Shown here: positions 1 to 51,593 of the stretch, piece after piece
How positions within the stretch are numbered: position 1 is the first letter of the stretch
How the letters are laid out: each line of letters opens with the position of its first letter
Source: Isotricha intestinalis
Taxonomy: Eukaryota; Ciliophora; Litostomatea; Vestibuliferida; Isotrichidae
NCBI GenBank assembly: GCA_023807065.1
Contig: JAJJLU010003568.1
Location: 1 to 51,593, forward strand
DNA length: 51,593 bases
Reading direction: 5' to 3'
The notes under the pieces: model-generated
The model's database searches: none
Told to the model about the DNA's origin: nothing
What the model saw: the letters and a program-made list of their open reading frames with translations, nothing else
Program-made: the position numbers and the translations under genes

Positions 1-596
1 TATTTTTATATATTTATTATTTTTTATTGTTTTTTAGATTTTGAAAATTTTCTTTTTTTCAGATTTTTTATATATATATGAAATAAGAATTAAATAAAAT
101 AAATAATGTTTTTTTCTCATTGATTATGATTCGATTTTAATCAAATATTGATTTAGAATTTTAATTGAATATAAATCACATTTTCATATAAGATTTAATC
201 TTTTTGAGAAGGTTTTTTGAGGAATTTAATTTTTGTGAATTTGTTTATATCAAAAGAAATCTATATTTATTTAGAAAAGGAAATTAAAACAATTAATGCC
301 ATTTATATCTTTATTCTTTTATATTATAAATCATTCACAAACATAAAAAAAAATTAATATATTTCATAATCATAAAATAAAAAAAACATTTTAAACCAGG
401 GTTTTAAATATATATTAAATATTTTTCTAAGAATTCTGTTAAATATTTTATTATTTAAATGAATAGAATCAATAAATAAATATTTTAACTAAAAAACTAT
501 TTTTGAACAAATAATAAAACAATTTAAAAATAAATATTAAATTTTAAAAATATTAAAATATTAAAACACAAGAAATTTAAAATTAAAAGTCAAATA
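1..596. other. Non-coding left flank
   Basis: I see no open reading frame with coding character and no tRNA-like or GC-rich island here. The sequence is AT-rich with short runs of A and T. It probably holds the 3' region of the leftward gene that ends at 597 and whatever lies beyond the window. Confidence 0.5.
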
Positions 597-1787
597 TTAA
601 AAAAAAGAAGATTTCATATTGTTAACAGAAGAAACAGGAGATTTTCCACTTAAATTTTTATATAATTCCCTAATATCAAAATCATTAGCATAAGTTTGAT
701 TATCAGTAATATTGTGAATATATTTTTCTAATTCAGGAACAGTTAAAACTTTACTTTCTTCCATAGTATCTAATTGATTTTTTTTATAAACTCTTTTTTT
801 ACCAGGAATTTCTGATTCGAATTTTTTTTCAAAATCAATTAAATTTTTTCCTTTCACAATTAAATCAGACATTAAACCAATTTCATGTAAAGTATTTTTT
901 CCAAAAGGAATAGAAGGTAAATAAGGATTATTTTCAAAAGTTTTAATATAGTTTTTATTCATTATAGGTTTCCTACATTTTAAAGCTGGATTAGGATATT
1001 TTTCAAAAAATCTTCCCCAAAAAGGATTTTCATTTGTTCTTATATTTATATAACAATCTCTTTTCCCTTTAAAATTTTTTGGTCTTCTTAAATTAAAATA
1101 CCAATTATAATCTCCTAATTTTAAATCATTTGGAGTTTTTTCATTTATTGTATTTAATATTGCATTTTTAAATTGAAATGAATCTATATTTGTCATTAAT
1201 AATGCTTCTCTTGATTTATTTGTTTTTTTAATTAAATAATTTTCTATTATTTTATATTCTCTATTTCTTTCTTTATGCTTTGTTAAATTTTTTTGTTGAA
1301 ATTTTAATCTTTCTTTGATTAAATCTGGTAATTCAGTTAATAATTCTTCATTTAATCTCCTTTTATTTAATTTAGTTTGTTTTTTAATATCAGAATATAA
1401 AGTTTGTAAAGATTCATATTCTAAAATATCTCCTTCACCATTATTATTCTTTAATATTTGTCCAATTGATTCAACTTTATTTTGTTTTTTAATTGGACTA
1501 TTTGGTTTCTTTAAAGCATTTCTATGTAATAAATTATGTGGTTCTTCACCAACATATGAATATGGTATTATTTCATTATCTGTATTAAATCTTGGTCCTT
1601 GCGGTTTCTTTCCTACATATATATTTGAATCTACATTTAAATATGTATCTTCATTATCAAAGAAATTATTCACATCTTTTAATATTTTCATTTTATTTTT
1701 ATGGTTTCTTAATGAACTTATTAAATATGTTTTACTTAATATATTAGTATCTTTATTATTTGTATTTTTATCATCATATGAATTCAT
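597..1787 (-). CDS. Conserved-looking hypothetical protein, 396 aa
   Basis: An intact leftward frame starts at the ATG whose complement is at 1785-1787 and ends in TAA. The protein is charged and Lys/Asn-rich, with no membrane segment or signal peptide. A central block around residues 225-280 is less biased: it has NWYFNLRRPKNFKG followed by Trp, Cys and Pro residues (NPFWGRFFEKYPNP). That mixture looks like a genuinely constrained segment rather than low-complexity linker. I have an impression of similar blocks in ciliate proteins of unknown function but cannot verify it. No enzyme motif is visible. The next leftward gene upstream is 2008..2499, separated by about 220 bp of AT-rich DNA, so the two look independently transcribed. 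Confidence 0.8.
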   Translation of the reverse strand: MNSYDDKNTNNKDTNILSKTYLISSLRNHKNKMKILKDVNNFFDNEDTYLNVDSNIYVGKKPQGPRFNTDNEIIPYSYVGEEPHNLLHRNALKKPNSPIKKQNKVESIGQILKNNNGEGDILEYESLQTLYSDIKKQTKLNKRRLNEELLTELPDLIKERLKFQQKNLTKHKERNREYKIIENYLIKKTNKSREALLMTNIDSFQFKNAILNTINEKTPNDLKLGDYNWYFNLRRPKNFKGKRDCYINIRTNENPFWGRFFEKYPNPALKCRKPIMNKNYIKTFENNPYLPSIPFGKNTLHEIGLMSDLIVKGKNLIDFEKKFESEIPGKKRVYKKNQLDTMEESKVLTVPELEKYIHNITDNQTYANDFDIRELYKNLSGKSPVSSVNNMKSSFF

Positions 1788-2007
1788 TTTTACTTATAAA
1801 TTCAAATATATATTTTTAGAATAATACAAATAAAAAAGTGAAATAAATAAAAATATTTATAACATATAAATTAAGAATCCTAACCTCATTTATATTAAAA
1901 TTAAAAATTTAAAAAGCAGATTTAAACCGAAAAAAATAAATAAAAACATGAAAAAAAAAAAAATGAAAAAAATCAGATTTTTAAATAAAAAAATAAATAA
2001 TAAAGAA

Positions 2008-2499
2008 TTACTCTTCTTTTTTTTTTTTAGTTCTATTTCTTCTTCTAGTATTAGTTTTAATTTCAACAATAACTTCCCTAGTAAAGACATGTTTAGGGTC
2101 AGCAAGCGGTTTAATAAAGCTAACAGCAAGAGTTTCTAATTGTTTCTGACTTTCAGGGTCAATATAATCAGCTTCATTAATTCGAATTTCTTCAAATCCA
2201 GCTAATTTAGCAATAGCTTCAATATGTTTAGCATCATATTCTTGCATAATTTCAATAGGTTGAAATATTGTTATTTCAACACGTGCTTCTGGTTTAAGTG
2301 CATAAAATATTCCTAACATTATTGTATTTGTTAATTTTGTCACTGGACAATTTCTTATTGTTGCTGCTGTAAATGTGTTCTTTTCTACATGCTTTATTGC
2401 GTCTAAATGATCTGGACTACAGTAAAATACTCCAGGGTCTTTGTATACTTCGTCATCAAATTGATCTACTATTAATTCCAGGTTTTCACGGAATGACAT
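2008..2499 (-). CDS. Small protein with anamorsin/methyltransferase-like fold
   Basis: This 163-aa frame ends in TAA. Residues about 60-125 follow the order of the degenerate methyltransferase-like N-terminal domain of anamorsin (Dre2/CIAPIN1): a helix, then ALKPEARVEITIF in the position of the ALKPGG strand, then IEAIAKLAGFEEI resembling the L..AGF motif, then a final strand ending in KP. The Cys-rich C-terminal Fe-S domain of true anamorsin is absent, and the protein ends in a basic tail (RRRNRTKKKKEE). It is therefore either a stand-alone domain or a different small protein with the same fold. Composition is less Asn-rich than its neighbours, which suggests a conserved, well-expressed protein. 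The family call is tentative; that the gene is real is fairly sure. Confidence 0.7.
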   Translation of the reverse strand: MSFRENLELIVDQFDDEVYKDPGVFYCSPDHLDAIKHVEKNTFTAATIRNCPVTKLTNTIMLGIFYALKPEARVEITIFQPIEIMQEYDAKHIEAIAKLAGFEEIRINEADYIDPESQKQLETLAVSFIKPLADPKHVFTREVIVEIKTNTRRRNRTKKKKEE

Positions 2500-2805
2500 T
2501 TTTTTTTATATCTTTTTTTTTTCTTTATTTTAAGAATAATTATTTATTTTTATTGGGTTATTTATCATTTATTTTAATTTAAATGGAAAAATATCTATTT
2601 TCTTCCAAAATATATTTGTTAACATTTAAAACAAATTAGAACAAATAAAATGATTGAGTATATAAATTAAAGAAAAAAATTCAATATTTGATTAACTATT
2701 CAATTATTTACAATAATATTGATATTCAACTTTAATTAATTAATGAAAGTTTCATAGATCTAAATATGTTTTTATCAATCAATTTTTGATTGTTTTTAAA
2801 TGAAA

Positions 2806-2991
2806 TTATATTTCAATAATTCTTAAATATAATAAATATTCATCAGATGCTTTTTCATTTACTAGATTTAAAAATTCTCTTTTTTTGTCTTTTTGGATAA
2901 ACCAACAATAATAATTTGATAATCTATAAAATAATTTTCCTCTATTAATACAAATAATAAAATATACAATTTTAATTTGATTTAAATTCAT
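2806..2991 (-). pseudogene. Possible clathrin-adaptor small-chain fragment, 61 codons
   Basis: A short leftward frame from ATG to TAA reads like the first strands of a sigma-adaptin longin domain: a hydrophobic strand (KIVYFIICINRGK), then RLSNYY, then a charged helix (QKDKKREFLNLVNEK). A complete small chain is about 140 residues, and the remaining two thirds could not be found in any frame downstream, nor could a plausible GTAA...AG intron. It may be a decayed remnant or a chance reading frame. Confidence 0.3.
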
Positions 2992-3146
2992 TTTTATTTA
3001 CTTTTTGAACCTTAAATTTCAATAAATCCATCTTAAAATTTTTAGTTATATATAATTTTCAATTAATTCCTTATATATTAAAATTATTTATTGAAATATT
3101 TCTATTCTTTAATTTTGAAAATCCATTAAATTAACTTCAATATAAG

Positions 3147-3177
3147 GATAACATTATAGAATTTATTCTGTGTTATC
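3147..3177. other. Stem-loop downstream of the toxin-like gene
   Basis: A 7-bp stem (GATAACA at 3147-3153 with TGTTATC at 3171-3177) encloses a second 5-bp stem (AGAAT/ATTCT, 3158-3169). It lies about 75 bp beyond the stop codon of the leftward gene 3253..5352, so it would fall in that gene's 3' UTR. It could be a 3'-end or stability element. There is no following T-run pattern that would make it a clear bacterial terminator. Confidence 0.35.
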
Positions 3178-3252
3178 TCTAGGAAATTATTTTCTTCAAA
3201 TTTAAAGTCCATTTAATTTTTTTATTATATATATTTTTAATAAATAAATAAT

Positions 3253-5352
3253 TTATATATCAATTGTTCTTCCTTTAACAGGAGGTTTGTGTATTTTTCC
3301 AGTACTTGCATCCATAGAACCAATATGATTACCATTTCTATCATAAACTTCAATATCTTTATGAGTATAATCCCATTCATAATATCTAGTTTTTTTTCCT
3401 TTTCCACTTTTTTTAATTTTTCCTTTGTAGTTTTCTAAACTGTTCCAAACTTTACTTTCTGCTTTTGCCTTAGAAGAAGAAGAATTTTGATTATTTTTAA
3501 TAAAAGAACATAAATCTTTCTGTAAATTTTTAAAACTACTTTGAAGAACATTAACACCATGAGCAGCATAAGCAATACCTTTAGCAACAGCAGAATATGA
3601 GACAATTAAAACTGGAATAGCAGCAAATGGGCCTACACTTAATCCTCCTAATAATCCTCCTTCTATTCCATTCATTATTATTCCTATTCCAAATATTGTT
3701 TTTAGTATTCCTCCTATTATTGATATTATATCTCCTGTTATTTTTCCTAATATATAAAAATTTTGATTGTTTATATTTAATACTTCATAATTGTTTGTTA
3801 TGTTCATAATATCCCTATTATTTAAAAATGCTCCAATTATCATAAATATTGGCTCTAATTGATTTTTTATTATTTCTATTCCTAATCCTTTTGAAAAATC
3901 ACTTATTTTTGATAAAATTGATTTTTCAATTGAATTAAAATTATTGCTTATATTAATTTCACTAATAATAGGTTGAATTGTTAAAGCTTCACTTCCCATT
4001 TCAAAATATCTTTTTTCAAATAATTTTTTTTCATATTGTCCTAAAACTTTATCTTCAGTTTGATAAGGATCATTAACAATATAATTATTCTCATTATATC
4101 CAACTAAAACTAAACAATGTTCATGTTTTAACCATGTATATTTTTTTCCAATTTTAGTACTAGCATTTTCATCAGCATATTTAATAATCCAACTATTGCC
4201 ACTTTCTGGTTTTTTCATTCCAATTGTTGCCCAAATTAATAATGGATGTCCTTTATCAATAAAATTTTCAATTAAATCTTCAAATTTATATCCTTTTAAA
4301 ACAAAAGCTTTATGTTTATCTAAAAATTTATTCATTGATTTTTCTATAACTGATGCAAAACAACCATAAGCTGAACCATAAGGATCACCAACAAAAGCAG
4401 ATTGCGGGTGTGGTCCTTCAGAAATTGCTTTTTTAATTAAATAATTATCAATGAAAGTTGATACTGAAATATTATAATTATAATATTTTAATAACATTAC
4501 AGAAGAAACTGATTCACAAGCATTTGGAAACTTTTTTTTTTGACTTATTCTAGGAACATCTATTAAAAAATCAAAACCATCAATTTCTCTTATCGGAGTA
4601 ATATTATTATCATTTCCTTTTATTGTTATACATCCATTTTCAAAAGTATAATCTGGACTCCATTCTCCTTTTATTTCTTTTCCTACATTTCCTTTAAATA
4701 ACAATTGAACTCCAGAATGATTTTGTTCCTTTACAGAATTATATAATTCATATTTTTTTCCTAATTCTAAATTATATTCATCTGAATGATAAGTACAATT
4801 TTCAAAAGAATTATTACCTCCTAAGCCAAATATACTTACTTTTATATTCCCACTTATAGAATCAATTAAATTTAAATATATTGAAGAATTATTTCCTTTG
4901 GTTCTTATACTTGTATAAGCTTCACCATTTTCATCTAATATATAACTAAATTTTTTATTTTTATAATTTCCATATTCTCCTTTGTTATCTCCAATTTTTA
5001 TACATCCATTTTCTTTTGCATAAGAAGGACTCCATTGTCCACATATATATAAACCTGGTGTTCCTTGAAATCTAATTTGAACTTGTGAATAACCATTTTC
5101 ATATACATTATTATATAATTCATATTTTAATCCTGCCTCTAATAAGTAATAATCTACATTATATGTACAATTACATTCTTCATTATCTTTTTTACCGTAT
5201 ATTACTACTTTTACTGCTCCAATTTCTTGAAAATCTGAACCTATTAAATTTAAATAAACTGAAGTATTATCTACTTTATCTCTATAATTTGTACAATATG
5301 GTTCATAAGAATCTAATTCTTTTTCAAAATATTCATTTTCATATTCATTCAT
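3253..5352 (-). CDS. C39-like peptidase / colicin E3-type RNase fusion (bacterial-type toxin)
   Basis: This intact 699-aa protein has no signal peptide. Residues 30-120 and 155-245 are two diverged copies of one unit: each starts SVYLNLI or SIYLNLI, has a YELYN segment, and ends in a (Q/E)WSP..Y..ENGCI block. Residues 262-435 match the C39-like peptidase fold of bacterial secreted proteins: Cys279 in a PNACE context, His412 in HEHCLVLVGYN, and Asp428 in VNDPY. Residues 540-600 are hydrophobic and Gly/Ala-rich, like pre-toxin segments of polymorphic toxins. The C-terminus (about 645-699) matches the cytotoxic ribonuclease domain of colicin E3, which cuts small-subunit rRNA at the decoding site. 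Asp661, His664 and Glu668 have the colicin catalytic spacing, and Arg695 stands where the fourth catalytic residue is expected. No frameshift or stop breaks the gene. Base composition matches its eukaryotic neighbours, so if transferred from bacteria it is ameliorated. It is head-to-head with 5399..7255. Target and role (anti-bacterial weapon, selfish element) are inference. Confidence 0.85.
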   Translation of the reverse strand: MNEYENEYFEKELDSYEPYCTNYRDKVDNTSVYLNLIGSDFQEIGAVKVVIYGKKDNEECNCTYNVDYYLLEAGLKYELYNNVYENGYSQVQIRFQGTPGLYICGQWSPSYAKENGCIKIGDNKGEYGNYKNKKFSYILDENGEAYTSIRTKGNNSSIYLNLIDSISGNIKVSIFGLGGNNSFENCTYHSDEYNLELGKKYELYNSVKEQNHSGVQLLFKGNVGKEIKGEWSPDYTFENGCITIKGNDNNITPIREIDGFDFLIDVPRISQKKKFPNACESVSSVMLLKYYNYNISVSTFIDNYLIKKAISEGPHPQSAFVGDPYGSAYGCFASVIEKSMNKFLDKHKAFVLKGYKFEDLIENFIDKGHPLLIWATIGMKKPESGNSWIIKYADENASTKIGKKYTWLKHEHCLVLVGYNENNYIVNDPYQTEDKVLGQYEKKLFEKRYFEMGSEALTIQPIISEINISNNFNSIEKSILSKISDFSKGLGIEIIKNQLEPIFMIIGAFLNNRDIMNITNNYEVLNINNQNFYILGKITGDIISIIGGILKTIFGIGIIMNGIEGGLLGGLSVGPFAAIPVLIVSYSAVAKGIAYAAHGVNVLQSSFKNLQKDLCSFIKNNQNSSSSKAKAESKVWNSLENYKGKIKKSGKGKKTRYYEWDYTHKDIEVYDRNGNHIGSMDASTGKIHKPPVKGRTIDI

Positions 5353-5398
5353 TAATAATCTTTATCAAATTTATAGATTATAATATTTAGATTAATAA
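5353..5398. promoter_or_regulatory. 46-bp shared upstream region of two divergent genes
   Basis: Only 46 bp of A/T-only-like sequence separates the start codons of the leftward toxin-like gene and the rightward 618-aa gene. Both promoters must be inside this stretch or overlap the opposite coding region. That makes co-regulation plausible. No specific motif is recognised. Confidence 0.4.
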
Positions 5399-7255
5399 AT
5401 GAATGATAATAAAGATTTAAATGAAGCTCCATTATGCTTTGACAAACCTACAAAAAAAACAGAAACATTAAATGAAGAATCAATTGAATCAAAAAAGAAA
5501 AAAATATTGGACAATTATATTCTTAAAGATTTATCCTTTTTACAAGAAATAAAATTTACATTTCAAAAATCAAAAGAAACAATAACATTAAATCCTAAAA
5601 TGGAAGTAGAAATAAATGAAACAAAATATTATGTATTTTACAACAATGATTTAATAAAATTAAAACAAATGTTTTTCTCAAAATTAGAAGATCTTATTGA
5701 AGAACATTATTTAATTTTAAGTTATGATAAATCAGCATTATATGAAAAAGCAAGTTCCTCAGTATATGAATCAAAATTAAAATTACCAATTCAAGTTTGG
5801 AGAATGATTGGAAATTTAGTAGGACCTCAATCTTATTTATTTGCCCCTATCAATATAATAAGAAAAGTTGTTTCATTGACTAATTCTCAAATATTAAAAT
5901 TAGCCAAAATTTATGCAACTACTTGTGCTAATTTAAATTTTGCTATTAATAAATATGGTATTGAAATTAATGATGGAAAAATTTGTTATATTTTAATTAA
6001 TAAAGATTTCAATGATTTTATTTATTTTAATGAATCTGAAGAACTTTCTATTATTGAAAAAACTTATTTATCAATTTTTAAATCTGGAATTTCTGATGAT
6101 AAAATAATACAAGCTTTTGATACCACAACAAAGAATTTAATATATACTTATGAAAGTTCAAATGATATAAATAATATATGTTTTATTTTATTTAGGGCAT
6201 CTTATTATTTAGGAAAATTTGAATCTGACCTTCAATATAAAGATCTTAAGACTTTAGAAAATATGGATAAATTTAAAAAACAATTAATTAGAGATTACTT
6301 AAATTTTCGATTCCCAATTTTTAAAAATATTTCCCCAATTCAAAATATAGAATTATATAATTGTAGATTAATTCATCAAACTGATAAAGTAACAACAATA
6401 TATATAAATAGAATAGAAACTCAAAGATTTATAAAATTAATAAATGAAAATTTAGATTCAAAAATAAGGAATTTATCAAGAAAATATAAATTAGATGCTT
6501 TTAAAGATAATGAATTCAGAGAATTGGCAGAATCAATAGATTTTAATTATCAAGATAATATTGTAAAATATGTTGAAAATCAAATTATTAATTTAGAAGC
6601 TGAAATGAATTTAAATAATAATACAGGAAGAAGATTATTAATGAAATCAGGACTATTATTATTAAAACAAGGAACTGACATAATTATAGAATATAAAAAA
6701 AATAAAATAATGAATTTTTCACAAAAAGAAATTGAAAATTCATTAAAACAAGAAAAAGAAAATAAGCAACAAAAATCATTTTCTTTTAATAAATTTTTAA
6801 AAGGTAATTTCGAAAATCCAAAAAATATAGTTGTTGATTCATTAGTACAAAAAAAGAATACTGAATCAAAAGTTGAAACTGTAAGTTTTCCTCATAATGA
6901 AATAAAAGCAATAAATAATTTATCTTTGGTTAGAAAGAGTTTAGAAGATTTACAATTAGGAAATCACATTGATGAAATTTTTAATGGACTTAATTATTAT
7001 ATTAATGGAAATAGATTACAAAAACAAATTGATATTCTTACAAAACAAAAAAATCAATTAGAAGGTATTAAAGATTATATGGGAAATTTTATTAATTTAG
7101 TTAAATTATATTGTGAATTAAAAAAAAGAAATTTAGATATAAATGATAATTATGAAGGAATTTTTTTGACTGAAAATAAATATTTCACTGTTGGAAACAA
7201 TGAAATTGTTAAAGGAAATGAAATGTTATTGGAATATCGAATATTAGTTTTTTAA
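5399..7255 (+). CDS. Unrecognised 618-aa protein, divergent from the toxin-like gene
   Basis: The intact frame runs from ATG at 5399 to TAA. There is no signal peptide or clear membrane segment. The first ~40 residues are charged. Residues 130-230 are mixed and less biased, with Trp, Gly, Pro and Cys (IQVWRMIGNLVGPQSYLF, then a Cys/Ala-containing helix), which looks like a folded domain. The second half is helical and Lys/Asn/Glu-rich, with probable coiled-coil stretches around residues 375-410 and 540-580. I recognise no family. Because it starts 46 bp from a toxin-like gene with which it shares its upstream region, it is a positional candidate for an immunity or partner protein. Nothing in its sequence shows that role. 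Confidence 0.75.
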   Translation: MNDNKDLNEAPLCFDKPTKKTETLNEESIESKKKKILDNYILKDLSFLQEIKFTFQKSKETITLNPKMEVEINETKYYVFYNNDLIKLKQMFFSKLEDLIEEHYLILSYDKSALYEKASSSVYESKLKLPIQVWRMIGNLVGPQSYLFAPINIIRKVVSLTNSQILKLAKIYATTCANLNFAINKYGIEINDGKICYILINKDFNDFIYFNESEELSIIEKTYLSIFKSGISDDKIIQAFDTTTKNLIYTYESSNDINNICFILFRASYYLGKFESDLQYKDLKTLENMDKFKKQLIRDYLNFRFPIFKNISPIQNIELYNCRLIHQTDKVTTIYINRIETQRFIKLINENLDSKIRNLSRKYKLDAFKDNEFRELAESIDFNYQDNIVKYVENQIINLEAEMNLNNNTGRRLLMKSGLLLLKQGTDIIIEYKKNKIMNFSQKEIENSLKQEKENKQQKSFSFNKFLKGNFENPKNIVVDSLVQKKNTESKVETVSFPHNEIKAINNLSLVRKSLEDLQLGNHIDEIFNGLNYYINGNRLQKQIDILTKQKNQLEGIKDYMGNFINLVKLYCELKKRNLDINDNYEGIFLTENKYFTVGNNEIVKGNEMLLEYRILVF

Positions 7256-7594
7256 AAACACAAATAATTAAATTATTAAAAATAATGATTTGTTTGTTTA
7301 TTAATAGATTTGAAAAAATAATCAATTATTCATTATAATTTAAATAATAAACGCAGATTTTTTACTTAAAAATTTTAAAAAAATCCTAGTATTTAAAACA
7401 GAGAATCTCTTATTCAAATTCATTCTAATATCTTTGATTTTCTATTTGGGACATCATTAAAAATAATTTCTAAATTTTTTTTTATATTAAAAGAATATTA
7501 TATTTATAATTTGATCACTTATATTTTCACAATTATATATTTATAAAAAATTCAATTTATACAAACAAAAATATAATATATTTTATCTAATAGA

Positions 7595-8205
7595 AATTTA
7601 TTTGTTAGACATGGACAAACTTATGCAAATATAAATAATAAAGTTCAAGATTAAACAGGGATAAAGTTAACAGATTTAGAAAAAAACAAAGCAAAAATAT
7701 TAAGAAAAAAGATTATATTAATTAAAATGTATAATAACCTGATTGAAATAGAACTAAACAACATTATCTCAGATATTAAATAAATCAAAATATGAAAAAC
7801 CCAATATAATATATTCTGAAAAACTTTAGAGAAATTAATGTAAATTTTTTAAAAGTTCATTCTCATGAAGAAGAAGATAAAATTTGATATTTTGGATTAA
7901 CTAATTATGCATAAAGTAAAACAGGAGAAAAATATAAAGTTTTATTAATGTTTTTTAGAACTGGGGAATTATTGATGATTTAATTAAACATATTTTGATA
8001 AAGTGGAATTACTAAAGATAATTATTTAGAATTAAATTTAAAGCATGAACAAGATGATTTAAAAGATATTATTCAAAAAGGAGAATTAATTATGATGTTA
8101 ATGATAAAAAATTTATAAAAAATTAGTATTTAAACATGTTGATACTCCTTTGGAAATGATTGATGATTTTTGTTTAGATTGAATAAAACATTCATTAAAA
8201 GGTTT
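7595..8205 (+). pseudogene. Decayed histidine phosphatase (phosphoglycerate mutase family)
   Basis: The frame at 7595 reads NLFVRHGQTYANINNKVQ, containing the catalytic RHG motif, and soon after TGIKLTDLE, the usual next motif. Further on, in a shifted frame, comes IIYSEKL-stop-R, which corresponds to the conserved Y-S-x-L-Q-R motif of the family. Nonsense codons stand at 7652-7654 (TAA), 7827-7829 (TAG), 7885-7887 (TGA) and 7912-7914 (TAA), and at least two frameshifts separate the readable blocks. No intact protein can be made. Several nonsense codons occupy positions where the family has Gln, or where Trp would fit. Confidence 0.7.
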
Positions 8206-8379
8206 GGTTAGGAAAAGAATTAAATATTATTATTTCCTAAAAATGAGTTAATAATAATAATTATTTAAATATTGCTTTCAATACTTTTAATGATTGTAGT
8301 AATTTAAATCTGTAAAACAAAAAGATTATTATTTCAAAAATAATTAACACTAACTTTCTTAATCATTAAATTTTTTTAA

Positions 8380-9468
8380 CTAATCATTATCTTCAATTAA
8401 GCCTTCATAACCTAAACTAATTAAAATTATATGACAATAAAAGAAAAAAAAAGGAAATTTATTCATATCAATCCCACAAGTAACAATTGCTCTAACCATT
8501 ATTATAATTAAAATTAAAAAAGAATAAGAAAATAAAATCATAGAAATATAAAAAACTGATAAAGCATATAATAAATTACCAAATTTATTTCTGATTTTAT
8601 TTTCGAAACCTAAAATAATTAAAGGATAAAAAGAACAATTAGGAAAAGAACATAATATTAAAGTTAATAATCCAATAAGAGCAAGAACTAAAGGAAAAAC
8701 AATAATTTTAATTAAAACATTTATAAAAGAATGATCAGTTTCACAACATTCATAAGTATTTCTAAAATAACATATTTTTGAACATTCATAACAACATTGA
8801 TCCATACAACAACCATCTAAAATATAAGTACATTTTCTTCCTCCTGTACAACCTCTTTTTTGAACATATTTTTTTCTCATTATTTCTTCTTCAGTTTGAT
8901 ATATATATTTTGGTTTAAAAATTTTATTATTTTCATTACATAATTTATTCTTATGTTCTGGTTTTAAACATTTTGAACAATATTTATGATTATTTTTACA
9001 TATTAAAATTATTGGTTCTATTTCTAATATTTTTATATCAATATCTCTTATCGATAGATTACTATTTTTATCATTTATATTTGAATTTTCATCATTTATT
9101 ATTTTTTTATTTAAAGGATTATTTAACTCATTTAATATTATATATGACTCACAATTTGGAAAAGGACATGGAATTGAATTTTCAATCAATTCTATTTTAT
9201 TCCAATAAAATAAATGATTTAAATCTCTATCGTTTTCTATTATTTTTTTTGAAGTTTCTTCTAAATAATAATAATTACAACTTGAAAGAATACATTTTAT
9301 TTTATAACTGGTATGAGATTCAGATAATTTAGATAAAAAATATTCCTTTGTACATTTACTACAAAAAATATGTTTACATTCAGGAGATGAAAAATTATTA
9401 TTACATTTAATTTCACATACTTCACAAAAATAAGTATTACTATAAAAATCATTGTTTCCTATTTTCAT
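8380..9468 (-). CDS. RING/IBR-type membrane E3 ubiquitin ligase-like protein
   Basis: This 362-aa frame ends in TAG. Residues 15-64 form a complete RING finger: Cys15, Cys18, Cys31, His33, Cys36, Cys39, Cys59, Cys64. A Cys/His-rich region resembling an IBR follows (CPFPNC near residue 100, then CKNNHKYCSKC around 155-170). A third Cys-rich block (about 205-245) has CxxC pairs but not the Cys-x-His pattern that carries the catalytic cysteine of RBR RING2. Two hydrophobic segments (about 252-275 and 300-330) anchor the protein. By family it should attach ubiquitin to membrane-associated substrates. Whether it works as an RBR (thioester) or a plain RING ligase is open. It is divergent from RPN11, with about 100 bp between the starts. 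Confidence 0.75.
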   Translation of the reverse strand: MKIGNNDFYSNTYFCEVCEIKCNNNFSSPECKHIFCSKCTKEYFLSKLSESHTSYKIKCILSSCNYYYLEETSKKIIENDRDLNHLFYWNKIELIENSIPCPFPNCESYIILNELNNPLNKKIINDENSNINDKNSNLSIRDIDIKILEIEPIILICKNNHKYCSKCLKPEHKNKLCNENNKIFKPKYIYQTEEEIMRKKYVQKRGCTGGRKCTYILDGCCMDQCCYECSKICYFRNTYECCETDHSFINVLIKIIVFPLVLALIGLLTLILCSFPNCSFYPLIILGFENKIRNKFGNLLYALSVFYISMILFSYSFLILIIIMVRAIVTCGIDMNKFPFFFFYCHIILISLGYEGLIEDND

Positions 9469-9570
9469 TTAATTATTTTTACTTAAAATAATTAAATTAA
9501 TAATTAAATATTTAATTAAAATTTATCATTTCTACAATTCAAAAAAATAAAATAAAAATAAAAAGTTAAA

Positions 9571-10500
9571 ATGGACTTCAACTTCCTAAATTCAATGGGT
9601 GGATTTCCTCAGCGTCAATCAGGTATAGAGCAACCAATGAACGACACATCAGAGCAGATATACATATCTCCATTATCTTTATTGAAAATGTTACGTCATG
9701 GTAAGGCAGGAATTCCATTAGAAGTGATGGGATTAATGTTAGGCACTCAAATAGATGAATACACAGTAAAATGTATAGATGTATTTTCAATGCCTCAAAG
9801 CGGAACAGAAACAACAATAGAATCAATAGATGAAGGATTCCAAGTGAAAATGGTAGAAATGTTAAAACAAACAGGAAGAAGTGAAGATGTTGTTGGATGG
9901 TATCACAGTCATCCTGGTTTTGGTTGTTGGTTAAGTCAAACTGATATTAATACTCAGAAAACTTTCGAACAACAAAATCCTAGAGCTGTTGCTGTTGTCG
10001 TTGATCCGATTCAAAGTGTTAAAGGAAAAGTAGTCATTGATGCTTTTAGAACTTATGGTGGAATGAGTCTTAATTTAGGTGATACTGATCAAAGACAAAC
10101 TACCAGTAATTTAGGAGAAGTTAAAAGAAGTAAGGGATTTTCTTTAAAGGAATTAAGTAAAATCTCTTATTATTCTATTTTAATTGGTTATAGAAAAAAT
10201 GATTTAGAAACTAAAATGCTTCTTAATTTAAAAAAAAGTTTCTGGAATTCTGGGTTTAAAGTTAAAAATTCTAAAAAAGAAGATGAGGATAATTTAAAAA
10301 AAATCGATGATATAAATAAATTAAGCTTAAAGTATGTTTCTTGGATTGAAGGAGAAATTAATAAAAGTTCTAAAGATATTTATTTAGATAGTGTGGGGAA
10401 ATATAATCCTCGTGATCATCTTGAAAATACCGTTGAAGAATTAGTAACTGATAATTTAAATACTTGTCTTACTTCTATGTTGAATAATTTAGTTTTTTAA
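9571..10500 (+). CDS. RPN11: 26S proteasome regulatory subunit RPN11 (JAMM deubiquitinase)
   Basis: This 309-aa protein is of normal family length. The JAMM zinc-protease motif is complete: Glu51 in EVMGLMLG, then His112, His114 and Asp125 in GWYHSHPGFGCWLSQTD, with the family's conserved Cys119. RPN11 sits in the 19S lid and cuts ubiquitin chains from substrates as they are unfolded into the proteasome. The C-terminal half is more divergent and Lys/Asn-rich but ends with the expected helical region. The start is the ATG at 9571, opening MDFNFLNSMGG, close to the usual N-terminus. No intron is needed. The sequence is much less AT-biased than that of its neighbours, as expected for a conserved, highly expressed gene. 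Confidence 0.97.
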   Translation: MDFNFLNSMGGFPQRQSGIEQPMNDTSEQIYISPLSLLKMLRHGKAGIPLEVMGLMLGTQIDEYTVKCIDVFSMPQSGTETTIESIDEGFQVKMVEMLKQTGRSEDVVGWYHSHPGFGCWLSQTDINTQKTFEQQNPRAVAVVVDPIQSVKGKVVIDAFRTYGGMSLNLGDTDQRQTTSNLGEVKRSKGFSLKELSKISYYSILIGYRKNDLETKMLLNLKKSFWNSGFKVKNSKKEDEDNLKKIDDINKLSLKYVSWIEGEINKSSKDIYLDSVGKYNPRDHLENTVEELVTDNLNTCLTSMLNNLVF

Positions 10501-10770
10501 AAATTTTTATTAAAATATAGGATAAATTAATTAAATTCATTTTAAATAATTTAATGTTATATATAATGGAAAATAAGTATTTAAATGAATCATTTTAAAT
10601 GAATAATTAAAGAGATTGTTATTCAATTTAATAATATATTTCTCTTAGAATACTGATACAATTTTTACAAAGTTGTAAAATTATTTTATATATTTAAATA
10701 TTAGTAATTTTTATTTTAGTTTATCATTATTAAAGGTAATGTTTGCATTATATATGGCTATATGAAAATA

Positions 10771-11027
10771 TCCCCATCCCCATATACATTAAATATTAAT
10801 TATTTTTTTTATTGTTCATTAAATGAAATTTATGTTTTTAATTTTAAAAATTTTTTTATAAATATTAAATTTTTATTTTATGTTAAGCTCAATTTTCATT
10901 AAAATTTGTATTTATAATGCAAATTTTTTTTTAAAAAATAAAAATTTTAAAAAGAATTAAGGAAATTAAATATTTATTTAAAAATAATAAAAAAATAATT
11001 ATTATTTAATATAAGTGGAGACGGGGA
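10771..11027. repeat. Spaced imperfect inverted repeat of GC-rich 11-mers in an intergenic gap
   Basis: The 663-bp gap between RPN11 and the fumarate reductase gene is almost pure A/T except for two short G/C blocks: 10771-10781 (tccccatcccc) and 11017-11027 (ggagacgggga). They are complementary at 9 of 11 positions and 235 nt apart. They could be ends of a small non-autonomous element, the base of a structured RNA, or chance. No gene is seen in the gap. Confidence 0.3.
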
Positions 11028-11163
11028 TATAATGTAATAATTAAAAATATATAAATAATAAATTATTTTAAAATGAAGTTTTTCAATTATATTCAAACAT
11101 AAAATATTATAATCTTATTATATAATATAAAAAAAAAAAAAAAATAATATAAAAATTGAAAAA

Positions 11164-12720
11164 ATGAAGATTGGTCAAATCCTAATATTAATATCAGCAA
11201 TATTTATAGCATCATTTTACTATTTCATTTTGACAAACTATCCTCATTTAATGCCATCAACAATAAGAAATTTATCAAAATACTTATCTAAAATTCCATA
11301 TGATTACGACATTATAATAGTAGGAGCGGGATTAGCAGGATTAACAGCAGCATATGAAGCAGATAAAATATCATCAGGAAAGTTAAGAATATTATTATTA
11401 GAACAAGAGAAAAAATATGGTGGAAATTCAATAAAAGCATCAAGTGGGATAAACATATTAAATTCTCCTATACAAGAGAAAGAAAAAATAAAAGATTCAT
11501 ATAAATTATTTTATGATGACACAATTAGAAGTGGTAAAGGAAGAAGTACTCCAATGTTAGTATCAACATTAGTTAATAATAGTCATAATATATATGACTA
11601 TTATACTCAATTAGGAATAGATTTATCTCATGTTGGTTTATTAGGAGGACATTCAAAAGCTAGAACACATAGACCTGAAAAAGATGCTGTTGGATATCAT
11701 TTAGATTCACATATGTTTAATGTTGTAAAAAAAATTAAGTCAATCACTTACAAAGTAAATTCAACTGTTAATGAATTATTATATGATAAAGAGAAAAATA
11801 AAGTATATGGTGTTATATATTATGATAGTAATGCTAATAAAAATATTTCATTATATTCAAAAACTGTAATTTTAACTTGTGGTGGATTTGGACATGATTT
11901 TACTGAAGATTCACTTTTAAAAGAATTTACTCCTCATCTAATGAATTTTCCAACAACAAATGGTCCTCAAAGTAAAGGAATAGGAATGAAAATAGCAAGA
12001 AAAATAGGAGCAAAATTAGTAGATATGAATCAAGTTCAAGTTCATCCTACTGCTTTTGTAAATTTAAATAATAGATATGAAAAAAATAAAATTTTAGCTG
12101 CTGAATTATTAAGAGGTGTTGGAGGATTATTAATTAATCAAAATGGAAAAAGATTCTGTAATGAATTAGGAACCAGAGATTATGTTACTGAAAAAATTTT
12201 AAATAATTGTCAAAAAAACAATGATAGTCCAATTGATCAATATGAAGCTTTTCTTTTCATTAATCAAAAATGTGTTGATAATTACGGACCTAATGTCTTT
12301 TATTATATTGGTTTGAATTTATTAAAAAAATATAAAAATTTCAAAGAATTTGCAAATACATTTAATTTACCTTATGATAATATTGTAGAAACAATAAATA
12401 AATATAATTTAAATGAAGATAATAAAGAAGATGAATTTGGTAAAAAAGTTTTTCCAATGAAATATGATTTAAATGAAGAAATTTATGCAGGAATAATAAC
12501 ACCTTCAATTCATTATACAATGGGAGGAGTCAAAATAAATGAAAAAGCTGAAATAATTAATAACGACAATCATATTATTAAAGGATTATTTGGAGCTGGA
12601 GAAGTCACAGGAGGTCTGCATGGAGGAAATAGATTAGGAGGAAATTCTTTGTGTGAATGTGCTGTTTATGGAAGAAAATCTGCTCAAACTGCTTTTAATT
12701 ATATAAAAAAATTAAAGTAA
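11164..12720 (+). CDS. Membrane-anchored FAD fumarate reductase (flavocytochrome c / Osm1 type)
   Basis: This 518-aa protein is complete. Residues 5-25 are a hydrophobic signal or anchor segment. The FAD-binding motif DYDIIIVGAGLAGLTAAYEA lies near residues 48-66, followed by the acidic end of the second strand (LLLEQ) and GGNSIKASSGIN (86-97), which contacts the flavin. The substrate region carries His in HLDSH (about 180), HPTAF (about 300) and Arg in AELLRGVGG. The C-terminus has GEVTGGLHGGNRLGGNSL, the family's second FAD-binding block. There is no haem or cytochrome b5 domain, so it is the soluble-type enzyme, which in yeast and trypanosomes reduces fumarate to succinate with a reduced flavin donor. 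In an anaerobe this would re-oxidise cofactors. Location (ER or organelle lumen) depends on how the N-terminus is read. Confidence 0.92.
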   Translation: MKIGQILILISAIFIASFYYFILTNYPHLMPSTIRNLSKYLSKIPYDYDIIIVGAGLAGLTAAYEADKISSGKLRILLLEQEKKYGGNSIKASSGINILNSPIQEKEKIKDSYKLFYDDTIRSGKGRSTPMLVSTLVNNSHNIYDYYTQLGIDLSHVGLLGGHSKARTHRPEKDAVGYHLDSHMFNVVKKIKSITYKVNSTVNELLYDKEKNKVYGVIYYDSNANKNISLYSKTVILTCGGFGHDFTEDSLLKEFTPHLMNFPTTNGPQSKGIGMKIARKIGAKLVDMNQVQVHPTAFVNLNNRYEKNKILAAELLRGVGGLLINQNGKRFCNELGTRDYVTEKILNNCQKNNDSPIDQYEAFLFINQKCVDNYGPNVFYYIGLNLLKKYKNFKEFANTFNLPYDNIVETINKYNLNEDNKEDEFGKKVFPMKYDLNEEIYAGIITPSIHYTMGGVKINEKAEIINNDNHIIKGLFGAGEVTGGLHGGNRLGGNSLCECAVYGRKSAQTAFNYIKKLK

Positions 12721-12929
12721 TACATTTATTTTTTTTAATATTTATTTTGGCACAATAATTATTTACAAATATTTTATTAACAATTTATTTTTATTAAATA
12801 AGATTTATGTTTTATTGATAAAATCATATTAATTCTATATAATCATTATTTTTTATAAAATTTTATTATTATATTTCTTTTGTTAAGAATTGAATTTTAT
12901 ATCATTTTTTTTTAATTCAAGTATAATTT

Positions 12930-14675
12930 TTAATAATTTACATTAGTATTCATTTCTTTTCTAATTCCTTTCCATATATTTACAATATTTAATCCAATAT
13001 TATTTTTTTTTCTTTTAGGAATTCTTTTTTCTGGACTTAAACTAATCGGTTTTTTAAAGGTATTACTTCTATCAAAGCTTTTTTTCTTGGTTCTTTCTGT
13101 TTTTTTAATATCTTTAATTTTAACATTTTTACCTTTATTTTTTTTTTCAACTTTAGTTTTAATTTTAGAATCATTAATAATTCTTTCAGTGTTAATATAA
13201 TTAACACTATTTCTTTCACTTTTAATAGAAAAAATTTTATTTTTATTATCTTCTTCATTAATATCATCTTCTTCATTTTCTTTTTCTCTATCATTTTTTG
13301 CTTTTTCTAAATAATAAGTAATTCTAATATGTATTTTATTAGCTTCTCTCAAATCATCATATTGATAAATGGAAAATAAATAATAACCTAAAATAGTTAA
13401 TTCAGAATCTTCATCAGAATCATAATAAGGAACAATAGGAATACCATTATTTAAATGATAAGCAAAACTTAAAACAGAATTATCAACAATAACAATATCT
13501 TTTAAATTATAAAATTTATCAAAAATACTTAAATCTTTAATATAAAATTTCCTTCCATTAACATTAGCTTGAACACAATTATTTCTATATAATCTATATT
13601 TAGTATATTGTTTCTTAGGATCCATATAATTTAAAACAGCATCAGCATAAGATTGATGACTTGCAGTATAAATAACAATATGATATTTATCTTTTATTAA
13701 TTCCATTGTTTCTTCCCAATTTGGTCTTATATTAATTCCTATTTTAATTTCCTTTCTTGATGGTAATGTCACTTCTACAATATGTTTATATTTCTTATTT
13801 ATTTTTTCATTTTCTTTTATTTCTCCTATACAATGAGCTAATGTTTCATCTAAATCAAATAATACTATTTTTTTTTTCTTATTTATTTCATCTTCTGGAA
13901 AATTCAAATTTATTTTTTCTTTTATTTGAATTTGCTGTGATTTATCTAAATCTAATATCATTTCCATACATCTTTCTGTATATTCATAAAAGTCACTTAT
14001 ATCTTCTGTGTTTGTAAAATTTTTTACTTTTTCTTCAGGGTTAAATAAAAATTTATTTGTTTTAATAGATTGTCTCTTATCATTATTTTCTTTTTCCTTT
14101 TCTTTTTTTATTATTTTATCATTTAATTCATTTTTTATGTTCTTATCTTCATTGTCGTTGTTTATATTTTTTGAATTGTTTTTTTTATCTAATTTTTTAA
14201 ATTTATTATTTCGAGGAACACTCATATTTTTTTTAAACATTTTCAATTCATTTTCATCAATTTTGTGTTTATTAAAATAAGTTTGATTAGTAAAACTAGT
14301 TTTAACTTGAGGAGGATTATTTTTTAATTTTTCAATTAATTCATCATAAATTTTAGATAAATCACTTTTATTATAATTTTCAGTTTTGGTTCTAAAATAA
14401 GAATTTCTTTTTGATTCTTTTAGAGTATTAACTCTAAAAATAGAGCTAGAATCTTTAGATTGAGGATAAAAAGAAGATTTCATTTTATTTGTATTTTTTG
14501 GGTTTTGAAGATGTTCTTCTGAAAATGATAATTTCATATTATTTTTCCAAATTGGAGTAAATACAATTGATGGTGAATTTTTATCATTTCCTGATTTTTC
14601 TGAGGAATAATTATATGATGGAGAATATGATATTATTGGCTCTGAGAATGTTATTGTTTCTTCTTCATTTGTCAT
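12930..14675 (-). CDS. SCP/NIF-like Ser/Thr phosphatase (FCP1-homology, HAD family)
   Basis: This 581-aa protein ends in TAA. A disordered, Lys/Asn/Ser-rich N-terminal half leads to the FCP1-homology domain (about 265-450). It starts KKIVLFDLDETLAHC, where DLDET is the DxDxT nucleophile motif. It continues with IYTASHQSYADAVLNYMDP (the T/S motif and helix typical of small CTD phosphatases) and ends with IVIVDNSVLSFAYHLNNGIP (the D-N motif that binds magnesium) and PYYDSDEDSEL. The family dephosphorylates the RNA polymerase II tail or other phosphoserine substrates. The long N-terminal extension and the basic C-terminal tail (after about 470) are lineage-specific. Catalytic residues look intact. 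Confidence 0.92.
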   Translation of the reverse strand: MTNEEETITFSEPIISYSPSYNYSSEKSGNDKNSPSIVFTPIWKNNMKLSFSEEHLQNPKNTNKMKSSFYPQSKDSSSIFRVNTLKESKRNSYFRTKTENYNKSDLSKIYDELIEKLKNNPPQVKTSFTNQTYFNKHKIDENELKMFKKNMSVPRNNKFKKLDKKNNSKNINNDNEDKNIKNELNDKIIKKEKEKENNDKRQSIKTNKFLFNPEEKVKNFTNTEDISDFYEYTERCMEMILDLDKSQQIQIKEKINLNFPEDEINKKKKIVLFDLDETLAHCIGEIKENEKINKKYKHIVEVTLPSRKEIKIGINIRPNWEETMELIKDKYHIVIYTASHQSYADAVLNYMDPKKQYTKYRLYRNNCVQANVNGRKFYIKDLSIFDKFYNLKDIVIVDNSVLSFAYHLNNGIPIVPYYDSDEDSELTILGYYLFSIYQYDDLREANKIHIRITYYLEKAKNDREKENEEDDINEEDNKNKIFSIKSERNSVNYINTERIINDSKIKTKVEKKNKGKNVKIKDIKKTERTKKKSFDRSNTFKKPISLSPEKRIPKRKKNNIGLNIVNIWKGIRKEMNTNVNY

Positions 14676-15184
14676 ATTTTTTTTTTTTTTATTTTATAAA
14701 TATTTTTTAATTATTATTATTTTGTTATATTTTTATTTAATAATATATATTTTTTATTTTAAAACGGAATTTATATTGTTTTGAATTTAATATTTTTTAA
14801 TAAAAGTATTATTTGATAGTATAAAAACATTGTAAATTATCAATATCATTTATATAAATATAATAACACTCTTTAATTATTTTATAATACAAATAATTTA
14901 TTTTTCTAAAGAAATCAATTAATTTGAAAATTTATAAAAAGATTATTATTTTTTAAATGTTTTTAAATATTTTATTTATTTCCTTTCTTACATAACTTTT
15001 CTGAATTAAGGATAATTCTCTTTGTTGTATAATTATTGTTTCTTTCATTTAAATTAGATTATTTTTACTAATTCAAAATTATAATAATTTACCTAACAAA
15101 TAATTTTTTGGTCTTTGAAAATATTTATTTTCATGATTTTAATTATTTAAAACCTAAATAATAATTTAAATTTCATAGGTATAT
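14676..15184. other. AT-rich intergenic region
   Basis: This 509-bp gap lies between divergent genes. It contains the upstream regions of the leftward phosphatase gene and the rightward small gene at 15185. I see no reading frame, RNA-like island or repeat in it. Confidence 0.5.
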
Positions 15185-15445
15185 ATGTCTAATATATGTG
15201 ATGTATCAATTGAAATAACTCCTCGAATTAATAAAGCATATTTTTTTAATTTTGGAATTGAAAAAAAATTTCATCAAAAAAATAATTCTATTTCTTCAAT
15301 AAAGACTGAAGGTTCTACTTGTCAAAAACATGTAACTTTTTCAAAAATAGAAATAATTAGAGTAGAAAATTATAAAAAATATAATAAAGTAAATAGATAT
15401 GAAAATAATTTATTTAATGAAGAAAATAAATGTTGGATTTATTAA
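15185..15445 (+). CDS. Small protein with a PP1-docking-like KxVTF motif, 86 aa
   Basis: A short intact frame ends in TAA. The protein is basic with no membrane segment. Residues 48-52 are KHVTF, which fits the RVxF-type docking motif for the catalytic subunit of protein phosphatase 1. The following SKIEIIRVENYKKYNK resembles segments seen after RVxF sites in PP1 regulatory proteins. N-terminal and C-terminal flanks are not recognised. The gene is small, and coding status rests on a clean frame with a mixed composition. An inhibitor or targeting role for PP1 is inference from the motif alone. Confidence 0.55.
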   Translation: MSNICDVSIEITPRINKAYFFNFGIEKKFHQKNNSISSIKTEGSTCQKHVTFSKIEIIRVENYKKYNKVNRYENNLFNEENKCWIY

Positions 15446-16187
15446 AATAAAAATCAAATCAATTTAATTCAAAAAAAACACATATAAATAAATAATATTA
15501 AAAATCTTTAGTATTGATGTATCTTAATTATATATTGTTGGTTAACTTATAAATTTATTAAGGGTACCTCAATATGATATTAAAATATAGAATATTTCTG
15601 TTAAATATAATTATTCTATAAATAAATATTAAAAAAATTGAAAAAAAGTATATTATATTTTTATTACAAAAAATTTCTTGATAACCCTTTAAAGCACTTA
15701 ATATATAATAAGTAAAATATATATTTGTAATAGAGTTTCTCAATTCAGAGTAATAACAGGATCTACAATACATTATATGACTATTTATTGATTCATAAAA
15801 TTAATTTTCATATATTATATATTTGTATATTATTATTATTTTGAATGATTTTTCCTATTTAATATTAAAGTTTTTTACTAGGGATGAATTTTTAATTAAT
15901 ATCATTTTTTATCATTAATCCTTCTAATTCTATAAAAATACTTTGAAAATTTTATTTCCTTTTGATTCTTTTTCTTTTTTCTACAAAAGTTCTTTTATTT
16001 AAATATCAAAAAGTATATACGCGATTTAAAAATATATTCTTGTTCCTATAATAAATATATATTCAAAATATTCCAATATATATATTATTCTAAAAATCAA
16101 TTTTTAATTGATAAATTAATATTTTATAGTAATACTATTTATAAATTTGCTAAAATAAAAAATTATTAAAAAAAAAATTATAATTTT
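15446..16187. other. AT-rich intergenic region, 742 bp
   Basis: This gap lies between convergent genes. A 71-codon leftward frame (15558..15773) beginning MYCRSCYYSELR is the only sizeable open stretch. Its second half is pure hydrophobic A/T translation, and no partner exon is visible. I found no RNA-gene signature. Confidence 0.45.
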
Positions 16188-17345
16188 TCATTCATGAGAA
16201 TTTTCGATGAAATAATTGATAATAGTGACCCATTTTCCAATTAATTCTTCACTTTCACTTCCAAAAACTTCAATACTTTCATTTTTAAAATATATAATAA
16301 AATTACAAGGATCATGTTTTTTTTTAAAAGCAGGAGTATCTAAAGTATTACTTTTTCTTTCATTATCAAAATCAACAAAACAAGCTCTTTTCATTTTATT
16401 ATATTTATAAACATGAATTGGACTTTGTAAATGAATAAATTTTTGTTTTGAAGTATAAATTCTAACTTCTATTTTTGTACAAACCCAATATCTTTCAATA
16501 TATTTTTTTGAAATAATTTTTTCTCCTGAAAAAAGAATTTTATCTATTTCACTTTCAAATAAAATTTCATCATTATTATTATTTAATAATTTAATATTAA
16601 TTATATTTGATATTTTTAATCCAATTGAAGAATTTCTTAAATATAAATGATGTCTATCAAGAAAATTTTTACAAGGAGTTGAATTAAATATATTTAAATA
16701 TTCAGATAAAAATGAATTATCATCATTTTCATTATCATTATCTTCATTATTATTATTATTTTCATATTTAGATTTACTTTTATTAAAAAAAAAATCTTCA
16801 TTTGATAATCTACTAAAAGATTTAAATTGAGATTTAGAATGATTACTCTTTAAAATCATTCTATTTTTTCTTCTTGTTAAAGCTAAACTTTCATTAATTA
16901 AATCTTCTTTTAATTTGGAATTAATTCTTGTTGGATGTGATGATTTTGGTCTTGGAAGATCCTCTGTTTTTTTTTTTTTTAAATTAAAATCACTTTGATT
17001 TTTTTTAACTTTAGTTGATTTATTAGAATGTTTCTTTTTTTTAATATTATCTTCTTTAATTGTTACTTTAACTTTACTCATTGTTTTTTTAAAAGGAATA
17101 TCATCTATATTTTTATCTTCTATTTCATTTTTATTATTTATTTCTTTTTCTAATTTATTTTTTGATTGATTTGATTTAAATAAAGTAAATAAATCTTTTT
17201 TATCATTTTTTCCTGTTGTACTTGAATTTATTTCTGGATTTGGATTTTCTTCTATTCTTTGTGAAATTTGTGATGTTGGTAAATATACTTCTTCATCATT
17301 TTTTTTTTCTCTACATTTACATTTACAATCTGAAATATTTCCCAT
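16188..17345 (-). CDS. N-myristoylated protein with C-terminal PH-like domain
   Basis: This 385-aa frame is the only gene of the window that ends in TGA. The N-terminus MGNISDCKCKC has Gly2 and Ser5, fitting an N-myristoylation signal, and adjacent Cys residues that could be palmitoylated. A long Lys/Asn/Ser-rich linker (20-225) follows. Residues about 230-385 read as a pleckstrin-homology-like domain: alternating strands (DEILFESEIDKILFSG, RYWVCTKIEVRIYTS, HVYKYN), then a final helix EELIGKWVTIINYF with the conserved Trp. Such proteins sit on the cytosolic face of membranes, and the domain may bind phosphoinositides. Reading through the TGA would only add about 20 hydrophobic residues, so it is treated as a real stop. 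Confidence 0.8.
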   Translation of the reverse strand: MGNISDCKCKCREKKNDEEVYLPTSQISQRIEENPNPEINSSTTGKNDKKDLFTLFKSNQSKNKLEKEINNKNEIEDKNIDDIPFKKTMSKVKVTIKEDNIKKKKHSNKSTKVKKNQSDFNLKKKKTEDLPRPKSSHPTRINSKLKEDLINESLALTRRKNRMILKSNHSKSQFKSFSRLSNEDFFFNKSKSKYENNNNNEDNDNENDDNSFLSEYLNIFNSTPCKNFLDRHHLYLRNSSIGLKISNIINIKLLNNNNDEILFESEIDKILFSGEKIISKKYIERYWVCTKIEVRIYTSKQKFIHLQSPIHVYKYNKMKRACFVDFDNERKSNTLDTPAFKKKHDPCNFIIYFKNESIEVFGSESEELIGKWVTIINYFIENSHE

Positions 17346-17651
17346 TTTATTTTAATATTTTTTATTTAGAATTATTCAATTAAGATTTATTAAAATCAGA
17401 ATTTTTTCAATTAATAAAATAATTTATTAACGAATATAATTAGAAACATAGTTTTAATTAATGAATGAATTAATAATTTAAAAGTGAAAATTAATTTCCC
17501 ATTCAATGAAAATTATCTTTATAAAATCTAATATAATTTATTAAATGTAATATTTAAATTTTTTACTGTATTATTATCTTTAATAATAATATTATATAAA
17601 TAATTATATATTATAATAGGTTTTTAAATTTAAATAATAATAAATAAATTA

Positions 17652-18371
17652 TTAATTTTCATTAGGAACAGGGTCAGGAGAAGGTGAAGGAAGATCATTA
17701 TTATTCTTATTATTTTTTTCTTTTTTTTTTCCTCCACAACACCCTCCTTTTTTTTTTTTACTATCATTTCCATCTAACTTAATGTTGTTATCTTGTATAT
17801 TATTATTTTGATTTTCTTGATTATAATTTTCATCATCATCACCAACAATTTTAAATTTTTTAGTCATTTCAGGGAAAATATAATTATTAAACAATTCTTG
17901 AACACCTTCTCCAGTTTTAGCAGACACTTCGAAAAAAATAAATTCTTTTTCATTAGCAAAATTTTCTCCTTCTTTAATTGAAACTTGTCTTTTATCATTT
18001 AAATCAATTTTATTTCCAACAAGAACAAAAATAGCATCTTCTCTTTTTAAATCTTTTGTTTCATTAACCCAATGATTTGTATGAGTAAAAGAATCTTTTA
18101 CTGTTACATCATATACTACAATTATTATATTTGCATCTCTAATATACATTGGAATTAAACTTTTAAATTTTTCTTGTCCTGCTGTATCATATAATAAGAG
18201 ACGAACATTTACTCCATTTATTGTTGCATTTTTACTATGAAAATCTAAACCTATTGTTGCTTGGTAATCTTGCTCAAATTTATCTTGAGAAAAACGATTT
18301 AATATTGAAGATTTACCTACTCCTTGGTCTCCCAGAAAAATTATTTTATATTTTGGAATGTCGTCTGTCAT
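17652..18371 (-). CDS. Rab6-like small GTPase with an atypical C-terminus
   Basis: This 239-aa protein has all the GTPase motifs: P-loop GDQGVGKS (14-21), switch I with YQATIGLDF (36-44), DTAGQEKF (62-69), NKID (120-123) and SAK (150-152). QATIG.DF, SLIPMYIRDA and the overall order are those of Rab6, which acts in Golgi-ER retrograde and intra-Golgi transport. The hypervariable region is Asn/Asp-rich. The prenylation cysteines, Cys211-Cys212 in KKGGCCGG, are followed by 27 more residues (a Lys/Asn run, then a Pro-rich end) instead of the stop codon. I see no GTAA...AG intron there that would restore a CC terminus. As written the protein could not be geranylgeranylated by the normal Rab route. 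Confidence 0.93.
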   Translation of the reverse strand: MTDDIPKYKIIFLGDQGVGKSSILNRFSQDKFEQDYQATIGLDFHSKNATINGVNVRLLLYDTAGQEKFKSLIPMYIRDANIIIVVYDVTVKDSFTHTNHWVNETKDLKREDAIFVLVGNKIDLNDKRQVSIKEGENFANEKEFIFFEVSAKTGEGVQELFNNYIFPEMTKKFKIVGDDDENYNQENQNNNIQDNNIKLDGNDSKKKKGGCCGGKKKEKNNKNNNDLPSPSPDPVPNEN

Positions 18372-18709
18372 TTTGTTTTCCTTTTTTTTAATTTTTTTTT
18401 ATATTTTAATAATTTTATATTTAGGTTTTAATTACCATTAATCAAAAGAAAAAGAATTATACATTTAATTAATTATTATTTTAAGGTTAAAATTTAATAA
18501 TATTTTAAAAGACATATTAATATAAAATTATATTTTCTTATAAGTAAAAGACCTTTTTGATGATAAAAGTAAAAATTTATTATTGTCATTATTATTTATA
18601 ATCTCTATTTATTTAATAAATATTAAAAATATAGTTAAAAAAATTTTATTCAAAAAAAAGTTATAAAATAATATTATAATTTTGTTTTTCAAATGATTAT
18701 ATTTTTCTT

Positions 18710-19483
18710 CTAGATTTTATCAATAGATTTCAAAAGGATTTGTCTTTTTAATGAAATTGAATCTTTTGGAACAATTGTATTAATTAATTTATTTGAATTA
18801 TTATTGTTAATATTTTTAATATCTTTACTAAAATCTTTATAAGAAATTGAATTAGATTTTATATGTCTTAAAATTTTAGATTTAGGATAATTAATATATC
18901 TTTTTTTATTTATATTAAACCTATTTCTTAGAGCTAAATCAAAAAAATTTTTAATTTTAAATTTCTTTAAACTAGAATTTAAATTTCTAAGAGGTTTATT
19001 AAACAAAAGGTTTTTATCTTTAGAACTTAAACCAATATATTTTTGAGTAAATTTTATTTTTTTTTTCATTATATTATTATTTCTTTCATTTTCATTAATA
19101 TCAAGGATTGAATAAGATCTATTTAAATTTAGAGAATCAACTTTATTATGAATATCTTTAAAAGAAAAAGATCTAATTAAACTATTTATTTTGGAAATAC
19201 TTTTTTCATTATTAAATTCATCAACCGAAATTAAAGCTTTTTTTTTGTTATTTTTATTATAAAATGAATTATAAGAATGAATCGTTGAATTAAAAAGTGA
19301 ATAATCTTCTAATAAATTATTTGAGCTATTTAATTTTTGTTTTTTATATAATTGTAAACTATTTTCTTTTTTTCTTAAAAGTCTTTTTGTATATAATATT
19401 TCTAAATTAAAATTTGTATCTACATTGTTTGATTGATGATATGATATATCAAGTAATTGTTTTAATTTTTCTTTAAAAGACAT
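18710..19483 (-). CDS. Basic Asn/Lys/Ser-rich protein of unknown function, 257 aa
   Basis: An intact frame ends in TAG. The protein is very basic, with scattered Ser-Phe and Ser-Tyr short motifs (SLIRSFSFKDI, NRSYSILDI) and no membrane segment, Cys cluster or recognised domain. The clean frame in AT-rich DNA and the regular use of Ser, Arg and Asp support a real gene. It lies alone between two gaps and appears to be a disordered cytoskeletal or nuclear protein; that is a guess from composition. Confidence 0.65.
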   Translation of the reverse strand: MSFKEKLKQLLDISYHQSNNVDTNFNLEILYTKRLLRKKENSLQLYKKQKLNSSNNLLEDYSLFNSTIHSYNSFYNKNNKKKALISVDEFNNEKSISKINSLIRSFSFKDIHNKVDSLNLNRSYSILDINENERNNNIMKKKIKFTQKYIGLSSKDKNLLFNKPLRNLNSSLKKFKIKNFFDLALRNRFNINKKRYINYPKSKILRHIKSNSISYKDFSKDIKNINNNNSNKLINTIVPKDSISLKRQILLKSIDKI

Positions 19484-20016
19484 TATATTCTTTTATTATT
19501 TTTATTATTAATTATTTATTTTCAAATTGAAAATAAATAATTATTATATATTATTAAATCTCTTTCTCAATAAAATCCTTATTAGACTTCTAATTTTATT
19601 TGAAAAATTAAAGAGTTAAAATTCACAAATTATAATTTTCAAAAAATGATAAATTTTACAATTAAACATTAAAATCTTAATTTTTTGCTTATTATAAAAT
19701 TATTTGTTTTTCTATTTTAGAAAGAACAAAAAATTTATGTGAGATATATATATGAACTATTATGATATTAAAAAGTAAATAATAAATGTGAAAGTATTTA
19801 TAATATATTGTTTTTAAATGTAAATTAAAAAAAATTAAATATAAATTTTTTATAAAAAATATATTATTATTTTTACTAAATAAGGAACAAAGACTTAAAA
19901 TCTTTTATACTAAATCAAAAATCATTATTCTAAAAAATAAGTGACAATTATAATTAAACAATATATAACACTTTAAACTAGATAAAAGAAAAAAAAATAA
20001 CAAAATACAAATTATC
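19484..20016. other. AT-rich intergenic region, 533 bp
   Basis: I see no gene here. It contains the upstream region of the leftward 257-aa gene and the 3' region of the leftward PUF gene. Confidence 0.5.
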
Positions 20017-22224
20017 TTATTTCATATTTTGCCCATTAAACCTCATATTGATTTGATTCATATAATTAATATTATTCATATTATTCATATTTCCCATATT
20101 ACTATTATTATTAAATCCAATTCCCATATTATTAATTCCTTGAAAATAATTATTTCTATTAATATTGATATAATTCATAATTTCAGGAAAATTAGTAATT
20201 AATTTATGAATAACAATATTTCCAAAAGGTAATATTCTCAAACCATCAAGTAAAGGAGCAACTAATTGAATATACATAGTTCTATAAGGTTCATTTGAAG
20301 CTATCATTGTTTGTTGTAAAACATAATTTCCATACATATCATATAATAATGACCTTACACTTTCATAATTACATAAATTTTTTATTATTATTTGTTTAGT
20401 TTCAAAATCACAATGTTTTAAACATTTTTCAAATACATTTGAAGAAAATTTATTACTTGTATTATTTTTAAAGTCTAGTAAGTAATTTCTTACTATTATT
20501 TTATTTGCTTCTTTATCATCTAAACATAATACAAATTGAGCTACATAATTTCCATATTGATCATTAAATAACATATTTGATATTTGTGCTAAGGAAATTA
20601 ATAAATTTTTTTTTTGATTTACATCCACACTTTCTATTACTTTTTGTAATGTAAAACATGAATGTTTATGTGTTGCTACTGAAAATAAATTTTTATTAAT
20701 AAAATTTACTATTGATTCATTATTTGGAGATTTTACTAAACTTATATATTTTATTATAATATGAGTTGAATTTGGATTTAATATTATTTCTAATAAATTT
20801 GGTATAATTAAATTATTGAATGTATTTAATAAATATTGATTATTATATATTCTCTCTAATAATTTTTGTATTACTCTTGTTCCATGAGGATTTAAACATA
20901 TTTCTAAGAAATTTTCTGAAATTTGATTATTTATCATTTCATTTATTTGATTTATTGTTAATTGTTCTATTATTTTTTGAATAAAATAATTACCAAAAGA
21001 ATCTAAAGATAAATCTTTTATTTTATCTGAAATTATAGGATAAATATATTCTCTTGAAATTTTTGGATTTTCATCTATTTTTCTTTGAAGAAATCTACAT
21101 CCTGTTTGATTCTTGCATATACTATAACAGTTTTGAATTATTTCTTCTAATGGTAATTTTTCATAATTTGATAAAGATTGATTTAATTGATAATTTTTAG
21201 TTTTATTTAAATTTATTTGTTGGTTATTTTGAGAAAATTGATGATATTTCATTTGATATTGGGGTGACATTTTAATTGAATTATCCTTTAAATCTTCAAA
21301 TTCATTAATTACATTTTTATTATTATTATTATTCATGATTGAATAATAATTTGAATGGTTTTGAATATTTACATTATTATTATTATTAATATTTAAATTA
21401 TTTATTCTAATCATATTATTATTTATAATATTATTATTATCTGAGTTTTTGTTATTGTTATTATTGTCATTTATAGTATTATCATTAATATGAAATAACG
21501 AAGAATTATAATTCTTTTGATTTTGATTCCACAATCTTAATTCACCAAAATAAATATTTGTATCATCAATATTATTTTCAATCTCTCCTGATTCATTATT
21601 TAAATTTTGTGGCATAAAACTAAAAAAAATTAATAAATAAAACTTACTATGAAAATCTGTTATTATTATCTTTATTTTTAAAAGAAAAAGAATGATTTTT
21701 ATTAAATTCATTTGAATTTTCTCCTTGACAAAGAGTTGATTTTAAAATAAAATTTTTTTTATTATTATGAATAAAACCACTTTCATTAGATTCTTTTGAA
21801 TCTTTTGATTTATCATTTTTTTCTTCAAATTTAAAGCTTCCATTACTTAATCTTTTGTTAGGACTTTTTTCAATTTCTTGTAAAATATCTTTTTGAATAA
21901 AATCTTCTTCTCCTCTTGATAAACTAACTTCTTTACTTATATTAAAAAGATCTTTTAATTCTAAATTATTATTATTTATTGATAAATTTGCACTAACTGA
22001 TTTTTGATTTTGGTTGTTGTCATTATCTAAAAAATTTTTGTTAAAAATTTCATCAGAAGATTCATTTGATTTTATTTCTACTTCTTCTTTAGAAAAAATT
22101 AGATAAATATTTTACTTTGTTTAGATAATAATTCTTCTATTTCATTTATTTTTTCTGCCTTTATTGAGTCTAATGAAGTATCTAAGTCTTTTTCTTTTTG
22201 GGCTTGATTATATGATAATATCAT
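20017..22224 (-). CDS. PUF (Pumilio) RNA-binding protein, three exons
   Basis: Spliced exons 22116..22224, 21648..22086 and 20017..21619 give 716 codons plus TAA in one frame. The open frame that begins at 21711 is not the true start, because it runs into intron 2. The N-terminal 340 residues are Asn-rich. The C-terminal PUF domain has eight repeats. Repeat 1 is CRFLQ, repeat 2 NYFIQK, repeat 3 TRVIQK, repeat 4 THIIIK, repeat 5 CFTLQK, repeat 6 NYVAQF, repeat 7 SNVFEK and repeat 8 NYVLQQ. By the PUF code, repeats 8-7-6-5 (N..Q, S..E, N..Q, C..Q) read UGUA, the canonical core. Repeat 4 has a non-standard residue pair. PUF proteins bind 3' UTRs and repress or localise mRNAs. It is divergent from a second PUF gene at 22914. 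Confidence 0.9.
21620..21647 (-). other. Intron 2 of the PUF gene, 28 nt
   Basis: On the coding strand this begins GTAAGT and ends TTTTTTTTAG, with an internal ATTAAT that could serve as branch site. Removing it joins the Asn-rich exon 2 frame (ending ..NNRFS) to the exon that reads FMPQNLNNESGE, and removes an in-frame TAG/TAA. Confidence 0.85.
22087..22115 (-). other. Intron 1 of the PUF gene, 29 nt
   Basis: On the coding strand this begins GTAAAA, contains CTAAT, and ends TTCTAAAG. Splicing joins ..IEELLSKQ to KEVEIKSNESS in one frame and removes an in-frame TAA. The acceptor could instead be one of the next AAG triplets, which would keep the frame but lengthen the intron by 3 or 6 nt. 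Confidence 0.75.
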
Positions 22225-22913
22225 ATTTTGTTAATAAAATAATTTGATTTTATTAAATATTTTTATTTTAATAATTATCGTAATTTTTCATTATTTTTTG
22301 TTAACAAGTCAATATAAAAATTATTATTATTTTTATATATTTTCCTTTAAAAATTAATTTTTTTTACTCTTTTCCGTTTCTAACTTTTTTTTATATTAAT
22401 TTTATTTTTCAATAATTTCAATTGTTGTATCTTAAACTGATATTTTACTCTTAAAAATAAAAAATAAAAATGAAATAATTTATTGTTAAAAAATAATAGT
22501 TATTAACTGAACATTCGTAAAACCAAAACTTTTATAATTAAAAAATAATTATTATAAAAATAATATAAAAATGAAGATTATTCTCAAAATAGATAAAACA
22601 TTTGATAATTAAAGGTAATGTCTAATTTCAGGAATGAAATATATCAAAAAAATATTTAATAAAAATTGAAGATTGGAAGAAGTTTTTTAATATTATTAAG
22701 ATTATAACAAAAATTTGTAATGAAATAAATAAAAAAAGAAAAAAAAACCTTATATAGAAAAATTAAAAAAATATTAATTTTAAAAAAAATTAGATAATTC
22801 TAAAATAGATTGTTTTTTCATAAGAAAAAAAAAAATTTAAAATTAATTTTTGTAATTATTTTAATATAATAAAATGATTTTTACGATTATTAAATTTTCA
22901 AAATAATAAATTA
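22225..22913. other. Shared upstream region of two PUF genes
   Basis: This 689-bp AT-rich gap separates the start codons of two divergently transcribed PUF genes. No convincing gene is present. A broken frame at 22571 (MKIILKID) followed by a possible 17-nt intron was considered and not accepted. Confidence 0.5.
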
Positions 22914-24653
22914 ATGGCAGAAAAAAAAGAAATTATACTAAACAAAAAATTACATTCATCCAGCACAAATATATCAAATTTTCTTCCAAGTAATGTAGTA
23001 GACGAAATCGAGGTTTTAGAAAATAAAAATGTAAAACCACCAAATTCAACTAAAAATCTTGATACAATGAATATTTTTAAAAAAACAGAAAAAAAAGTAG
23101 AAGAAAATATTAGTATATTACCTGAAGATGTTAGTATAATAAAATCAGAAAAGAACAAAACAAATTTAAAAAATTTCATTTCAAAAGATTATTTAACCTT
23201 AAAAAATGAAATAAATAATCCAAATATCAACAATTCTTTTATAAATAGAAATTTAATTCAAAATAATATTCCAATGTTAAATTATCAAAATTTCCCAATT
23301 CAAAATTATTATAATTTAAATCAATATCCTATTTATCAAAATAATATTTTTAACACATATAATCCTTTTTTATATAATAATTATCAATATTTTCCAAATC
23401 AAATGAATAATAATCCTTTATTAAATTTTTTTCCAAATAAAAATAATAATTTTCCAGTAAGTACAAGTAATAATATTAAAGAAGAAAAAAGAGAAGAAAA
23501 TATAAATTTAGAAGAAAATGACGAAATAACACAATTTCATCCTTTACCAGATTCTCAAATAGAAAAAATTTTTTCTCAAGTTCAAAAACAAAGTTTCAAT
23601 AATCAATTAAATTATCTTTTAGAATTTGTAAATCCAAATTTATTTATTCAAATTTTAAAAACTCATAAAGGAAGTAGACAATTACAAAAAATAATAACAA
23701 ATAATATACCTTCACAAAAGGATATTGATAAGATTGTGAAAATTATAATTATAGATATAAAAAATATATTTTGTGATTATTATGGAAATTATTTTTTACA
23801 AAAATTTTTCCATTTTTGTTCTTTTCAACAAAGATTACTTATTTATAAATATATAAAACCAAATTTTTTAAAAATATCAAATAATATATGTGGAAATCAT
23901 TCTTTACAATGTTTAATTTTATTAAAAAATTCAAAAGAAGAAGAAGAAATTATTAAAGAATGTATAAATAAAAATTTATATAATTTATCTTTTGGTTCAA
24001 ACTCTTCTCATGTTATTCAAAAAATAATTTCTGTGATAAAAGAAGATAATAGAGAATATATAAATAATTTTATGATTAGTAATTTAATTGATTTGTGTTT
24101 GGATGCGAATGGAATATGTATTGTGAAAGAATTTATTAATAAAACTCAAAATGAATTTTATATTATTTCAATTATTTCTATTTTTGAAATTGATATTAAT
24201 AAATTAACATATAATCAATTTGGGAATTTTGGTATTCAAGAAGCAATAAAAACTTTTGGAGAAAAATATTGTAATAAAATTATTAAAAAATTAATTGAAC
24301 ATATTGTTGCTTTTTCTATATCAAAATTTTCTTCGAATGTTGTGGATTTTTTAATTGATTATTTAAGTAAAAATAATTTTAATAAATTTTGTGAAATATT
24401 ATCTAAAATTTATTTAAATGAAGAAAATTTAGATATAATGTTAAAAAATAAATTTGCTAATTATGTACTAGAAAATAGCTTAAATATTGTAAATAATATT
24501 CACCAAAATTTTATTGAAAATATTAGTCTTGTAAATAACAATGAGTTTAATAATTTTATAAATTTAAAGGAAAATATTTATTTATCTTTAAAAAATAATC
24601 CAATAACAAAGAAAAAGAAAAAAATAATGAAAATGTTAAAAAAGATTGTTTAA
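22914..24653 (+). CDS. Divergent PUF (Pumilio-like) RNA-binding protein
   Basis: This 579-aa frame ends in TAA. The N-terminal 200 residues are Asn/Tyr/Pro-rich and disordered. The C-terminal half carries PUF repeats: SRQLQK, NYFLQK, NHSLQC, SHVIQK, CIVKE, NFGIQE, SNVVDF and NYVLEN. Helix spacing and the aromatic stacking positions (often Tyr, Phe or His) are kept. Repeat 5 lacks the usual Gln, repeat 7 has Asp instead of Glu, and repeat 8 has Glu instead of Gln, so the UGUA-reading end is altered. It may bind a different RNA or act as a scaffold like some nucleolar PUF proteins. The start is the ATG at 22914, after a long A/T leader. Confidence 0.88.
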   Translation: MAEKKEIILNKKLHSSSTNISNFLPSNVVDEIEVLENKNVKPPNSTKNLDTMNIFKKTEKKVEENISILPEDVSIIKSEKNKTNLKNFISKDYLTLKNEINNPNINNSFINRNLIQNNIPMLNYQNFPIQNYYNLNQYPIYQNNIFNTYNPFLYNNYQYFPNQMNNNPLLNFFPNKNNNFPVSTSNNIKEEKREENINLEENDEITQFHPLPDSQIEKIFSQVQKQSFNNQLNYLLEFVNPNLFIQILKTHKGSRQLQKIITNNIPSQKDIDKIVKIIIIDIKNIFCDYYGNYFLQKFFHFCSFQQRLLIYKYIKPNFLKISNNICGNHSLQCLILLKNSKEEEEIIKECINKNLYNLSFGSNSSHVIQKIISVIKEDNREYINNFMISNLIDLCLDANGICIVKEFINKTQNEFYIISIISIFEIDINKLTYNQFGNFGIQEAIKTFGEKYCNKIIKKLIEHIVAFSISKFSSNVVDFLIDYLSKNNFNKFCEILSKIYLNEENLDIMLKNKFANYVLENSLNIVNNIHQNFIENISLVNNNEFNNFINLKENIYLSLKNNPITKKKKKIMKMLKKIV

Positions 24654-25115
24654 GCTTTTAAAAAAGTATTTAAGATAGTATTATTATCTAAATTGATTAA
24701 ATAATAAATAGATGTATATTTTAGATAATTTTTTAAATTATCATCTCTAAGTACTTTATAATGGTACTCATACTTAAAAATTATTATAGAAAAATTTTAT
24801 AAATATTATTTGAAATAAGAAAAATATAATGTGCTTGTTCCTATTTTGTATTATTGAAATAAGTAATATTAATTAATGTAATATATTTAAATTAATGAAC
24901 GTATATATAAAATTCAAAAATTATTTTAAAACCCTTTATATTGAATTAAAAATAAAATTAAAAATCATTGAAAAAGTATTCAATGTGAATCTTAAAATTT
25001 TTATAAAAGAATCAATTTTTTTTATTATTGAAATAAATATTTTTTTATATTAAAAGTATTTAAAAAAATAATATCATATTCAAAAAAAAGTGATAATATA
25101 GAAATTTTATTAAAT
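24654..25115. other. Convergent intergenic region, 462 bp
   Basis: This contains the 3' flanks of two convergent genes. A small hairpin (AGTAC...GTACT near 24750-24770) is visible and is probably incidental. No gene is seen. Confidence 0.45.
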
Positions 25116-25712
25116 TTAATATTCAATTCTAGTTTGTAAAACAGGAACACCATCTTCATTAAACATTCCATTACCATCAATTCTTAATTTCAATGAATTA
25201 ATTCTATCTTTTAATTCCATAACATAATTTTGACTTTCAAGCATTTCTTTTTTCAATTCTTTCATTTGATTATTAATTTTAATATTTTTAATTTTTTGTT
25301 TACCTAATTCTAAATCAAATTTATTTTGTAAATTATCAATTTCAGTATTCATTTCATATTTTAATTTATTATATTCTTCTCTTAAATTCATTCTTAGAAT
25401 ATAACATTCATCTTTTAAAATATTTATTTTCATAATATCATCAGGAGTAAATTTGGAATTTTCTTTTACTCTATTTTCTAAATTACTTAAATGTCGTCTA
25501 TGACTTCCTATATATGGCTTTTTAAAATTATATTTAAAATTTGTTCCTGTTTTATACATTGTATCTATATAATTATATGTTGATTGTCTTGTTTGTAAAT
25601 TCTCTCTTTTTATTTCACTTATTGTCTTTGTCTTTGGAAAAAATCCAGTTGATGGAAATTGAGTTTTATTCATCATATTTGTATTATACATTGTTTTGTT
25701 TCGAGAGAACAT
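25116..25712 (-). CDS. Coiled-coil protein, 198 aa
   Basis: An intact frame ends in TAA. The N-terminal 90 residues are basic, rich in Thr, Asn and Tyr, with short motifs such as PFxKxxT-like repeats (TGFFPKTKT, TGTNFKYNFKKPYIGSHRR). Residues about 95-175 are a continuous amphipathic helix with hydrophobic residues every third or fourth position, typical of a two-stranded coiled coil. The short C-terminal end (NEDGVPVLQTRIEY) is less charged. Such a layout is common in cytoskeletal and axonemal proteins. I cannot assign a family. Confidence 0.75.
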   Translation of the reverse strand: MFSRNKTMYNTNMMNKTQFPSTGFFPKTKTISEIKRENLQTRQSTYNYIDTMYKTGTNFKYNFKKPYIGSHRRHLSNLENRVKENSKFTPDDIMKINILKDECYILRMNLREEYNKLKYEMNTEIDNLQNKFDLELGKQKIKNIKINNQMKELKKEMLESQNYVMELKDRINSLKLRIDGNGMFNEDGVPVLQTRIEY

Positions 25713-26085
25713 TTCTTTTTAAAGTTTATTTTTTTTAAGTTTTTTTTTTATAAAATTATTTTTTTTTTTTAAAATTAATAATTTAAAAATTATTTGTCTA
25801 TTAATTTTTCCTTTTTAAAAAAGGATAATCTCTCTACCATTTTAACATTCGTTAAAAAACCTTTAGATAAATTAATGTTTTTTAAAAATAATAAATATAT
25901 AATTTGTTAATTTAAAATTATTTTTATAAATTTATTTTTAATCATATTTCACAAACTTGAATTTTGTTATTTTAAAAGTTTAAGTTAATTTTTTTATAAT
26001 ATATTTCATATTTATATTTAGATATATTAAATAAAAATTGTTGTATTAACACTAATTACAAGTTTAGACTTTAAATCTTCATTAT
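25713..26085. other. AT-rich intergenic region, 373 bp
   Basis: Nothing recognised. It holds the upstream region of the leftward coiled-coil gene and the 3' flank of the next leftward gene. Confidence 0.45.
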
Positions 26086-27513
26086 TTAAAAAAATGTTTT
26101 AGAAATTATAATACTACACTTAAAATAATCTTTTGAAATATGTGAATTATCTTCTTCTTTGAAACTCACTCCAATATATTTAAAATCTTTATCCATAATA
26201 TACTTTAAATATTCATTTTCTTCACATAATTTTTTAATTATATCTAATGGCACTAAATTATCTAATTCAAAAATATTTTCTTTAATAGAATTATTTAATT
26301 TTTCAATAAAAAATTTTTGAAGAATATTTACAAAATAAGAATCTTGATTATTTATATTATTTTTAATTATATTAATTTCATTTTCAGTTATTTCTTTAAA
26401 ATTATTTTCTAAAAACAATTTTGAAATGTTTTGTAATTTATCACTTATAATAAGAGATTCTTTGCAAATTTTTTTTACATTTATAAAATCATTGATATTA
26501 AATTCTGTAAAAAAAATATTATAAAATTTTTGAGGAAATTTCCTTAATAAATTTATAGTATAAACAATTTCATTTTTTTCAAAATCATGAATGTTTCCTT
26601 CAAAACCACATCTACTAAAAATTTGAAAAGGATTTAATTTTTCTCCATTAATAATTTCAACTTGTAACATTCCTTCTAAATGATAATTATTTATCATTAA
26701 ATAATTTTGTTCAATATTCATTTTAAGAAATAAAGGTCCTTTTTTTCTAGCATAATAAACTTCATTACAATCTATTGAAGTATATTTTTTATCATCTCCA
26801 ATTCTCATTAATAAACAACATAAATTATTTTTATTAAAAATTACATTATAACCTTTATAATCACATAAACCTTTTTCTCTAATTCCCCATTTAATATTAT
26901 TTTTAATCATAAATTTTACTTCATCTCCTTCATTAAACCATATTTCAGTCATTTTTTCTTTAAAATCTGAAAAAAAAATGATATTGATTTTCTCTTTTCC
27001 TTTATTATTTATTGTTGTTTGATTTAAATCAAATGAATGAAAATTATTATGAGGATTTACTGTATAAAGTTTTTTTTCATTAATTACTCCTATATTATCA
27101 TGAAATTTTGTTAATCTAAAAGAACTAGGAACATAAGTTTTAATTAAATGTTTTGATATATTTTCTGTTTTATGTGAACTTCTTTCCATTGATATTAACT
27201 CTATAATTTTATATGAACTATTTAATTTTTCTTCTTCTTCATTATAATCTTTTTCATCTTCTAAATTATTATTTATATTTGAATTACAATTATTTAAACT
27301 ATCTCTATCTATTATTGAATATTCATTTAATTTTTTCTTTTTTTTTTCTTTTTTAAGATTAGTTACATTTGTTGATTTAGGATTTAATTGTTCATTTATA
27401 CTATTTTTAGATTTTATTAGATTGGAATTATAATTATTATTTGATATATTATTTAATTCTTTTTTTGAAAGAGGCTTAATTACTACATTTGACTTTAAAC
27501 ACATACATCCCAT
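26086..27513 (-). CDS. N-terminally acylated protein of unknown function, 475 aa
   Basis: An intact frame ends in TAA. The N-terminus MGCMCLKS has Gly2 plus Cys3 and Cys5, a dual myristoyl/palmitoyl-type signal. A disordered, charged linker (about 10-105) follows. Residues 170-290 look like a folded beta-rich domain with Trp, Gly and Cys (KEKMTEIWFNEGDEVKFMI, WGIREKGLCDYKG, LCCLLMRIGDDKK). Residue 310 onward begins FEKNEIVYTINLLRKFPQKFY, which recalls the first helix of CAP/SCP domains, but the rest of that domain is not convincing. It is the second protein in the window built for membrane attachment at its N-terminus, 9 kb from the first (16188..17345). No clear sequence relation between the two is seen. 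Confidence 0.78.
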   Translation of the reverse strand: MGCMCLKSNVVIKPLSKKELNNISNNNYNSNLIKSKNSINEQLNPKSTNVTNLKKEKKKKKLNEYSIIDRDSLNNCNSNINNNLEDEKDYNEEEEKLNSSYKIIELISMERSSHKTENISKHLIKTYVPSSFRLTKFHDNIGVINEKKLYTVNPHNNFHSFDLNQTTINNKGKEKINIIFFSDFKEKMTEIWFNEGDEVKFMIKNNIKWGIREKGLCDYKGYNVIFNKNNLCCLLMRIGDDKKYTSIDCNEVYYARKKGPLFLKMNIEQNYLMINNYHLEGMLQVEIINGEKLNPFQIFSRCGFEGNIHDFEKNEIVYTINLLRKFPQKFYNIFFTEFNINDFINVKKICKESLIISDKLQNISKLFLENNFKEITENEINIIKNNINNQDSYFVNILQKFFIEKLNNSIKENIFELDNLVPLDIIKKLCEENEYLKYIMDKDFKYIGVSFKEEDNSHISKDYFKCSIIISKTFF

Positions 27514-27697
27514 TTCTTTTTATTAATTAAAAATTGTTTCATTTTTTCATTTTTCATATATTATTTTTCTATCAAATATTAGAAATTAATATTTAAAAAA
27601 ATGTTAATTTATAAAAGCAATAATAAAAAATTATCATTGAAAAAATAAAAAAATTTTTTCCAATATTTTTATATATTTAATTTAATTTAAATTTTAA

Positions 27698-28159
27698 CTA
27701 AAGTTTTTTATTTAATTGGCAAATATAATTATGAACTTTTTCAAGAAACATTTCATTTTTAATTTGTTCTTCAGTACTACAAAAAACATTTTTAGAAATC
27801 ATAGTAGTATAAAAATTTTTATGAATAGTTCTTAATTCTTCACCTAAATCATTTGTATTTGGTGTAGTAATAAAAATAAATCTTAATCCATTTAAAAATT
27901 CTATATAATGAAGTTTATAATTTAAAGTTGTAAATGATTTTAAAGAATCTAAATTTTTTAAAGGAGATAAAGTTTTAACAAAAGATTTCATTGAAAAAAG
28001 AACACCATATATTAATTTATATCTATGTTGAGTTTCTTTATTTGAAGAAGCATTTATTACTTTATTTATTATTTGATTTTGTTCTTCAAATTTATCCAAA
28101 TGACATAAACATGTTCCATTTCTGTGAAAAATAAAAAATTCTATTATCTTTTTTGACAT
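27698..28159 (-). CDS. TRAPPC1: TRAPP complex subunit 1 (Bet5), longin fold
   Basis: This 153-aa protein is of normal length and ends in TAG. It begins with the strand FFIFHRNGTCLCHLD (the family's Y.FdR.G.C signature). Next come YKLIYGVLFSMKSFVKTLSPL, matching the most conserved helix of TRAPPC1, then LHYIEFLNGLRFIFITTPN, and a C-terminal helix pair ending NYICQLNKKL. TRAPPC1 is a core subunit of the TRAPP exchange factors that activate Rab1/Ypt1 in ER-Golgi and Golgi traffic. With the Rab6-like gene at 17652 the window holds two Golgi-traffic genes, although they are not an operon. Confidence 0.93.
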   Translation of the reverse strand: MSKKIIEFFIFHRNGTCLCHLDKFEEQNQIINKVINASSNKETQHRYKLIYGVLFSMKSFVKTLSPLKNLDSLKSFTTLNYKLHYIEFLNGLRFIFITTPNTNDLGEELRTIHKNFYTTMISKNVFCSTEEQIKNEMFLEKVHNYICQLNKKL

Positions 28160-28658
28160 TTAAAATATATATATTTTTTTAAAAAAAAATTAAATTTATT
28201 TACATATTTTATTTGTTAATTTAAAAATTTTATTTTAGATATTTATATTAGGAAAGTGAATTTTATTGTTATATTTTATTTAAAAAGTTTTTTGTTATTT
28301 GTATAAATATTTTTTTTACGAATGAATAAATCTTTTTTTATATCTTGAAATTCTTCTTTTGATTTCTATTTTTTATTTTTATTTTTATTTAAATTAAATT
28401 TATTTATAAGATATAATTATCATCATTTTGTTTTATCTTTTTGAACTAATAATTTTTGTTGATTAATTAATTAACATTAAATATCTTTTCTATTTGTACT
28501 TGATATTTTACTCCAAATGATAAAATAATAATATTTAAAACAACAAAAAATAAATTAAAAGCAATTATAATTATATATAAAAATTTAAACAATTTTTAAA
28601 CTTTTTTTAAATAAAAAAAAAAATTAAATATTATAATAAGATACTAAAAAGGGAATTT
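28160..28658. other. AT-rich intergenic region, 499 bp
   Basis: No gene or structured element seen. It separates two leftward genes and must contain the TRAPPC1 promoter. Confidence 0.45.
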
Positions 28659-31600
28659 CTATTTCTTTAAAACAGGATGACTGTTAGCAACTTTCGCATT
28701 AGCATCAATAACTTTAATAAAAGTATCAACATCAATAAAACCACTTTTATCTCTATCTCCAAGAGAAACAATCATATTCCATTGAGTATAACTTAAATTA
28801 ACATGAACCAAAACATTTTTTAAAACATTAATCATATTATTATTCATAACAAATAAATTTCCATTATTAATTCCTGCAATAGAGAATTTTCTTGCATTTT
28901 CCCTAATAATTTTTTTATTTTTTGAAATTAATTTATATATATTAATAATATCATTTGAAGTTTCCCACTTTCTTAATACACTTAATTGCTCTTTATTTGC
29001 TTGAACATCTAAACTTCCTTCACTTTGAGCAAAAACTTTATTCCATTCATTTAAATCTATAACTCCATCCTTTCTTACATCAATATAATCATATATACAT
29101 TTCATTATATTATAATTTGGAAGTGGTCTTTGTTCTCTTGAATATAAATCATATATTATTTTTTTAAAAGTATCAAAATCCATTTTTAATCCTGAATTCA
29201 TTTCAAAAGCTAATCTTGGATTTGCATAATAATTATATAAAAATGTTTTTATTTCTTTTAATTGATTTAAAATATGATTTTTTGATATATATAAATTTTG
29301 CTCTTCATTATTTATAAATTTATAAAAATCAATTAAATTTATTCTTCCATCATTATTTAATCCACTTTTTGTTATTATATCTTCAATTTCTATATTAGTT
29401 AAACCTAATTCTAATTTTTTTATCATATTTCTAAATTCAAATTTATTGCATAAACCTCCATTTTGATTTATTGCATCTTTTATTATTTTTTTATAATCTG
29501 AAGTTGAAGATAATATACATCTTTTTATTTTTTCTAAAGGATCATTATCAAACGGAGTTTCTAAACCTTTATGTTCATTTTGAATAAATGGACTGTTTAA
29601 TGTTGTTAAAGGAATATTTGATTTTGGTCTTGTTGTTAAAATTTTAGAAGATTTATATTTTGATTTTGAAAATATATTATTAAATTCAATTTTATTGAAA
29701 TATAAATATGAAAATTCATTATATTTAATTATATTTGTTTCACTTGAATTTGGGAAATATTTTGAAATATAATGTAAAACTGTATTTGTTTCATATTTTT
29801 GAGGAAATAATTTATTAATACCATTAAAGAAATCTTTTATAGTAATTTCGTTTTTTTCACTTAATTTATCGTTGTATGTTGGTAAAGTTGTTGAAACTGG
29901 TTTTATATCATGAAAATATCTAAAAGCATCTATACTATTTGGAAAGTTTTGATTAATAAAAGTATATATATCATTATGCATATTTTCATAAAATGAATAT
30001 TTATTTGAATCAAATAACTGTTTTATATGTTGTAAAGTTAAATAATCACTTCCATTTGATATATGTTTAAATAAAACTTCTATTTGAGTGTCTTCTATAT
30101 GGAAACTTTCAAAAATTTTAGGATTGTTTGCTATAAATGTTTTAAAGTCATTTAAATTTACTCCTTTGCCTGTGTTTTTAAAATCATTTATATTTATATC
30201 TTTATAAAATTGATTTATATTATTAGGATATTTTTCGCTAATATAATCACCTAATTTATTAATTACTTCATTTAACCAATCTGGATCTTTATTAGTTTTA
30301 TTAACTCCAATATTACAATAATTTTTAATTTTAAAATAAAATTCATCTAATTCATTCATACTAATTTTATTACATAAATTTTGAATATCTGCAAGAACTA
30401 AATTATTATTTTTAGTTAAAGAAATAGCATTCATAAAATGTAAAATTTTTAAATCATTTAATTCATTCCCAGCTAATCTTAATATGTTAATAGCAAAATT
30501 TTTAATATCATCACTAGAAATAATCCCGTCATTATCTCTATCTAAAATTGAATAAATTTCTGTATCACTTAAATGCATATTTCTATTATACCATTTTGCA
30601 AATTCTCCTAATAAAATATTTTCAATCACAAAATTTCCTTTATATAATTGTTCATCATTTTCAATATTATCTGTTTCAAAAATTTTAAATTTTTTTAAGA
30701 AAATATTTATATTTACTTTTTCATTCATAAAGTCATCTAAATAATTATAAAAAGCTAAAAGTTGTTTTTGGGTTAGTTTTGTTGGTAATTTTAATTTAGG
30801 AATTTGTTCTAAAAATTCAATTTTTCCTATAAAAGTGTCTTTATTTTTATCTAAAAAATAAAATAATTTTTCATCAGTTAAATTCATTTTATTAGTAGCG
30901 ATTTTAATTAAATTCCATACTCTTTTATTTCCATCATAAACTTTTTTTTTATTGTCATTTTCAAGTTTCATCATAATTTCTTTTTTATTATCAAAAAAAT
31001 GAGGATCAATATATTTTTTAATTATATTTTCTAAATCTTCAAAACTAATAATACCATCATTATTATAATCAAATCTATTAATCATTCCTAAACTTAAATA
31101 ATCAAGTTTAGGTCTGAAAAATGCATATAATCTTTCTGCTTCAACTGTTCTTTTCATTGAAGAAGAATTACACATATTATTTATTTTCACTAAAAATAAA
31201 AATAAGTCATTATTACATTCAGTTTCTAAGAAATTTTTAAAAATTTCTATAACTTTCATAAACACATCTTCAATATAATTATCATATACTATCATAATAA
31301 ATTGATGATATGAAACAATATTTGAAAAATCTATTAAACGGTGCATTCTTAGAAAACGTAATAAATTTTTATCATTAATTTTATTGTTAACTGCCTCTTT
31401 TAAAGTAGTAATGAATTTATCTAAAGGTAATTTTTGAGTAATATTTAAATCTATTTTTTCAAATTTATTTTTTAAATCATCAAAAGAAATTGAATTTTGG
31501 ATAATAGTAATAATTTCTTTATGAACTAAAGGTGAATTTATATTTTTATAATCTTCATCTCCATAAATATTAGTATAATCAATTAATTGTTTAACAGTAA

Positions 31601-34028
31601 TATAATGTTTATTATCAACATTCATTGCATTATATAATGAATATAAGAATTCTTTATCAAAAGTATTACTTAAATTTTTTACTTTTAAATTAAAACTTTG
31701 TCTATTTACTTTATTTTTTAATTCATTTTCAACTCTTCCAGAAAATAAATCAATACCCATTTTATAACAAGCTTCTTCAATTGATAATTTAGTATTTTTT
31801 ATAAAATTATGAAATGTTGTTATTGGATATGGTATATTTTTTAATGTTCTAACAAATTCTTGTCTATCAATAATACCATCATTTTTAAAATCAAAAAATT
31901 TAAAAAGAGAATTTAATTCTGGAACTGAAAAATCAAATTTTTCTAATTGGAAAACACGTTCAAATTCATCTTTATGAATTATATTTTTTTCTCTAACCAT
32001 ATTATATGTTAATAAATGATCAAAATATTGATCTGGATCCATTTGATTTGCATATATTTTATTTAATATTATTTTAACTGAATCAATACTAAAATTAAAT
32101 TCATCTTCATTTATATTTATTTTTTCTTTATTTTTTTTTTCTGATAAATTTTCCTTCATTAAATATTTTAAATATGTATTTTTATCTATAAATTTATTTC
32201 CTTTTGAAATAAATTCAAATGTACTTTTTAAAACTTTTGGATTTATATTTGCTGAATTTACTAAATTAGCAAATTCTTCATATGTTAAATTATCTTTTTC
32301 TTGGAATAAATAATTTAAACCTCCTAAAGTAGGAAGTAAATTTTTTATTTTTTCAATTGAATCATCTATTTCTTTTTGACTAATTTTAATACCATCTTTT
32401 CCAAATTCAATTTGATAAATTTGCATTAATAAATCTCTTAAATTAAATGCATTTGGATTAGAAACTTTAAAAAATTTCAACAACTTTAAAATTTGAACTT
32501 TTCCAATGGAAATCATATAACCTTGTAAAATATTCATTAATTCTAAATATGAAACCATTTTATTAGTATTTTTTTTAATTAAAGGAATAATTTTTTTAAT
32601 TCTTAAAATATCATTTTTAACTTCATTTAAATTACCATTTATTTTCCTATTAAAATTAAATTTTGTAGATAAAGCATTTTTATCTAAATTTCCACTTTGA
32701 GAACTAAAAGCATAAGCACTTCTTGAACGCACATTAAGATCATTAATTGTTCCTTTATATTTTTCAATAGGAAAATTTTTATATTCTTCATTAATAATTT
32801 TATTGATATCTTCACATAATTTTTGAATTAATTTATTATAATAAATCATTCTAATAGAAGGATCATAATCAAGATATAAATCAGTAATTTTTTCAATTAA
32901 TTCAATTCTTAAATTTTTATGAGAATTAGATTGATGAAAAGCATTAATAAAATCATATTTCGGAATTAAACCATTTCCATGTCTATCAACATTTTTCATA
33001 TATCTTAAAATTAAATCTTTATTTCTTAAAATACCTTCTAAAATATCTTGACTAATTTTTAAATTACCTAAGTTTTGAATAGGGAAAGATCTATAATACC
33101 TTTGATCAACTAAATATTCTTTTTTAGTTTTTGGTTCTTGAAAATTTAAATCTACTCTTTCTTCATCAGCAATTTTTTTAACATCAATATCACAATTATT
33201 TCTTAACCATTCATCTCCTGATTCAGTGATATGAGTTAAAACAGCATTTTTTGGTCTTACACTTCTTTCAAATTTATCTATATTAAATATATTTCTTGCT
33301 TGAACATCACTATCTTTAGTTTCCATATATAAATTTAAATTTTTTTTAATATGATAATATTTCTGAGTTTTTAAAGAACTTTCTTCAAATATTTTTTCAT
33401 TATTAAATTTCATTCCAAAAATACTTCCTTTAACTAAAAATATACCTAAATTTTTCATATAACAACCTTTAAAAACATTTCTTCTAATTTCATCTCCAAT
33501 AATTTTAATTTTAGTATTAACAATATTATAATATTCTTCTTTAGACATATTCATTCCATAACTTAAACTAGAATAATTTACTTTAACAATAGAAACATTA
33601 TTATTCACATTTTGAGTATAATACATTAATCCACTTTTTTCAGTATAAATTCCAGGTTTTAAATAATCAATAAATTCATTACTAACAAGAAATAAAGGTC
33701 TTCTTTTTTTTATATCTCTTTCATATTGATTTGTAGTTCCTTCTAAATTTATTTCTATATTTGTAAAAGTAAAAGTTCCAAAACCTTTTATATATGTTCC
33801 TTTTCCCATTTGATAATTTTCTATTATTTGAGTTGATAATAAATTCCAACATTCTTCTATTATATTTTTTGGATAAGAATTTAATATGTCTTTATATGTT
33901 AATCCTCCCCATTTATTAAATGTTTTTAATGCTTTCAAATTTATTGAATTTGTTAAAAATGCTGTTCTACTCATGTTATAACCATCATTAAATAATGATG
34001 TTTGAAAATGATCTTGAGAACGATACAT
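28659..34028 (-). CDS. CCDC81-type HU domains fused to a long EF-hand array, 1789 aa
   Basis: This is the largest gene of the window: one open frame without introns, ending in TAG. Residues about 40-130 and 145-215 match the two tandem bacterial-HU-like domains of CCDC81, a centrosome/cilium-associated protein; the first contains GKGTYIKGFGTFTF and KRRPLFLVS. The remaining 1500 residues are helical pairs with EF-hand loops at approximately residues 345 (DRHGNGLI), 713 (DFKNDGIID), 986 (DYNNDGIIS), 1056 (DKNKDTFIG), 1161 (DRDNDGIIS), 1552 (GLNNDGRIN), 1645 (DVRKDGVID) and 1755 (DRDKSGFID). Several other pairs look degenerate. Most canonical loops keep Asp/Asn at positions 1, 3 and 5 and Asp or Glu near 12, so calcium binding is likely. 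A role at basal bodies or the cortex is inference from the HU/EF-hand combination. Confidence 0.92.
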   Translation of the reverse strand: MYRSQDHFQTSLFNDGYNMSRTAFLTNSINLKALKTFNKWGGLTYKDILNSYPKNIIEECWNLLSTQIIENYQMGKGTYIKGFGTFTFTNIEINLEGTTNQYERDIKKRRPLFLVSNEFIDYLKPGIYTEKSGLMYYTQNVNNNVSIVKVNYSSLSYGMNMSKEEYYNIVNTKIKIIGDEIRRNVFKGCYMKNLGIFLVKGSIFGMKFNNEKIFEESSLKTQKYYHIKKNLNLYMETKDSDVQARNIFNIDKFERSVRPKNAVLTHITESGDEWLRNNCDIDVKKIADEERVDLNFQEPKTKKEYLVDQRYYRSFPIQNLGNLKISQDILEGILRNKDLILRYMKNVDRHGNGLIPKYDFINAFHQSNSHKNLRIELIEKITDLYLDYDPSIRMIYYNKLIQKLCEDINKIINEEYKNFPIEKYKGTINDLNVRSRSAYAFSSQSGNLDKNALSTKFNFNRKINGNLNEVKNDILRIKKIIPLIKKNTNKMVSYLELMNILQGYMISIGKVQILKLLKFFKVSNPNAFNLRDLLMQIYQIEFGKDGIKISQKEIDDSIEKIKNLLPTLGGLNYLFQEKDNLTYEEFANLVNSANINPKVLKSTFEFISKGNKFIDKNTYLKYLMKENLSEKKNKEKININEDEFNFSIDSVKIILNKIYANQMDPDQYFDHLLTYNMVREKNIIHKDEFERVFQLEKFDFSVPELNSLFKFFDFKNDGIIDRQEFVRTLKNIPYPITTFHNFIKNTKLSIEEACYKMGIDLFSGRVENELKNKVNRQSFNLKVKNLSNTFDKEFLYSLYNAMNVDNKHYITVKQLIDYTNIYGDEDYKNINSPLVHKEIITIIQNSISFDDLKNKFEKIDLNITQKLPLDKFITTLKEAVNNKINDKNLLRFLRMHRLIDFSNIVSYHQFIMIVYDNYIEDVFMKVIEIFKNFLETECNNDLFLFLVKINNMCNSSSMKRTVEAERLYAFFRPKLDYLSLGMINRFDYNNDGIISFEDLENIIKKYIDPHFFDNKKEIMMKLENDNKKKVYDGNKRVWNLIKIATNKMNLTDEKLFYFLDKNKDTFIGKIEFLEQIPKLKLPTKLTQKQLLAFYNYLDDFMNEKVNINIFLKKFKIFETDNIENDEQLYKGNFVIENILLGEFAKWYNRNMHLSDTEIYSILDRDNDGIISSDDIKNFAINILRLAGNELNDLKILHFMNAISLTKNNNLVLADIQNLCNKISMNELDEFYFKIKNYCNIGVNKTNKDPDWLNEVINKLGDYISEKYPNNINQFYKDININDFKNTGKGVNLNDFKTFIANNPKIFESFHIEDTQIEVLFKHISNGSDYLTLQHIKQLFDSNKYSFYENMHNDIYTFINQNFPNSIDAFRYFHDIKPVSTTLPTYNDKLSEKNEITIKDFFNGINKLFPQKYETNTVLHYISKYFPNSSETNIIKYNEFSYLYFNKIEFNNIFSKSKYKSSKILTTRPKSNIPLTTLNSPFIQNEHKGLETPFDNDPLEKIKRCILSSTSDYKKIIKDAINQNGGLCNKFEFRNMIKKLELGLTNIEIEDIITKSGLNNDGRINLIDFYKFINNEEQNLYISKNHILNQLKEIKTFLYNYYANPRLAFEMNSGLKMDFDTFKKIIYDLYSREQRPLPNYNIMKCIYDYIDVRKDGVIDLNEWNKVFAQSEGSLDVQANKEQLSVLRKWETSNDIINIYKLISKNKKIIRENARKFSIAGINNGNLFVMNNNMINVLKNVLVHVNLSYTQWNMIVSLGDRDKSGFIDVDTFIKVIDANAKVANSHPVLKK

Positions 34029-34430
34029 TTTTTTTATTATTTTTTTTTAAAGTAGTTATTAATTATATTTCAATGGTTGAAAATTTTAATATAATTTTTT
34101 TATATTTTTTTATTTTTATTAATTTATAATTTTTTAATTTTAATAAGTGGTTTTCAATTTATTATAATTGAATTTAATTGAAATATAAAAAATGAATTTA
34201 GAGAAATGAAATAAGAATAATAAAATATTTATTATTGTATATAATCATAATAAATTAAATTTAATTTATTTTTGAAAGATTGTAAAAATTCTTAAAAAAA
34301 ATAAAAGACATACAAATAAAAATAACTGAATTTCCAAATTAAAAAAAACAAATTATTTATTTAAATATATTTTATAGTGTTAATATATAATAATATAGGT
34401 TTTATAATAATAGATTAATAAATTAAAACA
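34029..34430. promoter_or_regulatory. Divergent intergenic region, 402 bp
   Basis: This lies between the start codons of the leftward HU/EF-hand gene and the rightward gene at 34431. It is AT-only-like, with no recognised motif. It must contain both promoters. Confidence 0.4.
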
Positions 34431-35888
34431 ATGGATCTGAAAACTTTAGAAATAAATAATAATAAAATTGATAAAATGATCATAAATAATAATGAAGAAA
34501 TAACATTCGATAAAGGAAACTTCAGTGAAGTAGACCATAGATTATTTTTAGAATCTTTTATTCTTTTTGATAAAAATTTTAAAGAGATGGAAGAATATTC
34601 TCAAACTAAAAATTATAATGATATTCTTATTTATTGTGATAAATTTATAAATTTTTTGAATCAAAAATATAATAAAAAGGAACGTTGTTTAGATCTAAAA
34701 ATTAATAAAGAAAATTTAAAAAATTATTCTAATGTAGAATTAGAAGAATATATATATGTTAAATTTTGTATAAATTCTAAAAATTTAGAGAAAGATAATT
34801 CAAATTCAATTTATGATTATTTTATTGATGATAATAAATCTCTTTTAGGATTAAGTAATAATAATAAAAAGATTTTTTTTATTAGAAAATATCCAAAATA
34901 TAAAACCTTATTAAACAATAATTTAAATAATAAAAACGAATTTCCAGAAATTAATGTTCCTAATATTGGAAATGATAAAGAAAGTCGGAAAAAATTAATA
35001 AATAAATTATTAAATGAAAATTGTAAAGAAGCTAATTATACTAAAATGGAAGAATTAGCTAAAATGAGTGAAATATTACATATAATAAATAAAGTGGAAA
35101 ATTATAATGTTACGAATGATGAATCTTTAAATTCAAAAACAAAAACTTATGATTCAAATTCAAATAAAATTAATAATAATAATCAAAATAATGATTTAAA
35201 TAATAGTAATCTTGGTAAAAAAAGATTAATAGAATTTACTTGTGATGATAATGAAAAAAAGGAAAAAGAAAAAAACAATATTTCTGTTACTGACAATGTA
35301 AACGAAATAAATAATTTAAATTTTCAAAATGAAAATTTAATAAATAATAATAATTTACTTTCTACCAATAATTATATGAATAATATATTTTTATCACCAT
35401 CACAAAATAACGTTTTTAATCAGCAAAATAATATAATAACAAATAAAAATGTAAATATAAATCCTCCATATGTATATAACCAAATGAATCTAAATAATTA
35501 TTTTCTAAATAACAATATAAATAAAATACCAAATTATAATGGTTTAATTAATCGACAATTTATTTCTCCCCAAGTTTTTAATATGTCTTTACCCATGCTT
35601 AGTTTTCCTTTACAAAATATAAATCAATCAATGATTTACGAACAAAATAATCAAAATCCTTATTTTGATAATATGCATTATTATATAAACCAACAAAATC
35701 AAAATCTCAATTTAATGAATTCAATTAATTATTTAAATAATATATTCAATGATAATCAATCTTATCCATTTTTTACGAATCATCATCAAATTATATTTAA
35801 TAATCAAAATAGGGAACTTTATAATATTAATAATGTTCCTAATGTATCCAACTATATTAATGATGTAAATATCAATCAAAATAAATAA
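34431..35888 (+). CDS. Asn-rich protein with a degenerate SANT/Myb-like N-terminal region
   Basis: This 485-aa frame ends in TAA. Residues 30-82 (FSEVDHRLFLESFILFDKNF, then helices ending NFLNQKY) have the length and helix order of a SANT/Myb repeat of the SHAQKY type (cf. the E/DHRLFLE start and the QKY end). The usual tryptophans are missing, so this is tentative. A region at 150-215 is mixed and charged. From about 225 the protein is strongly Asn-rich with Pro, Tyr and Met (prion-like composition). Similar Asn-rich tails occur on the PUF proteins nearby. A transcription- or RNA-associated role is possible but unproven. Confidence 0.75.
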   Translation: MDLKTLEINNNKIDKMIINNNEEITFDKGNFSEVDHRLFLESFILFDKNFKEMEEYSQTKNYNDILIYCDKFINFLNQKYNKKERCLDLKINKENLKNYSNVELEEYIYVKFCINSKNLEKDNSNSIYDYFIDDNKSLLGLSNNNKKIFFIRKYPKYKTLLNNNLNNKNEFPEINVPNIGNDKESRKKLINKLLNENCKEANYTKMEELAKMSEILHIINKVENYNVTNDESLNSKTKTYDSNSNKINNNNQNNDLNNSNLGKKRLIEFTCDDNEKKEKEKNNISVTDNVNEINNLNFQNENLINNNNLLSTNNYMNNIFLSPSQNNVFNQQNNIITNKNVNINPPYVYNQMNLNNYFLNNNINKIPNYNGLINRQFISPQVFNMSLPMLSFPLQNINQSMIYEQNNQNPYFDNMHYYINQQNQNLNLMNSINYLNNIFNDNQSYPFFTNHHQIIFNNQNRELYNINNVPNVSNYINDVNINQNK

Positions 35889-36932
35889 ATTCAATAATAG
35901 TCATTAATTTTATGTTAATTTAATTTAAATATTTGTTTTCATTTATAAATAAATTTTTGAATTAAATTAATTTTATTTTAAATCTATTATTTTTTCAAGT
36001 TATTTTGATTCCCAAAAAATTAATAGTAAAAATGATTTATCTTTTAATTTAATATAAATTATTGATTAATTTTTGTCTTTATATAAAAAATAATTAATAG
36101 TTTTAAATTAATTTTAAAAATTCCAAACTAAAACATCTTTTGATATAAAATTTGGAATTCAATAATTTATAATTAATGTAAATATTGATAATTTTGTTAT
36201 ATAAAATTTATTATTGAAATATTTTCCCTTTGATTTCAATCTTCTATTTTATACTTTGAAATGGAGCACATTTTGTATTATATTTTTTTCTAAGTTATTT
36301 TTAGATTCAAGATTTATCTTTTACAATATTTATATTTGAAATTTTTTTGGTTTCTTTTTAGAATATATTATATATATAAGATGAAATGAAATTGAATTAA
36401 ATAAAAGCTTACATATATTTTTCTTATTTTCTTATCATTTTAAGAAAAAATAATAATAATATCTTTCATTGTTTATGATAACATTTTAAAATTAAAAAAT
36501 CAAAAATTAACATTTAATTAAATAAAATCATTTGTGAAATATAGATTCTCATTTTAAATCATTTCTTCCAATTTATATTTTATTAAAATTTAATGAATAG
36601 AAAAAAGAATTTGATTGTGATATTTTGAAATTTATGATAATTATAAATATGAAAAATATTATGTCCAAAAGTTGATATTATAATTTAAATGGATTTGAAT
36701 CTACAAATATTCAAGTAAAGAAGTTTTTTCTGAATATTAATAATGAATTTATAAAGGAAATTAAAGGATTAAAATTTAAATTTTTAAAATTTAATTTTTC
36801 TCAATAAATACATTTATAATATATTATTACTTTTTCCTTAAAACAATGATATATTTTTTTAAAAATATATATTTTTATAATTTACTTGTCTAAATAAATA
36901 TAAATTTAAAATAAAAATAATTTTGTTTGTAT
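35889..36932. other. Long AT-rich gap, 1044 bp, with one short odd frame
   Basis: No intact gene. A 48-codon rightward frame at 36661..36807 has a TGA as its fifth codon and otherwise reads YYNLNGFESTNIQVKKFF. It is too short and too AT-driven to call. No SECIS-like hairpin was found after it. Confidence 0.4.
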
Positions 36933-39446
36933 TTAATTTAAATCATCTAATTGAGTTTTCACAACTTTTATAATATTTTCAGTTAACTTATTTTGTTTTT
37001 CATTTTCCATTTTAAATATAATTTTCTTTATTTCATAAGAAGTTAATTGCTCTTTATTTTCAGCAATTTTATTCATATAATTTTGTAGTTCATCACATGT
37101 CAAACATATATTTTCAAATAATATTAATTGTTTTTCAGAAAATAATATTTTTTTTAATCTTATTATATCAATAATTGTATTTATATAAATTGAAGTATCA
37201 AATAAATCTTGAATCAATTTTATTTTTTTTAATGCATTTTCTATATCTTTATATTTAGATTTATCACTATCAATACTCATTAAAACATTACACCAAAAAT
37301 TTTTCATTAAATTTAAATCTATTTTATCTTCCGTATAATTATTATCATTTTTTTTATCCATTGATTCAGATGTTTGATTTATAATCATTTTTTCATTAAT
37401 ATTCCTTTGAGTATGTTCAATAATATTTTTTAATTCTGATTTAATACTTTTTTTTGGTTTTAATTTAGAATTAATATATAAATAATTATCTTGATTATAA
37501 TTAGATTCATCATCATAAGAATTTGAATCAAGTTGAGGAGTACTTTTAGAAGGTTTTGAATTTATTATCATATTATTTCTATCTGTGATTTTTGGAGGAT
37601 TGCTCACATTTAAATATCTCTTATTTTTCAATAGTGTTGAATTATTTTTAATATATAATCTATTTCTTAATATAAAATTAAACATAAAAAATTCTTTTGA
37701 AAAAGAAGCAAAGAAAAAAGTTAAAATTTTTCCTCCTATTTCTAAAGCATTAAATACTGCCAAAAAATTTGCTAATGATGAATCTAATTTATCATATGTT
37801 CTATCAAGATATGTTTTTTTATAACTTAAAGCAAAATTTAAATAATATGTATCTGTAATTGTTTCTTCATATTCATCTTGTGAATAATCATATTGTAAAA
37901 ATTCTTTAGTTTTAGGACCAACTAAATATGGAATTAAAGATGAATCAGTAGTTATTTTCACATTTTTAAAATATAATGTAGTTCCTTTATGACTTTTTGT
38001 TAAAGTAAAAGTTAATACTTGAGATTGAGTAGGTTCATTAATATTTAAAGGATTTGGAATATATGATTTAATGAATATTTTTAAATTTCTTATTGAATTT
38101 ATTACTTTTTTAAATTTTTGATTTTCTTGATTTGTACATTCTTCACTTTCACAAACTTGAATAAATTCAAAAATCATTGGATTAGTATTTTCACCTAATG
38201 GATTTATAGGTGATAAAGTATAATTAATAGTAGTATCTTTAAATAATTTAGAATTAAAACAATATGTAGTAGATAATCCTTTTCCAATATTAGCAGAAAA
38301 ACCTAATTCATTCGTAAAATATTCATTATCACATTCAGTGAAATTATAATAAGCTAAAATTTTATTTTCCTCTTCTTCAGATACTGATTCACCATTATTT
38401 CCTTCTCCTCCAGTATTAGCTCCTTCTCCTCCAGTATTAGCTCCTTCTCCTCCAGTATTAGCTCCTTCTCCTCCAGGATTAGCTCCTTCTCCTCCAGGAT
38501 TAGCTCCTTCTCCTCCAGGATTACCACTTCCTTCTGTATTACCTCCTATATTTCCATTATCTCCTGTATTTCCATTATCTCCTGAATTTCCATTATCTCC
38601 TGTATTTCCATTATCTCCTGTATTTCCATTATCTCCTGTATTTCCATTATCTCCTGTATTTCCATTTCCTCCTGTATTTCCATTATCTCCTGTATTTCCA
38701 TTATCTCCTGTATTTCCATTATCTCCTGTAATATCATTATCACCTACATTTCCATTACCTCCTGTGTTACCATTACCTCCTGTATTACCACTCATATCAT
38801 CAGGATTTCCATTGTTACCATTGTCTCCTGAATTATTAGGATTTCCTCCAGAATTATCACCATTATTATTATTATCATTTCCATCACCCTGAATATTTCT
38901 TAATTTATTTTTTCGATTTATTTTATTTTTATTTTTCAATTTCCTTAAAATGGTTTGATTATTTTTATTCTTATAAAATATATGTCTTCCACTCTTAATT
39001 TTATTTTTTATGTTTAAATTTCTTAAAGTAGAATCATCGCTTTCTTCTTCATCTTCTTCATCATCAGTAGCAGTAGTTTGAATTAAAGAAACTTGGAAAA
39101 TATTTGTATCCATAGTCATCCATTCTCTTCCAGAAGATTGAAAGAAAAAAAAAATTTCAAAATCTTTATAATAATAGAATTGAGCATCTTCAATTTCAGG
39201 ATAAGTAATATCATAAAATATGAAAGAACCATTTCTATCAGTGAATAAATTATAAATTGAATAAATTAAAAATATTAATGCACATCCTATAACAATGAAA
39301 GTTCTGCATCCTCCTACTGTTGTATTATATGTTTGATGATTTCCTATATACCAATTTAAAGGTTCTCCATATATATCTATATGTCTCATTATATATTGAT
39401 ATGTGTTTTCCTTTTCTTTCTTATTTTGAGAATCTTCTTTTTCCAT
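36933..39446 (-). CDS. Two-pass membrane protein with Gly/Asn-repeat ectodomain, 837 aa
   Basis: An intact frame ends in TAA. The N-terminal cytosolic part has IDIYGEPLNWYIGNHQTYNT, just before a membrane span at 47-67. A long luminal or extracellular region follows. It has an acidic stretch (about 125-140), a Lys/Asn-rich stretch, the Gly/Asn/Glu repeats (about 190-355), then a folded part with several Cys (YNFTECDNEYF, CESEECTNQ). A second hydrophobic span lies at about 560-590. The last 240 residues are cytosolic, charged and helical. The motif before the first span and the two-span layout recall a family of ciliate transmembrane proteins of unknown function; that is memory, not a search. 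The tandem repeats make it a likely surface protein that varies between isolates. Confidence 0.82.
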   Translation of the reverse strand: MEKEDSQNKKEKENTYQYIMRHIDIYGEPLNWYIGNHQTYNTTVGGCRTFIVIGCALIFLIYSIYNLFTDRNGSFIFYDITYPEIEDAQFYYYKDFEIFFFFQSSGREWMTMDTNIFQVSLIQTTATDDEEDEEESDDSTLRNLNIKNKIKSGRHIFYKNKNNQTILRKLKNKNKINRKNKLRNIQGDGNDNNNNGDNSGGNPNNSGDNGNNGNPDDMSGNTGGNGNTGGNGNVGDNDITGDNGNTGDNGNTGDNGNTGGNGNTGDNGNTGDNGNTGDNGNTGDNGNSGDNGNTGDNGNIGGNTEGSGNPGGEGANPGGEGANPGGEGANTGGEGANTGGEGANTGGEGNNGESVSEEEENKILAYYNFTECDNEYFTNELGFSANIGKGLSTTYCFNSKLFKDTTINYTLSPINPLGENTNPMIFEFIQVCESEECTNQENQKFKKVINSIRNLKIFIKSYIPNPLNINEPTQSQVLTFTLTKSHKGTTLYFKNVKITTDSSLIPYLVGPKTKEFLQYDYSQDEYEETITDTYYLNFALSYKKTYLDRTYDKLDSSLANFLAVFNALEIGGKILTFFFASFSKEFFMFNFILRNRLYIKNNSTLLKNKRYLNVSNPPKITDRNNMIINSKPSKSTPQLDSNSYDDESNYNQDNYLYINSKLKPKKSIKSELKNIIEHTQRNINEKMIINQTSESMDKKNDNNYTEDKIDLNLMKNFWCNVLMSIDSDKSKYKDIENALKKIKLIQDLFDTSIYINTIIDIIRLKKILFSEKQLILFENICLTCDELQNYMNKIAENKEQLTSYEIKKIIFKMENEKQNKLTENIIKVVKTQLDDLN
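38384..38879 (-). repeat. Coding minisatellite: 21-bp and 18-bp tandem repeats
   Basis: Two adjacent arrays lie inside the membrane-protein gene. The first (about 38402-38527) is six near-identical 21-bp units encoding ANPGGEG or ANTGGEG. The second (about 38540-38790) is a dozen or so 18-bp units encoding GDNGNT with a few variants (GGNGNT, GDNGNS, GDNDIT). Both lengths are multiples of three, so changes in copy number keep the frame. Confidence 0.95.
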
Positions 39447-39800
39447 TTTTGTTTTATTATATATAACTTTTTATTCTTTCAAATTAAAAAATGTTAATTA
39501 TGAAATTTTGTTATTATAGAATTACATTATTTTTAATAAAATTAATTTATGACTGTAAATAAAAAATATGAAAAAAATAATAAATAGAAACTTAATTATA
39601 ATAATACTTATTTATAAAAACTATTCCATTTATTAATACCTTTTTATTTTTCACTTCACTTTTCTGAAAATTTGAAAAAATTAATGACGTAATTTTATTT
39701 TTTAAATTTATAATTTATTATAAAAAATGATTTTTAAATCTTGATAAGATTAAAATTTTTATTATTTAAAAAAATTAAATATAACATAAACCAGAAAAAA

Positions 39801-40109
39801 ATGGAAGAAAAAGAAGTAAATTTAATATGTGATTTTCCTGGTGATTGATTAACAGATGTTAGAAAAAATCATTTAGAAAAAATAATTATTAAGCCCTTAA
39901 AAGAAAAAGGATATAAAGTAAATTTAAAAATAAATGAAGCTTATGCTCCTGCAAAACCTTATTATATTTTTATTGAATATAAAGGAATTAAAACAATAAT
40001 TTTCAGTAATAACAGTAAAAAACATGAAGATGAAGGAGCATTAATTGGAACAAAAATAGATAATTCAAACAAAGATAAAGTTTTAGAAAGAATTTTAAGA
40101 ATAATATAA
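39801..40109 (+). CDS. Candidate selenoprotein, Rdx/SelW-like, with in-frame UGA
   Basis: Reading from ATG at 39801 to TAA at 40107-40109 gives 102 codons interrupted only by TGA at codon 16 (39846-39848). Before it is EEKEVNLICDFPGD, after it LTDVRKNHLEKII. The order is a strand ending in Cys10, the UGA, a helix, then three strands (YKVNLKINEA, PYYIFIEYKG, KTIIFSNNSKK) and a final helix (DKVLERILRII). That is the arrangement of the Rdx/selenoprotein W thioredoxin-like fold, where Sec sits between the first strand and the first helix; here Cys and Sec are six positions apart instead of the usual CxxU. A SECIS-like hairpin follows 11 nt after the stop. A TGG-to-TGA mutation in a dying gene, or an exceptional 15-nt intron (39841-39855), are alternatives. 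The SECIS makes selenocysteine the better reading. Confidence 0.72.
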
Positions 40110-40120
40110 AATTAATATTT

Positions 40121-40205
40121 ATTTTTTTATTATTTTATATGTGAATGTATAAAAAGATAAACATTAGAAAAATCTTTTATACATGAATAAAAATAATAAA
40201 AAAAT
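40121..40205 (+). promoter_or_regulatory. SECIS-like element in the 3' UTR of the selenoprotein gene
   Basis: This is an 85-nt hairpin. Helix I pairs 40121-40140 with 40187-40205: 18 bp plus one bulged A and a closing pair. The internal loop gives GTGA on the 5' side (40141-40144) opposite GA (40185-40186), the tandem G.A quartet of eukaryotic SECIS elements. Helix II has 13 bp with one bulged A (40145-40158 with 40072-equivalent 40172-40184). The apical loop begins with AAA at 40159-40161, the conserved unpaired adenosines. Spacing from quartet to AA is as expected. All parts were paired by eye. Confidence 0.75.
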
Positions 40206-40264
40206 AAATATGAAAAAATAAAAAAACTATATTTTTTTAAATAATAATATTAAATATTCATATT

Positions 40265-41569
40265 TTAACTTAGTAATTTATTCTTAGTATCATTATTATC
40301 TTTAGAAAGATATTCATAATTATCTTCTAATTCGTTGGCTCGTAGTTTTCTTTTAAAAAATCTGGTTTTATATATATAAAATAATAATCCTCCAATAATC
40401 AAAATACAAATGAAAACAAAAATCCAAACAATTATATGACCAAAATTACTTTCTTTTTTCTTATAAAAATTGATTATTTTTTTATCTTGATCAATAGCAG
40501 CAATATATTTTTTAAAAAATATTCTTCCTAATTCAAAAAGATTTATTTCAAAATTTTTACTAAAATAAACTAAAAAATACCATTTTCCATTAACCTTTTG
40601 AAATAAATCTTCATAAGTAAAAAGAAAATTAATCAAGTTTGAACCATCTTTACTTTCAACAGTAAAATTTAAAGTTTTTAAATCTTTAATATTAACACTA
40701 TTATCACAAACAAAAGTTTCAAAATTAGAATCAATATCACGTTTAGTACATTTTTTATTATCTAAATATTTTTGAAAGAAATCTTTTAAAATTTCTTTTT
40801 TATAATTTTCACTTCCATAAGATAAACCTCTTTCAAAAGTAATATGAGCATTTTTTCCTTCTAAAATATTAGTATCACCATATTTAATTGCTTTAACATT
40901 GATATTGATATGTTCATAATCATCAATTTGAACAGTTTCAAAAACTTTATTGTCTTCAATATAATTAGAAGAATCATATTCATGAGGATAATTTCCTATT
41001 ATTAATTCTCCTTCATAATCATTTTTATAATTAAAGAAAAAAGAATATGAAGTAGTTAAATCTTGTTTTTTTAAATGCCTTATTAAATTAAAATCTAATA
41101 ATTCTAAATTTGTATCTCTTAAAAGTAAACCTAAAATTCCAGATTCATTAACTTTAGGATTATTTTCATAAGCATAATTAAATTTAATATTTTCATATTT
41201 CTCACTTCCAAAATACATTGTTTCAGAAGAATTAAAATAACTTGTAAAAGATTCAAAATAAATATTTTTTGGTTTATCACCTCCTAAATTTTTATAAGTA
41301 TTTGATTTAGATTTATCATATTTTTTATCTGTTATTGAAGTTTCTGAACCTGATAAACTAAATGGACAATATTTAAGAGAAAGACGAATGTTTAATTCTT
41401 GTGATGGAGTACCTACTTTTAATTTTGCGTAAGCTGGATTTGATAATAAATCTGAATAAAAAGTTGAATCTGATGGTTTCTTATGAATTATTGGAATTGC
41501 TACATATGTTTTCTTTTCATTTGTTATTTGAACTTGAAATAATATAAATATAATGATTATTGGAGACAT
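40265..41569 (-). CDS. Pseudo-aspartyl protease, C-terminal membrane anchor
   Basis: This 434-aa frame ends in TAA. The pepsin-like fold is visible: AYAKLKVGTPSQELNIRL (46-63) is the strand before the first active site, SGILGL (143-148) and GELIIGN (187-193) are family landmarks, and ELGRIFFKKYIAAID (346-360) followed by INFY matches the C-terminal block. Both catalytic aspartates are gone. Where DTGS should follow at about 64-67 the protein has SLKYC, and where the second D-S/T-G should stand (about 245) it has TFERG. A short hydrophobic N-terminus (signal peptide) and a single span at 378-400 make it a type I membrane protein with a short cytosolic tail. It is most likely a non-catalytic binding or structural member of the family. 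Confidence 0.82.
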   Translation of the reverse strand: MSPIIIIFILFQVQITNEKKTYVAIPIIHKKPSDSTFYSDLLSNPAYAKLKVGTPSQELNIRLSLKYCPFSLSGSETSITDKKYDKSKSNTYKNLGGDKPKNIYFESFTSYFNSSETMYFGSEKYENIKFNYAYENNPKVNESGILGLLLRDTNLELLDFNLIRHLKKQDLTTSYSFFFNYKNDYEGELIIGNYPHEYDSSNYIEDNKVFETVQIDDYEHININVKAIKYGDTNILEGKNAHITFERGLSYGSENYKKEILKDFFQKYLDNKKCTKRDIDSNFETFVCDNSVNIKDLKTLNFTVESKDGSNLINFLFTYEDLFQKVNGKWYFLVYFSKNFEINLFELGRIFFKKYIAAIDQDKKIINFYKKKESNFGHIIVWIFVFICILIIGGLLFYIYKTRFFKRKLRANELEDNYEYLSKDNNDTKNKLLS

Positions 41570-42424
41570 TTATATATTTTTTTTTTGGAGATTTTTTTTC
41601 TACTTTTATTTTTTTATTTTATTTTTTTAATTAATAATTTATTATTTAAAATATATATTTGAATTATTATGTATTTTTTAAAATAATAAATGAAACTCAA
41701 TTAACAAATTAATATGAAGCATTACCAAAAATTTAAAGATTTTTTGATTTTTATTATTATGAGTTTATGTTTAATGCATATAAAGCTTTACATAATTTAG
41801 ATATAAATGATTATATAACATGTTATAATTAATATTTTCCTCATTTAATTAATAATTCAAATTCATTTAGAGATTATATTCCTGTTTATTCAAGATTTGA
41901 TAACATTTTATAAATTCTATTGAAAATATTAACATATAAATTTATATCATTTTTTATTTGTTTTTATTTTTTGTTGGTTTTTGGTTAATATAATTTATTA
42001 ATATATGTTTTATATTCCATTTTTTGAAATAATGTTTATCATTTCTCATATTCGAAAGTTCAATGGTATTGAATGTTCCATAAGTGGAGAAAGAACATCA
42101 AAAATTTTTTTGTATATATTTTTTTCTATAAAATTATAATACTACATTTCTTTTTAATTAATATTATAAAATAAAAAATGGGAATTAAATCATTCAAAAA
42201 ACATAATCAAAATTCCTAACAAATTATAAAGATGAGTAAATATTCTTATTTATTATATACAAATGAAGAAATGAAAGATAATTTATTTATTATAAAAATC
42301 TTATAAAAAAATAAATTTTTTGTCCTTTTTATTAATTTAATTTATTTGAAATAGTTAGTTATATTATTATTACATTAATTAAAATTTATTTATACTTTTC
42401 TTTTTTATTTTTTAAATATATAAT
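41570..42424. other. Gap of 855 bp with coding-like debris
   Basis: Two short rightward stretches look more coding-like than the surroundings. The first, at about 41743-41913, reads FMFNAYKALHNLDINDYITC and then, after a TAA, YFPHLINNSNSFRDY. The second, at 42005-42139, is a 44-codon open frame containing ISHIRKFNGIECSISGERTS. Neither matches a family I know, and they are not joined by a visible intron. They may be remnants of a lost gene. Confidence 0.3.
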
Positions 42425-43033
42425 TTAGATATTCTCTTTAGAACTATATATTTGCTTTTTATCATTTAAAGAATTTATTATGTCAAAATATTGTTTTAAT
42501 TTTAAGCATTCATTATAATGTTGATTGAAAGTTAATAAATTTAAGATGCAAATTTCAATTAAATTTTTAGAATAATACAATCGAATATTTAGCATTCCTT
42601 TACCACAATCTTCTATTTCAACTATAAAATAAATTAAATCATTAAAATCAATGTTTAATGTTTTAGTTAGGAATTTTATTTTAGGATAAATTTCTGAAAA
42701 TAAATTATTAAGTTTAATGATAATTTGATTTGATTGTTTTTCATATTTAAGATAAATAATACATTTTCTAAATAAAGCAGAAAAAATTACAGAAATTGAA
42801 TATATCAAAAAAAATATTCTAATTTTATGATAATCTTTAGGCAAATTATAAATCATTGATAAAAGAATAAAAATCATTATTGGAAAATGTAATAAATATA
42901 ATAATAATAATTGTGATTGTTCAAAAATTGTTATTGAGATTTCTTTTCCATTTAAAATTTCATTTTTTTCATTATCACTAAAGATAGGTGCTTCTGGATC
43001 TTCTCTTAAATATTCATTTTCTTGGTTTGACAT
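42425..43033 (-). CDS. Small protein with two membrane spans, 202 aa
   Basis: An intact frame ends in TAA. The N-terminal 35 residues are acidic and cytosolic (REDPEAPIFSDNEKNEIL). Two hydrophobic helices at about 41-63 and 72-92 form a hairpin with a short charged loop (NLPKDYHKIR). The C-terminal 110 residues are soluble and mixed, with a beta-rich segment (DLIYFIVEIEDCGKGMLNIRLYYSK). I recognise no family. The hairpin plus folded tail suggests an organelle-membrane protein facing the cytosol. Confidence 0.7.
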   Translation of the reverse strand: MSNQENEYLREDPEAPIFSDNEKNEILNGKEISITIFEQSQLLLLYLLHFPIMIFILLSMIYNLPKDYHKIRIFFLIYSISVIFSALFRKCIIYLKYEKQSNQIIIKLNNLFSEIYPKIKFLTKTLNIDFNDLIYFIVEIEDCGKGMLNIRLYYSKNLIEICILNLLTFNQHYNECLKLKQYFDIINSLNDKKQIYSSKENI

Positions 43034-43629
43034 TTACTTTTATAATTAAATAGATTTAAAATTATTAATCTACCCAATTATTGAATTAAATGAATATTTT
43101 ATTGGTCACAGAAAAACTCTATTAAATTTAGATTGCTCAAGTTTTTTAGTATTTTTATAATGAATAAAAAAATATCAATTTTTCTTACTATTTTATCTTT
43201 AATTAAAAATGAAATTTATCAAATTTTAATTAATTAAAAGAATGCATAGTTTCCATTTTTTAATATGAAATTAGAAAAGAAATGATTAAGAAAATAATAA
43301 ATAACATATTAATCATGTCAAATAATATTATCTTCATTAAAATGATGAATTTAAAAAAGGCAAAGAAATAATTCACAATATTTATATCTCATTATTTTAG
43401 AATCTTAAAATTGTAAAATGAATTTTACTGTAAATTAATTATTGTTTATCTATTATTTTTAGTTTTAATGTTTTTATTTAGATTGAATGTTAGATTTTTG
43501 ATTTAATTATTTTTTTCTTTTGTTTTTAAAAGGAAAAATCATTGTTATATTAAATTATTTTGCTTTTTTTATTTTTATAAATTATTATATATTATAAAAA
43601 ATTAATATGATAATTTAATTAATATTTTT
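43034..43629. other. AT-rich intergenic region, 596 bp
   Basis: Nothing recognised on either strand. It separates two leftward genes. Confidence 0.45.
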
Positions 43630-44745
43630 TTAAACATAAGGAGCAATAACAGTTCCCTCTTCATTTACAGATAAGGAAGCATCAATACTTTTTTCATTTT
43701 TATTATTTGATCTATGTGATGAAATTTTATGCCCAATTAAATTCCCATTTTTAAAAGTACCATATTGAATTTTATTTTCTTTATTTGACATAATACATCC
43801 ATCAAAAATATTATAATTATTATAATATCTTCCAAAACAATATTTATTTTCATTAAATTCAACATAATCATAATTCTTATAAATTGTTCTATTTTCTGAA
43901 ATAACAAAATCAATTGTATTTGGTCCACTTAAAATATTTAATTTATCTTCTTTTTTATTGATTTCATAATAAATATTTGAATCTTTATAACAAAAACTAT
44001 AATCAAATATATTTAAAGAAATTTTAATACTTTTTTCTCCTACAACTTTTATTATTGAATCACTTGAAATAGAATATAAATAATCATCACAACTTAAATT
44101 AAAATTGTTGATTTTAGGATTAATAAAAAGAACAATTTTTTCAATATAATTTGTAATTAAAAAAAAATTTTCTTTCAAATATTTTTCAATCATATTTTTT
44201 GATAACTGCTTTTTAACTAAGGATTTACTTAAATTACTATAATTTGTATTTAATAATAAGAATATATCTTTCATTTTTTTTAATTTTTCTTCCAAAGAAT
44301 CAACATAAGAAATAACAGAATATAATGTTCTTTTAATTAATTTATAAATAAAACTTTTAGTTTCAAAAATATTTGATTCATTTATTGAACAATAAACATC
44401 AATAAAATCTTTCCAATGTTCTATTAAAATTTTAGATATAGAATTCTGATATCTAATACTAAATGAAGATATTGGAATTGATTTAATTGTAAAAGTCTTT
44501 TTTATTAAATTAAAATTATATTCACAAAAAAATCTATATTTATATAAATCTAACAGTAAATATATTGAAACATAATTATTAAATGCTGTTTTTGCTATTG
44601 AAAAAACTAAAATTTTATTTCTTGATAATTTTTGTTTTGAACAAAAAAGATTTTTGATATTATCTCCATTTCTATATTGACAGATTGAAAAAAAATAATT
44701 ATTATAATTTTTCCTTTGTTCATCTTTTTTTTTTCCTTTTAACAT
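43630..44745 (-). CDS. Unrecognised 371-aa protein
   Basis: An intact frame ends in TAA. It is basic at the start (MLKGKKKDEQRKN) and then of fairly balanced composition: Tyr, Ser and Cys are frequent, with few Asn runs. This suggests a folded protein. Helices dominate residues 100-200. A beta-rich part lies at 210-330. Near the C-terminus, KIQYGTFKNGNLIGHKI resembles a single MORN-type repeat, but one copy is not enough to name the protein. The last 40 residues are polar. No signal peptide or membrane span. Confidence 0.72.
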   Translation of the reverse strand: MLKGKKKDEQRKNYNNYFFSICQYRNGDNIKNLFCSKQKLSRNKILVFSIAKTAFNNYVSIYLLLDLYKYRFFCEYNFNLIKKTFTIKSIPISSFSIRYQNSISKILIEHWKDFIDVYCSINESNIFETKSFIYKLIKRTLYSVISYVDSLEEKLKKMKDIFLLLNTNYSNLSKSLVKKQLSKNMIEKYLKENFFLITNYIEKIVLFINPKINNFNLSCDDYLYSISSDSIIKVVGEKSIKISLNIFDYSFCYKDSNIYYEINKKEDKLNILSGPNTIDFVISENRTIYKNYDYVEFNENKYCFGRYYNNYNIFDGCIMSNKENKIQYGTFKNGNLIGHKISSHRSNNKNEKSIDASLSVNEEGTVIAPYV

Positions 44746-45331
44746 TTTTTAAATATAAAATTGATTTATAATTTTTTTTAAAAAACATATAAATAATATT
44801 TATTATCCTTTTATATCAAGTTTTTATAATTCATTTTTGATTTTTATTTAATTATTATCATAATCCAAATAAAAATTAAAATTTAATGATTTAAAAAAAA
44901 AATAAAAGAAAATTAAGACTATGTATAATTTTAAATTATTTATTTTATTTTTGTGTTAATTTTTTATATATTTTTAATAATTTTTATATCAAGTTGAAAA
45001 AATAAAAAAAATAAAAAAAATAAAATAAAAAAATTCAAAAAATAGATGTTGAACATAATTTATTTTAATGATGTGTTACAACTTTAATTTGAAAATAAAG
45101 AAAACAATAATTTATATTTAACTATTTAATAATTAAATCAATATTTGTTTTAATTATTCATTTTTTTAATGTATATCTTATTTTTTTTCAATTATTAAAA
45201 ATATGAATATCTTATTAATAAATATTCATTAAAATTTTTAGTTTATATTATAAATTTATAATTATAATTATAATTTTAAGTAACTTAAAAGAATTTTCAG
45301 AATGGAAAAAATAATATTAGAATAACTTTTT
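44746..45331. other. AT-rich intergenic region, 586 bp
   Basis: Simple A/T-rich sequence including a short run of AAAAAT-type repeats near 45000-45030. No gene seen. Confidence 0.45.
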
Positions 45332-46321
45332 CTACTTTTTATCATAAGGTATTTGGTTAATAATGAAATTTCTATTTAATGTATTTTTTTTCTTTTTTAT
45401 TATATTATCATTTATTTTTTCATTGTTAATATAATTTAATTCTAAATTTTTAGATGATATTGGATTTTTTTTTTCCAAATTTTCACTTTCTTTTACTAGT
45501 TGTTTTTCAGATTCATTATTTTCATTCATTTTATTCTTTTCACTTTTTTTTGTTTTAATATTATCATTTGCAATCACTACTTTAAATAATTTTTTTTTTT
45601 CTTTATTCTTCTTAGATATAACCTTAAAAGTATCGAATAATTTATGAAGATATTTACTAAATTTAATTGCTAAGCTTCTAATAACTAAAAGTTTATATTC
45701 GATTTTATTTTTTTTTCTATTTTTTTTAACGATTTTTTGAAATTGATTATATTCTAAATTTGCTAGGCTATCATATAAATATTTAAAAGTCTGAAAATAT
45801 AAATACATTTGATCCTTTATATTTTTTAATGATAATAAACTATCGTAAAAATTATTACATCCTTTAGAACTTTTTCTTACACCAAAAAAATGTCTATTTG
45901 TATGAATAAAACTTTTTGAACAAAAAGGACAAATTTTCTGATTATTTTTCATTTTTTTTCTTTCTAATTTAATTTCTTTTGAAAGTTCCTTTAATTTAAT
46001 CTCTGGTATTTTATATTTTGGTTTATTCTTGCTTTTTGATAAAATAAATACTCCTACTTCCATGAGTTCTTTTTCTACACATTTTTTATATAAAATCTTG
46101 CTGTTAGCAATATTAATATTTTCAATTAAGGATATTTTTTGCTTAAAATCTTTATATTCTTCTTTAATACTTTTGTTATAAATTTGAAGTATTTTGATTG
46201 GATTGTATAATTTATATTTTTCAGTTAGTTCGAAAATCTTATTTAGAAAAGATTCTGGTAATATTTTAGAACCTTTTTGAATATTAATTTTATTTTTATT
46301 TTCATTATTAACATTATCCAT
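45332..46321 (-). CDS. Basic protein with a single CxxC...HxxxH finger-like motif, 329 aa
   Basis: An intact frame ends in TAG. The protein is Lys-rich and mostly helical. Around residue 132 it has ICPFCSKSFIHTNRHFFG: a CxxC pair followed by His and His three residues apart, which could bind zinc, though the spacing is shorter than in a standard C2H2 finger. A further Cys lies in KSSKGCNNFYDS. The C-terminal 90 residues are disordered and strongly charged. Nucleic-acid association is plausible from charge and the motif. No family is recognised. Confidence 0.68.
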   Translation of the reverse strand: MDNVNNENKNKINIQKGSKILPESFLNKIFELTEKYKLYNPIKILQIYNKSIKEEYKDFKQKISLIENINIANSKILYKKCVEKELMEVGVFILSKSKNKPKYKIPEIKLKELSKEIKLERKKMKNNQKICPFCSKSFIHTNRHFFGVRKSSKGCNNFYDSLLSLKNIKDQMYLYFQTFKYLYDSLANLEYNQFQKIVKKNRKKNKIEYKLLVIRSLAIKFSKYLHKLFDTFKVISKKNKEKKKLFKVVIANDNIKTKKSEKNKMNENNESEKQLVKESENLEKKNPISSKNLELNYINNEKINDNIIKKKKNTLNRNFIINQIPYDKK

Positions 46322-46996
46322 TAATTTATATTAGAAATCGAGATGAATATTAATCAAATTATTTATTTAGGAATACTTAATATTTTAGGAAATATAAATG
46401 AAATATATTATAATATTTCATGATTCCTCTTCTTATTCTTATGATATCAATTTATTATATTATACAAATATAAAAAATAGTTAACAAGTGAAAAGTTAAT
46501 AAATAAAAGAATATAAATTACAATTATATTCTTTTATTCCAGAACATTAAGAAAAAGAAGTAAAATGATTCTAAGAAAGGATTTAAGTTTGTAAATTTTT
46601 AAAGAAGTAGAATATGAAAATACTTTTTCAATTTTGAAATTAAGGTGATGAAAAAATATTTTAATTATTAAGTAATAATTTAAGAATATATTATTATTTT
46701 TCAATTAATTTTTTGTTTAAAAAAATAAGAAAAAAATCTCTACAATTTTTTCAAAAATTAATTTATCATCTTTTTTACCGTAATTAAAAATTAAAAACAT
46801 TTAAATCATTGATATAAACAATAATTCAGTTATTAGGAGATGAAATAATTTAAGTGTTTTTCGAATTTAATAAATAATATAAATGAAATTTAAAGGAACT
46901 TTTAATTAATTAAATTAAAATTGAATAAATTATTAAAACAAATACTAGAAATATTTTTTTCATAAAAAATAATTTAAGATTCTAATATAACGAATT
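46322..46996. other. Gap of 675 bp with a possible decayed gene
   Basis: From 46401 one rightward frame runs over 100 codons without an apparent frameshift but with many TAA, TAG and TGA codons. Stretches such as KEYKLQLYSFIPEH and then VCKFLKK look coding-like. No family is recognised. In AT-rich DNA such readings can arise by chance, so this is not called as a pseudogene. Confidence 0.25.
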
Positions 46997-48817
46997 TTAT
47001 TTAAAAGCATTTAGCAATTTTTCTTTTTGTGCGATGATATCATTTAGTTCTAAATTCTTTTTATTCCTTTGTACCCACCTCAAAATTTCATTAATAACAT
47101 TCATTTGGTTGCTATTAGCTTTTTGTTTATAACTATAACACATATTTTCTAAATTAATTCTTTCTCTAATAGCTTCAACATTTTTTTGATCTTGTTCTTT
47201 AAATTTTTTTGCTTCTTCAATTTTTTTTTCAATTAATTCTTCACTCATTTGCATTTTTTCAGCAATAACACTACATTCACTTGTAACATTTTCTTTAATT
47301 TCTACAGCACTAACATTTAAAACTGAATTAACATCAACTTCAAAGGTAATATTAAATTTAATAGAACCAGCAGGTCCTCTTCCTTTAATTTTAACAGTAA
47401 AATCTCCAATTTTAACATTATCTTGAACTAACTTTCTTTCTCCTTGATAAATAGTAATTTTAGCTTCAGATTGATCTTTAACAGTAGTTTTATATTTTTT
47501 AACTTTCTTAATAGGAATAGGAGTATTTTTATTAATAATATTACTCATAATACCACCTTGAACTTCAATACCTAAAGAGAGAGGAGTAACATCAACAAGA
47601 ACTAATTTTTCAAGACCTTCATTTTCATCAACAACTAATTTTTCAAGACCATCATCTCCATATTCATTAGCATTTAGAACTGCAGCTTGATATGCAGCTC
47701 CATAAGCAACAGCTTCATCAGGATTAATATTTTTACATAATTCTTTCCCATTAAAAAATTGTTTTATCATTTCTTGTATTTTTGGTATTCTACTTGATCC
47801 ACCTACTAATACTATATCATCTATTTCATTCTTTGATAATCCTGCTTCTTCCATTGCTTGTTTAATTGATTCAAAACATTTTTCAAATAAATCTTTACAT
47901 TTTTCTTCAAATTCTGCTCTACTAATAATAACATTTAAATCTTCATCTTCAGCTAAATTTTCAATTTCGATAGTAGTTTCTATAGCAGAAGATAAAGCTC
48001 TTTTAGCATTTTCACAATATTGTTTTAATCTCCTTAAAGCTTTTTGATTAAGTTCAATATTAATATCAGTGTCTTCTTTAAATTTCTCAATACAAAATTG
48101 CATTAATCGATTATCAAAATCTTCTCCTCCTAAATGAGTATTTCCACTGGTGCTTTTGACTTCAAAAGTTTCTTCATTAAGAACAAGAATAGAGACATCG
48201 AAAGTTCCACCTCCTAAATCAAAGACAAGAACAGTTTTTTCATTATCACTCTTATTATCTAGTCCATAAGCAATAGCAGCTGCAGTAGGTTCATTAATAA
48301 TTCTCATAACATTTAATCCTGCAATTCTTCCTGCATCTTTTGTACTTTGTCTTTGAGAATCATTAAAATATGCTGGAACAGTAATAATTGCATCTGTTAT
48401 TGATGTACTCAAATAATCTTCTGCTATTTTCTTCATTTTACCTAATACCATTGATGATATTTCCTCGGGAAAAAATTTTTTTATTTCATTTAAATATTCT
48501 ACAACTATTACTGGACGATCTGAATTTTCATCTTTTTCTATTTTAAATGGCCATTTCTTCATATCTTCTTTTACTGTTTTATCTGTATATCTACGACCAA
48601 TTAGTCTTTTCGCATCATATATTGTATTTTTATAATTTTTAGTTATTTGATCTTTTGCTGCTTGACCTATTAAACGTTCTTTTCCTTCAAAAGATACTAC
48701 TGAAGGAGTCGTGTTCATTCCCATCTCATTTGGGATTATTTCCACTTTATTGTTGTTGTATACTCCCACACATGAATATGTTGTTCCTAAATCTATTCCT
48801 ATCGCTTTATTACTCAT
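46997..48817 (-). CDS. HSP70: Hsp70-family chaperone, cytosolic type but without EEVD tail
   Basis: This 606-aa protein ends in TAA. The ATPase domain is complete: GIDLGTTYSCVGV (7-19), VFDLGGGTFDVSIL (198-211) and VLVGGSSRIPKIQ (336-348). The linker and substrate domain follow (DVTPLSLGIEVQGG, 409-422). There is no signal or transit peptide, so it belongs to the cytosolic/nuclear group. Two oddities stand out. Just before the linker, GLEKLV occurs twice (390-395 and 401-406) in an 11-residue tandem duplication. The C-terminal lid is short and ends LLNAFK, lacking the GGMP-rich tail and the EEVD motif that binds TPR co-chaperones. It is probably a divergent paralogue with altered co-chaperone contacts. 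Confidence 0.95.
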   Translation of the reverse strand: MSNKAIGIDLGTTYSCVGVYNNNKVEIIPNEMGMNTTPSVVSFEGKERLIGQAAKDQITKNYKNTIYDAKRLIGRRYTDKTVKEDMKKWPFKIEKDENSDRPVIVVEYLNEIKKFFPEEISSMVLGKMKKIAEDYLSTSITDAIITVPAYFNDSQRQSTKDAGRIAGLNVMRIINEPTAAAIAYGLDNKSDNEKTVLVFDLGGGTFDVSILVLNEETFEVKSTSGNTHLGGEDFDNRLMQFCIEKFKEDTDINIELNQKALRRLKQYCENAKRALSSAIETTIEIENLAEDEDLNVIISRAEFEEKCKDLFEKCFESIKQAMEEAGLSKNEIDDIVLVGGSSRIPKIQEMIKQFFNGKELCKNINPDEAVAYGAAYQAAVLNANEYGDDGLEKLVVDENEGLEKLVLVDVTPLSLGIEVQGGIMSNIINKNTPIPIKKVKKYKTTVKDQSEAKITIYQGERKLVQDNVKIGDFTVKIKGRGPAGSIKFNITFEVDVNSVLNVSAVEIKENVTSECSVIAEKMQMSEELIEKKIEEAKKFKEQDQKNVEAIRERINLENMCYSYKQKANSNQMNVINEILRWVQRNKKNLELNDIIAQKEKLLNAFK

Positions 48818-49713
48818 TTTTTTAAAAGGTTTTTAATTTTTTTATATTTTTATAACTCAAGTTATTATATTTTATTTTTGTTTTAGATTTATTTTTTTTT
48901 TGCATTTTTTAGCTATTTTAGAGGAGTTTTTTATTCTTTTTTTATTTTTTATTAACTTTTTTTATTTATGAATATTTATATTTTTTTTTGTTTTTTTAAA
49001 TGAAGTTTTAAAAAATTTAATTTTTTATTATTTAAAGAACACTTCCTTCTTATTTTTTAAGTTTGTATTATTTATTGTGAAAAACACATTAAATTGCTTT
49101 ATAAATAATCAAATTAAACTTATTTATCTTTATATAAATATATTAAATTCTGAATTTAAATATTAATTCTTTGTTAAATAAGACTTTAATTATTAATTTT
49201 ATCGAGATTGCTCAATTATTTTATTTGAATGAGAAAATAATAACAATTATATTAATTTACATTTTAAAAAAAAATAAGGATAATTATTTAAAATACATTT
49301 TGTGAAATAAATGATTTGATATATTAAATTAAATTAAAGATAATAATTTGACATCTCCCATAACACATTTTAATTATTTTATTAAAAAAGTGCTTTAGAA
49401 AAATTTCCTAATTGATGGATATAATAAAAATTTCAATTTTTAAAAGATGTAAGAATAGTTTTTAATTAGATTCAGGTTTCTAAAATTTATATAATTAAAA
49501 AAATGATTATAGAAATTTATCAAATCAAAGAAAAATAAGTTAAATTAATCATAAAAAATATAAATGAAATTATATTTTCTATTTATCTAATAGGGAATGA
49601 ATTGCAAGAAATTAGTATTTTTTATCATTCTATTTACTAATGATTATTACTAGTGGAAGTGAATATTCTACTTTTGAAATAATTTTTTTAAAATATTATT
49701 AGAATTGTTTTAT
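48818..49713. other. AT-rich intergenic region, 896 bp
   Basis: This holds the upstream region of the leftward Hsp70 gene and the 3' flank of the leftward 206-aa gene. No heat-shock element (nGAAn repeats) was confidently recognised. Short rightward frames near 49595-49680 are interrupted. Confidence 0.45.
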
Positions 49714-50334
49714 TTATTTTTGAAATTTAGAAATACATTTTTTAATTAATGATATATTATTTTGTTCATTTTTAGGATTATTTAATAAAGTATTTAATTT
49801 TTTAATTAAATTATTTTCAATTTCTAAAGCCATACCTAAATTACCACATAAAATTATTAATTTTAATACTTTATTTATACAATCTTCTGTATTTAAAGTA
49901 ATTGAAGAATCAAAAAGTTGTAAAATATATTGATTACATAATATAATTTCATTATTTGAATAAAAACAAAAATCTATAAAATTTTGAATAATTTGATTAA
50001 AAATTTCTATTTCTTTAGTATTAATACATAAATTAATTTGATTAATGAAGAAATTTTTATCTTTTTCTAGTTCTTCAATATAAATAGTAGCATTATCTTT
50101 ATAATATATATTTAAATTTGGATTTAATTTATCTCTTTCTTTTTCTTCTTTTAATTTTTTTGATATTTCTATTGCTTTTAAATAACCTTCTTTTTCTTCA
50201 TTATTATCATACGATAATCTTTTTAATATTAAATTATTTTCTAATTGATTTTTTCTATATTCATTTTTTTTTTGAATGATATATTTATTTAAAGATTGAA
50301 CATCAATAAGTTTTTCATTTTTTCTAAATTCCAT
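49714..50334 (-). CDS. Helical protein of unknown function, 206 aa
   Basis: An intact frame ends in TAA. The N-terminal 90 residues are highly charged and probably coiled (KKLKEEKERDKLNPN). The second half consists of hydrophobic-patterned helices of about 15 residues (IFNQIIQNFIDFCFYSNNEI, CINKVLKLIILCGNLGMALEI), which resembles alpha-solenoid (ARM/HEAT-like) packing. No signal peptide, span or catalytic motif. It starts 44 bp after the stop of the next upstream leftward gene, the closest same-strand pair in the window. Confidence 0.7.
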   Translation of the reverse strand: MEFRKNEKLIDVQSLNKYIIQKKNEYRKNQLENNLILKRLSYDNNEEKEGYLKAIEISKKLKEEKERDKLNPNLNIYYKDNATIYIEELEKDKNFFINQINLCINTKEIEIFNQIIQNFIDFCFYSNNEIILCNQYILQLFDSSITLNTEDCINKVLKLIILCGNLGMALEIENNLIKKLNTLLNNPKNEQNNISLIKKCISKFQK

Positions 50335-50377
50335 ATTTTAATTTAAAAATGTTAAAAAGAATTAATAAAAAAATATA

Positions 50378-51109
50378 TTATAAATTTTGTTCATAATATC
50401 CAGAATTTTCCCATATTACTTCATTCTTCTCTTCACTTTTTTCATTTTCTTTGATTTCTTCATTTTTATTTTGAGATATTTTATCTTCAGATTTCCAAAT
50501 AATGTTAGAACTACTAATATGTGTTACCTTTTTTTTTTGTTTCAAATTTTCTAGTTCATTATTTTTATCACTATTTTTATTTACAGTTAAACTCATATTT
50601 TTAGAACTTTCATCTTTAATATCAATCTCTTTTTTTTTTTGATTTTTATTATTTTTTTTATTACAAAGAATACACAACAATATAATCACAAAAAAAAAAA
50701 TAAAAATAATTCCACAAAAAATATAAAGTATTATTAAATAAATTTTAATAATGTTGTCTTTTTTATCTCTACATATTTTTTCATTTCCCACACAAAGACC
50801 ATTAACACAACAAGAATTAACACATTCATCTAATCCATTTGAACATTCATATATTTTATTTTTATCTAAAAATCCATATCTACTAAAACCATATAAACTT
50901 TCTAAATTTAAAGAATAATTTAAATTATTATTATGTGTTGTTTTAATTTCTATTTTACTTGTTGGTATATCTAATGGATGAAAATTTGGGGATAATATTA
51001 TTGGATATGAACTATCATTTTCTTGTAATCTTACTTTTCCTTCTTTATCATATGTTATAAACCAATTTTTTGAAAAAGAAATTAAATAATAAAAACAAAA
51101 AATATACAT
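50378..51109 (-). CDS. Type I membrane protein with a juxtamembrane Cys cluster, 243 aa
   Basis: An intact frame ends in TAA. A short hydrophobic N-terminus (MYIFCFYYLISF) acts as signal peptide. The ectodomain (about 15-120) ends in a compact Cys cluster, ECSNGLDECVNSCCVNGLC, with one more Cys after it, probably disulfide-bonded. A strong span follows (about 121-150). The 90-residue cytosolic tail is Lys/Glu/Asn-rich. The layout fits a small surface or endomembrane receptor-like protein. I do not recognise the family. Confidence 0.75.
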   Translation of the reverse strand: MYIFCFYYLISFSKNWFITYDKEGKVRLQENDSSYPIILSPNFHPLDIPTSKIEIKTTHNNNLNYSLNLESLYGFSRYGFLDKNKIYECSNGLDECVNSCCVNGLCVGNEKICRDKKDNIIKIYLIILYIFCGIIFIFFFVIILLCILCNKKNNKNQKKKEIDIKDESSKNMSLTVNKNSDKNNELENLKQKKKVTHISSSNIIWKSEDKISQNKNEEIKENEKSEEKNEVIWENSGYYEQNL

Positions 51110-51453
51110 TTTTTATTAAAAATAGTCTTTTTAAAAATAATAAAATTTAATTTTCTTTTAATTTAGTTATAATGAGTTTATAATTCTAAAAAGAATATCA
51201 ACTAAAATAAATTTTTTATTAACCAATTTTAAATTTAATATTCTGGTTCATTAAATATTAACTAAATCAAAATAAATACTTAATAATAGGCACAAAATAA
51301 TGATAAATTGAATTAATATTTTTATTTATTTATTATTTTGAAAGATATTATTATTCTTCTTTCTTCATTTTTAAAATTAAAAATTTAATAGGAATTAAAA
51401 CATTTTTTTTTTTAATATCTTAATAGTCTACATTAATTAATATTGTAAAGAAA

Positions 51454-51511
51454 GGCGGAATGGATTTTATTCCGTCTTATTAGCTTCCCCTCCCCAACGT
51501 GTCCTAGGAAG
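51454..51511. ncRNA. GC-rich island with two hairpins, candidate structured RNA
   Basis: In otherwise A/T-only DNA, 29 of these 58 bases are G or C. Positions 51452-51461 can pair with 51469-51478 (ten pairs, one of them G.T, loop of 7). Then CTTCC (51484-51488) pairs with GGAAG (51507-51511) around an 18-nt C-rich loop. Such islands in AT-rich genomes are often RNA genes. It does not look like a tRNA, and I cannot name it. A chimeric assembly end is another possibility. The rest of 51110-51593 shows no gene. Confidence 0.4.
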
Positions 51512-51593
51512 AGAAAATAATTTTATACAAATAAAATAAAAAAATATGTGTTATTATCAATTTTTAAATAATTATGATATTATTTGGGGATTG

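Follow-up and report, generated by a model that had tools for sequence, protein, structure and literature searches.

A polymorphic-toxin-type gene with a C39-like peptidase and a predicted E3-type ribosomal RNase on a probable litostome ciliate chromosome

Besides colicin E3, the E3-rRNase family includes cloacin DF13 and pyocin S6 (PMC9990079). In the sections of PMC3482391 that treat these toxins, D55, H58 and E62 are named for colicin E3, H58 is said not to be present in all members and a second histidine is argued for; the phyletic list given there for Tox-ColE3 contains bacteria only. Peptidases that lie ahead of the tip in polymorphic toxins are thought to release it, and domains of the C39 type are filed in the same source under toxins, not under processing peptidases (PMC3482391). 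The transfer of toxin domains from bacteria to eukaryotes is also known (PMC3482391).

Two gut systems are of particular relevance. According to PMC10579323, Candidatus Improbicoccus is a clostridial parasite that lives inside the cells of a termite-gut flagellate, and the clade to which it belongs has members in termite-gut protists, metagenome-assembled genomes from ruminants and humans, and related 16S sequences in rumen ciliate fractions. In Trichomonas, laterally acquired NlpC/P60, GH19 and GH25 enzymes provide a case of bacterial genes kept by a mucosal protist, for which an antibacterial role has been proposed (PMC12612818).

The gene described here lies in a window (the whole stretch of DNA that was analysed, 51,593 nucleotides) that makes up the whole of one contig, C1004, of a 57.3 Mb assembly. 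Its product begins with two beta repeats, continues with a C39-like peptidase and a hydrophobic linker, and ends in an E3-type RNase (Table 1); this is a complete polymorphic-toxin-type architecture with the active-site residues of both enzymes intact. The frame is unbroken from ATG to TAA, as the initial annotation had it, and is not explained by chance, since 500 Markov resamples of these 2100 bp gave no open frame longer than 158 codons. There is also little room for an upstream exon, because the first ATG of the divergent frame lies so close to the start codon. A scan of the protein against NCBIfam gave no match. Searches for relatives retained 44 sequences at E <= 1e-3 among 7719 candidates, giving 45 rows with the window protein (P0001) included. 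The closest, P0002, is 97% identical and stands for 59 member sequences (2 contigs among those listed), while P0003 is 64% identical and has the same RNase tip, its first repeat being either absent or lost to a miscalled start. All nine enzyme residues are kept in both.

Table 1. Features of the window around the toxin-type gene
Feature	Position	Strand	Basis
Whole toxin-type gene, single open frame, 699 aa	3253..5352	-	ATG to TAA
Beta repeat 1, residues 5-123	4984..5340	-	Beta strands in AlphaFold model, pLDDT about 90
Beta repeat 2, residues 131-247	4612..4962	-	AlphaFold model and repeat alignment
C39-like peptidase, residues 264-430 (Q271, C279, H412, D428)	4063..4563	-	PF13529, E 4.6e-21
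Linker with hydrophobic Gly/Ala segment, residues 461-642	3427..3972	-	Seen in translation; low-confidence model
E3-type rRNase domain, residues 643-699 (D661, H664, E668, H676, R695)	3256..3426	-	PF09000, E 9.4e-10
Gap to divergent frame, 46 bp, possible shared promoter	5353..5398	.	Start codon to first ATG of divergent frame
Left flank, host multigene family member, 396 aa, no Pfam match	597..1787	-	12 further matches
Divergent neighbour, 618 aa, outside known families, no recognisable immunity gene	5399..7255	+	Family scans
Telomere repeat (ATTGGGG), ten bases	51584..51593	+	Right contig end

The duplicated N-terminal unit noticed in the first reading proved real, the two copies sharing 48% identity (57 of 120 columns), and the repeats are akin to the DUF2712 repeats of family members. 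Over most of this region and the C39 part the AlphaFold model has a pLDDT of 80-96. The match of the peptidase to PF13529 lies above the curated cut-off, and the triad originally proposed, Cys279, His412 and Asp428, is well retained, being found in 44, 42 and 42 of the 45 family rows respectively; Gln271, at the oxyanion-type position, is kept in 42, and the missing residues are gaps save at position 271, where an N and a K each occur once. Comparison of the model with the C39-like peptidase 3erv gave a TM-score of 0.81 by target length (E 2.9e-11); a further 34 fold matches at E <= 1e-3 were set aside, their target TM-scores being 0.34 or less. Profile, Gln-Cys-His-Asp set and fold all fit, and the domain is a C39-like peptidase. 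The hydrophobic Gly/Ala segment reported earlier is likewise present in the translation, and the linker that contains it is 59% identical to that of P0003 over residues 461-600 and 52% over residues 601-642.

At the C-terminus, PF09000 matches residues 644-697 with 39.1 bits against a cut-off of 22, and with 43.7 bits when the last 99 residues are searched alone, and the profiles of both enzymes, which the initial annotation had named as a check, thereby score above their curated thresholds. The alignment begins at profile position 25/26 and runs to 79 of 80, which leaves the N-terminal portion of the domain unrecognised. In a PDB alignment D661, H664, E668, H676 and R695 correspond to D55, H58, E62, H71 and R90 of colicin E3, which we take to be its catalytic positions. 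The four residues singled out by the initial annotation (D661, H664, E668 and R695) were therefore correctly placed, as was its remark that the offset of the arginine differs by one, 34 in the window protein and 35 in colicin E3. Because the first AlphaFold model leaves most of residues 463-699 unresolved, with pLDDT mostly below 50, the tip was folded apart; the resulting model, built from 4 sequences, has a block of pLDDT 80-91 over the last 49 residues. Ranks 1-4 in a fold search with it were all colicin E3 (probability 1.00, E 1.9e-3 to 3.3e-3), with no match at E 1e-3 or better and TM-scores of 0.38-0.44 by query length. By profile, residues and predicted fold the tip belongs to the E3-rRNase family, and RNase activity is predicted for it.

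It might be argued that a peptidase or binding protein has been re-used here and that the RNase tip survives as a relic whose activity is weak or absent. The C39 domain is indeed better conserved than the RNase in comparison with both P0003 (74% and 63% identity) and P0002 (96% and 93%), the genome contains two further C39 genes, and the PF09000 profile finds a single match in this assembly, where one RNase-tipped copy is present. Against this, the five RNase positions are retained in P0001, P0002 and P0003 although P0001 and P0003 differ at 21 of 57 RNase residues, which indicates selection on the active site. We therefore regard a relic tip as improbable, and prefer the reading in which the RNase would still be functional.

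The surroundings of the gene bear out the earlier placing of it in a eukaryotic chromosome. For the frame on its left at 597 there are 12 further matches, spread over 12 other contigs; none has internal stops, and the best is 59% identical. Rightward from 8380 there are clearly eukaryotic genes, coding for an IBR protein, RPN11, a NIF phosphatase, a Rab, two PUF proteins, an EF-hand/HU-CCDC81 protein and Hsp70, and the contig ends on this side in a telomere repeat. Exact (CCCCAAT)3 occurs 840 times in forward and 746 times in reverse orientation in the assembly, with 0 occurrences of the reversed control, and CCCCAA repeats gave no match. Among the first ~100 places listed the repeat lies at low coordinates or forms runs at high ones, and on contig C5 such a run reaches the last base. 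The litostome Muniziella cunhai is described as having telomeres of (CCCCAAT)n and a GC content of 26%; it uses the standard code and stops most often with TAA (PMC11316547). In the window GC is about 14-29% per kilobase, and the stops of its 26 frames are TAA in 20, TAG in 5 and TGA in 1. The CCCCAAT telomeres point most likely to the chromosome of a litostome (gut) ciliate, and away from an anaerobic fungus or a parabasalid, hosts that the AT-rich sequence and the relatives of the protein had suggested. An alveolin profile was dropped as a marker, as it picked out a kelch-type protein carrying an EKIVEVPKEV repeat and also matched in a bacterium.

Whether the toxin-type gene itself could have been joined to this chromosome by an assembly chimera, or be bacterial contamination, deserves consideration, as it lies 3.3 kb from the left contig end, where there is no telomere repeat. 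The frames nearest to it (597, 2008 and 5399) have no significant Pfam match, and that at 2008 has an atypical codon usage (z -4.7). However, the frame at 597 belongs to the dispersed family mentioned above, and the neighbour at 5399 has a relative on contig C651, within the same genome, in three pieces of which one has three in-frame stops; C651 gave no match to the toxin protein. Both the codon usage of the gene (z 1.5 against the other 25 window frames, which range from -5.9 to 4.7) and its GC3 of 0.066 are host-like, in agreement with the host-like composition first attributed to it. Its FYMINK content of 0.42 resembles that of P0002 and compares with 0.30-0.37 in 15 signal-bearing C39-trunk rows, with the caveat that the bacterial-type rows P0043 (0.43) and P0045 (0.46) are equally rich. 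When the many member sequences behind the near-identical P0002 are added, a chimera or contaminant appears very improbable, and we treat the gene as part of the host chromosome.

Analysis of the relatives was informative as to the kind of family to which the protein belongs. The RNase (Cytotoxic) tip occurs on 3 of the 45 rows, the window protein counted, and tails of more than 60 aa after the C39 domain occur in 35 rows, where they form 15 clusters. Leaving aside the rows without beta repeats (P0038, P0040, P0042 and P0044), there are 31 rows in 11 tail clusters and therefore about ten kinds of tail, since P0011 and P0020 share Ntox44. The named tips in the family are the E3 RNase, Tox-WTIP, Ntox44, Ntox21 and Amidase_6, and the remaining tails gave no toxin family above cut-off in the members scanned. 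A shared trunk with exchangeable C-terminal tips, the trait of polymorphic toxins, is thus present in the family. An N-terminus that is hydrophobic (12-residue mean >2) is found in 22 of the 45 rows. Only two of the 44 relatives carry eukaryotic names, Histomonas and Tritrichomonas, and neither has such an N-terminus; eleven other unnamed signal-less rows seem parabasalid-like, judged from the trees and the missing signal. It is likely that this polymorphic-toxin-like family is common to gut protists and their intracellular Clostridia.

The search of species genomes kept 80 loci of 326 related stretches, in many gut Firmicutes and Planctomycetes. The C39 query matched all 80, whereas six repeat queries, the linker and the tip matched none of them, though all matched the window's own locus, which served as the control. 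Among bacterial proteins that bear a name, the beta repeats occur in P0036 alone, from Candidatus Improbicoccus pseudotrichonymphae, where the match is confined to these repeats and there is none to C39. As the 80 loci share the C39 part alone and the one named bacterium with the repeats is an intracellular clostridial parasite, ordinary rumen Firmicutes do not seem to be the closest relatives of bacterial type; the remaining bacterial-type rows are presumably Clostridia. A region search with residues 600-699 found P0002 alone among 86 candidates and is insensitive, because it missed P0003. In viral contigs there was no match for the whole window protein and none for P0168; alignment of the tip gave two loci, and the one inspected carries a colicin-E3-like tip.

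Phylogenetic analysis was carried out with two samplings. The first tree comprised 42 rows, with the near copies P0012 and P0014-P0016 omitted and a C5 paralogue added; its outgroup is not clean, and several rows of the tree are long. In this tree the window clade groups with P0004, P0006, P0009, P0010 and P0033 (bootstrap/SH-aLRT 95/94), then with P0008 (96/93), within a wider bacterial-type group of 18 rows that includes P0036 (87/75). The signal-bearing P0045 falls with P0043 and P0037, apart from the other signal-bearing rows. A second tree of 30 trunk rows, from which 15 of the 45 had been dropped (near copies, partial sequences, those without repeats and long branches), placed the window clade as before (92/94 and 89/86, neither starred). 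Approximately unbiased (AU) tests, in which P0020 was counted as bacterial although its N-terminus is only mildly hydrophobic (1.39), gave p 0.054 for an arrangement with every signal-less row in a single clade and p 0.055 for one in which the bacterial-type rows form a clade that excludes the window, so that neither is firmly rejected. The bacterial acquisition proposed by the initial annotation is thus upheld in so far as the protein is placed among signal-bearing, bacterial-type relatives, and we favour it, but short of proof because these tests are borderline. Of the gut and rumen Firmicutes that it named for a phylogeny, ordinary rumen species do not seem to include the nearest relatives. 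The donor is likely to have been a bacterium related to Candidatus Improbicoccus, among the protist-dwelling Clostridia.

The trees do not fix a root, and for the family at large transfer may conceivably have run the other way, the trunk being born in gut protists and passed to their intracellular Clostridia, where signal peptides were added. In both trees the signal-less rows of parabasalid type branch off outside the main group of bacterial-type rows, and in an endosymbiont related to Improbicoccus a kinase gene is inferred to have come from the protist host (PMC10579323), which are both in keeping with such an origin. This is at odds with the wide occurrence of C39 in gut Firmicutes and Planctomycetes noted above and with the position of the window clade among bacterial-type rows, and we consider a protist-born trunk unlikely. 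Descent of the window gene from a bacterial one remains the reading that we prefer.

The protein differs from its bacterial-type relatives in having no export signal or secretion leader of the kind known from polymorphic toxins. Its N-terminus is not hydrophobic by the 12-residue mean, the measure used here in place of a signal-peptide program, and in this the first reading, which saw no signal peptide, was right. We suggest that the protein is a cytosolic toxin precursor whose RNase would be silent while fused, and that either the C39 domain or a trigger sensed by the beta repeats could free the RNase, which would then act on bacteria within the ciliate cell and cut their 16S rRNA at the decoding site. 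The C39 domain would in this scheme be a built-in processing peptidase ahead of the tip, a role that is deduced by analogy and from its position, because PMC3482391 files C39-type domains as toxins. If a Gram-positive bacterium that lives free in the cytosol secreted the toxin by the Sec route, the protein would arrive in the host cytosol, which is also where a signal-less copy made by the host would be; as both versions end in the same compartment, loss of the signal peptide would leave the workplace of the toxin unchanged. No route for a cytosolic protein into bacteria held in phagosomes was seen. Taken as a whole, a complete polymorphic-toxin-type protein in what is most probably a litostome ciliate, likely derived from protist-dwelling Clostridia and predicted to act as a cytosolic precursor whose peptidase-freed RNase cuts the 16S decoding site of intracellular bacteria, is the account that we lean towards, by a modest degree.

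The main functional rival to this is that the RNase is directed at the cell itself, as a suicide effector or killer element (the first reading had raised both use against bacteria and a killer element as possibilities), so that on sensing a parasite or other trigger the freed RNase would cut the decoding site of the ciliate 18S rRNA and the cell would stop. With no signal peptide seen, the protein would be made beside the host's own ribosomes, and the ribosomal decoding site is conserved across life; both points speak for self-directed action. So does the proposal that toxin domains acquired by eukaryotes act as apoptosis-like or defence parts (PMC3482391). The assembly has one RNase-tipped copy, with no sign of spread, and no antidote was recognised, searches of the genome with the immunity families PF03513 (Cloacin_immun) and PF15572 (Imm45) and with P0169, encoded just after a SAR2788 family toxin gene, having given no match, albeit without a positive control. 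We judge self-directed action to be rather unlikely, and favour intracellular bacteria as the target.

A broader idea, which we offer tentatively and as the less probable elaboration of that account, is that a whole polymorphic toxin, with sensor-like trunk, releasing peptidase and rRNase tip, was captured from the ciliate's own intracellular clostridial parasites and is run as a cytosolic antibacterial immune effector, drawn from a pool of trunks with swappable tips common to gut protists of two supergroups and their Clostridia. As far as the literature searched shows, a complete protein of trunk, peptidase and E3-rRNase in a likely ciliate is new; among the papers listed on PF09000, on polymorphic toxins and on C39 in Histomonas and trichomonads, no title or abstract beginning reports such a gene. 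It is tied to a family whose members occur in gut protists of two groups and among proteins of bacterial type, and one of the latter comes from an intracellular clostridium. If active, the gene would provide a single-gene, testable case of a eukaryote with a ribosome-cutting bacterial weapon in its own cytoplasm, and would raise the question of how the ciliate's ribosomes are protected. It also opens a way to study how gut ciliates and the Clostridia inside cells come into conflict, about which little is known.

Among known systems, colicin E3 and the PF09000 family resemble the window protein in the C-terminal position of the RNase, in Asp-His-Glu-His-Arg at matching positions and in being the closest predicted fold. 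The match is confined to residues 640-696, the receptor-binding and translocation domains of colicin E3 being unmatched, and the window protein differs in having a peptidase before the tip, no recognised immunity gene and a eukaryotic host. The nearest tip outside the family is that of a SAR2788 family putative toxin (CP079755.1, in a record of Klebsiella grimontii), with 61.5% identity over 65 aa; that protein, however, has 252 aa, a signal-like N-terminus and no C39 match, and its gene is followed by one for 197 aa without a Pfam match. P0036 has the same pair of beta repeats, but with a signal peptide and without the C39 match. The unnamed proteins P0004-P0016, P0019 and P0021 share both repeats and C39 with the window protein, at up to 53% identity, but they have signal peptides and often a long N-terminal extension, and their tips are Ntox44, Tox-WTIP, Amidase_6, unnamed or, in P0004 and P0006, absent. 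The Histomonas meleagridis C39 family peptidase (P0034) and Tritrichomonas foetus TRFO_40258 (P0035) are built on the same trunk and similarly have no hydrophobic N-terminus, but carry other tips, are 40% and 38% identical to the window protein and lie on separate branches of the tree. Finally, the enzymes acquired by Trichomonas act on the cell wall, whereas the window protein would hit the ribosome and has the architecture of a toxin.

Among the relatives of the toxin protein, P0031 (a metagenome protein of 555 aa) has the same trunk, that is, the beta repeats and the C39 domain, and carries an Ntox21 domain as its C-terminal tip. It has no hydrophobic N-terminus, and its residue make-up is AT-rich (FYMINK share 0.38). 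P0031 is possibly a second protist toxin of the trunk-plus-tip kind. The parabasalid-like members P0017, P0018, P0024-P0026, P0028, P0032 and P0035 (TRFO_40258 of Tritrichomonas foetus) have in common a C-terminal tip of no named family, which in most of them ends near a G-D-V-I/V-T/S-V motif.

Two further C39 genes were found in the Isotricha assembly. The protein of the second gene has a signal-peptide-like N-terminus and is without repeats or a tip; its gene is flanked by two frames, of which, judging by sequence, one resembles RNA polymerase subunit 2 and the other a radial-spoke protein. The third, C39-like protein has a single transmembrane-like stretch, which is N-terminal.

Features in the window and on other contigs of the assembly
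Feature	Contig	Position	Strand	Length or state
Second C39 gene (L002)	C5	1489-2139	minus	216 aa
Third C39-like gene (L096)	C1704	1327-2208	minus	293 aa
Relative of divergent neighbour gene (L005-L007)	C651	about 14299-15856		three pieces
Stop-ridden remains	window	7586-8260	plus	
Multigene-family frame	window	597-1787	minus	

One piece of the relative of the divergent neighbour gene contains three in-frame stops, and the toxin protein has no match on the contig that carries this relative. The stop-ridden remains in the window, the start of which resembles a histidine phosphatase (RHG motif), are probably a pseudogene. Elsewhere in the assembly, the multigene-family frame is matched at least 12 more times.

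The record CP079755.1, which bears the name Klebsiella grimontii, has a locus (L090) where the gene for a SAR2788-family toxin is grouped with one for an S8 peptidase and with a 197-aa gene belonging to no known family. Since the SAR2788 toxin family is typical of Firmicutes, the organism label of this record may be doubtful.
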